Shown here one piece after another: positions 1-64,000 of a DNA stretch of 64,000 nucleotides; the stretch's first letter is position 1; each line of letters begins with the position of its first letter. The notes beneath the pieces are model-generated. The model saw only the letters and a program-made list of their open reading frames with translations. It ran no database searches and had not been told where the DNA came from. The position numbers and the translations under genes were made by a program. Origin of the DNA: Halalkalicoccus jeotgali B3 (GTDB taxonomy: Archaea > Halobacteriota > Halobacteria > Halobacteriales > Halalkalicoccaceae); assembly GCF_000196895.1 (NCBI RefSeq), contig NC_014297.1:1-64000 (forward strand). Reading direction: 5' to 3'.

Positions 1-78
1 GGCAGTCTGGGCTGATCGAGCGTCCGGAGTTCGACCGAGTTCTTTTCCGCGCTCCTCACCGGAGAGTCGGGAGTATCC

Positions 79-84
79 TTTATA
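79..84 (+). promoter_or_regulatory. TATA box of trpB
   Basis: TTTATA lies 24-29 bp before the ATG at 108, the distance expected when transcription starts at or next to the start codon. This suggests a leaderless trpB mRNA, the common haloarchaeal arrangement. No Shine-Dalgarno sequence is seen. Confidence 0.6.
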
Positions 85-107
85 CGTCGCGCCGAGAACC
101 CTCGGGT

Positions 108-1259
108 ATGTCGTCGGGAGAATTCGAGGGATACGGCGGACGTCACGTTCCGGAAGCGCTCGAAGGACCGCTCTCGGAACTCGCAGCGGCCTACGACGAG
201 GTCGGGAAAAGCGAGGGGTTCCAAGAGGAGTTCCGGGGCTATCTGGAGGAGTTCGCGGGCCGACCGACGCCGCTGTATCACGCGCGCAACCTGAGCGAGC
301 GCTACGGCGCGGAGATCTACCTCAAACGCGAGGACCTCCTCCACGGCGGTGCCCACAAGATCAACAACACGCTCGGACAGGCGCTGTTGGCGAAGAAAGC
401 GGGCAAAGAGCGGTTGATCGCCGAGACGGGCGCGGGCCAGCACGGGGTCGCGACCGCGATGGTCGGCGCGCTGTTCGGCCTCGAGACGGAGATCTACATG
501 GGCGAGAAGGACGTCGCCCGCCAGGAGATGAACGTCGTCCGAATGGGCCTGATGGGTGCGGAGGTAAACGAGGTCACCCGCGGCGGGGCGGGGCTGGCGG
601 ACGCCGTCGACGTTGCCCTGGAGGACTTCGCCGGGAACGTCGAAGACACCCACTACCTCGTGGGCAGCGTCGTCGGCCCCGACCCGTTTCCGCGGATGGT
701 TCGGGATTTCCAGTCGGTGATCGGCGAGGAGGCCCGCGAGCAGTTCCGCGAGCGGGTCGGCGAACTGCCGGATGCCACGGTCGCCTGCGTCGGGGGCGGC
801 TCGAACGCCATCGGGCTGTTTCACGCCTTCCGTGACGATCCGGTCGACTTCTACGGCGCGGAGGGTGGCGGTGAGGGCAGCGATTCCGCCCGCCACGCCG
901 CCCCGCTCGCACAGGGACGGGACGACACCCTCCACGGGATGCACACCCGAGTCCTCGACGAGGGTGTCGAGGTCCACTCGGTGTCGGCGGGTCTCGATTA
1001 CCCCGGCGTCGGCCCCGAACACGCGATGTTCCGGGCGATCGGTCGGGCGGAGTACACCGGTGTCACCGACGAGGAGGCGCTTGCGGCCTTCAGGGAACTC
1101 AGCGAGACAGAGGGGATCATCCCCGCGCTCGAATCGAGCCACGCGATCGCCCGGGCGATCCAGTTGGCCGAGGCCGGCGAGCACGAAACGATCCTCGTGA
1201 ACCTCTCGGGGCGAGGGGACAAGGACATGGAGACCGCGGCCGAGCGGTTCTCGCTCTAG
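108..1259 (+). CDS. trpB: Tryptophan synthase beta chain (TrpB)
   Basis: Condenses indole with L-serine to tryptophan using pyridoxal phosphate, as the beta subunit of tryptophan synthase in the cytoplasm. The 383-residue protein has the PLP lysine in GGAHKINN (K84), the catalytic glutamate in [11 protein letters not shown] (E106) and the PLP-phosphate loop [10 protein letters not shown] (about 229-238). The haloarchaeal LLHGGAHK variant replaces the bacterial [24 protein letters not shown] and [13 protein letters not shown] are strong TrpB signatures. No trpA or trpC is adjacent, so it is a detached or second copy; the alpha subunit must be elsewhere, or this copy uses free indole. Its stop codon interlocks with the convergent gene at a shared CTAG. 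Confidence 0.93.
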
Positions 1260-1630
1260 CCAAGAACCGCGCCGATCGCGCTCGCGAGCGCCTCGAAGTC
1301 CTGCATGGTGATGCCGTCGGTGGTGACGAGGACGCCCTCGCGGTCGGTCGTCAGGCGAACCAGATAGCCGTGATCGAACACGCGGATCGTATAGCGGTAA
1401 TCGCCCAGCTCAGAGCCCTGATAGGCGTCCTCGGTGATCTGAAAGCCGCGCCACTCGTTGCCGATAAACGTCGAGAGGTCGGCGTCCCGTTCGAGGTCGC
1501 TTCTGAGGTACAGTTGCTCGAAGTCGTCGCGGGTGAAGTAGGTCGCCGAGCGGAGACTGTCCCCGACGGCGGTGCGGGCGGTGCGGACGATGTGGTCTGC
1601 GGTTTCGGCGTCGACGAGGTCTGCGGGCAT
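1256..1630 (-). CDS. Conserved haloarchaeal hypothetical protein
   Basis: An acidic 124-residue protein that I cannot place in a family of known function. It has no signal peptide or membrane segment and looks like a compact alpha/beta domain: helical N-terminus, then strands around [16 protein letters not shown] and a C-terminal helix. The pattern resembles many small haloarchaeal DUF proteins. It converges on trpB, with both stop codons inside one CTAG. The start at 1630 is the only ATG giving the full length. Function unknown. Confidence 0.65.
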
Positions 1631-1757
1631 GTCGGAAGGGGGCGCGGCCAGCCATATAAACCCTTACCGTCCGTGATACGGGTTCACGTTCGACGACCCG
1701 ATAGTAACTGCCGCCACGCGAACCCTTTTGCCCGTCGCTTGCGCGGGTACCCACGTC

Positions 1758-2546
1758 ATGGACCTACAGATCGATGGGAATACGGCGCTCGTCACGGCCT
1801 CTTCGAGCGGACTCGGCAAGGCCTCGGCGAAAGCGCTCGCGCGCGAAGGCGTCGACGTCGTGATCAACGGTCGCGACGAGGACCGACTGGAGGACGCACG
1901 AGAAGAGATCGAGGCCGAAGCCACGGGAGCGGTCGTCGCGAAGCCGGGTGACCTGACCGACCCCGAGGACGTCACAGCGCTCGTCGAGACGGCAGTCGAG
2001 GAGTTCGGCGGACTGGATCACCTCGTCACCAGCGCGGGCGGGCCGCCAAGCGGCCCGTTTATGGAGACCGAGGAAGAGGACTGGTATCACGCCTACGACC
2101 TGCTCGTGATGAGCGTGGTTCGACTGGTAAAGGAGGCCGCCCCGCACCTCCAAGAGGGCGGGGGGACCATCGTCACGATCACCTCTCGCAGTGTGAAGGA
2201 GGCGATCGACTCGCTCGTCCTCTCGAACTCGGTGCGCATGAGCGTCATCGGCCTCGAAAAGACCCTCTCCCAGGAACTCGCACCCGATGTCCGGGCCAAC
2301 GCCGTGTTACCGGGCCCCCACGAGACCGCGCGGATCCAGGAGTTGGTCGATCAGGCGGTCGACCGGGGCGATTACGACTCCTACGAGGAGGGGCTCGCAG
2401 ACTGGAGCGACGGCATTCCCCTCGAACGGATCGGCGACCCGCTCGAACTCGGAAACACCGTCGCGTACCTCTCCTCGCCAAAATCGGGCTTCATCAACGG
2501 CGTGTCGGTGCCGATCGACGGCGGGGCAGGGGCCTCGAATCTATGA
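1758..2546 (+). CDS. SDR-family oxidoreductase lacking the canonical Tyr/Lys
   Basis: Short-chain dehydrogenase/reductase of 262 residues. The Rossmann glycine motif TASSSGLG is at 13-20, the cofactor-binding SAGG near 93-96 and the Ser of the triad in TITSRS near 142. Where YxxxK should be there is SNSVR (about 156-160), so Tyr and Lys are replaced by Ser and Arg. A subgroup annotated as 3-oxoacyl-ACP reductase-like shows this type of NxxR region, so the protein is probably intact but its chemistry is uncertain. An earlier in-frame start adds 10 residues; the ATG at 1758 fits the domain. It is first in an operon, coupled by ATGA to the cupin gene. Confidence 0.85.
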   Translation: MDLQIDGNTALVTASSSGLGKASAKALAREGVDVVINGRDEDRLEDAREEIEAEATGAVVAKPGDLTDPEDVTALVETAVEEFGGLDHLVTSAGGPPSGPFMETEEEDWYHAYDLLVMSVVRLVKEAAPHLQEGGGTIVTITSRSVKEAIDSLVLSNSVRMSVIGLEKTLSQELAPDVRANAVLPGPHETARIQELVDQAVDRGDYDSYEEGLADWSDGIPLERIGDPLELGNTVAYLSSPKSGFINGVSVPIDGGAGASNL

Positions 2547-2887
2547 AACCCGTCGAGTTCGACGACGCCGAGAGCTACGAACCCGAGGAGGGCTGGGGCC
2601 GACGGGCGCTCGCCGGCAGCGACGAGTTCACCTTCGAGTGGTTCGAGAAGCCGCCGGGCCATTCCTCCCCGATGCACGACCACGAGAACGAGCAGGTCTG
2701 TCTCTGTCTGGAGGGCGAACTGGTCGTTCACACCGAGGACGAGACGGTCACCCTCGAGGAGTACGACTCCGTGTGGCTCGAGTCCTGGGAGTCCCACCGC
2801 GTCGAGAACGCGAGCGAGGAGCGTGCGGTCGGACTGGACGTCTTCGCGCCGGGGCGTTCGTTCGACTTCTGGACGGATCGAGAATGA
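2543..2887 (+). CDS. Single-domain cupin protein
   Basis: Small beta-barrel cupin of 114 residues. The metal-binding motif MHDHENEQ supplies H45, H47 and E50, followed by the turn LEGEL; the second motif contains H89 in WESHRVEN. Such proteins may isomerise or oxygenate small carbonyl compounds, or only bind them. The gene overlaps the SDR stop by ATGA and the next gene's start by ATGA, so all three are translationally coupled. Context (SDR and FAH hydrolase) points to catabolism of a sugar acid or aromatic ring-cleavage product. The substrate cannot be read from the sequence. Confidence 0.8.
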   Translation: MKPVEFDDAESYEPEEGWGRRALAGSDEFTFEWFEKPPGHSSPMHDHENEQVCLCLEGELVVHTEDETVTLEEYDSVWLESWESHRVENASEERAVGLDVFAPGRSFDFWTDRE

Positions 2888-3696
2888 AGTACCTCGCACG
2901 CACCGCCGCGGGCCGCCCGCTTCTTGGTGACGAGGCGGGGTTCGTCCCGCTGTCGGCCGCGGGATTCGAGAGCGTCGCCGACGCGCTGCCCGCCGCTGCG
3001 GCGGGCGAGTTGCCCGCCCCCGGTGATCTCCCGGTCGGGCGCATCCCGGACGAGGGGATCGCGTTCGGGCCCCCGATCGCCCTCGAATCGCTCGGGAAGT
3101 GCTGGGGGATCGGGCTGAACTACGAGGAACACGCCGGCGATCTCGACGAGGACCGCCCCGAGGAACCCGCGAGCTTCATGAAACCACGGACGGCGGTCAC
3201 GGGTCCCGGCGGCCCCGTTCGCCTGCCGCCGAGCGAACGAACCGACCGCATCACGGCGGAGGCCGAACTCGGGCTGGTGCTCGGGCGAACGGGGAGCGAT
3301 CTCACGGAGCCCGACGAGGCGATCGCGGGCTACCTACCGGTGATCGACATGACCGCCGAGGACGTCCTCGAGCGGAACCCGCGTTTTCTCACGCGCGCGA
3401 AGAGCTTCGACACCTTTCTCGTGCTCGGGCCGGCCATCGCGGTGCCCGACTCGCCCCCCGCGTTCGACGACCGGCGGGTCGCCACGGAGCGAAACGGCGA
3501 GGTCGTGGCGGAAAACCGGATGGAAAACATGCTGTTTTCGCCGCGGGACCTCGTCACGTTTCACTCGCGGGTGATGACGCTCGAGGCGGGTGACCTGATC
3601 AGTACGGGCACGCCCGGCGCGGGCGTGATCTCGGCGGGCGATTCGGTTCGTGCCGAGGTCGAGGGGATCGGGTCGGTCGAGGCCGACGTGGTCTAG
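2884..3696 (+). CDS. Fumarylacetoacetate hydrolase (FAH) family protein
   Basis: FAH-fold enzyme of 270 residues, a family that hydrolyses or decarboxylates beta-diketo acids such as acylpyruvates, or isomerises ring-cleavage products. The core motifs are GIGLNYEEHA (76-85), FMKPRTAVTG (98-107), the metal ligands E126 and E128 in AEAELG with D155 in PVIDMTAED, and the C-terminal LISTGTPGAG. The N-terminal ~70 residues are the usual variable FAH-N region. It is last in the SDR-cupin-FAH operon, starting in the ATGA overlap. Its stop interlocks with the convergent DUF502 gene at CTAG (3693-3696). The exact substrate is unknown. Confidence 0.87.
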   Translation: MKYLARTAAGRPLLGDEAGFVPLSAAGFESVADALPAAAAGELPAPGDLPVGRIPDEGIAFGPPIALESLGKCWGIGLNYEEHAGDLDEDRPEEPASFMKPRTAVTGPGGPVRLPPSERTDRITAEAELGLVLGRTGSDLTEPDEAIAGYLPVIDMTAEDVLERNPRFLTRAKSFDTFLVLGPAIAVPDSPPAFDDRRVATERNGEVVAENRMENMLFSPRDLVTFHSRVMTLEAGDLISTGTPGAGVISAGDSVRAEVEGIGSVEADVV

Positions 3697-4280
3697 TCGT
3701 CGGCGGTCGAAAGCGGCGCCGCCTCGGGCCGCGGTTGATCGCCGAAACCGGCGCTGAGCAGGCGTGTCATGGCCTCTTCGACAGTCTCGTCGGTAGGTTC
3801 GACGTCCGCGGGGTCGATCTCGACGACGTAACCCGTCGTGACGTTGGGGGCGGTCGGTACGAACAGCACCATCCGGCCGTCCTCGCTTCGTCTCCCGGTT
3901 TTGAACGCGGTCATGCGCGCGCCCATCCACGTCGTTACCTTGACAGGCTCCTTGAGCTCCGTATCGCCCGAGACGACCGTCTCGACGGCCAACTGCGAGG
4001 CGTTGTAGACCACCCGGAGCAGCGGGACGCGGTTGATCGCGGTATCAAGCCACCCGCTCGCGAGCGCGCCGCCGGCGGTACGGGTCGCCATCCCGACCAG
4101 CGCGACCGCTAAGACGAACACCGCGAGCGTGACGGCGACCCGGGCCAGCGGGTTTTCGATGGCGTCGGTCAGCGGCAATCCGGCGAGGAAGGAAAACAGC
4201 CACGCGATAGCGTACAGCGAGATCAAAAGCGGGACGAGTACGACGAGTCCGCTCGCGACGTCCCGTTTCCACTCGTCCAT
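3693..4280 (-). CDS. DUF502 family membrane protein
   Basis: Integral membrane protein of 195 residues with two N-terminal transmembrane helices (about 9-31 and 46-68), followed by a soluble domain with the family signature SGWLDTAINRVPLLRVVYNA and later RMVLFVPTAPNVTTGYVVEI. This matches DUF502, found in bacteria, archaea and plants (LIKE-COV), of unknown biochemical role. The acidic C-terminal tail is typical of halophiles. It is monocistronic and convergent with the FAH gene. Confidence 0.85.
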   Translation of the reverse strand: MDEWKRDVASGLVVLVPLLISLYAIAWLFSFLAGLPLTDAIENPLARVAVTLAVFVLAVALVGMATRTAGGALASGWLDTAINRVPLLRVVYNASQLAVETVVSGDTELKEPVKVTTWMGARMTAFKTGRRSEDGRMVLFVPTAPNVTTGYVVEIDPADVEPTDETVEEAMTRLLSAGFGDQPRPEAAPLSTADD

Positions 4281-4327
4281 GGGTCCGAGTACCGCCCGGA
4301 CGGTTAAGAACGTACTCCCCGGCCGGG

Positions 4328-4609
4328 CTACTCGCTCGCGTCCTCGACGCGGGCGGCGTGCTTCTCCAGTTCGGCGGCGAGCGTTCTGGCTTGCTGGGCC
4401 GAGAGGCGCACCGAATCGGCGTGGGCGGGCAGGTTCTCCAAGTCGGTGTTGTCCAGTTCCAGCCGGAGCGAAACGTGGTCGGGGTCCTCGCGAGGGGCGG
4501 TGACGTTCAAGATCGCGAGGGCCTCGTCCGTCCAGCCGTGACCTTCGGCCTCGGCGTCGAGCAGGTCGAGGGTCGTGTAGGCGTTGACCTTCATGATGCG
4601 GTCGGGCAT
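4328..4609 (-). CDS. Small conserved haloarchaeal protein (perhaps DUF6360)
   Basis: Acidic 93-residue protein beginning MPDRIMKVNAYTT. I chose the ATG at 4609 over the one at 4636 because GCTAAGTG (about 4634-4641 in plus coordinates) sits where a TATA element for a leaderless transcript belongs. The sequence has strand-like segments (LRLELDNTDL) and a C-terminal helix rich in Ala, Glu and Lys. I recall a haloarchaeal family resembling this (DUF6360) but cannot confirm it. No catalytic motif is visible. It lies downstream of the nitrite/sulfite reductase on the same strand, about 55 bp away, and could be co-transcribed with other upstream minus-strand genes only by readthrough. Confidence 0.65.
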   Translation of the reverse strand: MPDRIMKVNAYTTLDLLDAEAEGHGWTDEALAILNVTAPREDPDHVSLRLELDNTDLENLPAHADSVRLSAQQARTLAAELEKHAARVEDASE

Positions 4610-4664
4610 ATACGGAGCGAAACGCGAGGAAGGCACTTAGCGAGTGTGGAACCCAGTGGGACGA

Positions 4665-6407
4665 TCAGTCGTCGGCGGACGTCGGCGCGGGGCTGGCGTC
4701 CATGTCGTCCTCGTCGGCGTAGGGGTACCACGTCTGTTTCGTGTTGTGCATGTACGGATCCGTATAGGAGGTCTCCTCGGGCTCACAGAGGTCGGCGAGT
4801 TCCTCCTCGTCGCGCTCGACGACGAACTCGCGGAAGGTCTCGTCGCCCTCGCGCTCGGCGGCAAAGCCCTCGATCAGGTTCGCGATCGCGCCGGGCACTT
4901 CGTCTGCTGGCACGCGCTGGACCACCCAGTCGGCGAAGTTGGGGTTCTCGCCCAAGCCACCGCCCAGCCCGATGTCGAGCGCCTCAACCGGCTCGCCGTC
5001 CTTGCGGGTCTTCATGCCCCGCAGCGAGACGTCGGCGATCTGGGGCTGGGCACAGGAGGCCGTACAACCCGAGAGATGGATGTGGAAGTCCTCGATGCCG
5101 TCGGGGAGTTCGACGTTCTCGACGAGCCAGCGCGAGAAGCGCACTTGCCTGTTTTTCGTCTCGACGATCGACAGCGAGCAGAACTCCGTGCCGGTACACG
5201 CGATCGACCCGCGCTGGAACGGGTGGGGATCGGGGCTGTACTCCGAGAGCAGGGGCTCCGAGCGGAGCTCGTCGAGGTTCTTCTCGGGGACGTCGGTGAG
5301 GATCAGGTTCTGGCGCTGGGTGATCCGGGCCTCGCCCGAACCGTATTCGTCGGCGATGTCGGCGAGTTCGATCACCTCGTCCGCGCCCATCCGACCCACG
5401 AGGACGTTCAGTCCGACGTAGTAGTTCCCGTCGTTCTGTTCGTGGATGCCGACGTGGTCGGCGTGGCCGTCGGCGGTGCCGGCGTTATAGGAGTAGTTCT
5501 CCCGGAGGTCCTCGCCCGCGGTCTCGAGTTCGAAGTCGACGTACTCCTCCTGGAGGACGTCGCGGACCTTCTCGGGGCCCCACTCGTCGACGAGGAACTT
5601 GATCCGGGCGTTGTAGCGGTTCTCGCGGTCGCCGTGGTCGCGAAACAGCGCCGAGAGACCGCCGGCGACGTCGGCGGCCTGTTCGGGCGTGACGAAGACG
5701 TCGATGTCGCGGGCGAAGCGGGGCTCGTTGCGCGCGAGTCCGCCACCGACGCGGACGTTAAAGCCCGTCTCGCCGTTCTTCTCGGCGGGTTCGAGACCCA
5801 GATCGTTGATGTCACCCTGTCCACAGCCCTCGTCACACCCCGTAACGGAAACCTTCCACTTGCGGGGGAGGTTCGAGTGATCGTCGTCGCCCTTGAAGGT
5901 GTCGTGGAGTTCGTGGATGGTATCGAGCGCGTCGACGTGTTCGTGCTTGTCCTTGCCGGCGACCGGACAGCCGACGATGTTGCGCCAGGAGTCCCCACAG
6001 GCCTGCAGCGTCGAGAGGCCGGCCTCCTCCAGTTCGTCCCAGATGGCGGGGACGTCCTCGATGTTGATCCAGTGCAGTTGGATGGCTTGGCGGGTCGTAA
6101 AGTCGGCCCAGCCGTTGCCGAACTCGGGGTTTTCTGCGGGTCCGGTCGAATATTTCTTCGCGACCTCGCCGATGGCTCGCAACTGACCGGGTTCGAGCAC
6201 GCCGTTTGGCGGGCCGATCCGCATCATGAAATAGCTCTCCTGGCCGGCGCGCTGGTGGTACAGCCCGTACCACTTGAAGCGCTCGAACCAGGCGTCGTGT
6301 TCGTCCTCGGGGATCGCGTCCCAGCCCTCCTCGGCGAAGCGCTCCATATGGGCACGGATGTCAGTGCCGTAGACCTCGTCTTTCCACTCCTCCACGTTGG
6401 TCGGCAT
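4665..6407 (-). CDS. Siroheme-dependent nitrite/sulfite reductase
   Basis: Ferredoxin-dependent six-electron reductase of 580 residues that reduces nitrite to ammonia (assimilatory) or sulfite to sulfide. It has the two tandem ferredoxin-like/NIR-SIR repeats, with first-half motif TTRQAIQLHWI and second-half ITQRQNLILTDV. The 4Fe-4S-siroheme cysteines are in ACTGTEFC (about 404-410) and GCTASC (about 446-450). VTGCDEGCGQ and CGDSWRNIVGCP are further family motifs. Haloarchaeal homologues are usually called ferredoxin-nitrite reductase. No nitrate reductase or transporter gene is adjacent, so nitrite and sulfite cannot be told apart here. GTTTAGG about 25 bp before the start (near 6430) may be a TATA element. 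Confidence 0.9.
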   Translation of the reverse strand: MPTNVEEWKDEVYGTDIRAHMERFAEEGWDAIPEDEHDAWFERFKWYGLYHQRAGQESYFMMRIGPPNGVLEPGQLRAIGEVAKKYSTGPAENPEFGNGWADFTTRQAIQLHWINIEDVPAIWDELEEAGLSTLQACGDSWRNIVGCPVAGKDKHEHVDALDTIHELHDTFKGDDDHSNLPRKWKVSVTGCDEGCGQGDINDLGLEPAEKNGETGFNVRVGGGLARNEPRFARDIDVFVTPEQAADVAGGLSALFRDHGDRENRYNARIKFLVDEWGPEKVRDVLQEEYVDFELETAGEDLRENYSYNAGTADGHADHVGIHEQNDGNYYVGLNVLVGRMGADEVIELADIADEYGSGEARITQRQNLILTDVPEKNLDELRSEPLLSEYSPDPHPFQRGSIACTGTEFCSLSIVETKNRQVRFSRWLVENVELPDGIEDFHIHLSGCTASCAQPQIADVSLRGMKTRKDGEPVEALDIGLGGGLGENPNFADWVVQRVPADEVPGAIANLIEGFAAEREGDETFREFVVERDEEELADLCEPEETSYTDPYMHNTKQTWYPYADEDDMDASPAPTSADD

Positions 6408-6489
6408 ACCTGTCCGTTACGGTCCGAGGCCTAAACGCCCCGCTCTCTCGTCAACGGTGGCCGGTGCTCGTCGGTACAGGAAAATGTTG

Positions 6490-6804
6490 TCACTTCCCTG
6501 GTTGCCTGATACGGTGGTCCGCGGCGGGGTCGCTTGGGACGAACGCCCCGTCTTCGACGTGCCCGATCGTGAGCCAGCCCATCGACCCACGTTCGCCGCA
6601 GGTGATACAGTGGCCGACGGCTCGAACCTCGATGCGCTCGCCGTTGGGGCGGACCTCGAAGAAGGCCTCCAGCAGTACGTCGGCGGTCTCACAGCCACAG
6701 AACTCGTGGTCCGTGAGCCGCCAGAGGTCACTGACGCCGACCTGTCGGGAGTCGTCGACGCTGATCCACGCCCCGTCGTCGAGGATTCGAACCGGAACGT
6801 CCAT
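6490..6804 (-). CDS. Hypothetical protein with CxC/CxxC metal-binding pattern
   Basis: A 104-residue protein without signal or membrane segments. It has HEFCGCE (about 33-39) and HCITCGERG (about 66-74), a spacing suggesting a zinc ribbon or rubredoxin-like knuckle. Strands such as PVRILDDGAWISV and GSMGWLTIGHVE suggest a small beta domain. It lies 82 bp upstream of the nitrite/sulfite reductase on the same strand, so they may be functionally linked, but the reductase appears to have its own promoter. I do not recognise the family with confidence. Confidence 0.65.
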   Translation of the reverse strand: MDVPVRILDDGAWISVDDSRQVGVSDLWRLTDHEFCGCETADVLLEAFFEVRPNGERIEVRAVGHCITCGERGSMGWLTIGHVEDGAFVPSDPAADHRIRQPGK

Positions 6805-6990
6805 ACGGAGTCTACGTCCGGCGGAACCTTAGCCCGTCGCCTCTCGCAAGGCGTACCGACCCTGTTGACGCCCCCAAATGGGAGGAATCGCCGGAGGGCA
6901 AAGCGAAAACCGATCGTCTCCGCGACCGAGATAGGGATCAGTATCTCCGGTAGACGGGAGTTGGGGTAGGGCTTGTCCCTGCACACGGGT
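6805..6990. other. Intergenic region, divergent promoters
   Basis: This stretch separates the minus-strand zinc-knuckle gene from the plus-strand micro-ORFs at 7021. It holds an imperfect palindrome (CCGAGATA / TATCTCCGG, about 6928-6953) and no ORF that I can support. Confidence 0.4.
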
Positions 6991-6996
6991 CTATAC
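6991..6996 (+). promoter_or_regulatory. TATA box of the coupled micro-ORFs
   Basis: CTATAC lies 25-30 bp before the ATG at 7021, as expected for a leaderless or nearly leaderless transcript. The sequence between is GC-rich with a GGGAG just before the ATG. Confidence 0.5.
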
Positions 6997-7020
6997 GCCG
7001 GCCGGCCGTATCCGGGAGTG

Positions 7021-7101
7021 ATGACACGGAATCGCGACGAACGACGCCAGTACGCCCCGGCGGATGTCGCACCGGAACCGGACGCGGAGGGCGAGAGATG
7101 A
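7021..7101 (+). CDS. 26-residue micro-protein, first of a coupled pair
   Basis: A short ORF beginning MTRNRDERRQYAPADV and ending in an acidic tail. It has its own TATA element 25-30 bp upstream, and its TGA overlaps the ATG of the next micro-ORF as ATGA. It might be a real small protein or a leader peptide that drives translation of the next ORF. No motif is recognised. The support is positional only. Confidence 0.4.
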   Translation: MTRNRDERRQYAPADVAPEPDAEGER

Positions 7102-7211
7102 GCGACGAGGAGCGCGACGACGCCCACCTCGCGGACGTCGAGGAGGGAGCCGGCTGCACCGAGATCTGGGAGCACCTCTCGGAGCGACGCGAGCGCGAAC
7201 AGTCCGATTAG
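7098..7211 (+). CDS. 37-residue acidic micro-protein
   Basis: Encodes a 37-residue protein containing GAGCTEIWEHLSERRE. Of its 37 residues about half are charged, and it has one cysteine and one tryptophan in the only hydrophobic patch. It overlaps the preceding 26-codon ORF by ATGA, and the next gene (ParB-like HTH protein) starts 37 bp later on the same strand. The composition is protein-like for a haloarchaeon and I have an impression that similar short proteins occur in other haloarchaea, but I cannot verify this. Confidence 0.5.
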   Translation: MSDEERDDAHLADVEEGAGCTEIWEHLSERREREQSD

Positions 7212-7248
7212 CGACGACGTTTTGCGTATTCGATCCAATAGGACAGCA

Positions 7249-7914
7249 ATGACCACCGAGCGACCGGATGGCCCACCGAGCGATCGCGAATCACCGGTCG
7301 GGCAACCGGTCGTCAGGGGTGACGCCGCTGTTACTGGCGAGCACGCACGCGAGGCCGTCCAGTTCGACCCGGACGACCCCGAGAGTCTCGCCGCCGCGGC
7401 CGAAACCGTCAGACGGTTCTCTGAGAACACCGCCGGAGACGAGGACAACATCTACATGCTGCGGGGTGCCGCGGCGTGTGCGGCGCTGGTCCGCGGCGAG
7501 GGGTCCTACAAGGCCGCCACCGAGCGCGCCGGCGGCGATACGTCGGTCGCGTTCATCCGCAAATGGGCACGGGTCCACGACCTGCCACAAGCAGTCAGAC
7601 GGCACGTCGCGATGGGCCACATCGCCCCTACTGCAGCCAAACACATCGCCCGCGTCGCCGGCGACGCCCGGTTCCAGCTCGCGTGGGCGACCGTCGACAA
7701 CGACCTGACGGTACGGGAGGTCCGGGCGATCGCCAGCGCGATCAACGACGGGGCGACCCCCGAGGCGGCGCTGGGTGCCCACGGCGTCACCGCCGGCGAA
7801 CTCACCGTCCGACTCCCCATCGAGAGCTATCGCGAACTCCGCCGGGAGGCCGCCTTCGAGGGCGTCGCGCCCGGCGAGATCGTCGACCGAGCGCTCAGCG
7901 AGTATTTCGAGTGA
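7249..7914 (+). CDS. Conserved haloarchaeal protein with ParB-like HTH region (DUF7119-like)
   Basis: 221-residue protein. A TTG nine codons earlier is open, but the ATG at 7249 fits better. The disordered acidic N-terminus leads into a helical core, where GSYKAATERAGGD and SVAFIRKWARVHDL, followed by RHVAMGHIAPTAAKHIARV, resemble the helix-turn-helix of ParB/KorB partition proteins. The C-terminal part (LTVRLPIESYRELRREAAFE) looks like a small dimerisation domain. It matches what I remember of the haloarchaeal family DUF7119; that name is from memory. DNA binding is inferred. It ends 20 bp inside the convergent peptidase gene. Confidence 0.75.
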   Translation: MTTERPDGPPSDRESPVGQPVVRGDAAVTGEHAREAVQFDPDDPESLAAAAETVRRFSENTAGDEDNIYMLRGAAACAALVRGEGSYKAATERAGGDTSVAFIRKWARVHDLPQAVRRHVAMGHIAPTAAKHIARVAGDARFQLAWATVDNDLTVREVRAIASAINDGATPEAALGAHGVTAGELTVRLPIESYRELRREAAFEGVAPGEIVDRALSEYFE

Positions 7915-9130
7915 AAAAGCGTTTCCCGGCCGATTCGAGCAGGTCGATCCCCGTCGTGACCTCGCTCCAGTCGATCGACTCGTCGGGAAAGTGCGCCTGC
8001 CGGATCGATCCCGGCCCGAAGACGACCGTCGGAATCCCGGCCTCGATGTAGTGTCGCGCGTCGGTTCCGTAGGTCGCCCCTCGCACCGTCGAATCCCGTC
8101 CAGCGGCATCGAGCGCCTCGCAGACGGCACGGACGATCGGTTCCTCAGGACTGATCTCCGCGGGTTCGAACTGTACCGAGAAGCGCTCGAAGCGCGGAGG
8201 GTGTTCGGTCAGCCATTCCGAGTCGGCGACCACCGCCGCGATCCGTCGGTCTACCTCCTGTTCGACCTCGTCGACCGTCTCGCCGGGCGCGACGCCGATC
8301 CGGAACTCGCTCTCGAGGTGGGCAGGGACTGACGAGGCCCACGACCCCGCATGGACGGTACCGGCGACGATCGGTACCGGCCTCGGGAAGGGCTCGTACA
8401 GCGGGTGGGTGATCCCGCGGGCGCGCTCGGCTTCGAGGTCGGCGAGGGCGTTTCGAACGCGCTCGAAGTGGTCCAGGACGTCCTCGCCGTGCCACGGCGT
8501 CGCCGCGTGGGCCGACCGCCCCGTGAGAGTAAGGCGCTTCATCAGTGTCCCCTCGGTCGCGATGACGGGTGTGAGGTCGGTTGGCTCGGCGATGATCGCC
8601 GCGTCGGGAACGGGGTAGGGCGGGTCTTGGGCCGACTCCGCCGCACCGATCCCGCCTGCCTCCTCGCCGACGACGCTTTCGACGACTACGCGACCGTCGA
8701 GGTCGGCCTCAGCGAGTTGACGGGCGGCGAAAACGGAAGCGACCAGCCCCGCCTTCATGTCCGCCGCGCCCCGGGCAGTCAGGGTCTCGTCCGTCCACGT
8801 GGGTTCGAACGGGTCCGAGGACCACTGATCGGCCTCCGCCGGGACGACGTCGGCGTGTCCGTTGAGGAGCAACGTCGGACCCTTCCCCGAGCCCAGTTCG
8901 ATGACGCCGGCGACGTTGGGACGGCCCGTCGTCTCGATCTCCGCGGGATCGTCGGGAAACGAGGGATGGGTCACGAGACGTTCGGAATCGGGCTTCCAGT
9001 GATACGTCTCGAAGCCCAACTCGTCGAGTCGGCATCCGAACCACTCCTGTGCGGGGGCCTCGTTTCCGTCGGTCGTATCGAACGCGAGGAGCCGTTCGAC
9101 GAACGCGCGTCGGTCCACGTCGTCGGTCAT
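7895..9130 (-). CDS. M20 family metallopeptidase (ArgE/DapE/ACY1-like)
   Basis: Zinc-dependent amidohydrolase of 411 residues. The family motifs are LLLNGHADVVPAE (first metal His and catalytic Asp), GAADMKAGLVA (bridging Asp), VVGEEAGGIG (catalytic Glu and metal Glu) and a C-terminal FGPGSIRQAHFPDE with the last metal His. The middle LTGRSAHAATPW is the dimerisation-domain His typical of M20 enzymes. It probably cleaves an N-acyl amino acid or dipeptide in the cytoplasm, since no signal peptide is present. ArgE, DapE and LysK-type activities cannot be separated by sequence alone, and no lysine or arginine operon adjoins it. Confidence 0.87.
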   Translation of the reverse strand: MTDDVDRRAFVERLLAFDTTDGNEAPAQEWFGCRLDELGFETYHWKPDSERLVTHPSFPDDPAEIETTGRPNVAGVIELGSGKGPTLLLNGHADVVPAEADQWSSDPFEPTWTDETLTARGAADMKAGLVASVFAARQLAEADLDGRVVVESVVGEEAGGIGAAESAQDPPYPVPDAAIIAEPTDLTPVIATEGTLMKRLTLTGRSAHAATPWHGEDVLDHFERVRNALADLEAERARGITHPLYEPFPRPVPIVAGTVHAGSWASSVPAHLESEFRIGVAPGETVDEVEQEVDRRIAAVVADSEWLTEHPPRFERFSVQFEPAEISPEEPIVRAVCEALDAAGRDSTVRGATYGTDARHYIEAGIPTVVFGPGSIRQAHFPDESIDWSEVTTGIDLLESAGKRFFTRNTR

Positions 9131-9181
9131 GCACGTGGGTCGTCGAGAACGGGTTTAGAGGTTCGCATCGAATCCTGAACG

Positions 9182-9188
9182 CTTATAG
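9182..9188 (+). promoter_or_regulatory. TATA box of tRNA-Lys
   Basis: CTTATAG lies 26-32 bp before the first nucleotide of the tRNA, the usual archaeal promoter distance for tRNA genes. Confidence 0.55.
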
Positions 9189-9213
9189 TCGTGGGGTGGC
9201 GACTCCCTCGTGA

Positions 9214-9287
9214 GGGCCGGTAGCTCAGTCCGGCAGAGCGTCTGACTCTTAATCAGACGGTCGCGTGTTCAAATCGCGCCCGGCCCG
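9214..9287 (+). tRNA. tRNA-Lys(CTT)
   Basis: 74-nt cloverleaf. The acceptor arms GGGCCGG and CCGGCCC pair perfectly, the D-arm is GCTC..GAGC, the anticodon stem TCTGA/TCAGA holds loop CTCTTAA with anticodon CTT, and the T-loop is TTCAAAT. The 3' CCA is not encoded. There is no intron. It reads toward the convergent small membrane-protein gene and lies downstream of the rRNA operon on the opposite strand. Confidence 0.95.
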
Positions 9288-9492
9288 CTCTCGTTCAAAC
9301 GTTTTCACAAGGAGCGAAGCGTCTATCGACAAAGGACTCCAAAAGGGACCGGAAACGGATACGTATTGAATGACGCGCGAAGCACAGTCGGAGATGTACG
9401 CGAGAACCGAAGGCGATCGTGACTGGAGTTGCTCGCCGGGGCGATACAAGCGGGAGTCAAGCGAGCGGATTACGACCAGGAGTGAGCGAGTC
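9288..9492. other. Intergenic region, nothing recognised
   Basis: About 205 bp between tRNA-Lys and the 3' end of a minus-strand small membrane-protein gene. Open frames here have no recognisable protein features and I see no RNA motif. Confidence 0.4.
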
Positions 9493-9672
9493 TCATCCTC
9501 GGACCGGGAGATACGAGAGCGCGACGAGCAGGAAGACGGTGATACCACTGAGGACGGAGATCCACCGCAAGCCCGCCTGGTTCGAAATGAGCCCGAACGA
9601 GCCGGCCGCCCACGCACCGATAGCGATCAGCGCGAAAAGCCCCGCGTACATCGCTGCTGCGCGTCGTTGCAT
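9493..9672 (-). CDS. 59-residue membrane protein with two TM helices
   Basis: Starts MQRRAAAMYAGLFALIAIG and ends YLPVRG. Two hydrophobic stretches (about 9-25 and 38-57) separated by a short polar loop suggest a helical hairpin in the membrane with a basic N-terminus inside. TTCTATAG (about 9695-9702) lies about 25 bp before the ATG, consistent with a leaderless transcript. Function unknown. Its coding pattern and promoter make it more credible than the overlapping frames. Confidence 0.6.
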   Translation of the reverse strand: MQRRAAAMYAGLFALIAIGAWAAGSFGLISNQAGLRWISVLSGITVFLLVALSYLPVRG

Positions 9673-9833
9673 ATTCCAGGGGAATGGGTCCGGGGCTATA
9701 GAAGTTACTTTTCCTCGTCCATCCCCGCTCGGGACGATCGATCTACGTTCCGAACGGATCTCACAGGGTCACCTGCGAACTGCGATCGGACACATTGCGA
9801 AGGAGTCAGAGGCTGGTCGGCAATTCAGCCAGA

Positions 9834-9909
9834 AGCCAAGGGCCGGATTTGAACCGGCGATGGGCGGCTCTGCAGGCCGCTGCGTTAGGCCGGACTCTGC
9901 CACCTTGGC
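9834..9909 (-). tRNA. tRNA-Cys(GCA)
   Basis: 76-nt tRNA on the minus strand. Acceptor strands GCCAAGG and CCTTGGC pair fully, the anticodon stem CGGC/GCCG holds loop CTGCAGA with anticodon GCA, and the T-loop is TTCAAAT. No CCA is encoded. It sits downstream of 5S, the classical position for tRNA-Cys in haloarchaeal rRNA operons. Here it is separated from 5S by a strong hairpin and has its own TATA element. Confidence 0.95.
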
Positions 9910-9934
9910 ACGCTCACGACTACCCGCCTGGCAA

Positions 9935-9942
9935 TTATAAGG
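9935..9942 (-). promoter_or_regulatory. TATA box of tRNA-Cys
   Basis: On the minus strand CCTTATAA is located 26-33 bp before the tRNA-Cys 5' end. It suggests that tRNA-Cys can be transcribed independently of the rRNA operon. Confidence 0.55.
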
Positions 9943-9978
9943 CTAGCGGTCGGCGGGTACTGTCGCTATCCGTAAATG

Positions 9979-10015
9979 AAAAAAGCCCACGACCCCGAGA
10001 AGGGTCGTGGGCTTT
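9979..10015 (-). terminator. Intrinsic-type hairpin terminator after 5S rRNA
   Basis: A perfect 14-bp stem (9982-9995 with 10002-10015) closes a 6-nt loop. On the minus strand it is followed at once by six T residues (plus-strand A-run 9979-9984). It lies 12 nt beyond the 5S 3' end. The form is that of a factor-independent terminator; archaeal RNA polymerase is known to respond mainly to the T-run. It would end the rRNA transcript before tRNA-Cys. Confidence 0.7.
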
Positions 10016-10026
10016 GAAGTATGAAT

Positions 10027-10257
10027 GGAAGGCGGCGAACCACCAGTTGCGAACCGTTGTAACGGAACGGTCTCGGGTTCCACCGGGACGGACCCAGCGT
10101 GTACTTCCGATTGCGTTCCTGGGTTCGTACTTGGCCCCTCTTGCGAGGCAGTTTTCCCAGAGGCTCGCGCACTCCAGTACTCGCGGGAACGCTGGCGGGC
10201 TTATCTGCCGTGTTCGGGATGGGTACGGGAGTTGCCCCGCCGCTATGGCCGCCTTAA
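10027..10257 (-). rRNA. 5S rRNA with 108-nt insertion
   Basis: The 5' end TTAAGGCGGCCATAG (10257 downward) and the normal 5S core (GTACCCATCCCGAACACGG, GCGCGAGCCTCTGGGAAA) are present. At nucleotide 108 (plus position 10150) the sequence leaves the 5S consensus for 108 nt. It rejoins at 10041 with GGTTCGCCGCCTT. Helix I is restored only across the insertion: AAGGCGGC pairs with GCCGCCTT (8 bp). Total length is about 231 nt against the usual 120-122. The size and position of the insertion match the one known from Halococcus morrhuae. Confidence 0.92.
10042..10149 (-). other. 108-nt insertion within 5S rRNA
   Basis: Lies between 5S residues 108 and 109. It contains local hairpins: ACCCAG/CTGGGT (10092-10097 with 10119-10124) and ACCGTT/AACGGT (10053-10058 with 10066-10071). 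It has no ORF or insertion-sequence ends. In Halococcus morrhuae an insertion at this site stays in the mature rRNA and leaves the canonical 5S fold intact; the same is inferred here. Confidence 0.85.
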
Positions 10258-10332
10258 TGCCGATCAACGGAATCGAACCGTTGGGCTACCAGTATCGGTG
10301 CTTGCCGATGTGTACGTGCGATTCAGTTAACG

Positions 10333-10354
10333 CCTGGATCCGTTTACCGGTCAC
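10333..10354 (-). other. 23S processing stem, 3' arm
   Basis: This arm is the reverse complement of 13309-13330 except for one extra base, so the two arms pair to bracket 23S. In archaea such stems contain a bulge-helix-bulge cut by EndA to release pre-23S rRNA. Confidence 0.8.
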
Positions 10355-10372
10355 GGATACAAATGCGGTATG

Positions 10373-13290
<2,918 letters not shown>

Positions 13291-13308
13291 GATATTGGAT
13301 TTGTCACT

Positions 13309-13330
13309 GTGACCCGGTAAACGGATCCAG
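13309..13330 (-). other. 23S processing stem, 5' arm
   Basis: Pairs with 10333-10354 (core CGGTAAACGGATCCAG). Together they form the processing stem around the 23S precursor. Confidence 0.8.
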
Positions 13331-13466
13331 TGGACGTCTGAATCGCACGTACACACGGCGTCATCCGCACACCCGTTGCGAAACGGTGCGTGCATCAACC
13401 CTTCCCACCCACGCTTGCACGGGGCGGTGCATCGGTCTCGTTCGGATTTGATCGAAGGTCCCTGCC

Positions 13467-13477
13467 CCACTTAAGGG
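13467..13477 (-). promoter_or_regulatory. Internal rRNA promoter-like element in the 16S-23S spacer
   Basis: On the minus strand the box CCCTTAAGTGG recurs here, between tRNA-Ala and 23S. The same 11-mer forms the core of both promoter repeats upstream of 16S. Spacer promoters are known in some haloarchaeal rRNA operons, so this may give extra 23S/5S transcription. Confidence 0.55.
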
Positions 13478-13502
13478 ACACGGTTTCGATCTCCTCCGGA
13501 GA

Positions 13503-13574
13503 TGGACCCACTGGGATTCGAACCCAGGGCATCCTCCTTGCAAAGGAGGCACTCTACCGCTGAGCTATGGGCCC
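13503..13574 (-). tRNA. tRNA-Ala(TGC) in the 16S-23S spacer
   Basis: 72-nt tRNA. Acceptor arms GGGCCCA and TGGGTCC pair with one G-T, the anticodon stem CCTCC/GGAGG holds loop TTTGCAA with anticodon TGC, and the T-loop is TTCGAAT. CCA is not encoded. A spacer tRNA-Ala is typical of euryarchaeal rRNA operons. Confidence 0.96.
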
Positions 13575-13595
13575 GTCCCTCTCGGGAGGTGTTAA

Positions 13596-13647
13596 CCCTG
13601 GTAGTTCTAAGGTGCCCGATCGGAATGCGGGCGATCGCGAACTACGG
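13596..13647 (-). other. 16S processing stem, 3' arm
   Basis: Complementary over about 50 nt to 15223-15276, with internal mismatches; the outer GGTAGTTC and GAACTACGG parts and the central CCGATCGG pair. It brackets 16S and should contain the bulge-helix-bulge cut by EndA. Confidence 0.8.
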
Positions 13648-13690
13648 ACTGCCTAAGGTGGGTCGGGCACGTCGGCCCGATCCCGGTCAG

Positions 13691-15164
<1,474 letters not shown>

Positions 15165-15222
15165 GGTCCTGAGCGAATGCTCAGGGTTAGGCGGGTACAC
15201 AAAGGTGTACACATTGCATGGT

Positions 15223-15276
15223 CCGTAGTTCGGCGATCACTCCGAAAACCGATCGGGTATCACCGAACTACCAGGG
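15223..15276 (-). other. 16S processing stem, 5' arm
   Basis: Pairs with 13596-13647 around the 16S rRNA. Precursor cleavage by the tRNA splicing endonuclease is expected; endA is encoded 4 kb away. Confidence 0.8.
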
Positions 15277-15474
15277 CTAACATCAGATCCCATCTGTACG
15301 GCGGACCGCAGGGGTGGAATCCTCATTTCCTTCGGACCTGATTGTTGGCTTCGATGGGTCATAAACCCTTCGAAGCTCGTTCGAGAAGGGAGTTCGAATC
15401 CCCCCTCGACAGGCCCGTGACTGTAGAGCGCTGTGAACGCCCTACGATCACTGTGTTTCTTTCTCCGCATCACA
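15277..15474 (-). other. rRNA operon leader
   Basis: Transcribed leader between the first promoter repeat and the 16S processing stem. It contains a hairpin (about 15350-15376) and a T-arm-like GGAGTTCGAATCC, but no complete tRNA cloverleaf. Confidence 0.5.
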
Positions 15475-15507
15475 TCCGAGTGCCCTTAACCACTTAAGGG
15501 CGTCGGA
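15475..15507 (-). promoter_or_regulatory. rRNA promoter repeat, proximal
   Basis: An inverted repeat, GCCCTTAA and TTAAGGGC around CCAC, is followed on the minus strand by CACTCGGATG, similar to start regions of known haloarchaeal rRNA promoters. The TTAA core probably acts as the TATA element. It is a near copy of 15558-15590, 83 bp away. Confidence 0.65.
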
Positions 15508-15557
15508 TCGTGGTCGGCGCCGGAATCGGACACCGGCATCGACTTCGCGGTATTCAT

Positions 15558-15590
15558 TCCGAGTGGCCTTAACCACTTAAGGGCATCGGA
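15558..15590 (-). promoter_or_regulatory. rRNA promoter repeat, distal
   Basis: Second copy of the repeat, with GGCCTTAA in place of GCCCTTAA in one half-site. It has the same downstream CACTCGGA. Tandem promoters are normal for haloarchaeal rRNA operons. Confidence 0.65.
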
Positions 15591-15592
15591 CT

Positions 15593-15623
15593 CCCGCTGG
15601 CGTTGGAACGCAACGCCAGCGGG
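15593..15623 (-). other. 12-bp hairpin upstream of rRNA promoters
   Basis: CCCGCTGGCGTT pairs perfectly with AACGCCAGCGGG across a 7-nt loop. It stands directly behind the distal rRNA promoter repeat and could block readthrough from upstream, or bind a regulator. There is no T-run. Confidence 0.5.
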
Positions 15624-15975
15624 GGATCGCCCCGAGATCGCCCGGAGCGTCCTTCGCATTTCTTCGAATGGCAGGTATACATATAAGGCCGTCGTTCGAT
15701 CGCCGCTTCGTCTTGCGATACCATGAATCGAAGTACCACGTAGGAACCGGAGTAGGTCCTCACGGATCGAACCGTTCGGGATGCTACTCGGACTCGAGTT
15801 CGCTATGTCCGGTGAGGAAGTATCGCACGGATGGAGGTCGACGGTTCATCCCGGGCTCGTCGGCCATCGGTCGGGTCGAGTGGTGTCCGCGCGTTCGTGC
15901 GTGCGCCCGCGAAGGACGTATGTGTGACGAAGTCCGTCGCTATCGGTCGAAGAGAACGGCCCCCCTCACACGGAT
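15624..15975. other. Intergenic region before the rRNA operon
   Basis: 350 bp with no supportable gene. A TATA-like TTATATGTA (plus-strand about 15677-15688) reads toward the rRNA genes with CATTCGAAG about 25 bp beyond it; it may be a further rRNA promoter. The rest looks non-coding. Confidence 0.4.
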
Positions 15976-16284
15976 TCACTCGTCGATATGCTCGATACCC
16001 TGCTTCGAGACGTTTGCCTCGGTGATCTCGTCGGGCATCCAGTCGGGACTGTCCTCGGGAGCCGTCTGCTCCCACGCCCAGCCTTCGTAGATGTGGACCT
16101 TGTCGGTCCCCTTCTCCCGGAGCTGGAGGGTCGTCCGACTCGCTGCGTCCTCGCTGGAGGCGGGTTCGAGCCGTCGGGCGGCCTTCAGGGCGGCTTGTCG
16201 GGGAGTGTTACCCGAGAAAACGCTCGATTCATCGCCGCTGTCCTTGCGCAGTGCAAAGTTTCGTTTGCCGTCTTCGCGGACCAT
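15976..16284 (-). CDS. MC1-family chromosomal protein
   Basis: Small DNA-binding, DNA-bending chromatin protein of 102 residues, related to methanogen chromosomal protein MC1. The N-terminus MVREDGKRNFALRKDSGDES and the central TPRQAALKAARRLEPA and IYEGWAWEQTAP motifs are diagnostic, including the tryptophan in the DNA-binding arm. It should coat or bend chromosomal DNA. The ATG at 16284 gives the family N-terminus; the open frame further upstream is non-coding. ATTATTAAG-like AT-rich sequence around 16317-16328 is the probable promoter. The gene reads toward the rRNA operon. Confidence 0.9.
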   Translation of the reverse strand: MVREDGKRNFALRKDSGDESSVFSGNTPRQAALKAARRLEPASSEDAASRTTLQLREKGTDKVHIYEGWAWEQTAPEDSPDWMPDEITEANVSKQGIEHIDE

Positions 16285-16467
16285 AGTGGAACTCCATGTC
16301 AGATCTCCACATCCTTCATAATAAGTATATCCCTCAAATCGAGTGCCGGCGGCCGGATGGTTTATATGTCGGTTCGGACTGATACCGCGGGGACGCGGAC
16401 GGGACGAGATGTATGATGAGAAAACACTTATGTACGACGTGGGCGGAACGTTCGGTAGAGTACCCCG

Positions 16468-16665
16468 ATGGTGCGAAAAAAGAAGCTGAGCCCCAGTGGT
16501 GCGAAGGACGATCAGGGCCAGTACCACAACGTACATCTCAACCTCCACGAGGACGAACTGGCCGTCGCCGGGATGGACATCGGCGACGAGGTGTTCGTCC
16601 GCGTTCGAGAAGACAAAATCATTATCCAGAAGGCCGACAAGGACGAGGTCGAGCACGATTTCTGA
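16468..16665 (+). CDS. AbrB/SpoVT-like small protein
   Basis: 65-residue protein, MVRKKKLSPSGAK then LNLHEDELAVAGMDIGDEVF and VRVREDKIIIQKAD, the strand-loop-strand pattern of the swapped-hairpin AbrB fold. This fold is used by transition-state regulators and antitoxins as a dimer binding DNA. A conserved toxin gene is not next to it; pyrD follows 28 bp later and may share the transcript. TTTATATG (16359-16366) and ACTTATG (about 16426-16432) are two possible TATA elements. Function beyond likely DNA binding is unknown. Confidence 0.75.
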   Translation: MVRKKKLSPSGAKDDQGQYHNVHLNLHEDELAVAGMDIGDEVFVRVREDKIIIQKADKDEVEHDF

Positions 16666-16693
16666 CGGTCGCCCCGTCCCGAACCCGTCCCGG

Positions 16694-17752
16694 ATGTCGT
16701 TTTACTCCCTTCTCCGTCCCGCGCTCTTCGGTCTGCCGGCAGAAACCGCACACACAGCGGTTACGACGCTCTTGAGCGGGGCCCAGCGGACGCCGGCGAC
16801 GGCGCTGGCCCGCAGGCACTATCGGGTCGACGATCCACGGCTATCGGTATCCCTGTTCGACCAGCGATTCCCGACGCCGGTCGGGGTCGCCGCCGGCTTC
16901 GATAAGAACGGCGAGTTCCCGCGAGCACTCGAAGCGCTCGGGTTCGGTCACGTCGAGATCGGTGGCGTCACCGCGGATCCGCAGGCCGGCAACCCGCAGC
17001 CCCGAATGTTCCGCCTCCCGGAGGACGAGGCGATCGTCAACCGGATGGGCTTCAACAACGACGGGGCCGACCGCGTGGGGGCAAGGCTCGAACGGTCCGA
17101 ACTGCCCGACGTGCCCGTCGGGGTGAACATCGGCAAATCGAAGGCGACACCGCCCGAGCGCGCGCCCGATGACTACCGCTATACCTACCGTCGGCTCGCC
17201 GAGTACGGCGATTTCTTCGTCGTCAACGTCTCGAGTCCGAACACACCGGGACTCCGGGACCTCCAGGGCGAAGCGCATCTCCGGGGGATTCTCACCGCCC
17301 TCCGGGAAGCTGGCGCGAATCCCTTGCTGGTCAAGCTCTCGCCCGACCTGAGCAGCGGGGCGATCGCGGACGCGATCGGCGTCGTCTCGGACCTCAACCT
17401 CGACGGGATCGTCGCGACCAACACGTCGGCCGAACGACCCGAGAGCCTCCGGGGACGGCACCGAAACGAGACCGGCGGACTCTCGGGACGGCCGATCGAA
17501 CCGCGCTCGACCGACGTGATCCGTTTTATCGCCACGCGAACCGACGTCCCGATCGTCGGCGTTGGCGGCGTCTTCACCGCCGCGGACGCCTATCGCAAGA
17601 TCCGTGCGGGCGCAAGCCTCGTCCAGCTCTATACGGGGCTGGTCTACCGTGGCCCCTCGATCGCAAAGGAAATCAGCGAGGGGTTGCTCACGCTGCTCGA
17701 GCGTGACGGGTTCGATTCGGTCGAAAAGGCGGTCGGCGCGGACCTCGAGTAG
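16694..17752 (+). CDS. pyrD: Dihydroorotate dehydrogenase, class 2 (quinone)
   Basis: Oxidises dihydroorotate to orotate in pyrimidine synthesis with FMN, passing electrons to the quinone pool. The 352-residue protein has the N-terminal membrane-associating helical extension of class 2 enzymes (MSFYSLLRPALFGLPAETAH), FMN motifs GVAAGFDKNGE, the catalytic-serine motif NVSSPNTPGLR (about 177-187), KLSPDL, TNTSAERP and GVGGVFTAADAY. The start at 16694 matches family N-termini; the open frame upstream is out of context. It ends 12 bp from the convergent trpS. Confidence 0.95.
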   Translation: MSFYSLLRPALFGLPAETAHTAVTTLLSGAQRTPATALARRHYRVDDPRLSVSLFDQRFPTPVGVAAGFDKNGEFPRALEALGFGHVEIGGVTADPQAGNPQPRMFRLPEDEAIVNRMGFNNDGADRVGARLERSELPDVPVGVNIGKSKATPPERAPDDYRYTYRRLAEYGDFFVVNVSSPNTPGLRDLQGEAHLRGILTALREAGANPLLVKLSPDLSSGAIADAIGVVSDLNLDGIVATNTSAERPESLRGRHRNETGGLSGRPIEPRSTDVIRFIATRTDVPIVGVGGVFTAADAYRKIRAGASLVQLYTGLVYRGPSIAKEISEGLLTLLERDGFDSVEKAVGADLE

Positions 17753-17764
17753 GTCAAAACGGGC

Positions 17765-19330
17765 TCAGACGCGCTTGGGGTCCAGATCGATGTCGAGCTC
17801 CGCGAGTAGCTCCCTCGCCTCCTCGCGTTTCTCCTGGTGCTCTTCGAGGAACTCCTGCATCAACACGGCGGCCTGCTCCTTGCAGTCCCCACAGAGGCGT
17901 TCGCCGCCGACGCATTCGTCGTAGACCTCCTTTGCGAACTCGTCGTCGTCGCCAGCGAGCAGGTAAGCGTACAGCTCGTAGACCGGACACTCGTCGGCGC
18001 GCCCTCCGAGTTCGCGCTGGCGTTCGGCGGTCTCCCGGCCGCCCGTGGTCGCCGATTTGACCTTCCCGTAGCCCGTCTCGGGGTCGTCGAGCAGGCTGAT
18101 GTGGCTCGCGGGGACCGACGAAGACATCTTCCCTCCCGTCAGGCCGGTCATGAAGCGATGGTAGATCGAGGAGGGGGCCCGAAAGCCGTAGCCGCCGTGG
18201 GCGAGTTCGACCTCGCGGGCGAGCTCCTCGGCCGCGTCTCGGGAGAGCTCGAAGGAATCGATGTGGGCTTCGTAGACGCGTTTCTCGCCCTCGGCGGCCT
18301 CGATCAGCGCCTCGAAGGCGTCCTCGGTGGCGTTGCGGTCGAGAAAGCGGACCCGCGGGCGAAGCGGCTCTTTCCCCGCGGCGTGGAGCTTCTCGACCGT
18401 CGACTCGATCACGGCGGGATCGTAGAGGGCGGCCAACGCGTCGTGCTCGTCGAGCCAGTCGGCGGCCTCGACACAGCGCGGTCGGTCGGGTTCATCGGCG
18501 AAGGACTTGCGTTCCTCGTAGGCGCGTGCGAGCACCGTCCGTTCGGCGGGGTCGGCCTCGAAGCTCGCGTAGGCCTCCGTGACGCCGAAATAGCGGGTTC
18601 GAGCGGCCAAATCCCGCGCCAGCCGGACGTGGGGGTCCTGATCGGGGCCTACCGGAATGACGGTGGGTTTGGGTTCGTCGAGTTGGGGATAGAGGATGTC
18701 GGCCATCTGGGTGACGACCGACTGCATGTGCGAGACCGACGTCTCACCGCCGAAGCCGTAGATCGCCTCCATCTCCGAGAAGTTGACCTCGCTCCCGAGT
18801 TCGAACGCGAGGTCCTGCAGTTCCCGGTTCTCGGACTGGCGGTAGAGTTCGCCCTCTGTGGGGTCGAACCCGAGTGCGAGCAGGCTGAGGATGTAGTCCC
18901 GCGCGTGCTCGTCGATCTCCTCCCACGGCAGGCCGCGGGCGGAGTGGGCCTCGAGGTCGGCGATCAGCCCGTAGGTATCGCCGCCCTGCTCCTGGTGCCA
19001 GATCAGCTCGTCGAAGACGAGCTTGTGGCCGATGTGGGGGTCGCCGGTCGGCATGAACCCCGAGAGCGCGGCGAAGGGCTCGCCCTCGCGCATCGCGCGG
19101 GCCACCCGATCGTACCCGCGATGGCCGAAGATCACGCCCCGGCGCATCAGGTAGTGGGGGTCGGTCACTTCGGGGAGGACGTCGTCGAACTCCTCGATAC
19201 CGAACTGTTCGAAGAGGCTCCGGTAGTCGTCGACGGTCGAGGAACCCCACGGGTCGAGGGCGACGTCGTCGGTGGCGGCTCCCCCGTCCGGCTGTACCTC
19301 TTCGGGCTCGTGGGTAGGTTCCTCGTTCAT
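17765..19330 (-). CDS. trpS: Tryptophanyl-tRNA synthetase
   Basis: Class I synthetase charging tRNA-Trp. The 521-residue protein carries the HIGH variant GDPHIGHK (about 94-101) and KMSSS (about 398-402), with SGFMPTG and GVTEAYASFE as TrpRS-type substrate regions. An acidic N-terminal extension (about 40 residues) is typical of haloarchaea. The ATG at 19330 lies in an ATGA overlap with endA, so the two are coupled. The C-terminus has a CVGGERLCGDC cluster. Haloarchaea often have two TrpS proteins; this looks like the full-length archaeal type. Confidence 0.93.
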   Translation of the reverse strand: MNEEPTHEPEEVQPDGGAATDDVALDPWGSSTVDDYRSLFEQFGIEEFDDVLPEVTDPHYLMRRGVIFGHRGYDRVARAMREGEPFAALSGFMPTGDPHIGHKLVFDELIWHQEQGGDTYGLIADLEAHSARGLPWEEIDEHARDYILSLLALGFDPTEGELYRQSENRELQDLAFELGSEVNFSEMEAIYGFGGETSVSHMQSVVTQMADILYPQLDEPKPTVIPVGPDQDPHVRLARDLAARTRYFGVTEAYASFEADPAERTVLARAYEERKSFADEPDRPRCVEAADWLDEHDALAALYDPAVIESTVEKLHAAGKEPLRPRVRFLDRNATEDAFEALIEAAEGEKRVYEAHIDSFELSRDAAEELAREVELAHGGYGFRAPSSIYHRFMTGLTGGKMSSSVPASHISLLDDPETGYGKVKSATTGGRETAERQRELGGRADECPVYELYAYLLAGDDDEFAKEVYDECVGGERLCGDCKEQAAVLMQEFLEEHQEKREEARELLAELDIDLDPKRV

Positions 19331-20355
19331 GGTGTGAGTCTGCCGACCGAGACGAAGGTCGGCTTCGTACCGTCGTTCGCGCTCGCCAGCGCAAAAACCA
19401 TTCGTTTGCGCACCCCGTGAGCGAGCCGAACGTCGAGCGAGAGTTCCCGGGGCGAACGGGCACACCCCGGAGGGAGCGCCCGGACGAGGGATTCGGAGTG
19501 ACCCAAATCATCGACCGACGTCACGTCCGCGTACACCCGAAAGTCCGCGCCGAACTTGAAACCGGTCTTGGGGACGACCCCACGCTCGCGGAGCGCGGTG
19601 TAGACCGCGAGCCGGCGTTCGAAGCGCTCGCCCTCGACCGCCCGGCCGCGTTCGAGGATCGACCCGTCCGTCGAGAGCGAGCCACGTTCGGCGAGATACG
19701 CGGCCTCGAGAAGCGAGAGCTGGATCGGGCCGTCCGCACCCTGACGACCGGAAAGCGGCTGGCCGTAAAACGCCGCCGAGAACAGTCCCTCGGGCGGGTC
19801 CCACGCGATCGCCCGGTCCGCGAGCAGGTCGGCCTCGACGGTTCCGGAGAACCCCGTCGAGGAACCGTTCATCGTCGGTCGTTCGACCTCGAAGTAGGTC
19901 ACCTCGCTCTCCTCGTCGACGACCGCGAGCGCGCCCGGCAGATCGGCCACCCCGATCGCTTCGCGCTCGCCGGCGACCCGCAGTTCGTACAGGCGCTCGT
20001 CGTCCCACGGCCCCGAACCGCGCTCGTAGACGACGAAGTGGGCATCGGCGGGCGGGTCGGAAACCCAGCCCTCGCGCGCGGGCGAGAGATAGAACCCCCG
20101 CTCGCGGAGGTCGGCGTAGACGAGATAGCGCACGAGGAAGGTCGGGTCCTCGAACCGGCGGACGAACGCCGGGAAGTCCATGTCCTCGACGCGTAGGTCG
20201 CCCCGAAAGAGCAGGTGGGCCGCCTCGACGGGGGCGAGTGCGATCTCGTTGCCCTCGATCGGGCGGCCGTACCCACGGGCGTCGTAATAGCGCTGGCGGG
20301 CGTCGCCCGCGACGCGGACCACCCCCTCTTCGATCCGTCCCCGCGGTTCGTTCAT
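19327..20355 (-). CDS. endA: tRNA-splicing endonuclease EndA
   Basis: Cleaves bulge-helix-bulge motifs in precursor tRNA and rRNA. At 342 residues it is the two-repeat form in which an inactive N-terminal copy is fused to an active C-terminal copy. The catalytic region is within the last ~75 residues: Tyr in FKFGADFRVYADV, His in LGHSESLVRAL and Lys in AHGVRKRMVFALA. It is followed, with ATGA overlap, by trpS. That pairing makes sense because haloarchaeal tRNA-Trp genes carry an intron spliced by this enzyme. It should also process the 16S and 23S stems found in this window. Confidence 0.95.
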   Translation of the reverse strand: MNEPRGRIEEGVVRVAGDARQRYYDARGYGRPIEGNEIALAPVEAAHLLFRGDLRVEDMDFPAFVRRFEDPTFLVRYLVYADLRERGFYLSPAREGWVSDPPADAHFVVYERGSGPWDDERLYELRVAGEREAIGVADLPGALAVVDEESEVTYFEVERPTMNGSSTGFSGTVEADLLADRAIAWDPPEGLFSAAFYGQPLSGRQGADGPIQLSLLEAAYLAERGSLSTDGSILERGRAVEGERFERRLAVYTALRERGVVPKTGFKFGADFRVYADVTSVDDLGHSESLVRALPPGCARSPRELSLDVRLAHGVRKRMVFALASANDGTKPTFVSVGRLTP

Positions 20356-20392
20356 GCCCGGTCTTGCGCGAGCGCTCCCAAAGGCTCACCGA

Positions 20393-21112
20393 TCACCCGG
20401 TGCACGCCGAGTCGAGACAGCGCCGTCCCCTGGGAGTCTCGAAGCGGGGTAGTCCGCAGTCACACTTCCCGATCACGGTTCCGTCGGGAATCACGTAGCC
20501 GACCTCACAGTCGGGGTAGTTCTCACAGCCCGCGAGCAGTCCGCCCCGGCGGAGCACGCGGAGCGGCCCCCCACAGTCGGGACAGTCCCACTCGCGGTCG
20601 AAGCGCTCTTTGACGATCCCGTCCAGCGGCTCGCATTCTCGGGAGAGACAGAGTTCGAACCGGTCGCCGCGTGCGACCGCCATCCGCGGCAGGCCACACT
20701 CACAGCGACCGTCGAGGACGCTCGCGCCGTCGGGCAGTCCGAACCGGTTCTCACAGCCCAGACACGAGACGACCCCGCCGGCACGCACGAGGGCGCGCTG
20801 GCAGTCGGGGCAGTCGCCGACCGGGATCCCCGCTTGCGAACCGGGGTACTCCCCGAAGCCGTAGGCGCTCTCGGACTCGACGCGGAGGGTCTTCTCGCCG
20901 GCGATCGCAGTCACCGAAAAGCCCCCGTTTCGAGTGCGCGCGACTGAGTCGGCGCGGGTGAGCCACGCGACCGGCTGGTAGCCGTCCGTGTCGTGGACCA
21001 ACACGGTGTTGTCGGGTTTGAGCAGGACGATCACCTCGCCGCGGTGGGTCCCGTCGTCGGTGTGGACGAGACAGTCTCCGGCGAACACGGAGAGCGTATC
21101 GGCGTCTGACAT
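20393..21112 (-). CDS. NucS-like N-domain protein with zinc ribbons
   Basis: 239 residues. The N-terminal ~75 residues (FAGDCLVHTDDG, EVIVLLKPDNTVLVHDTDGY, QPVAWLTRAD) resemble the beta-sandwich dimerisation domain of the mismatch/branched-DNA endonuclease NucS. The C-terminal nuclease domain (DEK-type catalytic motif) is absent. In its place are four Cys-rich knuckles: CPDC..CLGC, CECG..CLSREC, CPDCGG..CENYPDC and CDCG..CLDSAC, the third being the topoisomerase I C4 zinc-finger type. It probably binds single-stranded or branched DNA without cutting it. The ATG at 21112 was chosen since upstream residues are basic and atypical. Confidence 0.8.
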   Translation of the reverse strand: MSDADTLSVFAGDCLVHTDDGTHRGEVIVLLKPDNTVLVHDTDGYQPVAWLTRADSVARTRNGGFSVTAIAGEKTLRVESESAYGFGEYPGSQAGIPVGDCPDCQRALVRAGGVVSCLGCENRFGLPDGASVLDGRCECGLPRMAVARGDRFELCLSRECEPLDGIVKERFDREWDCPDCGGPLRVLRRGGLLAGCENYPDCEVGYVIPDGTVIGKCDCGLPRFETPRGRRCLDSACTG

Positions 21113-21192
21113 GGGCCGGTTGGTCCGCCGCCCGTACATGAACCTTCGTCCGCGGTCGGCAGGACTATCCCCCACGAGCGGGCAGGTCCGGT

Positions 21193-21843
21193 ATGGACGT
21201 CGTGTTGTTCGACATGGACGGCGTGATCGTCGACTCGGAGGACTACTGGGTCGAGCGCGAGCGCGAGGAGCTGCTGCCGGCGGTCGTCGAGGAGGACGTT
21301 CCGGTAAGCGAGATCACCGGCATGAACTACAAGGAGATCTACGAGTACCTCGACTCGAACTACACCACTCTCGTCGAGCGCTCGGAGTACATCGACCGGT
21401 TCGAGGCGCTGGCCGAGGAGATCTACACCGAACACGCTGAACTCATGCCCGGCTTTCGGGACCTGCTCGAGGCCCTCCACGAGCGCGGGGTACGGACGGC
21501 GATCGTCTCCTCGTCACCGCCCGACTGGATCGGGACCGTCACCGACCGATTCGACCTAGCGGGGTTCGACGAGATCGTGAGCGCCGAGCACATCGACGGA
21601 CCCGGCAAGCCCGAGCCGGCGATCTACGAGCACGCCGCCGGTGAGATGGACGTTTCGCCCGCCGAGTGCGTCGTCGTCGAGGACTCCGAACACGGCGTCG
21701 AGGCCGCCGCCGCCGCGGGCGCCTACACGATCGCCTACGGGACGGCCACGAACGACGAGCACGACCACTCCGCGGCCGACGAGCACGTTTCGGGTCCCGA
21801 GGAGCTGCGCGAGCGCCTGCTCGCCCTATGTAACCCGGACTGA
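21193..21843 (+). CDS. HAD-superfamily phosphatase (beta-PGM-like)
   Basis: 216-residue HAD hydrolase of the cap-I, phosphoglycolate phosphatase/beta-phosphoglucomutase-like group. Motif I is DMDGVIVDSE (nucleophile D7, acid/base D9), motif II SSS in AIVSSSPPDW, motif III Lys in GPGKPEPAIY and motif IV VVVEDSEHG. A four-helix cap lies between motif I and II. Likely substrates are small sugar phosphates. The C-terminal tail is His/Asp/Glu-rich. The gene overlaps the convergent helicase by 18 bp. Confidence 0.88.
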   Translation: MDVVLFDMDGVIVDSEDYWVEREREELLPAVVEEDVPVSEITGMNYKEIYEYLDSNYTTLVERSEYIDRFEALAEEIYTEHAELMPGFRDLLEALHERGVRTAIVSSSPPDWIGTVTDRFDLAGFDEIVSAEHIDGPGKPEPAIYEHAAGEMDVSPAECVVVEDSEHGVEAAAAAGAYTIAYGTATNDEHDHSAADEHVSGPEELRERLLALCNPD

Positions 21844-24162
21844 ACGGCTCTCGACGACCGGCGCGAGCGGCAGGTCGGGAAAGACCACTTCGACGATGTA
21901 GGTGAGTTCCTCGGCGTCCCCGCCGAAGACGCCCACCGGCACCGTCGTCGAGCCGAGAAAGGTCTCGCTTTCGGTCATCTCGACGCCATTGACGGTAACG
22001 CGAACCGCGGCGTTGGCCCCGCCCGCGGTCGATTCGACGGTCACCTCGCACATCTCGTTCTCGCCCGTCTCGATCGTCTCAGGGAACGCGCCCCAGTCGA
22101 TCGAGACGGCAGGAAGTGAACCGGCGTTCTCGACGACACGCTCGGCGACGCTCTCGGTCAACCCGGCCTCGACCAGCCCCTCGTTGTCCGCTGCTCGCAC
22201 GTCGCCCGGCGAGGTAAGCCCCTCGCTCGCGAGTTTGCTCGCCCGGCCGGGGCCGATCCCCGAGACCGCTGTCAGGGAGACCGCGTCGTCGCTGACGCCG
22301 TACTCGACGCGGCCCTCGATCCGACAGACCCGGTTGGTCGTGCGAGGGGTCGAAAAGCGATCACAAAAGGCGTGAAATGCAGCCAACAGTCGGAGGGCGT
22401 TGCGTCGGATCACCCACGCGTCCCCCGAGAGCTCCGACGGAGTGGTTCCGGTCATGGCCCCTCGGAGGACCGCGAGCACCTTGCGCTCGCCCGCATCGAG
22501 ATCGCTCCCCCGTCCGCCGAGGGCGGCGTCGATCGCCTCGCGCTCCGATTGTCGGGCGCTGACGCTGTCGAACTCGCTCGCCCGTGCGACCGTCCGTAGG
22601 ATCGCCTCGTCGGCGACCTCCTCGCGGGTTGCCAGGTCGTGAAACCGGGCAGCGGTTTCGAGCCGGAGGTAGTACTTCGAGGCGAGCACGCCCAATGGGG
22701 TGGTCTCGACCGAGAGGTCCTCGCTCACCTCGACGAACCCCTGCTCGACCAGCGAGTCGAGAGTGTCGCGAACGCGCTCGCGGAGCGTCTCGAACCCGTA
22801 CTCGGCGGGCTCGCTGCGCGCGCGCACGTAGTAGAACGTGGTTTCGAGCCAGCCCAGTACGTCCTCTAGGTCCCGAACCGTCCCCATGGCGATCTCGGCG
22901 TTCAGATGGGAATCGAGGTCCTCCGCGAGGCGGGACTCGATCTCCTTGCCCTCCCGCAGGAGGCGACGATACCGGTCGGCCTCCGCACGGTCACAGATCA
23001 CCCAGCCATACCCCACCGAATCGTAACCCGGCCGGCCCGCCCGCCCGAGCATCTGCAGGACGTCGAGCGGGCTCATGTCGAGTTCGCCCTCCAGGGGGTC
23101 GTGGTACTTCGTATCGCGGATCACGACACACCGGGCGGGCAGGTTCACGCCCCACGCCAGCGTCGAGGTCGAAAACAGCAGTTGGATCTCGCCCGACTTG
23201 AACCATCCCTCGATCAGGTCCCGGTCGTTCTTCGAGAGGCCGGCGTGGTGAAACCCGACGCCGTCGAGGGCGGACTGGCGAAGCGTGTTGTTCTCCAACC
23301 GCTGGGTCTCGGTGTGGAAGTCGTAGTCGCCGCGTGCACCCACCGGAATATCGCGCTCGACGAGTTCGTCGCGAGCCTTCTTCGCCGCCTGCACGGTGTC
23401 CTGGCGGGAGGCGACGAACACGAGCGCCTGGCCGTCCTCGCGGATGTGTGGCTCGGCTAGATCGAGCGCCCGGTAGAGCCGGCGGTACTTATCGGCAAAG
23501 GAGTTCTCGCCGTGCGAGTAGGTCTTGACGTCGGCGTGAAGGTCGACCGGACGGTACTCCTCGCCGAAGGCGAAGGTGGTTTCGGGCCCGGCGTCGAGCC
23601 AGTCGGCGACGTCCTCGATGTTCGGCATCGTCGCCGAGAGCGCGACGATCCGGGGGGCACAGAGCCGCCGCAGGCGCGAGACCGTCACCTCGAGGACCGA
23701 GCCCCTTCTATCGGAGTCGAGCAGGTGGACCTCGTCGATCACACAGCAGTCGATATCGGTGACGAAGTCGTACCGCCGCGAGTCGTGTTTCCTGGTCGCC
23801 GAGTCGGCCTTCTCGGGGGTCATCACGAGGATGTCCGCGCGGCGCGCGCGGCGAGGGTTGAGATCGCGCTCGCCGGTGACGACGTAGACCGAATAGCCCA
23901 GTTCCTCGAAGCGTTCCCACTCGCCTTCCTTCTCGTTTGTCAGCGCGCGCATCGGCGCGATGAACAGCGCGGTACCGCCGTCCTTGAGAGCTCGACAGAT
24001 GGCGAGTTCGGCGAGCGCGGTCTTTCCCGATGCCGTGGGCGCGCTCGCGACGACGTTGTCCTCGCTCTCGAGGAGGGCTGGCAGGGCCTCGCGTTGCATC
24101 TCGTTGAAGGACTCGAAGGGGAAGGCCTCCGCGAACTCGGGGAGCGCCTCGGCGACCTGCAT
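21826..24162 (-). CDS. Ski2-like DNA helicase, Hel308 family with Sec63-type region
   Basis: 778-residue superfamily 2 helicase. Walker A is APTASGKT (41-48), the DEVH box is in CVIDEVHLLDSD (about 140-150), motif III is ALSATMPN and motif VI is QMLGRAGRPGYDSVG. A winged-helix and helical ratchet region follows, then a helix-hairpin-helix (VSGIGPGRASKLASEGL) and a C-terminal beta domain (about 700-778) like the end of Sec63/Brr2-type proteins. Hel308 unwinds lagging-strand forks during replication restart. Haloarchaea have more than one member and this could be the second paralogue, so no symbol is given. Confidence 0.88.
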   Translation of the reverse strand: MQVAEALPEFAEAFPFESFNEMQREALPALLESEDNVVASAPTASGKTALAELAICRALKDGGTALFIAPMRALTNEKEGEWERFEELGYSVYVVTGERDLNPRRARRADILVMTPEKADSATRKHDSRRYDFVTDIDCCVIDEVHLLDSDRRGSVLEVTVSRLRRLCAPRIVALSATMPNIEDVADWLDAGPETTFAFGEEYRPVDLHADVKTYSHGENSFADKYRRLYRALDLAEPHIREDGQALVFVASRQDTVQAAKKARDELVERDIPVGARGDYDFHTETQRLENNTLRQSALDGVGFHHAGLSKNDRDLIEGWFKSGEIQLLFSTSTLAWGVNLPARCVVIRDTKYHDPLEGELDMSPLDVLQMLGRAGRPGYDSVGYGWVICDRAEADRYRRLLREGKEIESRLAEDLDSHLNAEIAMGTVRDLEDVLGWLETTFYYVRARSEPAEYGFETLRERVRDTLDSLVEQGFVEVSEDLSVETTPLGVLASKYYLRLETAARFHDLATREEVADEAILRTVARASEFDSVSARQSEREAIDAALGGRGSDLDAGERKVLAVLRGAMTGTTPSELSGDAWVIRRNALRLLAAFHAFCDRFSTPRTTNRVCRIEGRVEYGVSDDAVSLTAVSGIGPGRASKLASEGLTSPGDVRAADNEGLVEAGLTESVAERVVENAGSLPAVSIDWGAFPETIETGENEMCEVTVESTAGGANAAVRVTVNGVEMTESETFLGSTTVPVGVFGGDAEELTYIVEVVFPDLPLAPVVESRSVRVT

Positions 24163-24256
24163 CTACCGGGTAGGGGGGACGGCGAAGGAAAGGCGTTTCT
24201 GTCCGGCCGAGCGCGACCCCCGCAGGTTTTTGCGTGGGCGCTCCCCACTAGCGCCA

Positions 24257-25195
24257 ATGAGCCTCTCGCGCAAACCCGACTGGTTGAAGACGCGTCCGCC
24301 GTCGGGCCGGGAGTTCGCGGGGATCAAACGCACCCTGCGAGAGCACGACCTCCATACGGTCTGTGAGGAGGCCAACTGTCCCAATCTGGGGGAGTGTTGG
24401 AGCGGCGGCGCCTCCGGAGAGGGCGGCACGGCCACCTTCATGCTGATGGGCGATCGCTGCTCGCGGGGCTGTAACTTCTGTGACGTCGAGACGGGCGGAA
24501 TGGAGCCGCTCGATCCCGACGAACCCGCGAACGTCGCCAGCGCGATCGCCGAGATCGGCCTCGATTACGTCGTGCTCACGAGCGTGGATCGGGACGACCT
24601 GCCCGATCAGGGCGCGGGTCACTTCGCCGAAACCATTAGGGAGATCAAAGCCCGCCATCCGGGCATCCTCGTCGAGGTGTTGATCCCCGATTTCCGGGGC
24701 GAGCCCGAATTAGTACGGGAGATCGTCGACGCCGAGCCGGACGTGATCGCCCACAACATCGAGACCGTCGAACGCCTGCAGTTCCCCGTGCGCGACCGGC
24801 GGGCGAACTACGAACAGAGCCTCTCCGTGCTGGAGCAAGTCAGCGAGGAATCGGCCATCCACACGAAGACGAGCCTGATGCTCGGCGTCGGCGAGCATAC
24901 TCACGAGATCTACCAGACGCTTTCGGACCTCCGTGAGGCCGAGGTCGACGTCGTCACCCTGGGCCAGTACCTCCAGCCCTCGCGTACCCACCTGGACGTC
25001 TCGCGATTCGTCCACCCCCACGAGTTCGAGACGTGGCGACACGTCGCCGAATCCGAACTGGGTTTTCTCTACTGTGCGTCGGGCCCGATGGTCCGCTCGT
25101 CGTACAAGGCAGGCGAACTGTTCGTCGAGGCGGTGTTGCGGGAGGGAGCGAGCGTCGAGGACGCGCGCCGCGAGGCCCGGGCTGCCGGGAACTAG
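24257..25195 (+). CDS. lipA: Lipoyl synthase
   Basis: Radical SAM enzyme that inserts two sulfur atoms into protein-bound octanoyl groups to make lipoate. The 312-residue protein has the auxiliary-cluster cysteines C36, C41 and C47 (CEEANCPNLGEC) and the radical SAM cluster C68, C72 and C75 (CSRGCNFC). The C-terminal RSSYKAGE supplies the conserved Ser ligand. The lipoylated partner, a 2-oxoacid dehydrogenase E2, is encoded 5 kb downstream on the same strand with phoX between. It is divergent from the helicase. Confidence 0.95.
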   Translation: MSLSRKPDWLKTRPPSGREFAGIKRTLREHDLHTVCEEANCPNLGECWSGGASGEGGTATFMLMGDRCSRGCNFCDVETGGMEPLDPDEPANVASAIAEIGLDYVVLTSVDRDDLPDQGAGHFAETIREIKARHPGILVEVLIPDFRGEPELVREIVDAEPDVIAHNIETVERLQFPVRDRRANYEQSLSVLEQVSEESAIHTKTSLMLGVGEHTHEIYQTLSDLREAEVDVVTLGQYLQPSRTHLDVSRFVHPHEFETWRHVAESELGFLYCASGPMVRSSYKAGELFVEAVLREGASVEDARREARAAGN

Positions 25196-25220
25196 CCGGT
25201 TCGTGAATCCAACTCGGACC

Positions 25221-25289
25221 CAATCTATATACCGCACATAATCATCTGTAGCAGAATATATAAATTATAGTACAAATATAAAGGTAAAA
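25221..25289 (+). promoter_or_regulatory. AT-rich promoter region of phoX
   Basis: The 69 bp before phoX are much richer in A+T than anything nearby. They carry several TATA-like runs: CTATATAC (about 25225-25232), AATATATAAATTA (25255-25267) and AAATATAAAG (25274-25283). The middle one is 23-35 bp from the ATG at 25290. This resembles strongly regulated haloarchaeal promoters; phosphate control is inferred from the gene. Confidence 0.6.
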
Positions 25290-27248
25290 ATGGAGGTGTC
25301 GCGAGGTACCACACGCATGGTTCTGACAGAACTCACACGGCGGCGGGCATTAGAGGTGCTGGCGCTGGCGGCAGTCGGCACGACCGGCGTCGGCGCGGAC
25401 GGTTCGAAGGGCGAGAGAGAGGGCCACGACCATGACGAGGAGGGGCCGACGCTCAATCGCTTCGCGACATCGATCATCGGCTCGGAGGTGACGGGGATGT
25501 TCATCACGCGCGAGGGGCGCTTCTTCTTCAACGTTCAACACCCCGACGCGGACCAGGACGGCGAGGACGAACCCGGCATCGTCGGCGGGGTGCGGGGACT
25601 GAACATCAACGACCTGCCGAGGGACTTCCCCTCCGTTCAGATCCCGGCGGGCGACGACGACGATTACGGCGACGGCGACGGCACTCCGGAGTCCTACGAC
25701 CGGATGGTCCAGACGGCGATGGGCTCGTACCAGCCGATTCTGGAGGGTGGCACCGACATCGGCGACGGCGAACGTTTGGGCGTCCCGGCGACTCCCGGCG
25801 GTGAACACCTGACGAACGGAACGATGCCCGACTTCAACGGGTACGTCCCGGTGGAAAACGATTCGAAAGGCGTCCACGAAGGATACCTGTTCACGAACTG
25901 GGAGACCCGGCCAGGAATGATGAGCCGGATTCACGTCGTCTCGAAGGGAACGGGCCCCTGGCAGGTACTCGACGCCGAGAACGTCGACTTCCGCGACGTC
26001 GAGGGCACGTGGGTGAACTGCTTCGGCACCGTCTCGCCGTGGGATACGCCGCTGACCTCCGAGGAGAACTACTCCATCCCGGACACCGACCGCTGGAACG
26101 ATCCCGAGTACGACGGAATCGAGGACGTCGAGCGCCTCGCGAAGTACCTCGGGTACGAGACAAACGACGAGGGCATCTACGACGAGGAGTATCCCAATCC
26201 GTATCGCTACGGCTACATCGTCGAGATCACCGACCCCGTCGAGGATCCCACACCGGTCAAACAGTTCGCGCTCGGGCGATCGACCCACGAGAACGCCGTC
26301 GTGATGCCCGACGAGAAGACCGCCTACACCACCTCGGACGGCACCGCACGCGGCTTCTACAAGTTCATCGCCGACGAGGCGGGCGACCTCTCGTCGGGGA
26401 CGCTGTACGCCGCTAAGGCGATCCAGCAGGGACCGGTCGGGGGCGACCCCGCGGACGTCGGATTCGAACTCGAGTGGATCGAACTGGGGCACGCGAGCAA
26501 CGAGGAGATCGAGGGATGGATCGCCGAGTACGACGACGTCACTCAGGCCGACTACACAGAAGGAGAGACCAGCTACATCACCGACGAGGAGGTCGAGCGG
26601 TGGGCAGCGGGGAACGGCGAGGACGACCGTGTCGCCTTCCTCGAGACGAACCGCGCGGCCGGCGCGCTCGGGGCGACCGACGAGTTCCGCAAGATGGAGG
26701 GCGTTAACATCCGCCGGGACGCCGATATCGGCGACTACGCCTACGTCGCGATGTCCGAGACCAACCAGACGTTCCTGCCCAACGAGGCGGCCGCCGAGGA
26801 GTACGACGACGCCGAGGACCATATCCAGGTCAACGGCGACGAGTGGGGTGCAGTCTATCAGATGCGACTGTACGGCGAGGGCGAGCGCTGTGGCAAGCAG
26901 ACTGCCGCACACGACTACGACCTGCTCCGGATGGAACCGGTCGTCACCGGCGGCCCGAACGCCAACATCTGTGGGGGCTGTCCCTACGACGCGCGTCCCG
27001 ACTCGAAGAGCACCGTCTGTGAGGACTGCTCGTTCAACCCCGCCAAAGAGAGCGAGGAGGGCGTCGTCGGCAGGGGCATGGAGAAAATCGAGACCGTGTT
27101 CACGAAACAGGGCTTCGACCCCTCGACGACGATCGCGAACCCGGACAACATCGTCGTGATGGACGACGGCCGCGTGGTCATCGGCGAGGACACCTCCCTG
27201 GAGGGCCACGAGAACAACATGGTCTGGATCTACGACCCCGACGAGTGA
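25290..27248 (+). CDS. PhoX-family alkaline phosphatase (DUF839), exported
   Basis: Secreted calcium/iron-type phosphatase of 652 residues that releases phosphate from organic esters. The N-terminus TRRRALEVLALAAVGTTG is a Tat-like signal with twin arginines and a weakly hydrophobic stretch. PhoX signatures are NCFGTVSPWDTPLTSEE (Cys about 243), RSTHENAVVMPD, GTARGFYKFIAD and NPDNIVVMDDGRVV. A late Cys cluster CGGCPYD..CEDCSF is unusual. An alternative ATG at 25317 is possible; the AT-rich promoter distance favours 25290. With the 5'-nucleotidase 10 kb away it suggests phosphate scavenging. Confidence 0.88.
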   Translation: MEVSRGTTRMVLTELTRRRALEVLALAAVGTTGVGADGSKGEREGHDHDEEGPTLNRFATSIIGSEVTGMFITREGRFFFNVQHPDADQDGEDEPGIVGGVRGLNINDLPRDFPSVQIPAGDDDDYGDGDGTPESYDRMVQTAMGSYQPILEGGTDIGDGERLGVPATPGGEHLTNGTMPDFNGYVPVENDSKGVHEGYLFTNWETRPGMMSRIHVVSKGTGPWQVLDAENVDFRDVEGTWVNCFGTVSPWDTPLTSEENYSIPDTDRWNDPEYDGIEDVERLAKYLGYETNDEGIYDEEYPNPYRYGYIVEITDPVEDPTPVKQFALGRSTHENAVVMPDEKTAYTTSDGTARGFYKFIADEAGDLSSGTLYAAKAIQQGPVGGDPADVGFELEWIELGHASNEEIEGWIAEYDDVTQADYTEGETSYITDEEVERWAAGNGEDDRVAFLETNRAAGALGATDEFRKMEGVNIRRDADIGDYAYVAMSETNQTFLPNEAAAEEYDDAEDHIQVNGDEWGAVYQMRLYGEGERCGKQTAAHDYDLLRMEPVVTGGPNANICGGCPYDARPDSKSTVCEDCSFNPAKESEEGVVGRGMEKIETVFTKQGFDPSTTIANPDNIVVMDDGRVVIGEDTSLEGHENNMVWIYDPDE

Positions 27249-27272
27249 GCGATTCCCCACGAACGTATAGTG

Positions 27273-27300
27273 GTCGGATCTGAGAAGGGCCGTATCCGAC
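27273..27300 (+). terminator. Hairpin after phoX, possible terminator
   Basis: GTCGGAT and ATCCGAC form a 7-bp stem with a 14-nt loop, 25 bp after the phoX stop. There is no T-run directly behind it, so termination is only possible. Confidence 0.35.
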
Positions 27301-27314
27301 CGAACGTGTTCTTT

Positions 27315-27383
27315 TATCGGTACCGGGTCGAATTTCGACCGTCGAGACAGGGTCTGATACGGATATCGTCTATCGGTACCGGG
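27315..27383 (+). promoter_or_regulatory. Twin operator-like repeats upstream of the oxoacid dehydrogenase operon
   Basis: The 13-mer TATCGGTACCGGG occurs at 27315-27327 and 27371-27383, exactly 56 bp apart, with the palindromic core CGGTACCG. CCTATAAC (27419-27426) is a TATA candidate about 40 bp downstream of the second copy. The arrangement suggests a dimeric regulator binding both sites. Confidence 0.5.
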
Positions 27384-27467
27384 AGAAATAAAACCGGGAA
27401 ACGATCGTTACGAAAATCCTATAACCCGAGCGGGAGACGGTTGTGACATGCTGCGGAGAGTGTATTC

Positions 27468-28580
27468 ATGAGTACGGTAGAGCGCGACCCGGAAACGCGC
27501 GTACAGGTCCTCGCCGACGACGGGTCGGTACTCGAGGACAGCGAGGTACCGGATATCGACGACGAGGAGGTGATCGACATCTACCACCAGATGCGCCTGG
27601 CCCGCCATTTCGACCAGCGGGCGGTGAGCCTCCAGCGCCAGGGGCGAATGGGGACCTATCCGCCACTATCGGGCCAGGAAGGTGCCCAGGTCGCGAGTGC
27701 GCATGCCCTCGATTCCGAGGACTGGCTCTTTCCGAGCTATCGGGAACACGGCGCCGGCCTCGTGCGTGGCCTCTCGCTGGAGCGGACCCTGCTCTACTGG
27801 ATGGGCCACGAGGACGGCAACGCGGTCCCGGAGGAGGCCAACATATTCACCGTCGCGGTCCCGATCGCCTCCCAGATCCCCCACGCCGTCGGCTACGCGT
27901 GGGCCGCGAAGCTGAGGGGCGAGGACACCGCCGCGATCTGTTACTTCGGGGACGGTGCCACGAGCGAGGGTGACTTTCACGAGGGGCTGAACTTCGCCGG
28001 TGTGTTCGACACACCGAACGTCTTCTTCTGTAACAACAACCAGTGGGCGATCTCCGTACCGAGGGAACGACAGACCGCAAGCGAGACGCTGGCGGTGAAG
28101 GCCAGCGCCTACGGCTTCGAGGGCGTCCAGGTCGATGGGATGGACCCGCTCGCGGTGTATAAAGTCACGCGCGAGGCCGTCGAGAAGGCGAAAGACCCCG
28201 CGGAGGGACAGCGCCGCCCGACGCTGATCGAGGCCGTCCAGTACCGCTTTGGCGCACATACGACCGCGGACGACCCCTCGGTCTACCGGGCGGATGACGA
28301 GGTCGAGAAGTGGAAGAAGAAGGACCCGATCCCGCGTCTGGAGACGTTCCTGCTCGAAAACGGCTATCTCGACGGGGAGGGTGTCGAAGCGATCGAGGCG
28401 GCGGTCAAAGAGGAGGTCGCTGACGCGATCGACGCCGCCGAGGCGGTCGAGCGTCCCGATCCCGAGGAGATGTTCGCGGACGTCTACGCGGAGATGCCCG
28501 GACGGCTGGAGGAGCAGTTGGAATGGTTCCGGTCGATCCGCGAAACACACGGCGATAGGGCGCTACTGGAGGACCACTGA
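27468..28580 (+). CDS. 2-oxoacid dehydrogenase E1 alpha subunit
   Basis: Thiamine-diphosphate-dependent decarboxylase subunit of a pyruvate/branched-chain/acetoin-type complex, 370 residues. The ThDP motif [15 protein letters not shown] (about 162-176) ends in NNNQWAIS (about 190-197), and [12 protein letters not shown] lies in the substrate channel. It begins a four-gene run (E1a, E1b, E2, E3) with gaps of 0-2 bp. Haloarchaea oxidise pyruvate mainly with a ferredoxin oxidoreductase, so the true substrate of such complexes is often uncertain; branched-chain 2-oxoacids or acetoin are alternatives. A TATA at about 27419 implies a 5' leader of some 20 nt. Confidence 0.92.
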
Positions 28581-29564
28581 ATGAGCGAGACACAGAACCT
28601 GACCCTGGTACAGGCGGTACGGGACGGACTGGCCGCAGAGATGCGAACCGACGAGGACGTGCTCGTCATGGGCGAGGACGTCGGCAAGAACGGCGGCGTC
28701 TTCCGCGCGACCGAGGGGCTCTACGACGAGTTCGGCGAGGACCGCGTGATCGATACCCCCTTAGCGGAGTCCGGGATCGTCGGCACGGCCATCGGCATGG
28801 CCGCCTACGGGCTGAAACCCGTCCCCGAAATCCAGTTCTCCGGGTTCATGTACCCCGCGTTCGACCAGATCGTCTCACACATGGGCCGGCTGCGGACGCG
28901 CTCGCGTGGGCGCTTTACCTGTTCGATGACCCTCAGAGCGCCCTACGGCGGCGGGATCCGTGCGCCCGAGCACCACTCCGAATCGAAGGAGGCCTTTTAC
29001 ATCCACGAGCCGGGCCTCAAGGTCGTGATCCCGAGTACGCCCTACGACACAAAGGGGCTGCTCATCAGCGCGATCCGCGATCCCGATCCCGTGGTCTTCC
29101 TCGAACCGAAGCTGATCTACCGCGCGTTCCGCGAGGAAGTGCCCGACGAGTCCTACGAGGTACCACTGGGCGAGGCCGCGGTCCGCCGGGAAGGAGAGGA
29201 CATCTCGGTGTTCACGTGGGGCGCGATGACCCGCCCGACGATGGAGGCCGCCGAGAACGTAGAAGGCGAAATCAGCGTCGAGGTCGTCGACCTCCGGACG
29301 CTCTCGCCGCTCGACGAGGAGGCGATCATCGACTCCTTCAAAAAGACCGGGCGGGCCGCGGTGGTCCACGAGGCGCCCAAAACCGCCGGGTTGGGTGCTG
29401 AGATCGCCGCCACCATCCAGGAGGAGGCGCTGGTCTATCAGGAAGCGCCCGTCAAGCGGATCGCCGGCTTCGATACGCCGTTCCCGCTCTATGCGCTGGA
29501 GGACTACTACCTGCCCGAGCCGACGCGGATCGAGGAGGGCATCAGGGAGGCCGCCGAATTCTGA
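28581..29564 (+). CDS. 2-oxoacid dehydrogenase E1 beta subunit
   Basis: Second E1 subunit, 327 residues, forming an alpha2beta2 heterotetramer. VMGEDVGKNGGVFRATEGL with the ThDP-activating glutamate, and DTPLAESGIVGTAIGMAA, EIQFSGFMYPAFDQ and RAPYGGGIRAPEHHSE are typical E1-beta segments. It starts at the base after the E1-alpha stop and overlaps the E2 start by one base. The C-terminal FDTPFPLYALEDYYLP is the transketolase C-domain end. Confidence 0.93.
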   Translation: MSETQNLTLVQAVRDGLAAEMRTDEDVLVMGEDVGKNGGVFRATEGLYDEFGEDRVIDTPLAESGIVGTAIGMAAYGLKPVPEIQFSGFMYPAFDQIVSHMGRLRTRSRGRFTCSMTLRAPYGGGIRAPEHHSESKEAFYIHEPGLKVVIPSTPYDTKGLLISAIRDPDPVVFLEPKLIYRAFREEVPDESYEVPLGEAAVRREGEDISVFTWGAMTRPTMEAAENVEGEISVEVVDLRTLSPLDEEAIIDSFKKTGRAAVVHEAPKTAGLGAEIAATIQEEALVYQEAPVKRIAGFDTPFPLYALEDYYLPEPTRIEEGIREAAEF

Positions 29565-31078
29565 TGGTCCGCGAGTTCAAACTGCCCGACGTCGGCGAGG
29601 GCGTCGCGGAGGGCGAGATCGTCCAGTGGTTGGTCTCGGAAGGCGACGAAGTCAGCGAGGACCAGCCGGTCGCGGAGGTCGAGACGGACAAAGCGGTCGT
29701 CGAGGTCCCCTCGCCGGTCGACGGTTCGGTAAAGGAGATCCTCGCCGAGGAGGGCGAGGTCGTCCCCGTTGGAAACGTCATCATCACGTTCGCGGTGGAA
29801 GGCGAGGAAGAAGAAACGGCCGAGAGCGAAGCACCGACGCACTCCCAAGAACGGGTCAGCGAGGAACCGGCGGAGATCGGTGAGGAGGACGAAACCGAAA
29901 CGCCCGCAGGGCGAACGTTCGCCCCGCCGAACGTCCGACGACTGGCCCGCGAACTCGGCGTCGATATTTCGAGCGTGTCGGGCTCGGGCCCAAGTGGCCG
30001 GGTCACCGAGGGGGACGTGCGCGAGGCCGCGGAAGGGGGCAATGAGGAAACAAAGGGACCGAAACAGCTCGACGAGGGACTGCCGTCGGCGACCCGGAAG
30101 GCGGGCGAGGAGGGGGGTTCGGCTACCGGGGCCGACACCGCAGACCTCGAATCGGCGGATCGAGACCGGACGCTGGCCGCACCCGCGACACGGAAGCTCG
30201 CCGAGGAGGAAGGCGTCGACCTGAACCGAGTCCCGACCGACGAGGAGCGCGACGGCGAGGCGTTCGTCACGCCCGAGGCGGTCCGACAGTACGCGACCGC
30301 CCAGCGCGAGGCACAGGCTGCCGACGCCGCGGCTGTCGCGGAAAGCGGGACCGAAGCCAGCACAGGAGGCGAACCGACGGGAAGCGAGGAGCGCCTTCCC
30401 TACCGGGGGATCCGCCGGACGATCGGCCGTCAGATGGCGAACTCGAAGTTCACCGCCCCGCACGTCAGCCATCACGACACCGCCGATGTGAAGAGGCTCG
30501 TCGAGGCGCGCGCCGATCTGAAAGATCGCGCCGAGGACCGGGGTGTGAAACTGACCTACATGCCCTTCATCATGAAGGCGATCGTCGCCGCCCTGAAGGA
30601 GTTCCCCGAACTGAACGCCTCACTCGACGAGGAGGCAGAAGAGATCGTCGTCAAGCACTACTACAACATCGGCATCGCCGTCGCCACGGACGCGGGCCTG
30701 ATGGTTCCCGTCGTAAGGAACGTCGACGAGAAGGGGCTCCTCCAGCTGGCGTCGGAAGTGAACGAACTCGCCCAGAAGGCCCGCGAGCGCTCGATCAGTC
30801 GGGAGGAGATGCAGGGCGGCACGTTCACGATCACGAACTTCGGGGCGATCGGCGGGGAGTACGCCACCCCGATCATCAACCATCCCGAAGTCGGCATTTT
30901 GGGCCTCGGAAAGCTGACCGAGCGCCCGGTCGCCGAGGACGGTGAGGTGCGGGCGGCCCACACGCTGCCGCTGTCGCTGTCGATCGACCACCGCGTGATC
31001 GACGGGGCGGAGGCGGCCATGTTCGCGAACCGCGTGATAGAGTACCTAGAGAACCCAACGCTGCTGCTACTAGAATAA
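29564..31078 (+). CDS. Dihydrolipoamide acyltransferase (E2) with two subunit-binding domains
   Basis: 504-residue E2 core. Domains in order: lipoyl domain with ETDKAVVEV (lipoyl Lys K43), an acidic linker, a first E3-binding domain (PPNVRRLARELGVDISSVSG, about 125-150), a second linker, a second E3-binding-like domain (APATRKLAEEEGVDLNRV, about 206-223), and the catalytic acyltransferase domain ending in DHRVIDGAEAAMF with its active His and Asp. Two such domains in one E2 are uncommon; they may bind E1 and E3 separately. It is modified by lipoate, made by LipA encoded upstream. Confidence 0.92.
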   Translation: MVREFKLPDVGEGVAEGEIVQWLVSEGDEVSEDQPVAEVETDKAVVEVPSPVDGSVKEILAEEGEVVPVGNVIITFAVEGEEEETAESEAPTHSQERVSEEPAEIGEEDETETPAGRTFAPPNVRRLARELGVDISSVSGSGPSGRVTEGDVREAAEGGNEETKGPKQLDEGLPSATRKAGEEGGSATGADTADLESADRDRTLAAPATRKLAEEEGVDLNRVPTDEERDGEAFVTPEAVRQYATAQREAQAADAAAVAESGTEASTGGEPTGSEERLPYRGIRRTIGRQMANSKFTAPHVSHHDTADVKRLVEARADLKDRAEDRGVKLTYMPFIMKAIVAALKEFPELNASLDEEAEEIVVKHYYNIGIAVATDAGLMVPVVRNVDEKGLLQLASEVNELAQKARERSISREEMQGGTFTITNFGAIGGEYATPIINHPEVGILGLGKLTERPVAEDGEVRAAHTLPLSLSIDHRVIDGAEAAMFANRVIEYLENPTLLLLE

Positions 31079-31080
31079 CA

Positions 31081-32505
31081 ATGGTCGTCGGAGACATCGC
31101 AACCGGAACGGACGTACTGGTGATCGGCGCGGGACCAGGAGGGTATGTAGCCGCCATCCGCGCGGGACAGCTCGATCTAGACGTAACCCTCGTCGAGAAG
31201 GACGCGTATGGCGGGACCTGCCTGAACCACGGCTGTATCCCCTCGAAAGCGCTCATAACCGCGACGGGCGTCGCCCACGAGGCCGGAAACGCCGAGGCAA
31301 TGGGGATCCACGCCGACCCCGCCATCGACATGGGCGGGATGATGGAGTGGAAAGACGGCGTCGTCGATCAGTTGACGGGCGGCGTCGAGAAGCTCTGTAA
31401 AGCCAACGGAGTGAACCTCGTCGAGGGGATCGCGGAGTTCGACGGCGAGAACAGGGCGAGGGTCGCCCACGGCGGCGACGGTCAGGGCTCGGAATCGATC
31501 GAGTTCGAACACGCGATCGTCGCGACGGGTTCGAGACCGGTGGAGATCCCCGGCTTCGAATTCGACGGCGAGCGCGTCGTGAGTTCGCGCGAGGCCCTCT
31601 CGCTGGAGTCGGTCCCCGACTCGCTGGTGATCGTCGGCGCGGGATACATCGGCATGGAGTTAGCAGGTGTGTTCGCGAAACTCGGCACCGACGTGACGGT
31701 GGTGGAAATGCTCGATGAGGCGCTCGTCGGGTTCGCGGACGACCTCGCGAAGCCGGTCGTCGACGGGATGGAGGACCTCGGTGTGGAGATCCGTCTGGGC
31801 GAGGCCGCAAGCGACTGGGAGGAAACCGGCGACGGGATCAGCGTCACGACCGAGACCGACGAGGGCGAGGAGACGAACTACGACTGCGAGAAGGTCCTCG
31901 TTGCCGTCGGCCGCCAGCCGGTGACCGACACCCTGAACTTGGAAGCGATCGGGCTGGAACCCGACGAAAACGGATTCCTACAGACCGACGACCGCGCGCG
32001 GACCGACGTCGAGAACGTCTTCGCCGTGGGCGACGTCGCCGGCGAGCCGATGCTCGCACACAAGGGCATGAAAGAGGGACAGGTCGCCGCCGAAGTCGTC
32101 GCCGGTGAGGCGAGCGCGCTCGACTACCAGGCGGTCCCCGCGGCCGTCTTCACCGAGCCCGAGATCGGAACGGTCGGGATGACCGAAGCCGAGGCCGAGG
32201 AGGCGGGCTTCGAGCCCGCGGTCGGGCAGATGCCGTTTCGCGCCAGCGGGCGCGCGCTGACGACGGGCCACACCGACGGGTTCGTCCGGATCGTCGCCGA
32301 CGCCGAGAGCGGCTTCGTGCTGGGCGGGCAGATCGTCGGCCCCGAGGCCTCCGAGCTGATCGCGGAGATCGGGCTCGCGATCGAACTCGGGGCTACCCTC
32401 GAGGACGTCGCGGCGACGATCCACACCCACCCCACCCTCTCGGAGGCGGTCCACGAGGCCGCCGAGAACGCGCTCGGCCACGCGATCCACACGCTCAATC
32501 GGTGA
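31081..32505 (+). CDS. lpdA: Dihydrolipoyl dehydrogenase (E3)
   Basis: FAD-disulfide oxidoreductase of 474 residues that reoxidises dihydrolipoamide with NAD+. It has the FAD motif IGAGPGGYVAAIRAGQ, redox cysteines C47 and C52 (GGTCLNHGCIPSKA), the NAD motif IVGAGYIGMELAG, VFAVGDVAG and the active-site His-Glu HTHPTLSEAVHEA (about 449-461). It starts 2 bp after E2 and ends the operon. In haloarchaea this enzyme is one of the better-studied members of the complex. Confidence 0.95.
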   Translation: MVVGDIATGTDVLVIGAGPGGYVAAIRAGQLDLDVTLVEKDAYGGTCLNHGCIPSKALITATGVAHEAGNAEAMGIHADPAIDMGGMMEWKDGVVDQLTGGVEKLCKANGVNLVEGIAEFDGENRARVAHGGDGQGSESIEFEHAIVATGSRPVEIPGFEFDGERVVSSREALSLESVPDSLVIVGAGYIGMELAGVFAKLGTDVTVVEMLDEALVGFADDLAKPVVDGMEDLGVEIRLGEAASDWEETGDGISVTTETDEGEETNYDCEKVLVAVGRQPVTDTLNLEAIGLEPDENGFLQTDDRARTDVENVFAVGDVAGEPMLAHKGMKEGQVAAEVVAGEASALDYQAVPAAVFTEPEIGTVGMTEAEAEEAGFEPAVGQMPFRASGRALTTGHTDGFVRIVADAESGFVLGGQIVGPEASELIAEIGLAIELGATLEDVAATIHTHPTLSEAVHEAAENALGHAIHTLNR

Positions 32506-32529
32506 TCGACACTCGAATCGACGGGCGGG

Positions 32530-34485
32530 TCAGCGCCGGTGGACGGTCAGCGACTGCAGCCAGAGGTTCGAACTCCCGACGCCGGGAATCGAGGGGAGAA
32601 AGCCCGCGAACTGCTCCGTGTCGACGGGCCACTGTTCGAGGGGGTACGAGCGGACCAGCGTGGGCGCCTCGAGGTAGATGCGTTCCGTGATCTCGCGGAC
32701 GAGTTCGTTCCGTCGCTCCCGGTCGGGTTCGCGTCGGGCTGTTGCGATCGCTTCGTCGGCACCCGCCAGTCCGTCGAGCCCGTAGCCCGCGGCGTTGTAC
32801 GCGACGGTGCTGCCCGATCCGTCCGCATGGGCGTTGTCGCTGTGAAAGTGCTCGTACAGCGACGGCACCCCCGCCGAGGAGAGGTCCGACCACTCGCCGG
32901 CATACACGTCGAAGTCGGTCTCGAGGTACGCCCGGTCGGCGATCGCATCCGTGGGCCGGACCGTCGTTTCGATCGGGATCCCGACCCGTCTGAGCGCCTC
33001 GACGTAGCCACGGGTGAACTCGGCGACCAGCGGGCGTTCGTCCGCCGGCGGACTCAAGACCACGAGCGGGCCGCCGTGGAGTTCCCCGAGGGGTTGGCCG
33101 TCGACGTAGAGTTCGGCGTCGACGTCCGCCTGTGCGAGGAGTTCGGAGCTAACCTCGTCGAAGGCGTACTCGTAGGCCGCCTCCGTCTGGGCGGTCTCCC
33201 CGAAGCCGGTCAGGCTCCCGGGGTATTCGCGCCCGGCGTAGGTGCCCGCGGATCCCGAGACGACCGCGCCGTTTTCGAGGAAGCTCCGGACAGTCCGGAT
33301 ATCGAGACCGCCGCCATCGGCCCCGCGAAACCCCAGCGCGCGCATCGCGTCGGGGGCCGTCCCGTCGGGGCGCTGTTGGATCGGTTCGTCGGCGGCAGCC
33401 TCGGGCCGGATGGACTCGAAGGCCGGCGGGACGACGGCGTTGCCGGGGACCGCGTACTCGAGGGCCAACTCCCGAACCCACCGGCCCCGATCCATCGCCA
33501 TGCTCAGGGCCTGTCGAAACGCCTGATCGTCGAGTGGCGGGCGACGCATGTTGAGGGTGTAGTGGCCGTAGCCGTCGCTTCGACCCGCGATCAGGCCGAG
33601 ACCCTCGCGGTCGACGATCCCGCTGGCCTGTGCGGCCTCGAAGGCGCCCGCGTACATGGCGTCGATCTCGCCGTTCAGGAGGGCACGGTGGACCGCATCC
33701 GGGCCGGCGAACAGCCGAACGCGGATCGAGGCGAGGTACGGGCCGCCCGCGAGCAATAGGTCGTGGTCCTCGACCCACGGCTGGGTCGCGAGGGGCCACC
33801 GTCGGCCGAGCGAGACGACGCGCTCGGTCGGGGACTCCTGTTCGAGGAGGCGGCCCGGTCCGAGGGCGACCGGAACCTCGGGATCGTGGGCGGCGTAGTC
33901 GTCGATCCCGCTCCAGACGTGTTCGGGAAGCAGGCGAAGCGAGAGCTGATCGGTCTCGTAGGTCCCGACGACCCGATCGAGCGAGAGCGTCAGGTCGTAC
34001 TCGCCGCGTGCCGCCTCGACCGAATCGATGGGCTCGGTCGCGCCGAAGGTGCGTCCCGGCGTCCGGTTCGCGTAGAGCTCGTAGGTGAACAGCACGTCCT
34101 CGACGGTCAGGTCCTCGCCATCGGACCAGCGGAGGTCCTCGCGGACGCTGAGATCGATCGCCATCCCCTCGGCAGTCTCGCGGGCGGTCCAGTCGGTGAA
34201 CACCCACGGTCTGGCCTCGAAGGTCGCGGGATCGACGAGGACGCCCGGCTGATAGAGCAGGTCCAACAGCGCGTTCGTCGGGCCCGAACTCGCGGTCAAC
34301 GGGTTCAGCGCGTCGAGTTCGCCCGGAAACCCGACCGTGAGCTCGCCGCCGGGGTCGATCCGGTCGGGATCGATCTCGCCCGGTCGTTTGGGATCGTCGC
34401 CGCCGAGACAGCCCGCACCCGAGATCGCCAGTCCCGCCGTCGCCGCCAGGAGCGACCGCCGGGTGACGTCGGTGAACTCCGCCAT
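32530..34485 (-). CDS. ABC-type solute-binding lipoprotein, family 5 (orphan)
   Basis: Extracellular binding protein of 651 residues. TRRSLLAATAGLAISGAGC is a Tat signal with a lipobox cysteine (C27), so it is a lipoprotein anchored outside. The family 5 pattern is visible: VREDLRWSDGEDLTVEDVLFTYE and the C-terminal VDTEQFAGFLP. Such proteins bind oligopeptides, nickel or other solutes. No permease or ATPase gene adjoins it, so its transporter must be elsewhere. The ATG at 34485 gives the Tat signal at the right place; the longer open frame is ignored. It is convergent with E3 and divergent from pheA. Confidence 0.87.
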   Translation of the reverse strand: MAEFTDVTRRSLLAATAGLAISGAGCLGGDDPKRPGEIDPDRIDPGGELTVGFPGELDALNPLTASSGPTNALLDLLYQPGVLVDPATFEARPWVFTDWTARETAEGMAIDLSVREDLRWSDGEDLTVEDVLFTYELYANRTPGRTFGATEPIDSVEAARGEYDLTLSLDRVVGTYETDQLSLRLLPEHVWSGIDDYAAHDPEVPVALGPGRLLEQESPTERVVSLGRRWPLATQPWVEDHDLLLAGGPYLASIRVRLFAGPDAVHRALLNGEIDAMYAGAFEAAQASGIVDREGLGLIAGRSDGYGHYTLNMRRPPLDDQAFRQALSMAMDRGRWVRELALEYAVPGNAVVPPAFESIRPEAAADEPIQQRPDGTAPDAMRALGFRGADGGGLDIRTVRSFLENGAVVSGSAGTYAGREYPGSLTGFGETAQTEAAYEYAFDEVSSELLAQADVDAELYVDGQPLGELHGGPLVVLSPPADERPLVAEFTRGYVEALRRVGIPIETTVRPTDAIADRAYLETDFDVYAGEWSDLSSAGVPSLYEHFHSDNAHADGSGSTVAYNAAGYGLDGLAGADEAIATARREPDRERRNELVREITERIYLEAPTLVRSYPLEQWPVDTEQFAGFLPSIPGVGSSNLWLQSLTVHRR

Positions 34486-34594
34486 ACACGGTGACCGGGT
34501 TCCATCGACGTAAGCGCTCTGACACCGTTCGTGGGATGAGTTCTCACGGAACGTACCCGAGGCCTTTTGCCGGTGAGCGCGAAACCCGCGTTCG

Positions 34595-35407
34595 ATGAGA
34601 GCAGTCACGCTGGGACCGGCCGGGACGTACTCACATCGGGCGGCGGGCGCGGTCGCCGAGGATGTCGACTTTCGCGAATCGGTGACGGGCATCGTCGAGA
34701 CGGTCGCGACCGGGCGAGCCGACCGGGGCGTGATCCCGATCGAGAACAGCATCGAGGGCAGCGTCACCGAGAGCCTCGACGCGCTCGCGGAGTTCGAGGT
34801 CGGCGTCGTCAGGGAGATCGTCACGCCGATCCGCCACGCGCTGCTCGCCCAGAGCGGGGAGTTTACCACCGTCGCGAGCCACTCGCAGGCGCTTGCCCAG
34901 TGTCGTGAGTTCCTCGAGGCGGAGTACCCCGAGGCCGACCTCGAACCGGTCGCGAGCACCGCCCGCGGGGTCGAGCGCGCACGCGAGGACCCCACGATCG
35001 CGGCGATCGGCCACCCGGAGAACGCGAGCAACGGCACCGAGCTACGCGTGCTCGACGAGGACATCCAGGACCGCGACTCGAACGCGACGCGGTTTCTCGT
35101 CGTCGCGCCCACCGACGAGCGCTCGAAAGCGGGCGGAAAGTCCTCCTTCGTCGTCTACCCGAGCATGAACTATCCCGGACTCCTCCTCGAACTGCTGGAG
35201 GCCTTCGCCGACGAGGACATCAACCTCTCGCGGGTCGAATCGCGTCCCAGCGGCGAGCGACTGGGCGACTACCTCTTTCACATCGATTGTGAGGCCGGCA
35301 TGTACGAAGAGCGCACCGAGCGGGCCAGAGAGCGCATCGAATCGATCGCACGGAAGGGATGGGTACGCTGGCTCGGGTCCTACGACACCGAACACGTCCT
35401 GTACTGA
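34595..35407 (+). CDS. pheA: Prephenate dehydratase
   Basis: Converts prephenate to phenylpyruvate in phenylalanine synthesis. The 270-residue single-function enzyme starts with LGPAGTYSHRAA, has the dehydratase motifs PIENSIEGSV and SNATRFLVV (about 166-174) and a C-terminal ACT domain whose NLSRVESRPSG (about 211-221) is the phenylalanine-binding ESRP motif, implying feedback inhibition. A TATA-like CTTTTGCC about 30 bp upstream suggests a leaderless transcript. It shares no operon with trpB. The 5'-nucleotidase start follows 47 bp after the stop. Confidence 0.94.
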   Translation: MRAVTLGPAGTYSHRAAGAVAEDVDFRESVTGIVETVATGRADRGVIPIENSIEGSVTESLDALAEFEVGVVREIVTPIRHALLAQSGEFTTVASHSQALAQCREFLEAEYPEADLEPVASTARGVERAREDPTIAAIGHPENASNGTELRVLDEDIQDRDSNATRFLVVAPTDERSKAGGKSSFVVYPSMNYPGLLLELLEAFADEDINLSRVESRPSGERLGDYLFHIDCEAGMYEERTERARERIESIARKGWVRWLGSYDTEHVLY

Positions 35408-35454
35408 GCGGTCGGCCGGGAACTACTAGTGGCTCGCGCGCGAATCCGGTCCCG

Positions 35455-37404
35455 ATGGCAGACGACTGTGGGTGGGACCACGACGAGACGCGAAAGCGCG
35501 GCGAACCCGCCCGTGAGCGCAGTTCGATCCGCAAGCGCGGCCGGACGCCCCGGCGGACGGTACTCGCGGCGTCGGTCGCCGGCCTCGCGGGAACGGCGCT
35601 TTCGGGCCGGGCCGGCGCCCAGACCGAAAACGACACTGTCACCATCGTCCACGACCTACACACCCACAGCGGCATCGGTCCGCTCGACGGACCCAACATC
35701 GCACGCTACCGAACCGTCATCGACGAACAGCTCGCCGCCCGCGAGGATGCCGTCTTTCTCACCAGCGGCGACGAACTGGGCTCCTCGCCGGTCTCGTTTT
35801 TCACGAAGGGGACCCACAACGTGGCGTTCATGAACGAACTCGACATCGCCGCCGCGGGCGTGGGCAACCACGACTTCGATTACGGCGTCGAGACCGCGGC
35901 CGAGCGCTTCGAGTCCAGCGAGTTCCCGTGGATCAACTCCGCGCTCTCGACCCCGGAGGGCGACCCCATCCCGGGCACCGAGCGCTGGCGGACCATCGAG
36001 GTCGGCGACCTCACATTGGGGGTGTTCAACGTCGTCGTCCGCGGGTTTCACAACATCACGGACTACCCCGAGGAGTACGTGGCCGGGGACCCCGTCGAGG
36101 TCTCACGGGAGATGGTCGAGACCCTCGAAGCGGAGGGTGCGGACGTGATCGTGCTGGCGTCGCACGTCGCCCACGACACCCACTACGAGATCACGGAAGC
36201 CGTCGACGGGCTGGACGCCATCTTCGGCTCGCACTCGCACATCACCTTCGACGAGGCCGAGGTCCACGAGGGAACCGTCATCAGCGAGATCGGCTACGCC
36301 TACGCCCACCTGGGCGTGATGACGCTCGATTCGTCGGGCGAACTCCTCGAGTGGGAGCGCATCGATCTCGACGAGAGCGTCGAACCCGATCCCGCCTTCG
36401 ACGCCCGGATGCGCGTCCAGTACGCGGACCTCGAGGAGGAACTCTCTCGGGAGGTCGGCGAGACGGCGGTCGAACTCGACGCCGACGGGACCGTCACCAA
36501 CGGTCGCGAGAGTCGCCTCGGCAACCTCATCACCGACGCGATCCGCGAGACCGTCGACGCCGAGATCGCACTCCAGACCGCCGGCCGCATCAGGACGGAC
36601 AACACCTACGGCCCGGGCACGCTCACGACGAGGGACGTCCTGCAGATCATGCCGTTTACCGACACCCTGATGGCGTTCGAGGCCACCGGCGAAGAGATCC
36701 GCGAGGCGCTCGAGGGGCGGATCGACTACCTCCCCGAGGACCCCTTCGGCGCGCGCCAGCGCCAGCAGGTCGGCGGGTTGAACTACGAGTGGAGCGGCCA
36801 CGACGAGCCGGAGGTCGGCGCGGTCTACGTTGCGGGCGAGGAACTCGACCCCGAGGGGAGCTACACCGTCGGGACGACGGGCTACGTCAAAAACACCGCA
36901 CTGGGCTACGAGTCGCTCCGGGACAACGAGGTGCTTCGAGAGACCGACGCGGGGCTCGGACCGGCCGTCATGGAGTACGTCGAGAGCCGCGGTCGGGTCG
37001 CCCCCGGGATCGAAAACCGCATCCTCCGGACCGACGCCGAGGTCGGCACGGCGACCGAGCGCTCGCTGGTCGACGAGGAGTTCCGCGTCCGCTTCGAGAT
37101 CCCCGACCGGGTCGAATCGATCCACGAGGGGAGTTTCTACGCGCTGACGACGGCGGGCGAGCGCTACGACGCCCGCCAGGCCACGCGCGAGGGAGAGAGC
37201 GTCGAGGTGGCGTTCGACCGCGCGGGCTGGGGGGCGTTCGCACCGGCCGGCGACGAGCACCCGATCCGCGTTTTCGGCGGGTTCGAGCCCGACGACGCGG
37301 CCTACGGGTATCGCGACGAGGACGACGATCCCCGCGAGCTGCCGGTCACGGACGCCGTCGAGGGGTTCGTCATGAAGGGACTGTTAGACGCCGAGTCGAC
37401 GTAG
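35455..37404 (+). CDS. Tat-exported 5'-nucleotidase/UshA family phosphoesterase
   Basis: Metallophosphoesterase of 649 residues acting on extracellular nucleotides or sugar nucleotides. The Tat signal lies in TPRRTVLAASVAGLAGTALS, ending before AGAQTEN. Metal motifs are VHDLHTHSG, SGDELGSS, GVGNHDFDYG, LASHVAHDTH and FGSHSH. The C-terminal 5'-nucleotidase domain has QTAGRIRTD in place of the usual NxGGIR and then LQIMPFTDTLMAFEATG. The Met at 35455 was chosen over upstream starts that would overlap pheA. Together with PhoX it suits phosphate recovery outside the cell. Confidence 0.9.
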   Translation: MADDCGWDHDETRKRGEPARERSSIRKRGRTPRRTVLAASVAGLAGTALSGRAGAQTENDTVTIVHDLHTHSGIGPLDGPNIARYRTVIDEQLAAREDAVFLTSGDELGSSPVSFFTKGTHNVAFMNELDIAAAGVGNHDFDYGVETAAERFESSEFPWINSALSTPEGDPIPGTERWRTIEVGDLTLGVFNVVVRGFHNITDYPEEYVAGDPVEVSREMVETLEAEGADVIVLASHVAHDTHYEITEAVDGLDAIFGSHSHITFDEAEVHEGTVISEIGYAYAHLGVMTLDSSGELLEWERIDLDESVEPDPAFDARMRVQYADLEEELSREVGETAVELDADGTVTNGRESRLGNLITDAIRETVDAEIALQTAGRIRTDNTYGPGTLTTRDVLQIMPFTDTLMAFEATGEEIREALEGRIDYLPEDPFGARQRQQVGGLNYEWSGHDEPEVGAVYVAGEELDPEGSYTVGTTGYVKNTALGYESLRDNEVLRETDAGLGPAVMEYVESRGRVAPGIENRILRTDAEVGTATERSLVDEEFRVRFEIPDRVESIHEGSFYALTTAGERYDARQATREGESVEVAFDRAGWGAFAPAGDEHPIRVFGGFEPDDAAYGYRDEDDDPRELPVTDAVEGFVMKGLLDAEST

Positions 37405-37471
37405 TCGGCCCGGTCGGTCGGGGTCGTTCGAGACGACAGACACAAGGACGTTACGGGTATTAACGTTCACC

Positions 37472-38950
37472 ATGCCATCTCATGCCCCCTATCCTCAGCT
37501 CGACGGTCCCCTCTTCGAGATGGTCCAGCACGAGGGCGTCTTCGCGGACTCGAAGACGCTCGTCGACTGCGTCCCCGTGGCCGATCCCGCCGAGATCGAC
37601 GAGCGCTTCGGCCAGCGCGATTTCGATCTCGAACGGTTCGTCAGGAACCACTTCCTGCTTCCCGAGGACCCGATCACGGGAACCGATCCCTCGACGGTCT
37701 CGATGGAGTGGTACATCGACGAACTCTGGGAGTACCTGATCCGCGATCCGGTCGAGACCCGCGAGGGCGAGACGATCCTCGAACTCCCACACCGAAGCGT
37801 GATCCCCGGCGGGCGCTTCCGGGAGATCTACTACTGGGACAGCTACTTCGCCGCCGAGGGACTGGCCGTCACGGGTCGGCTCGACTTGATCGAGGAACTG
37901 GCGGCGAACTTCGCGTCGCTGATCGAGCGCTTTGGCTTCGTTCCCAACGGCGGGCGGGTCTACTACACCAGCCGGTCGAACCCGCCGCTGTACCACCGGC
38001 TGCTCGACCTGCTGGCCCACCGGCGCGGTCCGGAGGCCGTCCTCGAGTACCTCCCCGCACTCGAACGCGAGTACGAGTTCTGGATGGACGGCGTCGGCAT
38101 CAAAGCGGGCGACTCCCACCGCCGGACGGTCGGATTCAAGGGGGGCGTCCTCAACCGGTACTGGGACGACGACCCCTCGCCGCGCGTCGAGTCCTATCGC
38201 GAGGACCGCGAACTCGCTGCGTTCGCGGATCGGGAGCCGGAACGCCTCTACCGGGACGTGCGGGCGGCCTGCGAGTCGGGCTGGGACTTCTCCAGTCGCT
38301 GGTTCGCCGGCGAGGGCATCGAGTCGATCCGCACCACGGAGTTAGTTCCGGTGGATCTGAACGCCTTCCTCTACGGGATGGAGTACTCGCTTGCGGGCTG
38401 GCACGAACACACTGGCGACGGTGCGCGGGCCGAGAAGTATCGCAAGCGAGCGATCGCCCGGCGGGGGCTCGTCGATCGGTACTGCTGGGACGACGAGGCG
38501 GGCTTTTACTTCGATCACGTCTGGACAGAACGCGAGCGAAGCGACGCGTGGACGCTCGCGGCCGCGGTGCCGCTGTTTACCGGGATGGCAAGCCAAACGC
38601 AGGCCGACGGGGTGGCCCGGACCCTCGAAGAGCGGTTCCTCCGGCCGGGCGGACTCGTGACGACGCTCACCGAGTCCGGCGAGCAGTGGGACACTCCAAA
38701 CGGGTGGGCCCCGCTGCAGTGGATGGCGGTCGTCGGGCTCGCGGGCTACGGACACGAGGAACTGGCGACGGAAATCGGCGGGCGCTGGCTCGATCTGAAC
38801 CGCTCGGTGTTCGAGGAGACGGGTCAGATGCTCGAGAAATACGACGTGACCGGCGGCACCGGCGAGGGACTGGGCGGGGAGTACCCCCTGCAGTACGGCT
38901 TCGGGTGGACCAACGGCGTCGCGCTCGCGTTGCCGAACCTGTTTTACTGA
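37472..38950 (+). CDS. GH37 trehalase, cytoplasmic
   Basis: Glycoside hydrolase family 37 enzyme of 492 residues, cleaving trehalose to two glucoses by an inverting mechanism. Both trehalase signatures are present: PGGRFREIYYWDSYF (about 110-124) and QWDTPNGWAPLQW (about 408-420). The catalytic acid Asp is in ESGWDFSSRWF and the base Glu in GGEYPLQYGFGWTNGV near the C-terminus. No signal peptide is seen, so it acts inside the cell, perhaps turning over trehalose used as an osmolyte. No trehalose synthesis gene is adjacent. Confidence 0.93.
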   Translation: MPSHAPYPQLDGPLFEMVQHEGVFADSKTLVDCVPVADPAEIDERFGQRDFDLERFVRNHFLLPEDPITGTDPSTVSMEWYIDELWEYLIRDPVETREGETILELPHRSVIPGGRFREIYYWDSYFAAEGLAVTGRLDLIEELAANFASLIERFGFVPNGGRVYYTSRSNPPLYHRLLDLLAHRRGPEAVLEYLPALEREYEFWMDGVGIKAGDSHRRTVGFKGGVLNRYWDDDPSPRVESYREDRELAAFADREPERLYRDVRAACESGWDFSSRWFAGEGIESIRTTELVPVDLNAFLYGMEYSLAGWHEHTGDGARAEKYRKRAIARRGLVDRYCWDDEAGFYFDHVWTERERSDAWTLAAAVPLFTGMASQTQADGVARTLEERFLRPGGLVTTLTESGEQWDTPNGWAPLQWMAVVGLAGYGHEELATEIGGRWLDLNRSVFEETGQMLEKYDVTGGTGEGLGGEYPLQYGFGWTNGVALALPNLFY

Positions 38951-38959
38951 TTCGAGTGC

Positions 38960-39364
38960 TCAGACGAGCAGCTCCCAGAGTTGGCCCGTCGAGCCGGCCC
39001 CGCAGTGACACCCGGAAACCCGGACCAGCGTGCCGGCCGCCCCGCTCGCGAGGACGGCCCCGAGGATCGTCCCGCGGCGGGAGCCGACGAGCGCAGCGAG
39101 GAGGCCGGCGGCGAACAACAGCGCCGAGAGCTCGGTGACGTAGAGCCAGTTCCCCCCGATCCCGACCGAGGCGACGACCAAAAACGGGTCCGCCCCGGCG
39201 GTTTCGAGGGGGATATGCCCCGGCAGCAGCGTCGGCTGATAGAGCGGGCCCCGAATCGGCGTCCGGCGGACGAGCGCCGCGAGCGCGAGGGCGAACCCCG
39301 CGAGCGGGGCCAGCACCGCGCCGGCCCCGAGGTCGGGTCTCGACGGGGCCCGCGAGTGGCTCAC
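38960..39364 (-). CDS. Small membrane protein coupled to an ABC operon
   Basis: 134-residue protein starting at GTG inside a GTGA overlap with the permease stop (39361-39364). It has hydrophobic stretches GAVLAPLAGFALALAALV (about 14-31), DPFLVVASVGIG (about 63-74), ALLFAAGLLAALVG and ILGAVLASGAAGTLV, so three or four membrane helices. The C-terminus has a CHC motif (VSGCHCGAG). It could be an accessory subunit of the transporter. I do not recognise the family. It was not obvious from long ORFs since the true start is an internal GTG. Confidence 0.7.
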   Translation of the reverse strand: MSHSRAPSRPDLGAGAVLAPLAGFALALAALVRRTPIRGPLYQPTLLPGHIPLETAGADPFLVVASVGIGGNWLYVTELSALLFAAGLLAALVGSRRGTILGAVLASGAAGTLVRVSGCHCGAGSTGQLWELLV

Positions 39365-40116
39365 GCGGACTCGACCTCCCGCCAGCCGATCTGCCAGTTG
39401 GCGAACAGTCGGACGAGCGCCGAGGAGATCGCCCCCAGCACGCCGATGGTGATGATCCCGACGATGATGGTCGGGTACGAGCCGCTGGTGTAGGCAGACC
39501 ACGTCAAGAATCCCAGCCCGGTGCCGCCGGCGACCATCTCGCCGGCGATAAGGTTGACCCACGCCAGACCCATCCCGACGATCATGCCGGCGTGGATCGC
39601 CGGCAGCGCGCTCGGGTAGATCACGTGTCGGAACGTCTGGAACGACCCGGCCCCGAGCGACTGGGCGGCCCGCGAGAACTCGACCTCGACGCCGCGGGCG
39701 CCCTGAATGGTGTTCAGCAGGATCGGGAAGAAGGCCCCGAGGAAGGTGATGAACATGATCGAGAGCTCCGAGGCCGGCAACACGAGGATCGTAAAGGGGA
39801 TCCACGCGATCGGCGGGATCGGCCGCAGCATCTCGAGGGCGGGGAAGGTCAGATCGGCGAAGACGGTGTAGCGCCCGACGAGCAGTCCGAGCGGGATCGC
39901 AACGGCGGCTGCGACGACGAACGAGACCAGCACGCGGACCGTACTGCGGGCCACCGAGAGCCAGAAGTCCTGACGGTAGAACTCCTCGAGAAAGGAACTC
40001 GCGACCGCCATCGGCGTCGGCAACCCAGCGACGATCCCCAGCCGGGTGACGGCGAGCCAGAGTACCGGAACCGCGAGGATCGACGCCGCCCGGACGAGGC
40101 GCCTTCGCGTCTCCAT
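39361..40116 (-). CDS. ABC transporter permease, NitT/TauT type (second)
   Basis: 251-residue inner-membrane permease with about six helices. The coupling loop EFSRAAQSLGAGSFQTFRHVIYPSALP (read in two parts, about 133-160) is the EAA motif that docks on the ATPase. It resembles SsuC/TauC/NrtB. The gene starts at the base shared with the ATPase stop and ends in a GTGA overlap with the small membrane protein. It differs clearly from the first permease, so the transporter is probably a heterodimer. Confidence 0.9.
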   Translation of the reverse strand: METRRRLVRAASILAVPVLWLAVTRLGIVAGLPTPMAVASSFLEEFYRQDFWLSVARSTVRVLVSFVVAAAVAIPLGLLVGRYTVFADLTFPALEMLRPIPPIAWIPFTILVLPASELSIMFITFLGAFFPILLNTIQGARGVEVEFSRAAQSLGAGSFQTFRHVIYPSALPAIHAGMIVGMGLAWVNLIAGEMVAGGTGLGFLTWSAYTSGSYPTIIVGIITIGVLGAISSALVRLFANWQIGWREVESA

Positions 40117-40961
40117 TAGGCCTGCCCCTCCTCCTGTTCGAGCGCGCGCTGGGCCTCCTCGCGGATCACGGAGAGGGCGCGTTCTCGCAGCTCGGTAAAG
40201 CGATCCGTGGTGACGACCTCGGGGTCACGCGGCCGGTCGAGGTCGACGTCGATGACGTCCTTGACCTGGCCGGGCCGGGCGGTCATGACGACCACGCGGT
40301 CGGCCAGCAGAATCGCCTCCTCGACGTCGTGGGTGATGAAGAGTACCGTCCGGTTGTCGCGCTCCCAGACCTCGATCAGCTTCTTCTGCATGATCTCCTT
40401 GGTCAGGGCGTCGAGCGCGCTGAACGGTTCGTCCATCAGCATGATGTCGGGGTCGTTCGCGAGCAGTCGGGCGAGTTCCGCGCGCTGTTGCATCCCTCCC
40501 GACAGTCCCGACGGATAGGCGTCCTCGAACCCATCCAGTCCCATCTCGTCGAGGATGTTCCGGGCGCGGCCAGCCTCGACGCCGTCGTTCATCTGCGGGC
40601 CGAACTCGACGTTCTCCTGGACCGTCTTCCAGGGGAACAGTCGGTTGTCCTGGAAGACGACGCCCCGTTTCGGGTCGGGACCCGAAACCCGGTTCCCATC
40701 GACGATCACCTCGCCCTCGGTGGGCTCGAGGTAGCCCGCGATGCAGTTCATGACGGTGCTCTTCCCGCAGCCCGAGGGCCCGAGCAGCGCGACGAACTCC
40801 TCGGCCCCGATATGCAGATCCATGTCGTCGACTGCAACGACGCGCTCGCCCTCGGGGTCGTAGACCTTCGTCAGGTCCTCGATGTCGATCGCGCCGGTCG
40901 CTCCGGGTGTCGGTTCGCCCTCCGCCGTCTGTTCGCGTGTCGTCTGTGATTGGTTGCTCAT
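40116..40961 (-). CDS. ABC transporter ATPase, NitT/TauT type
   Basis: 281-residue nucleotide-binding subunit. Walker A GPSGCGKST (61-69), signature LSGGMQQR (about 158-165), Walker B IMLMDEPFSALD and the switch histidine in LFITHDVEEA are intact. It is of the SsuB/TauB/NrtD subgroup. The N-terminal ~25 residues are a low-complexity acidic extension. It sits between the two permease genes, with a 27-bp gap to the first permease and a one-base overlap with the second. Confidence 0.93.
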   Translation of the reverse strand: MSNQSQTTREQTAEGEPTPGATGAIDIEDLTKVYDPEGERVVAVDDMDLHIGAEEFVALLGPSGCGKSTVMNCIAGYLEPTEGEVIVDGNRVSGPDPKRGVVFQDNRLFPWKTVQENVEFGPQMNDGVEAGRARNILDEMGLDGFEDAYPSGLSGGMQQRAELARLLANDPDIMLMDEPFSALDALTKEIMQKKLIEVWERDNRTVLFITHDVEEAILLADRVVVMTARPGQVKDVIDVDLDRPRDPEVVTTDRFTELRERALSVIREEAQRALEQEEGQA

Positions 40962-40988
40962 TTGTATGGTGGTGTGGTGGTTCGCGGA

Positions 40989-41813
40989 TTATTCGACGGT
41001 CTGCCACTCGGTCAGTCGGTTGCCGATCCGGTAGACGACCGTCGCCGAGGCGTACCCCAGAATGCCGATGGCTATCATGCCGACGGCGACGACGTCGGTC
41101 TGGAGCAGACGGTAGGCCTGGAAGATGATGTAGCCGATCCCGATCCCGCCGGCGATCATCTCGGCGGCGACGACCGTGATCCAGGCCAGGCCGACGCCGG
41201 TCGAGACGCCCGTGACGATCGAGGGCAGGGTCGCCGGGAAGATCACGTGTCGGAAGACCTCCCGGGAGTCCGCGCCCAGGCTCTCGGCCGCACGGAGGTA
41301 CTCGTCGTCGACGGTACCGACGCCCTCGATGGTGTTGACGAGGATCGGGAAGAAGGCCCCGAGGAAGACGACGAAGATCACGCCGCTTCTGAAGGTGGGC
41401 ATCAACAACAGCGCGATGGGCACCCACGCGACCGGCGGCACCGGCCGGAAGACCTCGAGGGCCGGGAACAGCGCGTCCTCCCAACGGCGACTCGCGCCGA
41501 TGACCAGCCCCAGTGGGATGGCCGTCGCCGTGGCGAGTACCATTGCGACGACGACGCGCATCGCCGAGAAGGCGGCGTGTTGGTAGATCGTCGCCCCGCT
41601 CCCGGTCATCGGCGCGCCGAGCAACGCGGAGACGAACGTCGACAGCGCCGGCACGGGACCGACGAACCGGCCGAAGCCGAGGATTTCGAGCCGGACGAGG
41701 ACCGCCCACAGGACGAAAAACAGGACCACCGACAGCGCCTGTCGGGCCCGTTTCGTGAGGACGGGGACGGTTCCGGCGTCGAAGCGCCGCTTGACCCGGT
41801 CGACGGTGCTCAT
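40989..41813 (-). CDS. ABC transporter permease, NitT/TauT type (first)
   Basis: 274-residue permease with about six helices and the EAA-type loop EYLRAAESLGADSREVFRHV (about 170-190). It overlaps the stop of the binding protein by ATGA (41810-41813). It has the same fold as the second permease but many differences, so gene duplication is old. Substrates of this family include nitrate, sulfonates, taurine, bicarbonate and thiamine precursors; none can be chosen by sequence. Confidence 0.9.
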   Translation of the reverse strand: MSTVDRVKRRFDAGTVPVLTKRARQALSVVLFFVLWAVLVRLEILGFGRFVGPVPALSTFVSALLGAPMTGSGATIYQHAAFSAMRVVVAMVLATATAIPLGLVIGASRRWEDALFPALEVFRPVPPVAWVPIALLLMPTFRSGVIFVVFLGAFFPILVNTIEGVGTVDDEYLRAAESLGADSREVFRHVIFPATLPSIVTGVSTGVGLAWITVVAAEMIAGGIGIGYIIFQAYRLLQTDVVAVGMIAIGILGYASATVVYRIGNRLTEWQTVE

Positions 41814-42967
41814 CGTTCTGCCTCCCGAAGCGGGTTCCAGTCGGCCTCGGCCCTGAGTTCCTCGATGGCCTCACGCAGGAGATCGACCCGATAGCGCTCC
41901 TCGGGCGGAAGCCGCGGAATGACCCCCTGGTTCTCGTAGAGGAACTCCGGAGCGCGTTCCTTGAACAGCCGGTTGGCCGTGTCGATGGCCTCGTAGTCGG
42001 TATAAAACAGCAGGCGCTGGGCGCCGGAACCGACGTCGAGGTTCTCATACAGGGTCGCACGCAGCGTTTCGCGGTCGTAGCCACGCAGTTGGCCCTCCTG
42101 TGTGATGAGGTCCATCGTCCGCTCGGGGTCGGTGGCCATGATGTGTTTGGCCTCGAGTTCGGCCTTGAGCCAGCCCTTTGCGGCCTCGGGGTGGTCCTCG
42201 ACGAGCGAGTCGAGCATGAGCAGCCCGGCGGCGTCGTACAGATCGTAGCTCGCGCCCGTAAAGGCGTACTCCGCGGCGTCCTGCTGGATGACCGACCGGG
42301 CGACGGCGGGCTCCCAGCCGACGCCGACCGGGATGTTGCCCTCCCGGACGTTCGTCGAGATCGTCGCCATCCCCTGATCCGAGAGGTCCGGCTGGATCCC
42401 CTCCTGATCCATCACTTCGAGGATGAACCGGTGGGTACAGCTGCCGGTCGTGACGCCGACCTCCCGGCCGTCCAGGTCCGCCGGCTCGCTGACCGACGAC
42501 CCCGAGGGGACGAAACAGAGGTTACACTGCTGGCCCTTCGAGAAGCCCGCCATGGCGACCAGATCGATCTTGGTCTCCTCGTTTGCGAGTGCGGTGATGG
42601 AGGGCATGTCGCCGGTGTAGCCGATGTCGTTCTGGGTGGAGATCATCTTGTTTCCGATCACCGCCCCCTGGAGGGCGACCTCCCAGCTCCCGACGGAGTA
42701 CTCCTCGGGGAGGTGTTTCTCGGCGAGGCCGGCGTGTCTGATCACCAGCGCCGACCACGATTCGGTGTAGAAGGGCTGATACCCAACGATGAAGGACTTC
42801 TCGTCGAACGCGGCGGCGGTCCCCCCGAGCACTCCCGTCTCGGTACAGCCCGCGAGCGCGCTCGCGCCGAGGACGCCGGATGCCTGGAGTAGTCGCCGCC
42901 TGCTCACCCCCGTTTTGTCGGCCGATTCTCCCGTCTGCCGTCGTAGCTCCCGTGTATCGGTATCCAT
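41810..42967 (-). CDS. NMT1/THI5-like binding lipoprotein of the ABC operon
   Basis: 385-residue substrate-binding lipoprotein. SRRRLLQASGVLGASALAGC gives a Tat signal with lipobox Cys. The core has the two-domain NitT/TauT fold with QNDIGYTGDMPSITALAN and VGVTTGSCTHRFILEVM; CNLCFVPSG is an unusual Cys pair. The Met at 42967 is chosen over 43021, which adds an unlikely leader. The operon is binding protein, permease, ATPase, permease, small membrane protein. A TATA candidate ACTATATAC is near 43044-43052. Ligand unknown. Confidence 0.88.
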   Translation of the reverse strand: MDTDTRELRRQTGESADKTGVSRRRLLQASGVLGASALAGCTETGVLGGTAAAFDEKSFIVGYQPFYTESWSALVIRHAGLAEKHLPEEYSVGSWEVALQGAVIGNKMISTQNDIGYTGDMPSITALANEETKIDLVAMAGFSKGQQCNLCFVPSGSSVSEPADLDGREVGVTTGSCTHRFILEVMDQEGIQPDLSDQGMATISTNVREGNIPVGVGWEPAVARSVIQQDAAEYAFTGASYDLYDAAGLLMLDSLVEDHPEAAKGWLKAELEAKHIMATDPERTMDLITQEGQLRGYDRETLRATLYENLDVGSGAQRLLFYTDYEAIDTANRLFKERAPEFLYENQGVIPRLPPEERYRVDLLREAIEELRAEADWNPLREAER

Positions 42968-43242
42968 ACTGGCCCGTAGAAACCGTCCGGCCGTGGTCAG
43001 AATCGGCACGCTCCGACCCACGACCGAATGATATCAATAACGTATATAGTACGTGTCGATCTGCATGAACAAGTTACACGCTTGTGTGAGCAACGTGTTT
43101 AAGTTCTCAATCAGTTATCGCGCCCGGATACGAAAACGGGCCGGCCCCGAGGAGCCGAGTCGATTTCCGACGCACCGAACCCTGGGAAGAACCGTCGGAT
43201 GGAAAGCTATAGGGAGACCTCTCGCCCATCCGTATATAAGAG

Positions 43243-45900
43243 ATGAGCGAACGGGACTACGACCACACGGCGATCGAGGAGCGCTGGCAGACGGTGTGGG
43301 CCGACGCGGACGCCTACCGGACGCCCGACGGCGCCGAGGACCCGACGTACGTCCTGGGAATGTACCCGTACCCCTCGGGCAAACTCCACATGGGCCACGT
43401 TCGGAACTACACGATCACGGACGCCTACGCCCGATATCGCCGCATGACCGGCGATGAGGTGCTCCACCCGATGGGCTGGGACGCCTTCGGCCTGCCCGCC
43501 GAGAACGCCGCCAAGGAACGGGATACGAACCCCCGGGACTGGACGATGGACTGCATCGAGACGATGCGCGGCCAGATGAAGTCGATGGGATTCGGCTACG
43601 ACTGGGACCGCGAGATCACCACCTGTACCCCCGAGTACTACAAGTGGAACCAGTGGCTCTTCGAGCGCTTTCACGAGGAGGGGCTTGTCGAACGGCGGGA
43701 CGCCGAGGTCAACTGGTGTCCCAACTGCGAGACGGTGTTGGCCGACGAGCAGGTCGAGGGTGAGGACGAACTGTGCTGGCGCTGTGGGACCCCCGTCGTC
43801 CAGCGCGAACTCGAACAGTGGTTCCTGTCGATTACGGAATACGCGGACGAACTACTGGAGGCGATCGACGACCTGGAGGGGTGGCCGAACTCCGTGCGCC
43901 AGATGCAGCGAAACTGGATCGGACGCCAGTACGGGACCGAACTGGAGTTCCCCGTAGAGGGGTACGGCTCGGTCGAGGCCTTCACCACCCGCGTCGATAC
44001 CATCCACGGCGCGACCTTCTTTGCGCTCGCACCGGATCACCGGATCAGCGAGGCGCTGGCCACGGAAAACGACGAGATCCGCCAGTTCGTCGAGGAGGAG
44101 GCCGACCCCGATGGCGACGAGCCAAACGGCGTGGCGACCGGCCTGACGGCGACGAACCCCGCCACCGGCGAGGAGATTCCGGTCTACGTTGCGGACTTCG
44201 TGCTCTCGGACGTCGGGACCGGGGCGTTGATGGCCGTGCCGGGCCACGACGAGCGCGACCACGCCTTCGCGACGAAACACGACATCGAGATCAAGCCGGT
44301 CATCGCCCCCGAGCCCGACGACTGGGACGGCGAGACGGTTCTTGAAGCACCCGACGTCGGGGAGGAAGCCTATACCGAGGACGGCGTGCTCGTGAACTCG
44401 GGCGAGTACTCCGGCCTCGACAGCGAGACCGCCCGCGAGCGCCTCACCGAGGGAATCGAGAGCGCCGAGGAGTCGACGCAGTACCACCTGCGCGACTGGG
44501 GCATCTCCCGCCAACGCTACTGGGGGACGCCGATCCCGGTCGTCCACTGTCCCGACTGCGGACCCGTCATGGTGCCCGAGGAGGACCTCCCCGTTGAGCT
44601 TCCAGAGTTCGTCAACACGACCGGCAACCCGCTGGATGCCACCGAGGAGTGGAAGGAGACGACCTGTCCGGCGTGTGGCGGGCCCGCGGAGCGAGAAACC
44701 GACACGATGGACACGTTCGTCGACTCCTCGTGGTATTTCCTCAGGTATGTCTCACCCGACCTCGACGAGGCCCCGTTCGACCGCGAGCGGGCCAACGACT
44801 GGATGCCCGTCGACCAGTACGTCGGCGGGATCGAACACGCCGTGATGCACCTGCTCTATTCGCGCTTTTTCACGAAGGTGCTGGCCGACCACGAGGGCCT
44901 CGAACACCGCGAACCCTTCCGGAACCTGCTCGCACAGGGGATGGTCCAGTTGGAGGGCGAGAAGATGTCGAAATCGAAGGGCAACACGGTCTCGCCCCAG
45001 CGCATCGTCGAGGAGTACGGCGCCGACACCGCCCGCCTGTTCATGATGCAGGCCGCCCAGCCCGAGCGGGACTTCGACTGGAGCGAGGAGGGCGTGCGCT
45101 CGACGAACGCCTTCCTCGGTCGCCTGAAGGAAACGGTCGAGGCATTTGCGGAGAACGAACCGAATGGCGAAAACGACGCCGTCGCCGGCTACGTCGACAG
45201 CGAGATCGACGCGACGGTCGCCGTCGCCACCGACGAGTACGAGGCGCTGCGGTTCAACGAGGCGCTGCGGGAGACCCAGGGACTGGTTCGGACCTTGCGC
45301 CAGTACGCCGGGTACACTACGCCCCACGGGGAGACCTACGGGCGCGGGCTGTCGGCGGTCGTCCGCCTGCTCGCGCCTGTCACACCCCACCTCGCCGAGG
45401 AACTATGGGAGTCGCTGGACGCCGAGGGGTTCGTCGTCGAGGCCGACTGGCCGAGCGCCGAGATCGACCGCACGCGCGTCGAAAAGCGCCGGCGGCTGAT
45501 CGAGAACACCCGCGAGGACGTCCGGGACATCGTCGAGGTCGCCGGCATCGAGAACCCCGAGTCGATCGCGGTCGTGATCGCCCCCGATTGGAAGTACGAC
45601 GCCTTGGAGATCGCGATCGAGAGCGACGCCGAGAACCTGATCGGCGAACTCATGGGCGAATCCCACATCCGCGAACAGGGCGACGCCGCCGCGAGCTACG
45701 GCCAGGACCTGCAGGCCGAACGCGAAGCCCTGTCGAGGACCCTTTCCTCCGAAGCGGAACACGAGGCGCTCGAAGCCGCCGCGTGGCTGCTCGAACGCGA
45801 GTTCGACGCCGACGTCGAGGTTATCCGCGCCGACGAGGCCGACGAGGAAGTCCTGCGGAAAGCCGAACCCGGCCGGCCGGCGATCCACATCGAGGACTGA
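43243..45900 (+). CDS. leuS: Leucyl-tRNA synthetase
   Basis: Class I synthetase of 885 residues charging tRNA-Leu. HIGH region is YPSGKLHMGHVRNYT (about 44-58), KMSKSKGNTVSP is at about 573-584, and the connective-peptide editing domain carries TTRVDTIHGATF and GTGALMAVPGHDERD (the editing Asp). Zinc-knuckle cysteines CPNCETV..CWRCG and CPDCGPV..CPACGG are present, as in bacterial-type LeuRS used by haloarchaea. A TATA-like CGTATATAAG ends only 3 bp before the ATG; GCTATAG at 43207-43213 has a better distance. Confidence 0.95.
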   Translation: MSERDYDHTAIEERWQTVWADADAYRTPDGAEDPTYVLGMYPYPSGKLHMGHVRNYTITDAYARYRRMTGDEVLHPMGWDAFGLPAENAAKERDTNPRDWTMDCIETMRGQMKSMGFGYDWDREITTCTPEYYKWNQWLFERFHEEGLVERRDAEVNWCPNCETVLADEQVEGEDELCWRCGTPVVQRELEQWFLSITEYADELLEAIDDLEGWPNSVRQMQRNWIGRQYGTELEFPVEGYGSVEAFTTRVDTIHGATFFALAPDHRISEALATENDEIRQFVEEEADPDGDEPNGVATGLTATNPATGEEIPVYVADFVLSDVGTGALMAVPGHDERDHAFATKHDIEIKPVIAPEPDDWDGETVLEAPDVGEEAYTEDGVLVNSGEYSGLDSETARERLTEGIESAEESTQYHLRDWGISRQRYWGTPIPVVHCPDCGPVMVPEEDLPVELPEFVNTTGNPLDATEEWKETTCPACGGPAERETDTMDTFVDSSWYFLRYVSPDLDEAPFDRERANDWMPVDQYVGGIEHAVMHLLYSRFFTKVLADHEGLEHREPFRNLLAQGMVQLEGEKMSKSKGNTVSPQRIVEEYGADTARLFMMQAAQPERDFDWSEEGVRSTNAFLGRLKETVEAFAENEPNGENDAVAGYVDSEIDATVAVATDEYEALRFNEALRETQGLVRTLRQYAGYTTPHGETYGRGLSAVVRLLAPVTPHLAEELWESLDAEGFVVEADWPSAEIDRTRVEKRRRLIENTREDVRDIVEVAGIENPESIAVVIAPDWKYDALEIAIESDAENLIGELMGESHIREQGDAAASYGQDLQAEREALSRTLSSEAEHEALEAAAWLLEREFDADVEVIRADEADEEVLRKAEPGRPAIHIED

Positions 45901-45963
45901 TCGCCGGTTCCCCTATAACGCCGGCGCGAAAAGGGTTATCCTGTCAGGCGATCTATTCGAGAT

Positions 45964-46170
45964 ATGAGCGAATCGGAGGACTCCACGACGAAAAAGACCC
46001 TGCGGACGGTGACGCCGTACTACCGCGGGCGTTCGGACGAGGAGATGAACCTCATCGGGATCGCGTACTTCCTCGTGCTGTTGGTGTTGCTCGTTCCCCT
46101 GCTTCCGTTCATGATCATCGTCTGGGTGCTGAACAAGGTCTTCGGGGCGATCCACCAACGGGCTAGTTGA
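45964..46170 (+). CDS. Small membrane protein (68 residues)
   Basis: Begins MSESEDSTTKKTLRTVTPYY, then one long hydrophobic stretch (IGIAYFLVLLVLLVPLLPFMIIVWVL, given here as about 31-56) that could cross once or form a hairpin. Similar short haloarchaeal membrane proteins with TVTPYY are known to me only as hypothetical. CCTATAAC (about 45911-45918) may be a promoter element further upstream. Its 3' end overlaps the convergent cyclodeaminase homologue by 8 bp. Function unknown. Confidence 0.65.
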   Translation: MSESEDSTTKKTLRTVTPYYRGRSDEEMNLIGIAYFLVLLVLLVPLLPFMIIVWVLNKVFGAIHQRAS

Positions 46171-47152
46171 GCCCGAGCAGGTCGAACGGGTAGCCGTTGT
46201 CGTTCTCGGCGGCGTGTTCGTAGACGACGTGAGCCGCGGCCACGTCCTGAATGGCCAGTCCCGTCGAGTCGAACACCGTCACGCCGTCCTTGGGCGTGCG
46301 TCCCTCCCGGTTCCCGACGACGATCTCGCCGATCGCGGCGTGGATGTCCGCGTCGGTCAGGACGCCCGTGTTGTAGGGGACGTTGATCTCGCCCGAGTGG
46401 GTGGTCTGGGCGTGGTCGTCGATGACGAGTTTCGCGTCGAGGAGGACCTCGTCCGCGATCTCGTGTTTGCCCTCGGCGTCCGCGCCCATCGCGTTGATGT
46501 GGGTGTGCTCGCCGACCACCTCGGGAGAGACGAGCGGGCTCTCGACCGGCGTCACGGTCGAGAGGACGTCACAGGAGGCGGCCTCCTCGATCGACCCGGC
46601 CGAAACGTCGAAGCGACCCTCGAAACGCGAGACGAACCGCTCGACGCGCTCGTCGTCGAGGTCGCTGATCACGACCCGCTCGATGGGACGGATCTCGGCG
46701 ATGGCCTCCAGTTGGGTGTACGCCTGGACGCCCGCGCCGACGATCCCCATCGAGCTCGCGTCGGGGACGGCGAGGTGGTCGGTGGCGACCGCGGCGGCCG
46801 CGCCGGTGCGCTGCATCGTGAGTTCGGTGCCGTCCATGACCGCGAGCGGAAGTGCCGTCTCGGGGTCCGAGTAGATCATCGTGCCGAGCACCGTCGGCAG
46901 GTCGTGATCGCGCGGGTTGTCCGGGTGGACGTTCACCCACTTGATGCCGGCGGCGTCCCACGATCCGGCGTCGAGATACGCGGGCATCGAGCGGAAGTCG
47001 CCGTTGTACTGGGGCAGGTCGATGTAGGATTTGGGCGGCATCTGGGCGTCGCCGCGCTCGTAGGCCGCAAAGGCGTCCTCGATCGCGGGGATGAGCTCCG
47101 AGAGGCGCGCGTTCTCGGCGACGTCCTCGCCGTTCAAAAGCAGCGTTTGCAT
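46163..47152 (-). CDS. Ornithine cyclodeaminase / mu-crystallin family protein
   Basis: 329-residue NAD-dependent enzyme of the OCD/mu-crystallin family, which includes archaeal alanine dehydrogenase and ornithine cyclodeaminase. MPPKSYIDLP, GIKWVNVHPDNP and the Rossmann motif GIVGAGVQAYTQLEAI are typical; TVTPVESPLVSPE and AMGADAEGKHEI follow. Reductive amination of pyruvate, conversion of ornithine to proline or ketimine reduction are all possible. It stands alone, without an arginine or proline operon. Confidence 0.88.
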   Translation of the reverse strand: MQTLLLNGEDVAENARLSELIPAIEDAFAAYERGDAQMPPKSYIDLPQYNGDFRSMPAYLDAGSWDAAGIKWVNVHPDNPRDHDLPTVLGTMIYSDPETALPLAVMDGTELTMQRTGAAAAVATDHLAVPDASSMGIVGAGVQAYTQLEAIAEIRPIERVVISDLDDERVERFVSRFEGRFDVSAGSIEEAASCDVLSTVTPVESPLVSPEVVGEHTHINAMGADAEGKHEIADEVLLDAKLVIDDHAQTTHSGEINVPYNTGVLTDADIHAAIGEIVVGNREGRTPKDGVTVFDSTGLAIQDVAAAHVVYEHAAENDNGYPFDLLGLN

Positions 47153-47359
47153 AGCGGCAACTATCGCGGAGCCCTACTTAATTCCATCTGAACGGGTAGA
47201 CCGGCGGTTCGAAACGTAATCGGGGTGACGACTGACTGCGCGGGACGTCCGATACACACCGCAGACGACGAGTTTCGTCGCCTCGCGAGCCGACGGAACC
47301 TCGCCCCACACGGCCCGGGCCGGCACCGACTTTATTGACTCGGATACTCGAGGGAGGAT

Positions 47360-47509
47360 ATGGCCTTTCGAACGACGGCCGGGTGGTCGCTGATCACGTC
47401 CGGAATCGTCACGCTCGTGCTAGCGTACCTGCCGTATCCCTCGTTTTACTGGGGAATCGGTCTCCTCGTCGTGGGCGTTCTCCTGTTCGTGACTCGACGG
47501 ATAATATAA
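47360..47509 (+). CDS. 49-residue membrane protein
   Basis: MAFRTTAGWS followed by two hydrophobic segments (about 10-24 and 31-45) and a basic end TRRII. CTTTATTG at 47329-47336 is 24-31 bp before the ATG, and GGGAGG lies just ahead of it. The composition (few charged residues, two helices) is that of a small membrane protein. No family is recognised. It is below the size of most gene calls but is well supported by its promoter. Confidence 0.55.
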   Translation: MAFRTTAGWSLITSGIVTLVLAYLPYPSFYWGIGLLVVGVLLFVTRRII

Positions 47510-47743
47510 GCGGATCACGCATCCGACGGTTCGGATGGGATCACACCGTCGTTTTCCGGGCGATCAGCCGCGGGTAGGCATCGGAAATCGCGATGCAATC
47601 GCCCGAGGATAGTGACGAACGCCTGAAAAAGCAAAGCGAGTTCGTATCCGACTACCGATCGCGTTCTTCGGACGGACGAGCGGTCGATAGGAGGCGATCC
47701 GGGACCGATTTCACATCGACGGGCGAAGTGAAGCTTCCTCGCC
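47510..47743. other. Intergenic region, nothing recognised
   Basis: 234 bp between the 49-residue membrane protein and the 3' end of the thermosome gene. One open frame begins at 47593 but overlaps the chaperonin GGM tail and has no protein-like features. No hairpin with a T-run is seen. Confidence 0.4.
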
Positions 47744-49408
47744 TCACATCGCGCCGCCCATGCCGCCCATACCGCCCATGCCGCCCATACCGCCGGGCGC
47801 GCCGCCCTCGTCGTCGCCCTTGTCCGTCGAGAGGTCGCCGGCGGAGATGATGTCGTCGATCTTGAGCACGAGGTTCGCCGCCTCCGTCGCGGAGGTCAGC
47901 GCCTGCTCTTTGGCGTGAGCCGGCTCGACGATGCCCGCCTCGAAGGTGTCCTCGACGTCGCCCGAGAACACGTTCAGTCCGGCGTGTTCGTCGCCCGACT
48001 CGTGGGCCGAGCGCAGGTCCACGAGCGTGTCGATCGAATCGAGGCCGGCGTTCTCCGCGAGCACACGGGGAACGAGTTCGAGCGCGTCCGCGAAGGCCTC
48101 GACGGCGAGCTGCTCGCGACCCGAAACGGAGTCGGCGTAGTCACGCAGGCGCGAGGCGACTTCGACCTCGACTGCGCCGCCGCCCGCCAGCACGCGACCG
48201 TCCGAAACGGTCTGTGCGACGACTTCGAGCGCGTCGCTGATTCCCCGTTCGAGCTCGTCGACGACGTGCTCGGTCGAGCCCCGAAGGAGCAAGGTGACGC
48301 CGTGGGCGTCCTCGCCGGTGACGTAGAACATCTCGTCGGTCTCGTCGCGCGTGACGCTACCGTAGCCGAGTTCGGCCTCGGTCGCGCTGTCGAGATCGGA
48401 GACGACCGCGGCGTCGAGAACCTCCTTCAAGAACTCGAGGTCGGACTTCTTCGCGCGCCGGACCGCCAGGATGCCCTCCTTCGCGAGGTAGTGCTGGGCG
48501 AGGTCGTCGATGCCCTTCTGGCAGAAGACGACGTTCGCGCCGGTCTCTTTGATCTGCTCGACTTTCTGTTTGAGCTGGGCCTCCTCCTGATCGAGGAACT
48601 GCTGGAGCTGGTCGGGACTGTCGATGCTCACATTCGTATCGGCGTTGGCCTCCTCGACCTCGATGGCCTCGTTCAGCAGGAGGACCTTCGCGTCCTCGAC
48701 CTCGGTGGGCATGTCGTCGTGGACGGGGTCCTTATCGACGATGGCCCCCTCGAGGAGTTCGCTCTCGCTCGCGGAGCGGCCGGTCTGGGTCTCGATTTCG
48801 AGGAACTCGAGGTCGACGACGTTGTCGCCCTCGTCGGTCTCGACGGTGACCTGGCTGACTGCGTCGACGATCAGCTGGGCGAGGTGCTCCTTGTTGAGCT
48901 CGGCGCCTTTGCCGGTCATCGACGTCTCAGCGACCTTCTTCAGGAGCTCCTCGTCGTTCGAATCGACCTGCTCGGCGACGTTGTCGACCTCCTGGCGGGC
49001 CTGCTCGCTCGCCATGTGGAAGCCCTTGATGATCGCCGTCGGGTGGATGTCCTGTTCGAGGAGGTCCTCGGCGTTTTTCAGGAGCTCGCCAGCGATCGCG
49101 ACCGCAGTCGTGGTGCCGTCGCCGGCCTCGTCCTCCTGCGTCTCGGCGACTTCGATGATCATCTCGGCCGTCGGGTTGTCGATGTCCATCTCCTTGAGGA
49201 TGGTCACGCCGTCGTTGGTGATGGTGACCGAGCCCATCGAGTCGACGAGCATCTTGTCCATCCCCTTGGGGCCGAGCGTCGAGCGAACCGACTCCGCCAC
49301 CGCTCGTGCCGCAGAGATGTTGTAATCCTGCGCGTTGCGGTCCTGTACGCGCTGTGCGTCGTCACCCATGATGATCATGGGCTGACCCTGCTGCATTCGC
49401 TGGCTCAT
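47744..49408 (-). CDS. Thermosome subunit (group II chaperonin)
   Basis: ATP-dependent folding machine subunit forming a double ring with built-in lid. The 554-residue protein starts MSQRMQQGQPMIIMG. ATP-site motifs are GPKGMDKML, NDGVTIL and GDGTTTAVAIAGELL (about 90-105), and the lid region includes VVFCQKGIDDLAQHY. The C-terminus is a Gly-Met repeat (GGMGGMGGM), typical of haloarchaeal subunits. The promoter box is TTTTTATATA on the minus strand (plus 49436-49445); an ATG two codons upstream (49414) is also possible. Haloarchaea have two or three subunits; which of them this is cannot be told. Confidence 0.95.
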   Translation of the reverse strand: MSQRMQQGQPMIIMGDDAQRVQDRNAQDYNISAARAVAESVRSTLGPKGMDKMLVDSMGSVTITNDGVTILKEMDIDNPTAEMIIEVAETQEDEAGDGTTTAVAIAGELLKNAEDLLEQDIHPTAIIKGFHMASEQARQEVDNVAEQVDSNDEELLKKVAETSMTGKGAELNKEHLAQLIVDAVSQVTVETDEGDNVVDLEFLEIETQTGRSASESELLEGAIVDKDPVHDDMPTEVEDAKVLLLNEAIEVEEANADTNVSIDSPDQLQQFLDQEEAQLKQKVEQIKETGANVVFCQKGIDDLAQHYLAKEGILAVRRAKKSDLEFLKEVLDAAVVSDLDSATEAELGYGSVTRDETDEMFYVTGEDAHGVTLLLRGSTEHVVDELERGISDALEVVAQTVSDGRVLAGGGAVEVEVASRLRDYADSVSGREQLAVEAFADALELVPRVLAENAGLDSIDTLVDLRSAHESGDEHAGLNVFSGDVEDTFEAGIVEPAHAKEQALTSATEAANLVLKIDDIISAGDLSTDKGDDEGGAPGGMGGMGGMGGMGGAM

Positions 49409-49435
49409 AGTCATCCGAATCGTTGTTTGTGGTTC

Positions 49436-49445
49436 TATATAAAAA
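49436..49445 (-). promoter_or_regulatory. TATA box of the thermosome gene
   Basis: On the minus strand TTTTTATATA precedes the starts at 49414 and 49408 by about 22-37 bp. It is an almost ideal archaeal TATA element, in keeping with high, heat-inducible expression. Confidence 0.7.
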
Positions 49446-49576
49446 TACCGGTTTCCGCCAATCCGGTGTCTTTCGCAGACCGAAGGATATCGGTCGAAAT
49501 ACCTGTTTTCCGGTACATCACGCCGATTCATGTGACATGCTATCAGTGTTCTCCAGGTGAACGGCGGTTCGATTAG

Positions 49577-49735
49577 AAGTGGTTTAAATACAGAACGGGT
49601 ACGGGAGCCTCCGGGAGGGCGACCCCTACGTCGGCGACCGACTGTCGGGGTATGAAGCAGGCCGACACGTAGTGGATCGCTTCTCTCCTCGGTCCGTTCG
49701 GAACTGCCAGAATCGTTAATAAGAAGAAAATGGTA
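49577..49735 (+). other. TATA-led intergenic stretch, candidate small RNA
   Basis: GGTTTAAATA at 49579-49588 is a good TATA element, yet no ORF starts in the right place. The following 130 bp can fold: TCGGC with GCCGA (near 49635 and 49663, a 2-nt bulge extending to ACG/CGT) and CCGACTGTCGG inside. It ends before the small membrane-protein gene at 49745. It may be a non-coding RNA or just a long leader for that gene. Confidence 0.35.
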
Positions 49736-49744
49736 TATGATCCC

Positions 49745-50047
49745 ATGGTGAGCGAACTGGACCGCTGGTTTCAGCCACGGAATCGGACGGAGGTGATAGT
49801 CGGTCTCGTGGTCGGGTACTGTCTGGTCGGGCTTCTCGTCTCGTATTGGGGAGGCGGGATCGACTGGGACAACCCCGCCGTCATCGCATGGGTCGGAACC
49901 GTGACGTCGGTCACGGTCGGTGCGCTGATAGGCGCGTTCGGTATCGTCACGGGGGATTACTACCGACGGCGAGAACCGTACCTCACCGGAATGAAAGTCT
50001 TCGGCGCAATAGCGCTGCTTTCGGTCGCCAGCATTGCGGTCGTATAA
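49745..50047 (+). CDS. Small membrane protein with three TM helices
   Basis: 100-residue protein starting MVSELDRWFQPRNRTEVI. Three hydrophobic stretches (about 18-36, 44-67 and 82-100) separated by short loops, the second loop being basic (YYRRREP). An in-frame ATG at 49730 adds five residues. CGTTAATAAG (about 49714-49723) may be the TATA element. The family is not recognised. It lies between thermosome and mcm but is clearly separate from both. Confidence 0.7.
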   Translation: MVSELDRWFQPRNRTEVIVGLVVGYCLVGLLVSYWGGGIDWDNPAVIAWVGTVTSVTVGALIGAFGIVTGDYYRRREPYLTGMKVFGAIALLSVASIAVV

Positions 50048-50086
50048 GCGCCGCACCGCAAGCGAACGAGAGTGGGCGAGGGGGGT

Positions 50087-50308
50087 TTAGTGCAAGTTTG
50101 TGCGAGGAGTGGTGCCCACAGCGTTACCGGACGGAGTCCTGTAGAAAACCGGAACGCTCTGAGTTCCGGTGACGCCCATAGGTGCGAGGACACCCGACGT
50201 CACCGGAAGTCTTCGATTTCCGAGACGCAGGGACGGCGAAACCGTCTCTTATGAGTAAAGAAGTGCGTTCCGAAGGTTCATACTCGGTCGGGGGCTACAG
50301 AAAGTAGT
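50087..50308 (+). other. Structured leader candidate upstream of mcm
   Basis: The stretch contains overlapping, mutually exclusive stems: CGTTACCGG (50122-50130) with CCGGTGACG (50166-50174); the same CCGGTGACG with CGTCACCGG (50198-50206); and CCGGAA (50149-50154) with TTCCGG (50164-50169). GAGACG/CGTCTC (50222-50227 with 50243-50248) forms another stem. GTTTAG (50086-50091) could be a TATA element for such a leader, but CTTATGA (50248-50254) may be a nearer promoter. Confidence 0.4.
50251..50307 (+). CDS. 18-codon ORF just before mcm
   Basis: ATGAGTAAAG opens an 18-codon frame encoding MSKEVRSEGSYSVGGYRK, which ends one base before the mcm ATG. It may be a short upstream ORF that affects mcm translation, or a chance frame. 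Position is its only support. Confidence 0.3.
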   Translation: MSKEVRSEGSYSVGGYRK

Positions 50309-52411
50309 ATGGCTAGTGCGGAGAATCAGGAGCTTGTCGGCCGCTTCGAGGAGTTCTATCGGACCTATTATCACGACGAGATCGGCACGCTGGCACAGCA
50401 CTACCCGAACGAACAGCGTTCGCTCTATCTCGACTGGGCCGACCTGAACCGCTTCGACCCCGACGTTGCCGACGACTTTCGAAATCAGCCCGAGCAGATG
50501 CAACCGTACGCCGAGGAGGCGCTTCGCCTCTACGACCTCCCGGTCGACGTGAGCCTCGGGCAGGCCCACGTCCGGGTCCGGAACCTCCCCGGCGCGACCG
50601 ACATCCGGGAGATCCGCTCGAAGAACGTCAATACGCTCGTCGAGGTGCGTGGAATCGTCCGCAAGGCCACCGACGTCCGCCCGAAGATCGAGCAGGCGGC
50701 CTTCGAGTGCCAGCGCTGTGGCACCCTCACCCGGATCCCACAGACCGGCGGCGATTTCCAGGAGCCCCACCAGTGTTCGGGCTGTGAACGCCAGGGCCCG
50801 TTCAGGATCAACTTCGACCAGTCGGAGTTCATCGACGCCCAGAAGCTCCGCGTACAGGAGAGTCCCGAGGGGCTGCGCGGCGGCGAGACGCCCCAGAGCC
50901 TGGACGTCCACATCGAGGACGATGTGACTGGCGAGGTCACCGCGGGCGATCACGTCCGCGTGACGGGCGTGCTCCACCTCGAACAGCAGGGCTCGAACCA
51001 GGAGAAGTCGACCATGTTCGACATCTACATGGACGGCCACGCGGTCGAGGTCGAAGAGGAGCAGTTCGAGGACATGGAGATCACCAACGAGGACAAACAG
51101 GCCATCGTCGAACTCTCCTCAGATCCGAACATCTACGAGCGGATGGTCGACAGCCTCGCACCCTCGATCTACGGCCATCGCCAGGCGAAACTCGCGATGA
51201 CCCTCCAGCTGTTTTCCGGGGTGACGAAACACCTGCCCGACGGCTCGCGCACCCGCGGTGATATGCACATGCTCCTGATCGGGGACCCCGGGACCGGGAA
51301 GTCCGCGCTGTTGCAGTACATCCGCAACATCGCGCCGCGTTCCGTGTACACCTCCGGGAAGGGCTCCTCATCAGCGGGGCTGACGGCCGCCGCAGTACGC
51401 GACGACTTCGGCGAGGGCCAGCAGTGGACGCTTGAGGCCGGCGCACTGGTGCTCGCCGACCGAGGCATCGCCGCGGTCGACGAACTGGACAAGATGCGCC
51501 CCGAGGACCGCTCGGCGATGCACGAGGCGCTCGAACAGCAGTCGATCTCGATCTCGAAGGCCGGGATCAACGCCACCCTCAAATCGCGGTGTTCGCTTCT
51601 GGGTGCGGCAAACCCGAAGTACGGGCGGTTCGACCAGTACGAGCCAATCGGCGAGCAGATCGACCTCGAACCCGCGCTGATCTCGCGGTTCGATCTGATC
51701 TTCACCGTTACGGACAAACCGGACCCCGACGAGGACCGCAAGCTCGCCCAGCACATCCTCCAGACGAACTATGCCGGCGAGTTGAACACCCAGCGGACCA
51801 ACCTCCCCTCGCCCGACGTCACCCGCGAGGAGGTCGACGCTGTCACCGAGGAGGTCGCCCCCGACATCGACGCCGAGTTGCTGAGAAAGTACATCGCGTA
51901 CGCCCAACAGAGCTGTTTCCCCCGGATGACCGACGAGGCCCGCGAGGCGATCCAGGAGTTCTACGTCGACCTACGCTCGAAGGGCGCCGACGAGGACGCA
52001 CCCGTCCCCGTCACGGCCCGGAAGCTCGAAGCGCTCGTCAGGCTCGCGGAGGCGAGCGCCCGCGTCCGGCTTTCCGATACCGTCGAGCGCGAGGACGCCG
52101 AACGCGTCATCGAGATCGTGCGCTCCTGTCTGCAGGACATCGGCGTCGACCCCGAAACCGGCGAGTACGACGTCGACGTGATCGAGACGGGCCGCTCGAA
52201 GACCCAGCGGGATCGAGTGAAGGGAATCAAGGAGATCATTCGCGAGCTACAGGAGGAGTACGACGGCGAACCCGGCGCACCCCAAGAGAAAGTCATCGAA
52301 CGGGCCGCCGAGGCGGGCATCGAGGACAGCAAGGCCGAACACGAGATCCAGAAGCTTCGGGACAAGGGCGAGATCTATTCGCCCGATCAGGACCACCTCA
52401 GGCTGGTCTGA
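50309..52411 (+). CDS. mcm: MCM replicative DNA helicase
   Basis: Hexameric replicative helicase, 700 residues. Domains: N-terminal helical and OB region with a zinc site (CQRCGTL about 131-137, CSGCERQ about 156-162), then the AAA+ domain with Walker A GDPGTGKSALLQ (about 324-335), Walker B AAVDELDKMRPED (about 388) and arginine-finger SRFDLIF. A C-terminal winged helix ends at residue 700. Haloarchaeal mcm genes often carry inteins; this one has none. It is monocistronic and convergent with hisA. Confidence 0.96.
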   Translation: MASAENQELVGRFEEFYRTYYHDEIGTLAQHYPNEQRSLYLDWADLNRFDPDVADDFRNQPEQMQPYAEEALRLYDLPVDVSLGQAHVRVRNLPGATDIREIRSKNVNTLVEVRGIVRKATDVRPKIEQAAFECQRCGTLTRIPQTGGDFQEPHQCSGCERQGPFRINFDQSEFIDAQKLRVQESPEGLRGGETPQSLDVHIEDDVTGEVTAGDHVRVTGVLHLEQQGSNQEKSTMFDIYMDGHAVEVEEEQFEDMEITNEDKQAIVELSSDPNIYERMVDSLAPSIYGHRQAKLAMTLQLFSGVTKHLPDGSRTRGDMHMLLIGDPGTGKSALLQYIRNIAPRSVYTSGKGSSSAGLTAAAVRDDFGEGQQWTLEAGALVLADRGIAAVDELDKMRPEDRSAMHEALEQQSISISKAGINATLKSRCSLLGAANPKYGRFDQYEPIGEQIDLEPALISRFDLIFTVTDKPDPDEDRKLAQHILQTNYAGELNTQRTNLPSPDVTREEVDAVTEEVAPDIDAELLRKYIAYAQQSCFPRMTDEAREAIQEFYVDLRSKGADEDAPVPVTARKLEALVRLAEASARVRLSDTVEREDAERVIEIVRSCLQDIGVDPETGEYDVDVIETGRSKTQRDRVKGIKEIIRELQEEYDGEPGAPQEKVIERAAEAGIEDSKAEHEIQKLRDKGEIYSPDQDHLRLV

Positions 52412-52415
52412 GGAC

Positions 52416-53144
52416 TTAGGAGACCGCTTCGATCGCTTCTTCGAGCGAGAACCGCCCCTCGTAGAGTGCGGTCCCGACGACGACCGCGTCCGCACCGGCC
52501 GCCTTCAGCGCGCGGATGTCGTCGAGGCTGGCGACCCCGCCGCTGGCGACGACGGGGATCGACACCGCCTCGGCGACCCGTTCGACCGGGTCTGTTTTTA
52601 CGCCCTCCAACTGACCTTCGACGTCCACGTTCGTAAAGAGGATCGCGCCGGCACCCAACTCCTCGTAGCGGGCGGCGACCTCGGCGGGGTCCAACCCGGT
52701 GCCTTCGGTCCATCCCGAGACGACGACCTCACCCTCTTTCGCGTCGAGGCCGACCATCACGCTGTTCTCGTGTTCTTCGCTGATCTCCCGAACGATCTCG
52801 GGGCTCTCGACCGCCGCCGTGCCGAGGATCACGCGGTCGACGCCCCGATCCAGTAGTTCGATCGCGTCCTCGGCGGTCCGAATCCCCCCGCCCAGTTGGA
52901 CTGCGAGCTCGCTGTCGACGGTTTCGAGGACGGCCGCGACTGCCGCGGCGTTTTCCCGTTCACCCTCGAAGGCGCCGTCGAGATCGACCAGATGGAGAGT
53001 GCGTGCGCCGGCTTCGACCCAGCGACGGGCGGCCGCGGCGGGCTCGCCGTAGCGTTTCTCGGTGCCGCGTTCGCCCTGTACCAGCTGGACGACCTCGCCG
53101 TCCTGCATATCGACCGCAGGAATCACCTCGAATTCCTCGAACAT
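52416..53144 (-). CDS. hisA: HisA, ProFAR isomerase
   Basis: Fourth step of histidine synthesis: Amadori isomerisation of ProFAR to PRFAR. 242 residues, TIM barrel with two-fold symmetry: catalytic Asp in VIPAVDMQDGE (about 7-17) and phosphate loops LGGGIRTAED and VASGGVASLDD. The second catalytic Asp is in SGWTEGTGLD. The ATG at 53144 gives the family N-terminus (MFEEFEVIPAVD). HisI, another histidine enzyme, is encoded 2.8 kb away, but no operon links them. Confidence 0.95.
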   Translation of the reverse strand: MFEEFEVIPAVDMQDGEVVQLVQGERGTEKRYGEPAAAARRWVEAGARTLHLVDLDGAFEGERENAAAVAAVLETVDSELAVQLGGGIRTAEDAIELLDRGVDRVILGTAAVESPEIVREISEEHENSVMVGLDAKEGEVVVSGWTEGTGLDPAEVAARYEELGAGAILFTNVDVEGQLEGVKTDPVERVAEAVSIPVVASGGVASLDDIRALKAAGADAVVVGTALYEGRFSLEEAIEAVS

Positions 53145-53234
53145 GGTGTCGCCCACGGAGAGTGCGGGCCTAAACACACCGGTCGGAGTCCGCGACGTCG
53201 ATCCCCGTCTACAGGCGCTCAAGCGGGTTTTGGT

Positions 53235-53256
53235 CGGCCAAATTTACGGCCAAATT
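53235..53256 (+). promoter_or_regulatory. Tandem CGGCCAAATT repeats
   Basis: Two copies of CGGCCAAATT begin at 53235 and 53247, 12 bp apart, with AATTATAT immediately following. They lie between divergent hisA and the ferredoxin gene. They look like a binding site next to a TATA element, but which gene it serves is unclear. Confidence 0.45.
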
Positions 53257-53364
53257 ATATCAGAATGTAGCCGTTGTGGGGTTCGAGAGTGCCGTAATCC
53301 GTAAAAGAGATGATCTGGAAATGAACAGCAAGGTCTAACAGGTATGCCGACGAACGGTCGAGTG

Positions 53365-53754
53365 ATGCCAACAGTAGAATACCTCAACTACGAGACGCTG
53401 GACGACCAGGGCTGGGACATCGACGACGACGACCTCTTCGACCAGGCCGCCGACGCCGGCCTCGACGAGGAGGACTACGGGAGTCTCGACGTCAACGAGG
53501 GCGAGTACATCCTCGAGGCCGCCGAGGCCCAGGGCTACGACTGGCCCTTCTCGTGTCGCGCCGGTGCGTGTGCGAACTGCGCGGCGATCCTCAAGGAAGG
53601 CGAGATCGAGATGGACATGCAACAGATCCTCTCAGACGAGGAAGTCGACGACAAGAACGTCCGTCTGACCTGCATCGGTTCGCCCGCCGCCGACACGGTC
53701 AAGATCGTCTACAACGCGAAACACCTCGACTACCTCCAGAACCGCGTCATCTGA
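53365..53754 (+). CDS. Plant-type 2Fe-2S ferredoxin
   Basis: Haloarchaeal ferredoxin, 129 residues before Met removal, beginning PTVEYLNYE. The cluster ligands are CRAGACANC (Cys about 64, 69 and 72) and a distant Cys in [12 protein letters not shown]. It has the acidic N-terminal insertion of about 40 residues known from halophilic ferredoxins. It carries electrons for 2-oxoacid:ferredoxin oxidoreductases and for ferredoxin-dependent reductases such as nitrite reductase. An earlier in-frame ATG (53344) would add seven residues that known proteins lack. Confidence 0.95.
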
Positions 53755-53828
53755 GAACGGTCGTTCCGTCGTTTCGTTCACTTTTTCGAGCCACAAAATA
53801 TACACCCGCCGGCCACGGCTTCACAGCC

Positions 53829-54839
53829 GTGTTCGCTACGGTACCGGACCTCCTGCGTTTGCTCTGTGTTCCCGTCCTCGCCTGGGCGGCCCATCGGGAC
53901 GTGCGGACCCGCCGGGTTCCCGCTCGGACGTGGACGCCGCTGTTCGCGCTCGCGGCCGTCCTCTTCGTCTGGGACGGGATCGCCTCCTATTTCGCGGGCG
54001 GGCTGACGTGGGCGTACTTCCTCGTCGGGGCGGCGATCAGCCTGTTACTCGTGATCCCCGCCGCCTACGGGTTCTGGCGCTTCGGGGCGTTCGGCGGCGC
54101 GGACGCGAAGGCCCTGATCGTTCTTGCACTGCTCTTTCCGACCTATCCCACCTACGAGATCGGGCCCTATTTGGTGCCGGTCGTCGCGACCCCCACTGGG
54201 GCGTTCGCGCTGACGATCCTCGCCAACACTGTCCTCGTCGGGGCCTGTTACCCGCTCGTGCTCGCGGTCCGGAACGCGCTTTCGGGCCGGCTCACGGCGC
54301 TGATGGTCGTCGGCCGGCCGGTCCACTGGTCGGACGCCGAGCGGACCCACGGGCGAGTGCTCGAGGACGGCGAGGGGTTCACCCGGTCGGGACTCGACCT
54401 CGACGCCCTGCGGATGTACCTTCGCTGGCGCGGGACGACGCTTTCGGCGCTGCGAGAGGATCCCGCACGCTTCCGGGATCCCGGCTCGTTGCCCGCCGAA
54501 CCGGCCCCGGCGGGCGACGGCGCGATCGCGGACGGTGGTGAGCAAACCGACGGGTTGCGATCCCCCTCGGACCTCCGACCTGACGGCGGTGAGCGAACGA
54601 ACCCGTCGCGAAGGAACGAGGACGAGTGGGGCGCGGAGGCCTTTCTCGCGGACGTCGGGTCGGCCTACGGCACGACCGCCGAAGGCTTGCGCGAGGGGCT
54701 GGACGTGCTCACCACCCGCGAGACGGTATGGATCTCGCCGGGGATCCCGTTTCTGGTCCCGATCCTCGTGGGTCTGCTGGTCGCGCTCGTCTACGGCGAC
54801 GTGCTGACCGGCGCCCTCCGGATCGTGGGTGTGGTATAG
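53829..54839 (+). CDS. Prepilin/prearchaellin peptidase (PibD-like)
   Basis: Membrane aspartyl protease that cuts class III signal peptides of pilins and archaellins. The 336-residue protein starts at GTG; AATATAC (about 53797-53803) lies some 26 bp upstream, so it is probably leaderless. The catalytic aspartates are in WAAHRDVRTRRVP (about 16-28) and FGAFGGADAKALI (about 86-98, the GxHyD motif). Six or more helices are followed by a soluble acidic insertion (about 165-305) and a final membrane helix. The long linker is typical of haloarchaea. No pilin genes are near. Confidence 0.88.
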   Translation: MFATVPDLLRLLCVPVLAWAAHRDVRTRRVPARTWTPLFALAAVLFVWDGIASYFAGGLTWAYFLVGAAISLLLVIPAAYGFWRFGAFGGADAKALIVLALLFPTYPTYEIGPYLVPVVATPTGAFALTILANTVLVGACYPLVLAVRNALSGRLTALMVVGRPVHWSDAERTHGRVLEDGEGFTRSGLDLDALRMYLRWRGTTLSALREDPARFRDPGSLPAEPAPAGDGAIADGGEQTDGLRSPSDLRPDGGERTNPSRRNEDEWGAEAFLADVGSAYGTTAEGLREGLDVLTTRETVWISPGIPFLVPILVGLLVALVYGDVLTGALRIVGVV

Positions 54840-54882
54840 CGTGACGTAAACACTATAACGCTCGGCCCGAAGCACTCGGACG

Positions 54883-55671
54883 ATGTCACCGCCGGACGAC
54901 CGGGTTCGCTTTCTCGCGACCACCTCGAACCGTGTCTCTCTGCTGAGTGCCCTCGGCGACGGGCCGCTGCGCCCCGCCGAACTCGTCGAGCGCCTCGACC
55001 TCTCGCGTTCGGCGACCCACCGCAACCTCAAGGACCTGGTCGATCTGGGCTGGGCCAGTCGGGTCGAAGGCGGCTATACGGACACGGTCGGGGGCCGACT
55101 CGTGCTCGGGGCCTACGAGGAACTGATCGCCACCGTCTCGCTCGTCGAGGAGTACGGCGAAAGCCTCGAACCGCTCGCGGAGGCCGGCATGTCCCTGTCG
55201 CCGTCAGTCCTCGAGAGCGCGACCGTCGTCACGGCCACCCAGGGCGATCCCCACGCCCCGCTTCGCTACTACACCGAGCGCGTTCGCGAACTCGATCCCT
55301 CGCGGTTCCTCGGCATCGTGCCGGTCGTCAGTCCGCTGTTCAACGAGGCCCACCGGTCGCTGCTCGATGCGGGTGCGGAGGGCGAACTCGTGTTGGATTC
55401 GGCGGCGCTGTCGGCCTCGAAACACGACTACGGAACCGAGTTCGACGACGCCGTGGCGACCGAGGAACTCGTCGTATACGCCCATCCCAACTCCTTTTCG
55501 TTCGGCCTCTCGATTGTCGGCCAGCGGGTGTTTCTTGGCGCCTATGAGGCGGGGCAGTTCGTCGCCTGCTTCGAGTGGGGCGACCCCGACGTCCGCGAGG
55601 AGGCGTTGGTCGCCTACGAGACCCACCGGACCGCGGCCCGCGAGGTCGACGCGACGGCGCTACCCTCGTAG
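54883..55671 (+). CDS. HTH transcriptional regulator, FilR1/DUF1724 type
   Basis: 262-residue regulator. The N-terminal winged helix-turn-helix contains [19 protein letters not shown] and [20 protein letters not shown] (about 35-54). The C-terminal half ([33 protein letters not shown]) matches the FilR1-like sensor domain seen in many archaeal regulators. It may bind a small molecule and act as repressor or activator; the target is unknown. TATAGC-like sequence near 54836 and the spacing suggest a separate transcript from the peptidase gene. Confidence 0.85.
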
Positions 55672-55900
55672 GTGTCCGACGGCGTGGGACATGTACCGGA
55701 AGGTAGCTATAGGGGTCATCGGTCCGTTCGCCCGGATGTGGGCCGGCCGGCGTGCCGGATCGGCGGTGTCCCTGACGACGCACCCGGATGGCCCAATACC
55801 CCCCTGCGCTCGTGGTCGCACCGCCGATCCACGCTCCTGCTTTCGACGGTCAATCGACCGACACGGAAGACCTATTCGCCGCCAGCGGCTCATTCGATCC
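55672..55900. other. Intergenic region, nothing recognised
   Basis: 229 bp between the HTH regulator and hisI. An open frame runs into hisI in phase, but its residues are basic and unlike the hisI family, so the ATG at 55901 is preferred. CTATAGG (about 55708-55714) is the only TATA-like element. No RNA is seen. Confidence 0.4.
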
Positions 55901-56269
55901 ATGAGCGACGCACCCGACGTGGAGTTCGACGACCGGGGGCTGGTACCCGTGATCGCTCAGGACGCCGGGACCGGGGACGTCCTGATGCTCGCGTACGCGA
56001 ACCACGAGGCCCTCGAACGGACCCGCGAAACCGACCGCGCCCACTACTACTCGCGCAGCCGCGGGCAACTCTGGGAGAAGGGCGCGACCAGCGGTCACAC
56101 ACAGTCGGTCCGCGAGATCCGCGTCGACTGCGACGGCGACACCCTGCTGTATCTCGTCGATCAGGAGGGCGGGGCCTGTCACACCGGCCACCGCACGTGT
56201 TTCTACCGGACCGTCGAGGGCGAGCACGTCGGCCGGGAGGAGTTCGATCCCGACGACGTGTATGACTGA
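55901..56269 (+). CDS. hisI: Phosphoribosyl-AMP cyclohydrolase
   Basis: Third step of histidine synthesis, opening the adenine ring of PR-AMP. The 122-residue stand-alone HisI has [13 protein letters not shown], the metal motif [10 protein letters not shown] and the zinc ligands in [10 protein letters not shown] (about 94-103). It lacks the HisE domain fused in many bacteria. The next gene overlaps by 8 bp and may be co-transcribed. Confidence 0.95.
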
Positions 56270-57389
56270 GCGCGATCCCGAATCCCGGCTGGCCGACGCC
56301 TACGACCGCCACGAGGCCGCCAGCGCGGCCGTCGAGGAGATCGGCGAGGACGAACTCCGGCGACTGGACCGCGCCCACGAGCGCCTGCGGGAGCTGTTCG
56401 AGCGCTACGAGGGGCGAGCGACCGGAACGGGCGACTTCGCGGGGTTCATCGAGTTCCAGAGCGGGCTCGAAGCGGTCGTCTCGGGGCTCCCCGACGACCT
56501 CGCCCACCGCGAGGCCTTCGAGGCCGTCGAGGACGCCTTCGATAAGCGCCGGTTGGGCGAGGGGGATTTCGAGCGCGCCCGCGAGGTGCTCGCACCGGTC
56601 GCCGAGGACTGCGAGCGCCTCAAGAAGCGCGCGAGCGCCCGCGAAGAGCTGCGCGACGCCCGCCGGGCCGTCGAGGCCCGCATCGCGACCCTCGGGAGCG
56701 AGATCGCCGAGTACGACCGTCTGCTCGCGCTCGCGGACGTCGACCTCGACGCCCCGGTCGCGGACCTCCGGGTCCCGATCGAGGGGTACAACGGGGCGAT
56801 CGCACGTGATTTCGCGGACTACCTCGAACGGGCGAGCGCACGGGAGGTCGTCTCACTGCTCGATCGGGCCGAGCACTACCCGCTGGTCGAGACCCCCACC
56901 CTCCCGGCGGACGTGCGGGCGTACGTCGCACGCGCCGACGCAGGGACCGAGCCGATCCCGACGCTGCTCGAATACGCCGGGTACTCGCGCTCGAAGCTGG
57001 ATCACTACGTCGCGGACGCCGACGCGCTCAAGCGGGCGATCGCTACCCAGCGGACGGCCATCGAGCGTGTCGACGCGAGCGCGTTCCAACTGGCCTGGCC
57101 CCCCCGTCCCGCCGGGGAGCTTCGCTTTCGCCTGCGCGAGCTCCGGGCGGTGATCGCGCGTGTCGCAACCGAGGAGACGATCGCCCGGCTCCGGGAGGTC
57201 CGGGCGCTCGCCCGCGATCCGGAGTACGAGCGCCTGCAGCGGGCCGCCCGGGCCCGAGAGGCGCTCGGGCCCGGGGAGCGCGAGCGCCTCGAAAGCGGGG
57301 CGATCGAAGCCGACAGGGACGGGGCGATCGATGAGCGAAAGAGACTGCGCGAGGCCCTGGGACGCTACGCGCCGACGATGTCGTCCTGA
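56262..57389 (+). CDS. Haloarchaeal coiled-coil protein of unknown function
   Basis: 375-residue protein, almost wholly helical and rich in Ala, Arg and Glu. Long heptad-like segments (for example 40-70 and 100-150) predict coiled coils, with a more globular part between about 175 and 270 ([20 protein letters not shown]). No nucleotide-binding or catalytic motif is seen. It overlaps hisI by 8 bp, so translation is probably coupled, though a role in histidine synthesis is not implied. It overlaps the convergent globin gene by 25 bp. Confidence 0.75.
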
Positions 57390-57727
57390 TAGCTCGCGAT
57401 CTCGGTCATGACGGCCTCGCGGTCGTCGGCGGGGACGTCGAAGTCCTTCAGGGCCGTGTTGAGGTGCTTCGCGATCGCGTCGAACTCCTCGGGTGTGATT
57501 CCCATCCCTTCGTGGGCCGCCCGCATGTCCTCGCCGGTGTACTGGACGGGGCCGCCGGTCACGGAGCTGATGAACTGCGTCTGGTGGGCGATCTGTCGTT
57601 GCATGTCGACGTCCTCGAAGTAGCTATTGACGAGCTCGTCGTCCATGACATAGCCGTAGAACTGATCGACGACGGCTTCGATCGAGTCCTCGCCACCGAG
57701 CCGATCGTAGAGCGTTTCCTCTGGCAT
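57365..57727 (-). CDS. Group I truncated haemoglobin
   Basis: 120-residue 2-on-2 globin. LYDRLGGEDSIEAVVDQFY carries the family N-terminus, the B-helix tyrosine (Y24) and the GG turn; MRAAHEGMGIT gives the proximal histidine (H72). QFISSVTGGPVQYTG fits the E-F region. These proteins bind oxygen, nitric oxide or nitrite. Such a gene could link to nitrosative stress, but no nitrite or NO enzyme is adjacent. It is divergent from nothing; its start at 57727 is the only sensible one. Confidence 0.9.
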   Translation of the reverse strand: MPEETLYDRLGGEDSIEAVVDQFYGYVMDDELVNSYFEDVDMQRQIAHQTQFISSVTGGPVQYTGEDMRAAHEGMGITPEEFDAIAKHLNTALKDFDVPADDREAVMTEIASYQDDIVGA

Positions 57728-57780
57728 ACGGTTTCGTGCTCACGGCCCGGCAGTATAACGTATGGGCCGAACAGGTTCGG

Positions 57781-59148
57781 TCACTTGGCGTCGTCCCGGG
57801 CCGCCTCGGCGGCGTCGTAGAGTCGCGCGGCCAGTTCCTCGGCGCGCTCTCGCCCGCGGGCCTCCGCGTAGATCCGGATGACGGGCTCGGTCCCGCTGGG
57901 CCGGGCGAGCACCCAGCCGTCGCCGTAGTCGAGGCGGACGCCGTCGGTGGTGTTTCGATCGGCGGCCTCGCTTTCGGCGACCCGGTCGACGGCCTCGAGC
58001 ATCGCCTCGCGTTGCTCGCGGGTCTCGTAGGTGAGTTTCAACCGGACGTTGCAGTAGTCCCCGAAGGGCGCGACCAGTTCGCTCGCGGGTCGATCGGCCA
58101 GCAGTTCGAGAAACCGGGCGGCGATGTAGGCTCCGTCGCGTACGAGGCTATACTCGGGGAAGTAGATCCCGCCGTTGCCCTCGCCGGCGACCGGTACCGA
58201 GACCCCCTCAGCCTGCAGTTGCTGGATCCGGCTGGTGATATACGTGCTTCCGATGGGGGTCAGTTCGAGGTCCGCGCCCGTACGCTCGCAGACGTCGACC
58301 AGCCGCTGGGAGACGTTGACCGCGGCGACGGTGGCGTCCCGGGGTCCGAGTTCCGCGTCCGCAAGCGCCGCCAGCGCCGCGTCGCCCTCGATGTAGCGAC
58401 CCGTTTCGTCGAAGAAGATCGCCCGGTCGCCGTCGCCGTCGTGGGCGATTCCGACGTCGGCGTCGGTCGTGGCGACGAGCCGACCCAGATCCTCGAGGTT
58501 CGTCTCGACGGGCTCGGGGTCCCGGCCGGGAAACCGGCCGTCGGGTTGGGCGTTGACGGTCAGGACCCGACAACCGAGTTCTCGAAACAGTCGCGGGCTG
58601 GTCAGCGAGGCCGCGCCGTGGCCGGGGTCGATCGCGACTGTGAGGTCGGCGTCGGCGATCTTCTCGCGGTCGGCCGCCTCGCGGACGCCCTCGACGTACT
58701 GGCGGGTGGCGTCCTCGACGGCGAACTCGTCGCCCGTCCTCGACCACGAGCGCGCGCCGTCGATCTCCGAGAGAAAGGCCTCCTCGACGACCTCGAGTTC
58801 CGAGACCGAGAGTTCGGTCCCGCTGGCACCGATGAGCTTGATGCCGTTGTACTCGGGCGGGTTGTGCGAGGCGGTGATCATCACCGTCGGCATCCCCTCG
58901 CGGGCGGCATACGCCTGTGCGCCCGGCGTGGGGATCACGCCCAGCCGGTGAACGTCACAGCCGACGCTCTGGAGACCGCTTACGGCGGCGTTTTCGAGCA
59001 TGCGTCCGGTCGAGCGCGTATCGCGGGCGACGGCCATACAGGGGGCCTCTAGGACCGTTCCGGCGGCCGCGACGACCTGCAGGACGAACGCGGGCGTGAT
59101 CTCCTCGTTGGCAACCCCGCGCGTCCCACTCGATCCGAACACGTCCAT
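57781..59148 (-). CDS. Phosphohexomutase (phosphoglucosamine/phosphomannomutase, GlmM-like)
   Basis: 455-residue alpha-D-phosphohexomutase. Phosphoserine motif TASHNPPEYNGIK with S94, magnesium loop DGDGDRAIF, sugar loop GEGNGGIYFPEY and phosphate-binding RPSGTEPVIR are in the usual order of four domains. Interconverts hexose 1- and 6-phosphates, probably for glucosamine or mannose donors of glycoprotein synthesis. The Met at 59148 begins the family N-terminus MDVFGSSGTRG; the longer frame adds 16 residues. It is divergent from the beta-propeller gene. Confidence 0.92.
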   Translation of the reverse strand: MDVFGSSGTRGVANEEITPAFVLQVVAAAGTVLEAPCMAVARDTRSTGRMLENAAVSGLQSVGCDVHRLGVIPTPGAQAYAAREGMPTVMITASHNPPEYNGIKLIGASGTELSVSELEVVEEAFLSEIDGARSWSRTGDEFAVEDATRQYVEGVREAADREKIADADLTVAIDPGHGAASLTSPRLFRELGCRVLTVNAQPDGRFPGRDPEPVETNLEDLGRLVATTDADVGIAHDGDGDRAIFFDETGRYIEGDAALAALADAELGPRDATVAAVNVSQRLVDVCERTGADLELTPIGSTYITSRIQQLQAEGVSVPVAGEGNGGIYFPEYSLVRDGAYIAARFLELLADRPASELVAPFGDYCNVRLKLTYETREQREAMLEAVDRVAESEAADRNTTDGVRLDYGDGWVLARPSGTEPVIRIYAEARGRERAEELAARLYDAAEAARDDAK

Positions 59149-59223
59149 CGCCTGACTCTGGGGAGCGACGGGGCAAATGGATTCCGGAACAGCCATTTCA
59201 CGCCCGCGGACGAACTAGCGAGT

Positions 59224-59988
59224 ATGAGCACGATCGAGGAAAAGCGCGTCTACGCCGACAAAAGCGCCGAGAGCCGCGTGTATCTCGCGAGCGACCTCGG
59301 GGTCGTGCGCGTCTCGGTGTCCGGGAACCTGATCGGGAACTTCGGCATCAAGCAGCGCTGTGTGGCCCGCGACCTCGCGTGGATCGACGGACTGGTGGTC
59401 GCCACCGACGAGGACGTGTTGCTCGGCGGTGAACCGACCGGGTTCGGCACCGCCCTCGCCGTCGGCGGGACCGAGAGCCCGATCGCCGCCTCTCCCGAGG
59501 GACGGATCGCCCGGTACGAGGGCGGCGAGTGGAGCGATCTGGGCACCCTTGCGGGGATCCGGGCGGCCGACGGCGACCTGCTCGCGACCGCCGACGGGGT
59601 GTATCGCGCCGACGGCGAGCTCACGCACGTCGGTCTAGAGGGCGCGAACGACGTCTCGACGTCCGGTACCCCGCTCGCGGCAACTGATACGGGACTCTAC
59701 CGGCTCGGTAACGGCTGGATGCGTGATCTGGACGGAGTGTTCGACCGGGTCTCGGGGGTCGGCGCGCCGGGCGAACTCGCCCTAGGAGCCGCGCTCGCAG
59801 ACGACACACTCTCCCTCTACGACGGCGAGTGGCGCGAACGCGAGACGCCCGAACCGCTCGCAGCGGCGGCGGTCGGGGAGGCGGTCTACGGCGCAACGGA
59901 CGAGGGAACGCTGTACGTCGACGCGGGCGACGGCTGGCGCTCGCAGGCGCTAGGCGTTTCGGGTGTGCGGGCGCTGCTCGTCGCCTAA
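59224..59988 (+). CDS. HVO_0234-type beta-propeller protein
   Basis: 254-residue protein with short repeated blades (DLGVVRVSVSG, DEDVLLGG, DTGLYRLGNGW, DEGTLYVDAGDGW), consistent with a beta-propeller. It matches my memory of the haloarchaeal HVO_0234 family, but its role is unknown. It has no signal peptide. The PRPP synthetase gene follows 38 bp later and they may form an operon. Confidence 0.8.
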   Translation: MSTIEEKRVYADKSAESRVYLASDLGVVRVSVSGNLIGNFGIKQRCVARDLAWIDGLVVATDEDVLLGGEPTGFGTALAVGGTESPIAASPEGRIARYEGGEWSDLGTLAGIRAADGDLLATADGVYRADGELTHVGLEGANDVSTSGTPLAATDTGLYRLGNGWMRDLDGVFDRVSGVGAPGELALGAALADDTLSLYDGEWRERETPEPLAAAAVGEAVYGATDEGTLYVDAGDGWRSQALGVSGVRALLVA

Positions 59989-60026
59989 CCGAAAACGGGT
60001 TTAGCGCGCCCGGTGCATCCACGGAT

Positions 60027-60875
60027 ATGATCGTACCCGGTTCGTCCTCACAGTCGCTCGCGGCCGCACTGGCGAGCGAACTCGACCGGCCGCTTGCGCC
60101 CGTCGAGTTCGAGCGCTTTCCCGACGGCGAACTACTCGCCGCCACACCCGAGGTCGAGACCGGTTCCGCGGTGATCGTCGCCTCGACGACCACCAGCGAC
60201 GCCCACCTCGAACTGCTCCAGCTACAGGACGCGCTGCGCGAGAGCGGCGTTTCGGAGATCACGACCGTGCTACCGTACATGGGGTATGCCCGCCAGGACA
60301 GCGCCTTCGAGCCGGGCCAGCCCGTCTCCGTACGCGCAGTCGCCCGCGCGGTGAGCACCGGCACCGATCGCGTGCTGACGGTCTCGCCCCACGAGGAATC
60401 GGTCCTCGAACACTTCTCCGTGCCCGCGGAGGCGGTCGACGGCGCGGGCGTGCTCGCCGACCCGCTGCCCGAACTCACCGATCCCGTCTTCCTCTCGCCC
60501 GACGCGGGAGCGATCGGGATCGCCGAAACGGTGCGGGAGAGCTACGGCGAGGGCGAGGTCGACTACTTCGAGAAGGTCCGCCACTCGGGCAGCGAGGTCG
60601 AGATCACGCCCAGCGACGTCGCGGTCGACGGGCGGGACGTGGTGATCGCCGACGACATCGTCGCGACGGGCTCGACGATGAGCGGGGCGATCGCCGCGCT
60701 CGAGGCGCCAAGACGGGTGTTCGTGACCTGCGTCCATCCGATGCTCGCGGCCAACGCCAGAACGAAGCTCGCGCGGGCGGGCGTCGAACGGGTGTATGGA
60801 ACCGACACGATCGAGCGCGCCGAGAGCGAGGTCAGCGTCGCGCCCGCGCTGGCGGAAGCGATCCGCTCACGCTAA
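60027..60875 (+). CDS. prs: Ribose-phosphate pyrophosphokinase
   Basis: Makes PRPP from ribose 5-phosphate and ATP, feeding histidine, tryptophan, purine and pyrimidine synthesis. 282 residues, shorter than bacterial enzymes, as in archaea. ATP-loop FERFPDGE (about 33-40), MGYARQDSAFEPGQP, HEESVLEHF and the PRPP-binding loop DDIVATGSTM (about 209-218) are present. The start at 60027 matches homologues; the frame open upstream overlaps the propeller gene. It ends 9 bp inside the convergent ileS. Confidence 0.95.
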   Translation: MIVPGSSSQSLAAALASELDRPLAPVEFERFPDGELLAATPEVETGSAVIVASTTTSDAHLELLQLQDALRESGVSEITTVLPYMGYARQDSAFEPGQPVSVRAVARAVSTGTDRVLTVSPHEESVLEHFSVPAEAVDGAGVLADPLPELTDPVFLSPDAGAIGIAETVRESYGEGEVDYFEKVRHSGSEVEITPSDVAVDGRDVVIADDIVATGSTMSGAIAALEAPRRVFVTCVHPMLAANARTKLARAGVERVYGTDTIERAESEVSVAPALAEAIRSR

Positions 60876-63800
60876 TTCGATCGCGATCCCCATCGCCACA
60901 CCCTCGACGTCCCACTCGCGGCGATAGCCGTCCTCGACCGCCCCGAGTTCCTCGGCGCGGACCTCCTCCGTGATCAACCCTTCGTGCTCGCTCACGAGCC
61001 CCGAGACCCGGTCGTCTGCGATATCGAGGTCGAGGCGGATCGGGGCGTCGAGGGGCAGGTCGAGTTCCTTTCGCATCTCCTGGACCCTCCTGATGACCTC
61101 GCGGGCGTAGCCCTCGCTTTCGATGTCCTCGGTGAGTTCGGTGTCGACGTAGACGACTCCTAACCCGTTGCCCTCGATCGTGACCTGCGAGCCCGAGAGT
61201 TCCTCGGGGGTCTCCTCGACGAACTCGACCATCTCGTCGGTCAGCTCGACGTCCTCGCCGAGCGCCGTCGAGACGGTAGCCGAGAGCGCCTCCAGGGAGG
61301 GTTCCTCGATGCGAGCCTCGTTGAGCGCTCCCATGACGTCCCCTGCCCGATCGCCGAACGCCGGTCCGAGCACGCTCATGTCGGCGTGGGCGCTGTAAGC
61401 CAGTTCCTCAAAGCGCTCGTCGGAGGCGACGACGCGAACCTCGCGGGCGTTGAGGCGCTCCTCCAAGAGCGCCCCCTGGCGGCCGACGGCTTCGGCGAGG
61501 CGGTCGTCGCCCGCCGCGACCACCACGCGGGTGACGGGCCAGCGGAGCTTGCGTTCTGCCTGCTGGCGGGCGTTCGAGCCGGCCTCCTCGACGGCTCGGA
61601 CCAGCTCGATGTCGGTTTCGAGCTGCTCGTCGGTCCAGTACTCCTCGACCTCGGGCCATGCGAGCATATGGACGGTGTCGTGGCCCCGATCACCAGTGAG
61701 CGCGCCGTAGATCTCCTCGGTGATGAAGGGGGCATAGGGCGCCAGCAGCGCACAGACCTGCCGGAGGACGTGATACAGCGTGGCGTACGCGGCGTTCTTC
61801 GAGGGGCTGTCCTCCTCGTCCCACATGCGCTCGCGGACGACCTGGATGTAGAACCTCGAAACGTCCTCGACGACGAACTCCATCAGCGCCGAGAGCGCTT
61901 GGTCCTGGCGGAACTCGTCCCACGCGGCGGTCATCTCGCGGGTCACGGTCTGGAGACGTGCAAGGATCCATTCGTCGACGAGTTCGAGGTCCGAATCGAC
62001 GGCGTCGAGGTCGGTCTCTTCGGGATCGAACCCGTCCATGCGCATATACGGCAGCGGGAACCGGAAGACGTTCCAGAGGATGTTGAGATTACGTTCCATC
62101 GTCGCCATCTCGTCCCACGAAAAGCGCATGTCCTCGCCCTGAGGGTTGACCGAGAGCAAGAACAGCCGCATCGCATCGGAGCCGTGGCGCTGGATCGCCT
62201 CGTGGGGCTGGACGACGTTGCCGACCGATTTGGACATCTTTTTGCCCTCGCTGTCGTTGGCGAAACCGTGCATCAACACCTCGTCGTAGGGCACCTCCCC
62301 GAGCGCGGCGGTACCCATTCCCAACTGTGACCAGAACCACCCGCGGGTCTGGTCGTGAGCCTCCATGATCAGGTCGGCGGGCCACAGCTCGTCGAACTCC
62401 TCTTCTTTGCCGGGGTAGTCGAGGGTACCCCACGACGCGACCGAGGAGTCGAGCCAGACGTCGAAGACGTCGGGGACGCGCTCGTAGGTGGTGTCGCCCT
62501 CAGTGATCGTCAGCTCGTCGACGGTCGGGCGGTGGAGGTCGACCTCCTCGGGATCGACGTCTCGGTCCACGCGCTCAGCGAGTTCCTCCCGGGAGCCGAT
62601 CACGATCACGTCGTCCATCTCGCCCGACCAGTCCTCGGGAACCCAGATCGGGATCGGGATCCCCCAGTAGCGCTGTCGTGAGACGTTCCAATCGGGGGCA
62701 TTCTCGACGAAGTCCCTGAACCTGTTGTCCCGTGCCCACTGGGGGTGCCACTCGCTGTCCTCGATGTTGGCGAGCAGCTCGTCCTTGACGTCGGTGATCG
62801 TGATGAACCACTGGTCGGTCGCCATCTGCAAAATGGGGGTATCACACCGCCAACAGTGGCCGTACGAGTGCGTCAGCGTTCCGGAGGCGACGAGCAGGCC
62901 CTTCTCCTCTAAGTCGGCCGTGATCTCCTCGTCGGCCTCTTTGACGAACTGTCCCTCGTACTTGCCGCCCTCGGAGGTATAAACGCCGTCGCCGGCGATC
63001 GGGCAGAAGACGGGCAGACCGAGTTCGGTACCGCGCTCGAAGTCGACCTCACCGTGGCCGGGCGCGGAATGCACCAGCCCGGTGTCCTCGGCCTCGACGT
63101 AGTCGGCGTGGTACACTTCTCGGGTGCCCTCGCTGTCGGGGTTTGCGGGAACCTCCTCGGCGAGGGGGTGCTCGTACTCCCAGCCGACCATTGTCGCGCC
63201 CGAAAGTTCCTCCTCGACCTCGTAGTCCTCGTAGCGTCCCTTCGAGAGGACGTTCTCGGCACAGTCGGCCGCGACGTAGAGGACGTCCTCCTCGCCGTCT
63301 CGGCGGGCACGAACCCGCTGGTAGGCCAGCTCCTCGTTGACGGCGACGAACTCGTTTGCCGGGATGGTCCAGGGCGTCGTCGTGTAGATGACGAGGCTGC
63401 CCTCGCGCTCCGTGAGGGGGAACTCGACGTAGACCGTGGGGTCCTCGCGGTCCTCGTACTCGACCTCGTTGTTCGCGATGGCGGTCTCACACCGGGGACA
63501 CTGGCTGATCGAGCGTTTCCCCTGATCGACTAATCCCCGGTCTGCGACCTGCGAGAAGCCCCACCAGGCGGCCTCCATATACTCCGGCGAGACCGTCCTG
63601 TAGGGGTTCTCCCAGTCCATCCAGACACCGAAAGACTTGAAGTCGTTCTGGAGACCCTCCAGTTGCTCGTCGGCGAAGGACTTGCACTCGGAAATGAAGT
63701 TCTCCATCCCGAACTCCTCGATGTCCTTCTTGTTCTCGAAGCCAAGGCGCTCTTCGACCTTCGTCTCGATGGGCAACCCGTGCATGTCATAGCCCGGCCG

Positions 63801-64000
63801 GTCGGTCACGTCGTGGCCACGCATTCGGATCTGGCGGATGTAGGCGTCCTTCAGGCTCTTGTTCCACGTCGTCCCCATGTGGGCCGCTCCCGACGTGTAC
63901 GGCGGGCCGTCGACGAAGAAGAAGGGCTCCTCGTCGGCGAACGCTTCTTTCGTTTTCTCGTAGGCGTCGACCGCCTCCCAGTAGTCGAACACCCGCTTTT
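60867..64000 (-). CDS. ileS: Isoleucyl-tRNA synthetase, N-terminus beyond window
   Basis: At least 1,044 residues of a class I synthetase charging tRNA-Ile. SGAAHMGTTWNK is the HIGH region, KKMSKSVGNVV the KMSKS loop, and GRDTPWTIPANEF-like TTTPWTIPANEF with SAPGHGEVDFE the editing domain. The C-terminal part has the tRNA-binding domains. The frame stays open through the window end: the GTG at 63992 is preceded by in-frame Lys-Arg codons, and the family N-terminus (about 20-25 residues) is missing. So the gene is partial here. Confidence 0.94.
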   Translation of the reverse strand, partial: KRVFDYWEAVDAYEKTKEAFADEEPFFFVDGPPYTSGAAHMGTTWNKSLKDAYIRQIRMRGHDVTDRPGYDMHGLPIETKVEERLGFENKKDIEEFGMENFISECKSFADEQLEGLQNDFKSFGVWMDWENPYRTVSPEYMEAAWWGFSQVADRGLVDQGKRSISQCPRCETAIANNEVEYEDREDPTVYVEFPLTEREGSLVIYTTTPWTIPANEFVAVNEELAYQRVRARRDGEEDVLYVAADCAENVLSKGRYEDYEVEEELSGATMVGWEYEHPLAEEVPANPDSEGTREVYHADYVEAEDTGLVHSAPGHGEVDFERGTELGLPVFCPIAGDGVYTSEGGKYEGQFVKEADEEITADLEEKGLLVASGTLTHSYGHCWRCDTPILQMATDQWFITITDVKDELLANIEDSEWHPQWARDNRFRDFVENAPDWNVSRQRYWGIPIPIWVPEDWSGEMDDVIVIGSREELAERVDRDVDPEEVDLHRPTVDELTITEGDTTYERVPDVFDVWLDSSVASWGTLDYPGKEEEFDELWPADLIMEAHDQTRGWFWSQLGMGTAALGEVPYDEVLMHGFANDSEGKKMSKSVGNVVQPHEAIQRHGSDAMRLFLLSVNPQGEDMRFSWDEMATMERNLNILWNVFRFPLPYMRMDGFDPEETDLDAVDSDLELVDEWILARLQTVTREMTAAWDEFRQDQALSALMEFVVEDVSRFYIQVVRERMWDEEDSPSKNAAYATLYHVLRQVCALLAPYAPFITEEIYGALTGDRGHDTVHMLAWPEVEEYWTDEQLETDIELVRAVEEAGSNARQQAERKLRWPVTRVVVAAGDDRLAEAVGRQGALLEERLNAREVRVVASDERFEELAYSAHADMSVLGPAFGDRAGDVMGALNEARIEEPSLEALSATVSTALGEDVELTDEMVEFVEETPEELSGSQVTIEGNGLGVVYVDTELTEDIESEGYAREVIRRVQEMRKELDLPLDAPIRLDLDIADDRVSGLVSEHEGLITEEVRAEELGAVEDGYRREWDVEGVAMGIAIELA

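Follow-up and report, generated by a model that had tools for sequence, protein, structure and literature searches.

The window analysed in this work, a 64,000-nucleotide stretch of DNA from Halalkalicoccus jeotgali B3, carries on its minus strand a ribosomal RNA operon in the order 16S-tRNA-Ala-23S-5S, with an expanded 5S rRNA gene in last place. The genes and features of the operon and its downstream region are listed below.

13691 to 15164, minus strand: 16S rRNA gene, same operon as the expanded 5S
13503 to 13574, minus strand: tRNA-Ala(TGC) gene in the 16S-23S spacer
10373 to 13292, minus strand: 23S rRNA gene, same operon as the expanded 5S
10027 to 10257, minus strand: expanded 5S rRNA gene, 231 nt, with ends as in the published Halococcus morrhuae 5S
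10150 to 10257, minus strand: leading 108 nt of the 5S core, with helices II-V, loop E and the 5' strand of helix I (RF00001 match and alignment)
10042 to 10149, minus strand: 108-nt expansion segment (sequence and spacing; covariance model R1 matches 10154-10040)
10027 to 10041, minus strand: 3' end of the 5S core, GGTTCGCCGCCTTCC, which holds GCCGCCTT, the 3' strand of helix I
9979 to 10015, minus strand: terminator-like hairpin AAAGCCCACGACC...GGTCGTGGGCTTT with a T run, downstream of the 5S gene (sequence; similar hairpins at related loci)
9834 to 9909, minus strand: tRNA-Cys(GCA) gene, downstream of the operon

Read on the minus strand from 10257, the gene is an ordinary archaeal 5S for 108 nt, up to ...GGGAAAACT, and 108 unrelated nucleotides (10149-10042) then precede the ordinary 3' end. 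The spacing from GGGA to TTCG is 115 nt in the window gene versus 7 nt in ordinary haloarchaeal 5S, so that the insert is exactly 108 nt long, with a boundary that can be shifted by about 4 nt because ACTG is present at both ends. The insertion site lies between loop E and the 3' strand of helix I, and the two strands of this helix, AAGGCGGC (10255-10248) and GCCGCCTT (10036-10029), can pair solely across the insert. The original prediction had proposed this division of the gene, a helix I formed across the insertion, a 5S of about 231 nt, and gene finders that call only the broken part of the gene. The division is borne out by the sequence and the length of the insert by the spacing, AAGGCGGC does pair with GCCGCCTT on the far side of the insert, and 10257-10027 maps exactly onto the published 231-nt H. 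morrhuae gene. In the covariance-model search RF00001 matched 10256-10143 alone (72.7 bits versus a gathering score of 38), and its alignment imposes a false 3' end and a false helix I 3' strand on the window gene. Since standard 5S models truncate expanded genes, misannotation is to be expected wherever such genes occur, and truncation of expanded 5S genes in annotations has been described (PMC7812874).

A second, normal 5S gene that might supply the functional copy, a possibility raised in the original prediction, did not turn up in a genome-wide search (7 contigs totalling 3,698,650 bases, 98.6% completeness). An identical layout is found in five other Halalkalicoccus genomes (six with the window's own), among which is Halalkalicoccus paucihalophilus DSM 24557 (G002, NZ_LTAZ01000003.1). 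The window gene aligns end to end with a locus of H. morrhuae DSM 1307 (G086, C54:66306-66548, NZ_AOMC01000054.1), on which the published 231-nt 5S occupies 66311-66541 and maps exactly to window positions 10257-10027. When the 5S of H. morrhuae was sequenced as RNA, it measured 231 nt with the 108-nt insert included (Luehrsen 1981, as cited in PMC7812874), and the expanded form is the sole 5S found in the cell. In the cryo-EM structure of the H. morrhuae large subunit, the insert exits via a four-way junction and leaves the 5S core undisturbed, and past this junction it is flexible and poorly resolved (PMC7530397); retention of the H. morrhuae insert in mature RNA, stated in the original prediction, thus agrees with both publications. 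Comparison with 5S genes of Halococcus and Halalkalicoccus species revealed a shared insertion site, similar sequence and the same organization into a short hairpin and a long jointed arm, so that the predicted kinship to the Halococcus-type 108-nt expansion holds at the level of both sequence and structure, and the five congeners are alike. Halomarina and Halodesulfurarchaeum, too, have an insert of similar sequence at this site. The placement of the source in or near Halococcus was only partly right: the 5S is of the Halococcus type, but the source genus is Halalkalicoccus and not Halococcus.

Introns do exist in archaeal rRNA genes, and if the splicing endonuclease and ligase of archaea cut the 108 nt out of the precursor, a 5S core of normal length would result, but such an intron is extremely improbable here, since the four candidates found in a bulge-helix-bulge scan are weak, do not lie at the ends of the insert and would not yield a normal core, since the H. 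morrhuae 5S was, by the account given above, sequenced as RNA with its insert, and since the strong covariation and invariant tip described below would be unexpected in a discarded spacer. We consider it highly probable that the window gene is the single functional 5S of Halalkalicoccus, that it is of the Halococcus type, and that the insert is kept in the mature RNA.

The structure of the insert consists of five helices, with one short hairpin and a long arm in four parts. The following elements, all on the minus strand, are described here.

10137 to 10148, minus strand: hairpin 1 (CCTC/GAGG), the short arm at the junction; three of four pairs compensatory, 100% of cells paired
10045 to 10131, minus strand: helix 2, base of the long arm, 10131-10123 with 10054-10045; eight of eight pairs changed on both sides
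10064 to 10119, minus strand: helix 3, GGAACG (10119-10114) with CGTTCC (10069-10064); four of six pairs changed on both sides
10073 to 10110, minus strand: helix 4, 10110-10107 with 10076-10073; four of four pairs changed on both sides
10078 to 10105, minus strand: distal tip, AGUA (10105-10102) and GAA (10080-10078) with the near-invariant hairpin CACGCWGGG-UYCGU-CCCGGUG (10101-10081) (column counts, 33 sequences)

Two alignments were used in the analysis of covariation. A plain sequence alignment of 21 inserts gave 29 consensus pairs, 18 of which had changed on both sides; among the 33 model-aligned matches (32 distinct) the figure was 21/29, in an alignment that was fitted to the covariance model and whose covariation counts therefore lean towards that model. 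Over the 32 distinct inserts, 176 cells with both-side changes were observed versus 50 in shuffles, and 99.5% of the cells were paired versus 36-55% when the partners were slid. The covariation score was 0.56, compared with 0.20 for shuffled inserts and at most 0.12 with partners slid. Such very strong covariation across 32 distinct inserts argues that the insert has been selected as a structured RNA. The five-helix covariation structure is new as far as we could find, and it provides a firm secondary structure for the arm that cryo-EM left unresolved.

The distal tip is almost invariant across six families. In the AGUA columns, A and G are conserved in 33/33 sequences and U and A in 31/33; in the GAA columns, G is present in all 33, the middle A in 31 and the last A in 28; and every one of the 33 rows has the GGG/CCC tip stem. 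AGUA and GAA flanking a hairpin form the signature of the loop-E (bulged-G) motif, which also occurs in the 5S core. Judged from its sequence, the insert tip appears to carry a loop-E-like (bulged-G, sarcin-ricin) signature, and its layout of AGUA, 21 nt and GAA is the same as that of loop E and helix IV in 5S. An origin of the insert as a duplicate of loop E/helix IV was considered and rejected, as alignment of the insert with its own core was no better than that of shuffled inserts in nine of ten genomes. The insert had no match in 16S or 23S rRNA, and no known RNA family was detected within it (best E = 8.1). Because the helices are selected as structure and the tip as sequence, contact with a ligand, be it a protein or some other part of the rRNA, would be the likeliest role of the tip, and we put such a contact at about an even chance. 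The invariant tip is a concrete target in the search for a ribosomal partner.

The alternative of a neutral insert, tolerated on account of its outward orientation from the ribosome, would fit the flexible, poorly resolved appearance of the insert in cryo-EM (PMC7530397), its lack in most haloarchaea and the altered tip of one gene from the Halomarina genus (G356); we regard it as quite unlikely, since pairing was kept through both-side changes in 21/29 pairs and the tip hardly varies over six families, a constraint unlike that of neutral sequence. The G356 insert itself (C1:363965-364075, L143 1501-1611) has AGUAGACCAGGGUUCGCCCCAGUCGAC in place of the near-invariant tip and lies in the only 5S match of that genome; it is either a natural test of the essentiality of the tip or an early sign of decay.

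The distribution of the insert was surveyed by a pattern scan of one genome set and by covariance-model or DNA searches of another. It was found in about 40 genomes from about a dozen genera and six families: Halalkalicoccus, Halococcus with two uncultured relatives (QS/QH MAGs), the Halococcus-family genus g21, Halomarina, Halocatena/Actinarchaeum, Halodesulfurarchaeum, the group of MAG QH_7_66_36, Ordosarchaeia (Ods02 and two others of its family, i.e. three of four genomes) and Hikarchaeia (HikBin5 and PW3.metabat2.160 of the same GTDB family, i.e. two of four genomes). Matches came from 33 of the 392 genomes in the class sample; outside the order there were no matches among 295 genomes sampled across the phylum under strict filters, and 2.9 million viral contigs gave no pattern match. 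The two Hikarchaeia MAG contigs have the same genes downstream of 5S and about 40% GC outside the rRNA genes; the Hikarchaeia expanded 5S is not derived from a stray haloarchaeal contig. In the genomes checked with RF00001, no archaeal 5S gene other than expanded copies is present, and two genomes (G389 and G226) have two 5S genes each, both expanded. Ordinary 5S genes are present in a family-mate of Halalkalicoccus (G007) and in G020, which the rRNA tree places as sister to Ordosarchaeia. We are aware of no earlier description of the inserts in Halocatena/Actinarchaeum, several uncultured groups, Ordosarchaeia and Hikarchaeia (Marine Group IV), and a limited literature search found nothing that ties Ordosarchaeia or Hikarchaeia to expanded 5S. 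In published trees, Hikarchaeia are the closest relatives of Haloarchaea and Ordosarchaeia branch deeper (PMC7599335, PMC10873845).

Some individual loci were recorded in the course of the survey. Genome G010 of the Hikarchaeia family seems at first to hold an additional normal 5S (C103, L172 1553-1670), but this reads as a bacterial-type 5S and is thus probably contamination. Halococcus thailandensis has a second RF00001 match (1532-1624) adjoining and just upstream of its expanded 5S (G072, C155, L047 1532-1740). In the GTDB genus g64 the 5S is expanded in G186 (L058) and normal in G249 and G312 (L072, L073), and these three close genomes could serve to date a gain or loss. At 81-193, contig L105 (PXTT01000034.1, titled Bacteroidetes bacterium QS_9_68_14) has an insert that hardly differs from the one in the haloarchaeal MAG QH_7_66_36; L105 is therefore probably misbinned archaeal DNA.

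The inserts are homologous, found at the same site and matched by the same model, and a single origin is by far the simplest reading. Divided by the 16S+23S divergence, insert divergence comes to 1.0-1.8 inside most genera and to 1.5-5 between most of them, deep lineages included (1.9-4.5 for Ordosarchaeia and Hikarchaeia versus the rest), a pattern that host and insert would produce by diverging together. Low ratios were obtained for Halalkalicoccus-Halococcus (0.60), for pairs within Ordosarchaeia and for pairs within Halodesulfurarchaeum. Divergence of the insert in the deep lineages keeps pace with that of rRNA, which favours an old origin followed by losses, and its presence in two deep sister lineages makes it probable that the insert long predates the recent, patchy gain that is generally assumed. 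On the rRNA tree, parsimony requires either seven unordered changes or one gain and ten losses, so there is room for several transfers; with few insert-free genera sampled and a weak backbone (support of 60-75%, with Hikarchaeia G010 nested within haloarchaea at 66%), this count does not decide the matter.

Stepanov and Fox (2021) suggested horizontal transfer for the archaeal expanded 5S (PMC7812874), and a late origin in Halococcus/Halalkalicoccus with horizontal spread to Halomarina, Halodesulfurarchaeum and others is possible but doubtful. It would explain the patchy distribution, and the inserts of Halococcus and Halalkalicoccus are closer than their rRNAs predict. The 16S+23S tree joins Halalkalicoccus and G007 at 100%, and the same data weakly reject a Halalkalicoccus+Halococcus grouping (AU p = 0.042), towards which the 5S data lean (delta lnL 13.6, AU p = 0.082); even without the insert, 2-5 sites separate the window 5S core from that of Halococcus and 9 separate it from that of family-mate G007. 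Halalkalicoccus and Halococcus are neighbours in a published 100-protein tree (PMC7812874). The data hint at a 5S transfer between them but do not prove it. Expanded 5S is encoded by two plasmids of Halococcus dombrowskii, 261 and 351 kb in size (NZ_CP095007.1 and NZ_CP095009.1); it closes a complete 16S-tRNA-23S-5S operon on NZ_CP095007.1 (L186 3034-8243) and is located at about 8001-8243 of L187 on NZ_CP095009.1; these plasmids are a possible vehicle. Against a late spread in general, the inserts of other cross-family genus pairs have diverged at least as much as their rRNA, the viral contigs hold no copy, and the Ordosarchaeia and Hikarchaeia inserts are so divergent (JC distance 0.46-0.72) that recent spread cannot account for them.

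We propose that the 108-nt expansion is cotranscribed with the rest of the rRNA operon and retained in the mature 5S, where it would leave the core beside loop E and the three-way junction via a four-way junction; the short hairpin and the long jointed arm may then project from the central protuberance of the large subunit with the 5S fold undisturbed, the arm helices being under selection as structure and the tip as sequence. As to when and in which direction the insert was gained, lost and transferred, we infer one origin at this site, probably no later than the common ancestor of Ordosarchaeia, Hikarchaeia and Haloarchaea, with many losses afterwards and a likely later exchange between Halococcus and Halalkalicoccus. 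To an old origin of the 5S expansion as such we would give roughly equal weight for and against. The fuller proposition, that the expansion was already present in this ancestor, was lost in most haloarchaeal genera and was retained elsewhere because its loop-E-like tip binds a ribosomal partner, is offered tentatively, as somewhat short of an even prospect.

Several known systems can be compared with the window gene. Archaeal BHB introns also place additional sequence within rRNA genes, but the window insert has no BHB at its boundaries and its homologue stays in the mature RNA. The bacterial expanded 5S rRNAs (Thermoanaerobacterium, Halanaerobium and others) likewise have a large helical insert in the 5S core; they differ from the archaeal type in insertion sites and structures (PMC7812874) and show no sign of homology to it. 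The H. morrhuae 5S is the same in length (231 nt), insert (108 nt), site and ends and is likewise the sole 5S type, differing in genus and in sequence (about 93% identity over the gene). In the survey of Stepanov and Fox, the archaeal type was reported in 15 strains of Halococcus, Halalkalicoccus, Halomarina and Halodesulfurarchaeum, and the 108-nt insertion was stated for all species of the Halococcus-Halalkalicoccus cluster (PMC7812874). The 231-nt 5S with its 108-nt insert is thus an already known kind, documented for Halalkalicoccus, and because the genus is already listed, the window gene is not itself new and alone carries little weight. The parts worth keeping are the covariation-supported structure and the reach of the insert: the survey covered four genera and proposed horizontal transfer, whereas here the type extends to further genera and into Ordosarchaeia and the marine Hikarchaeia, and so is not simply peculiar to a few salt-lake genera.
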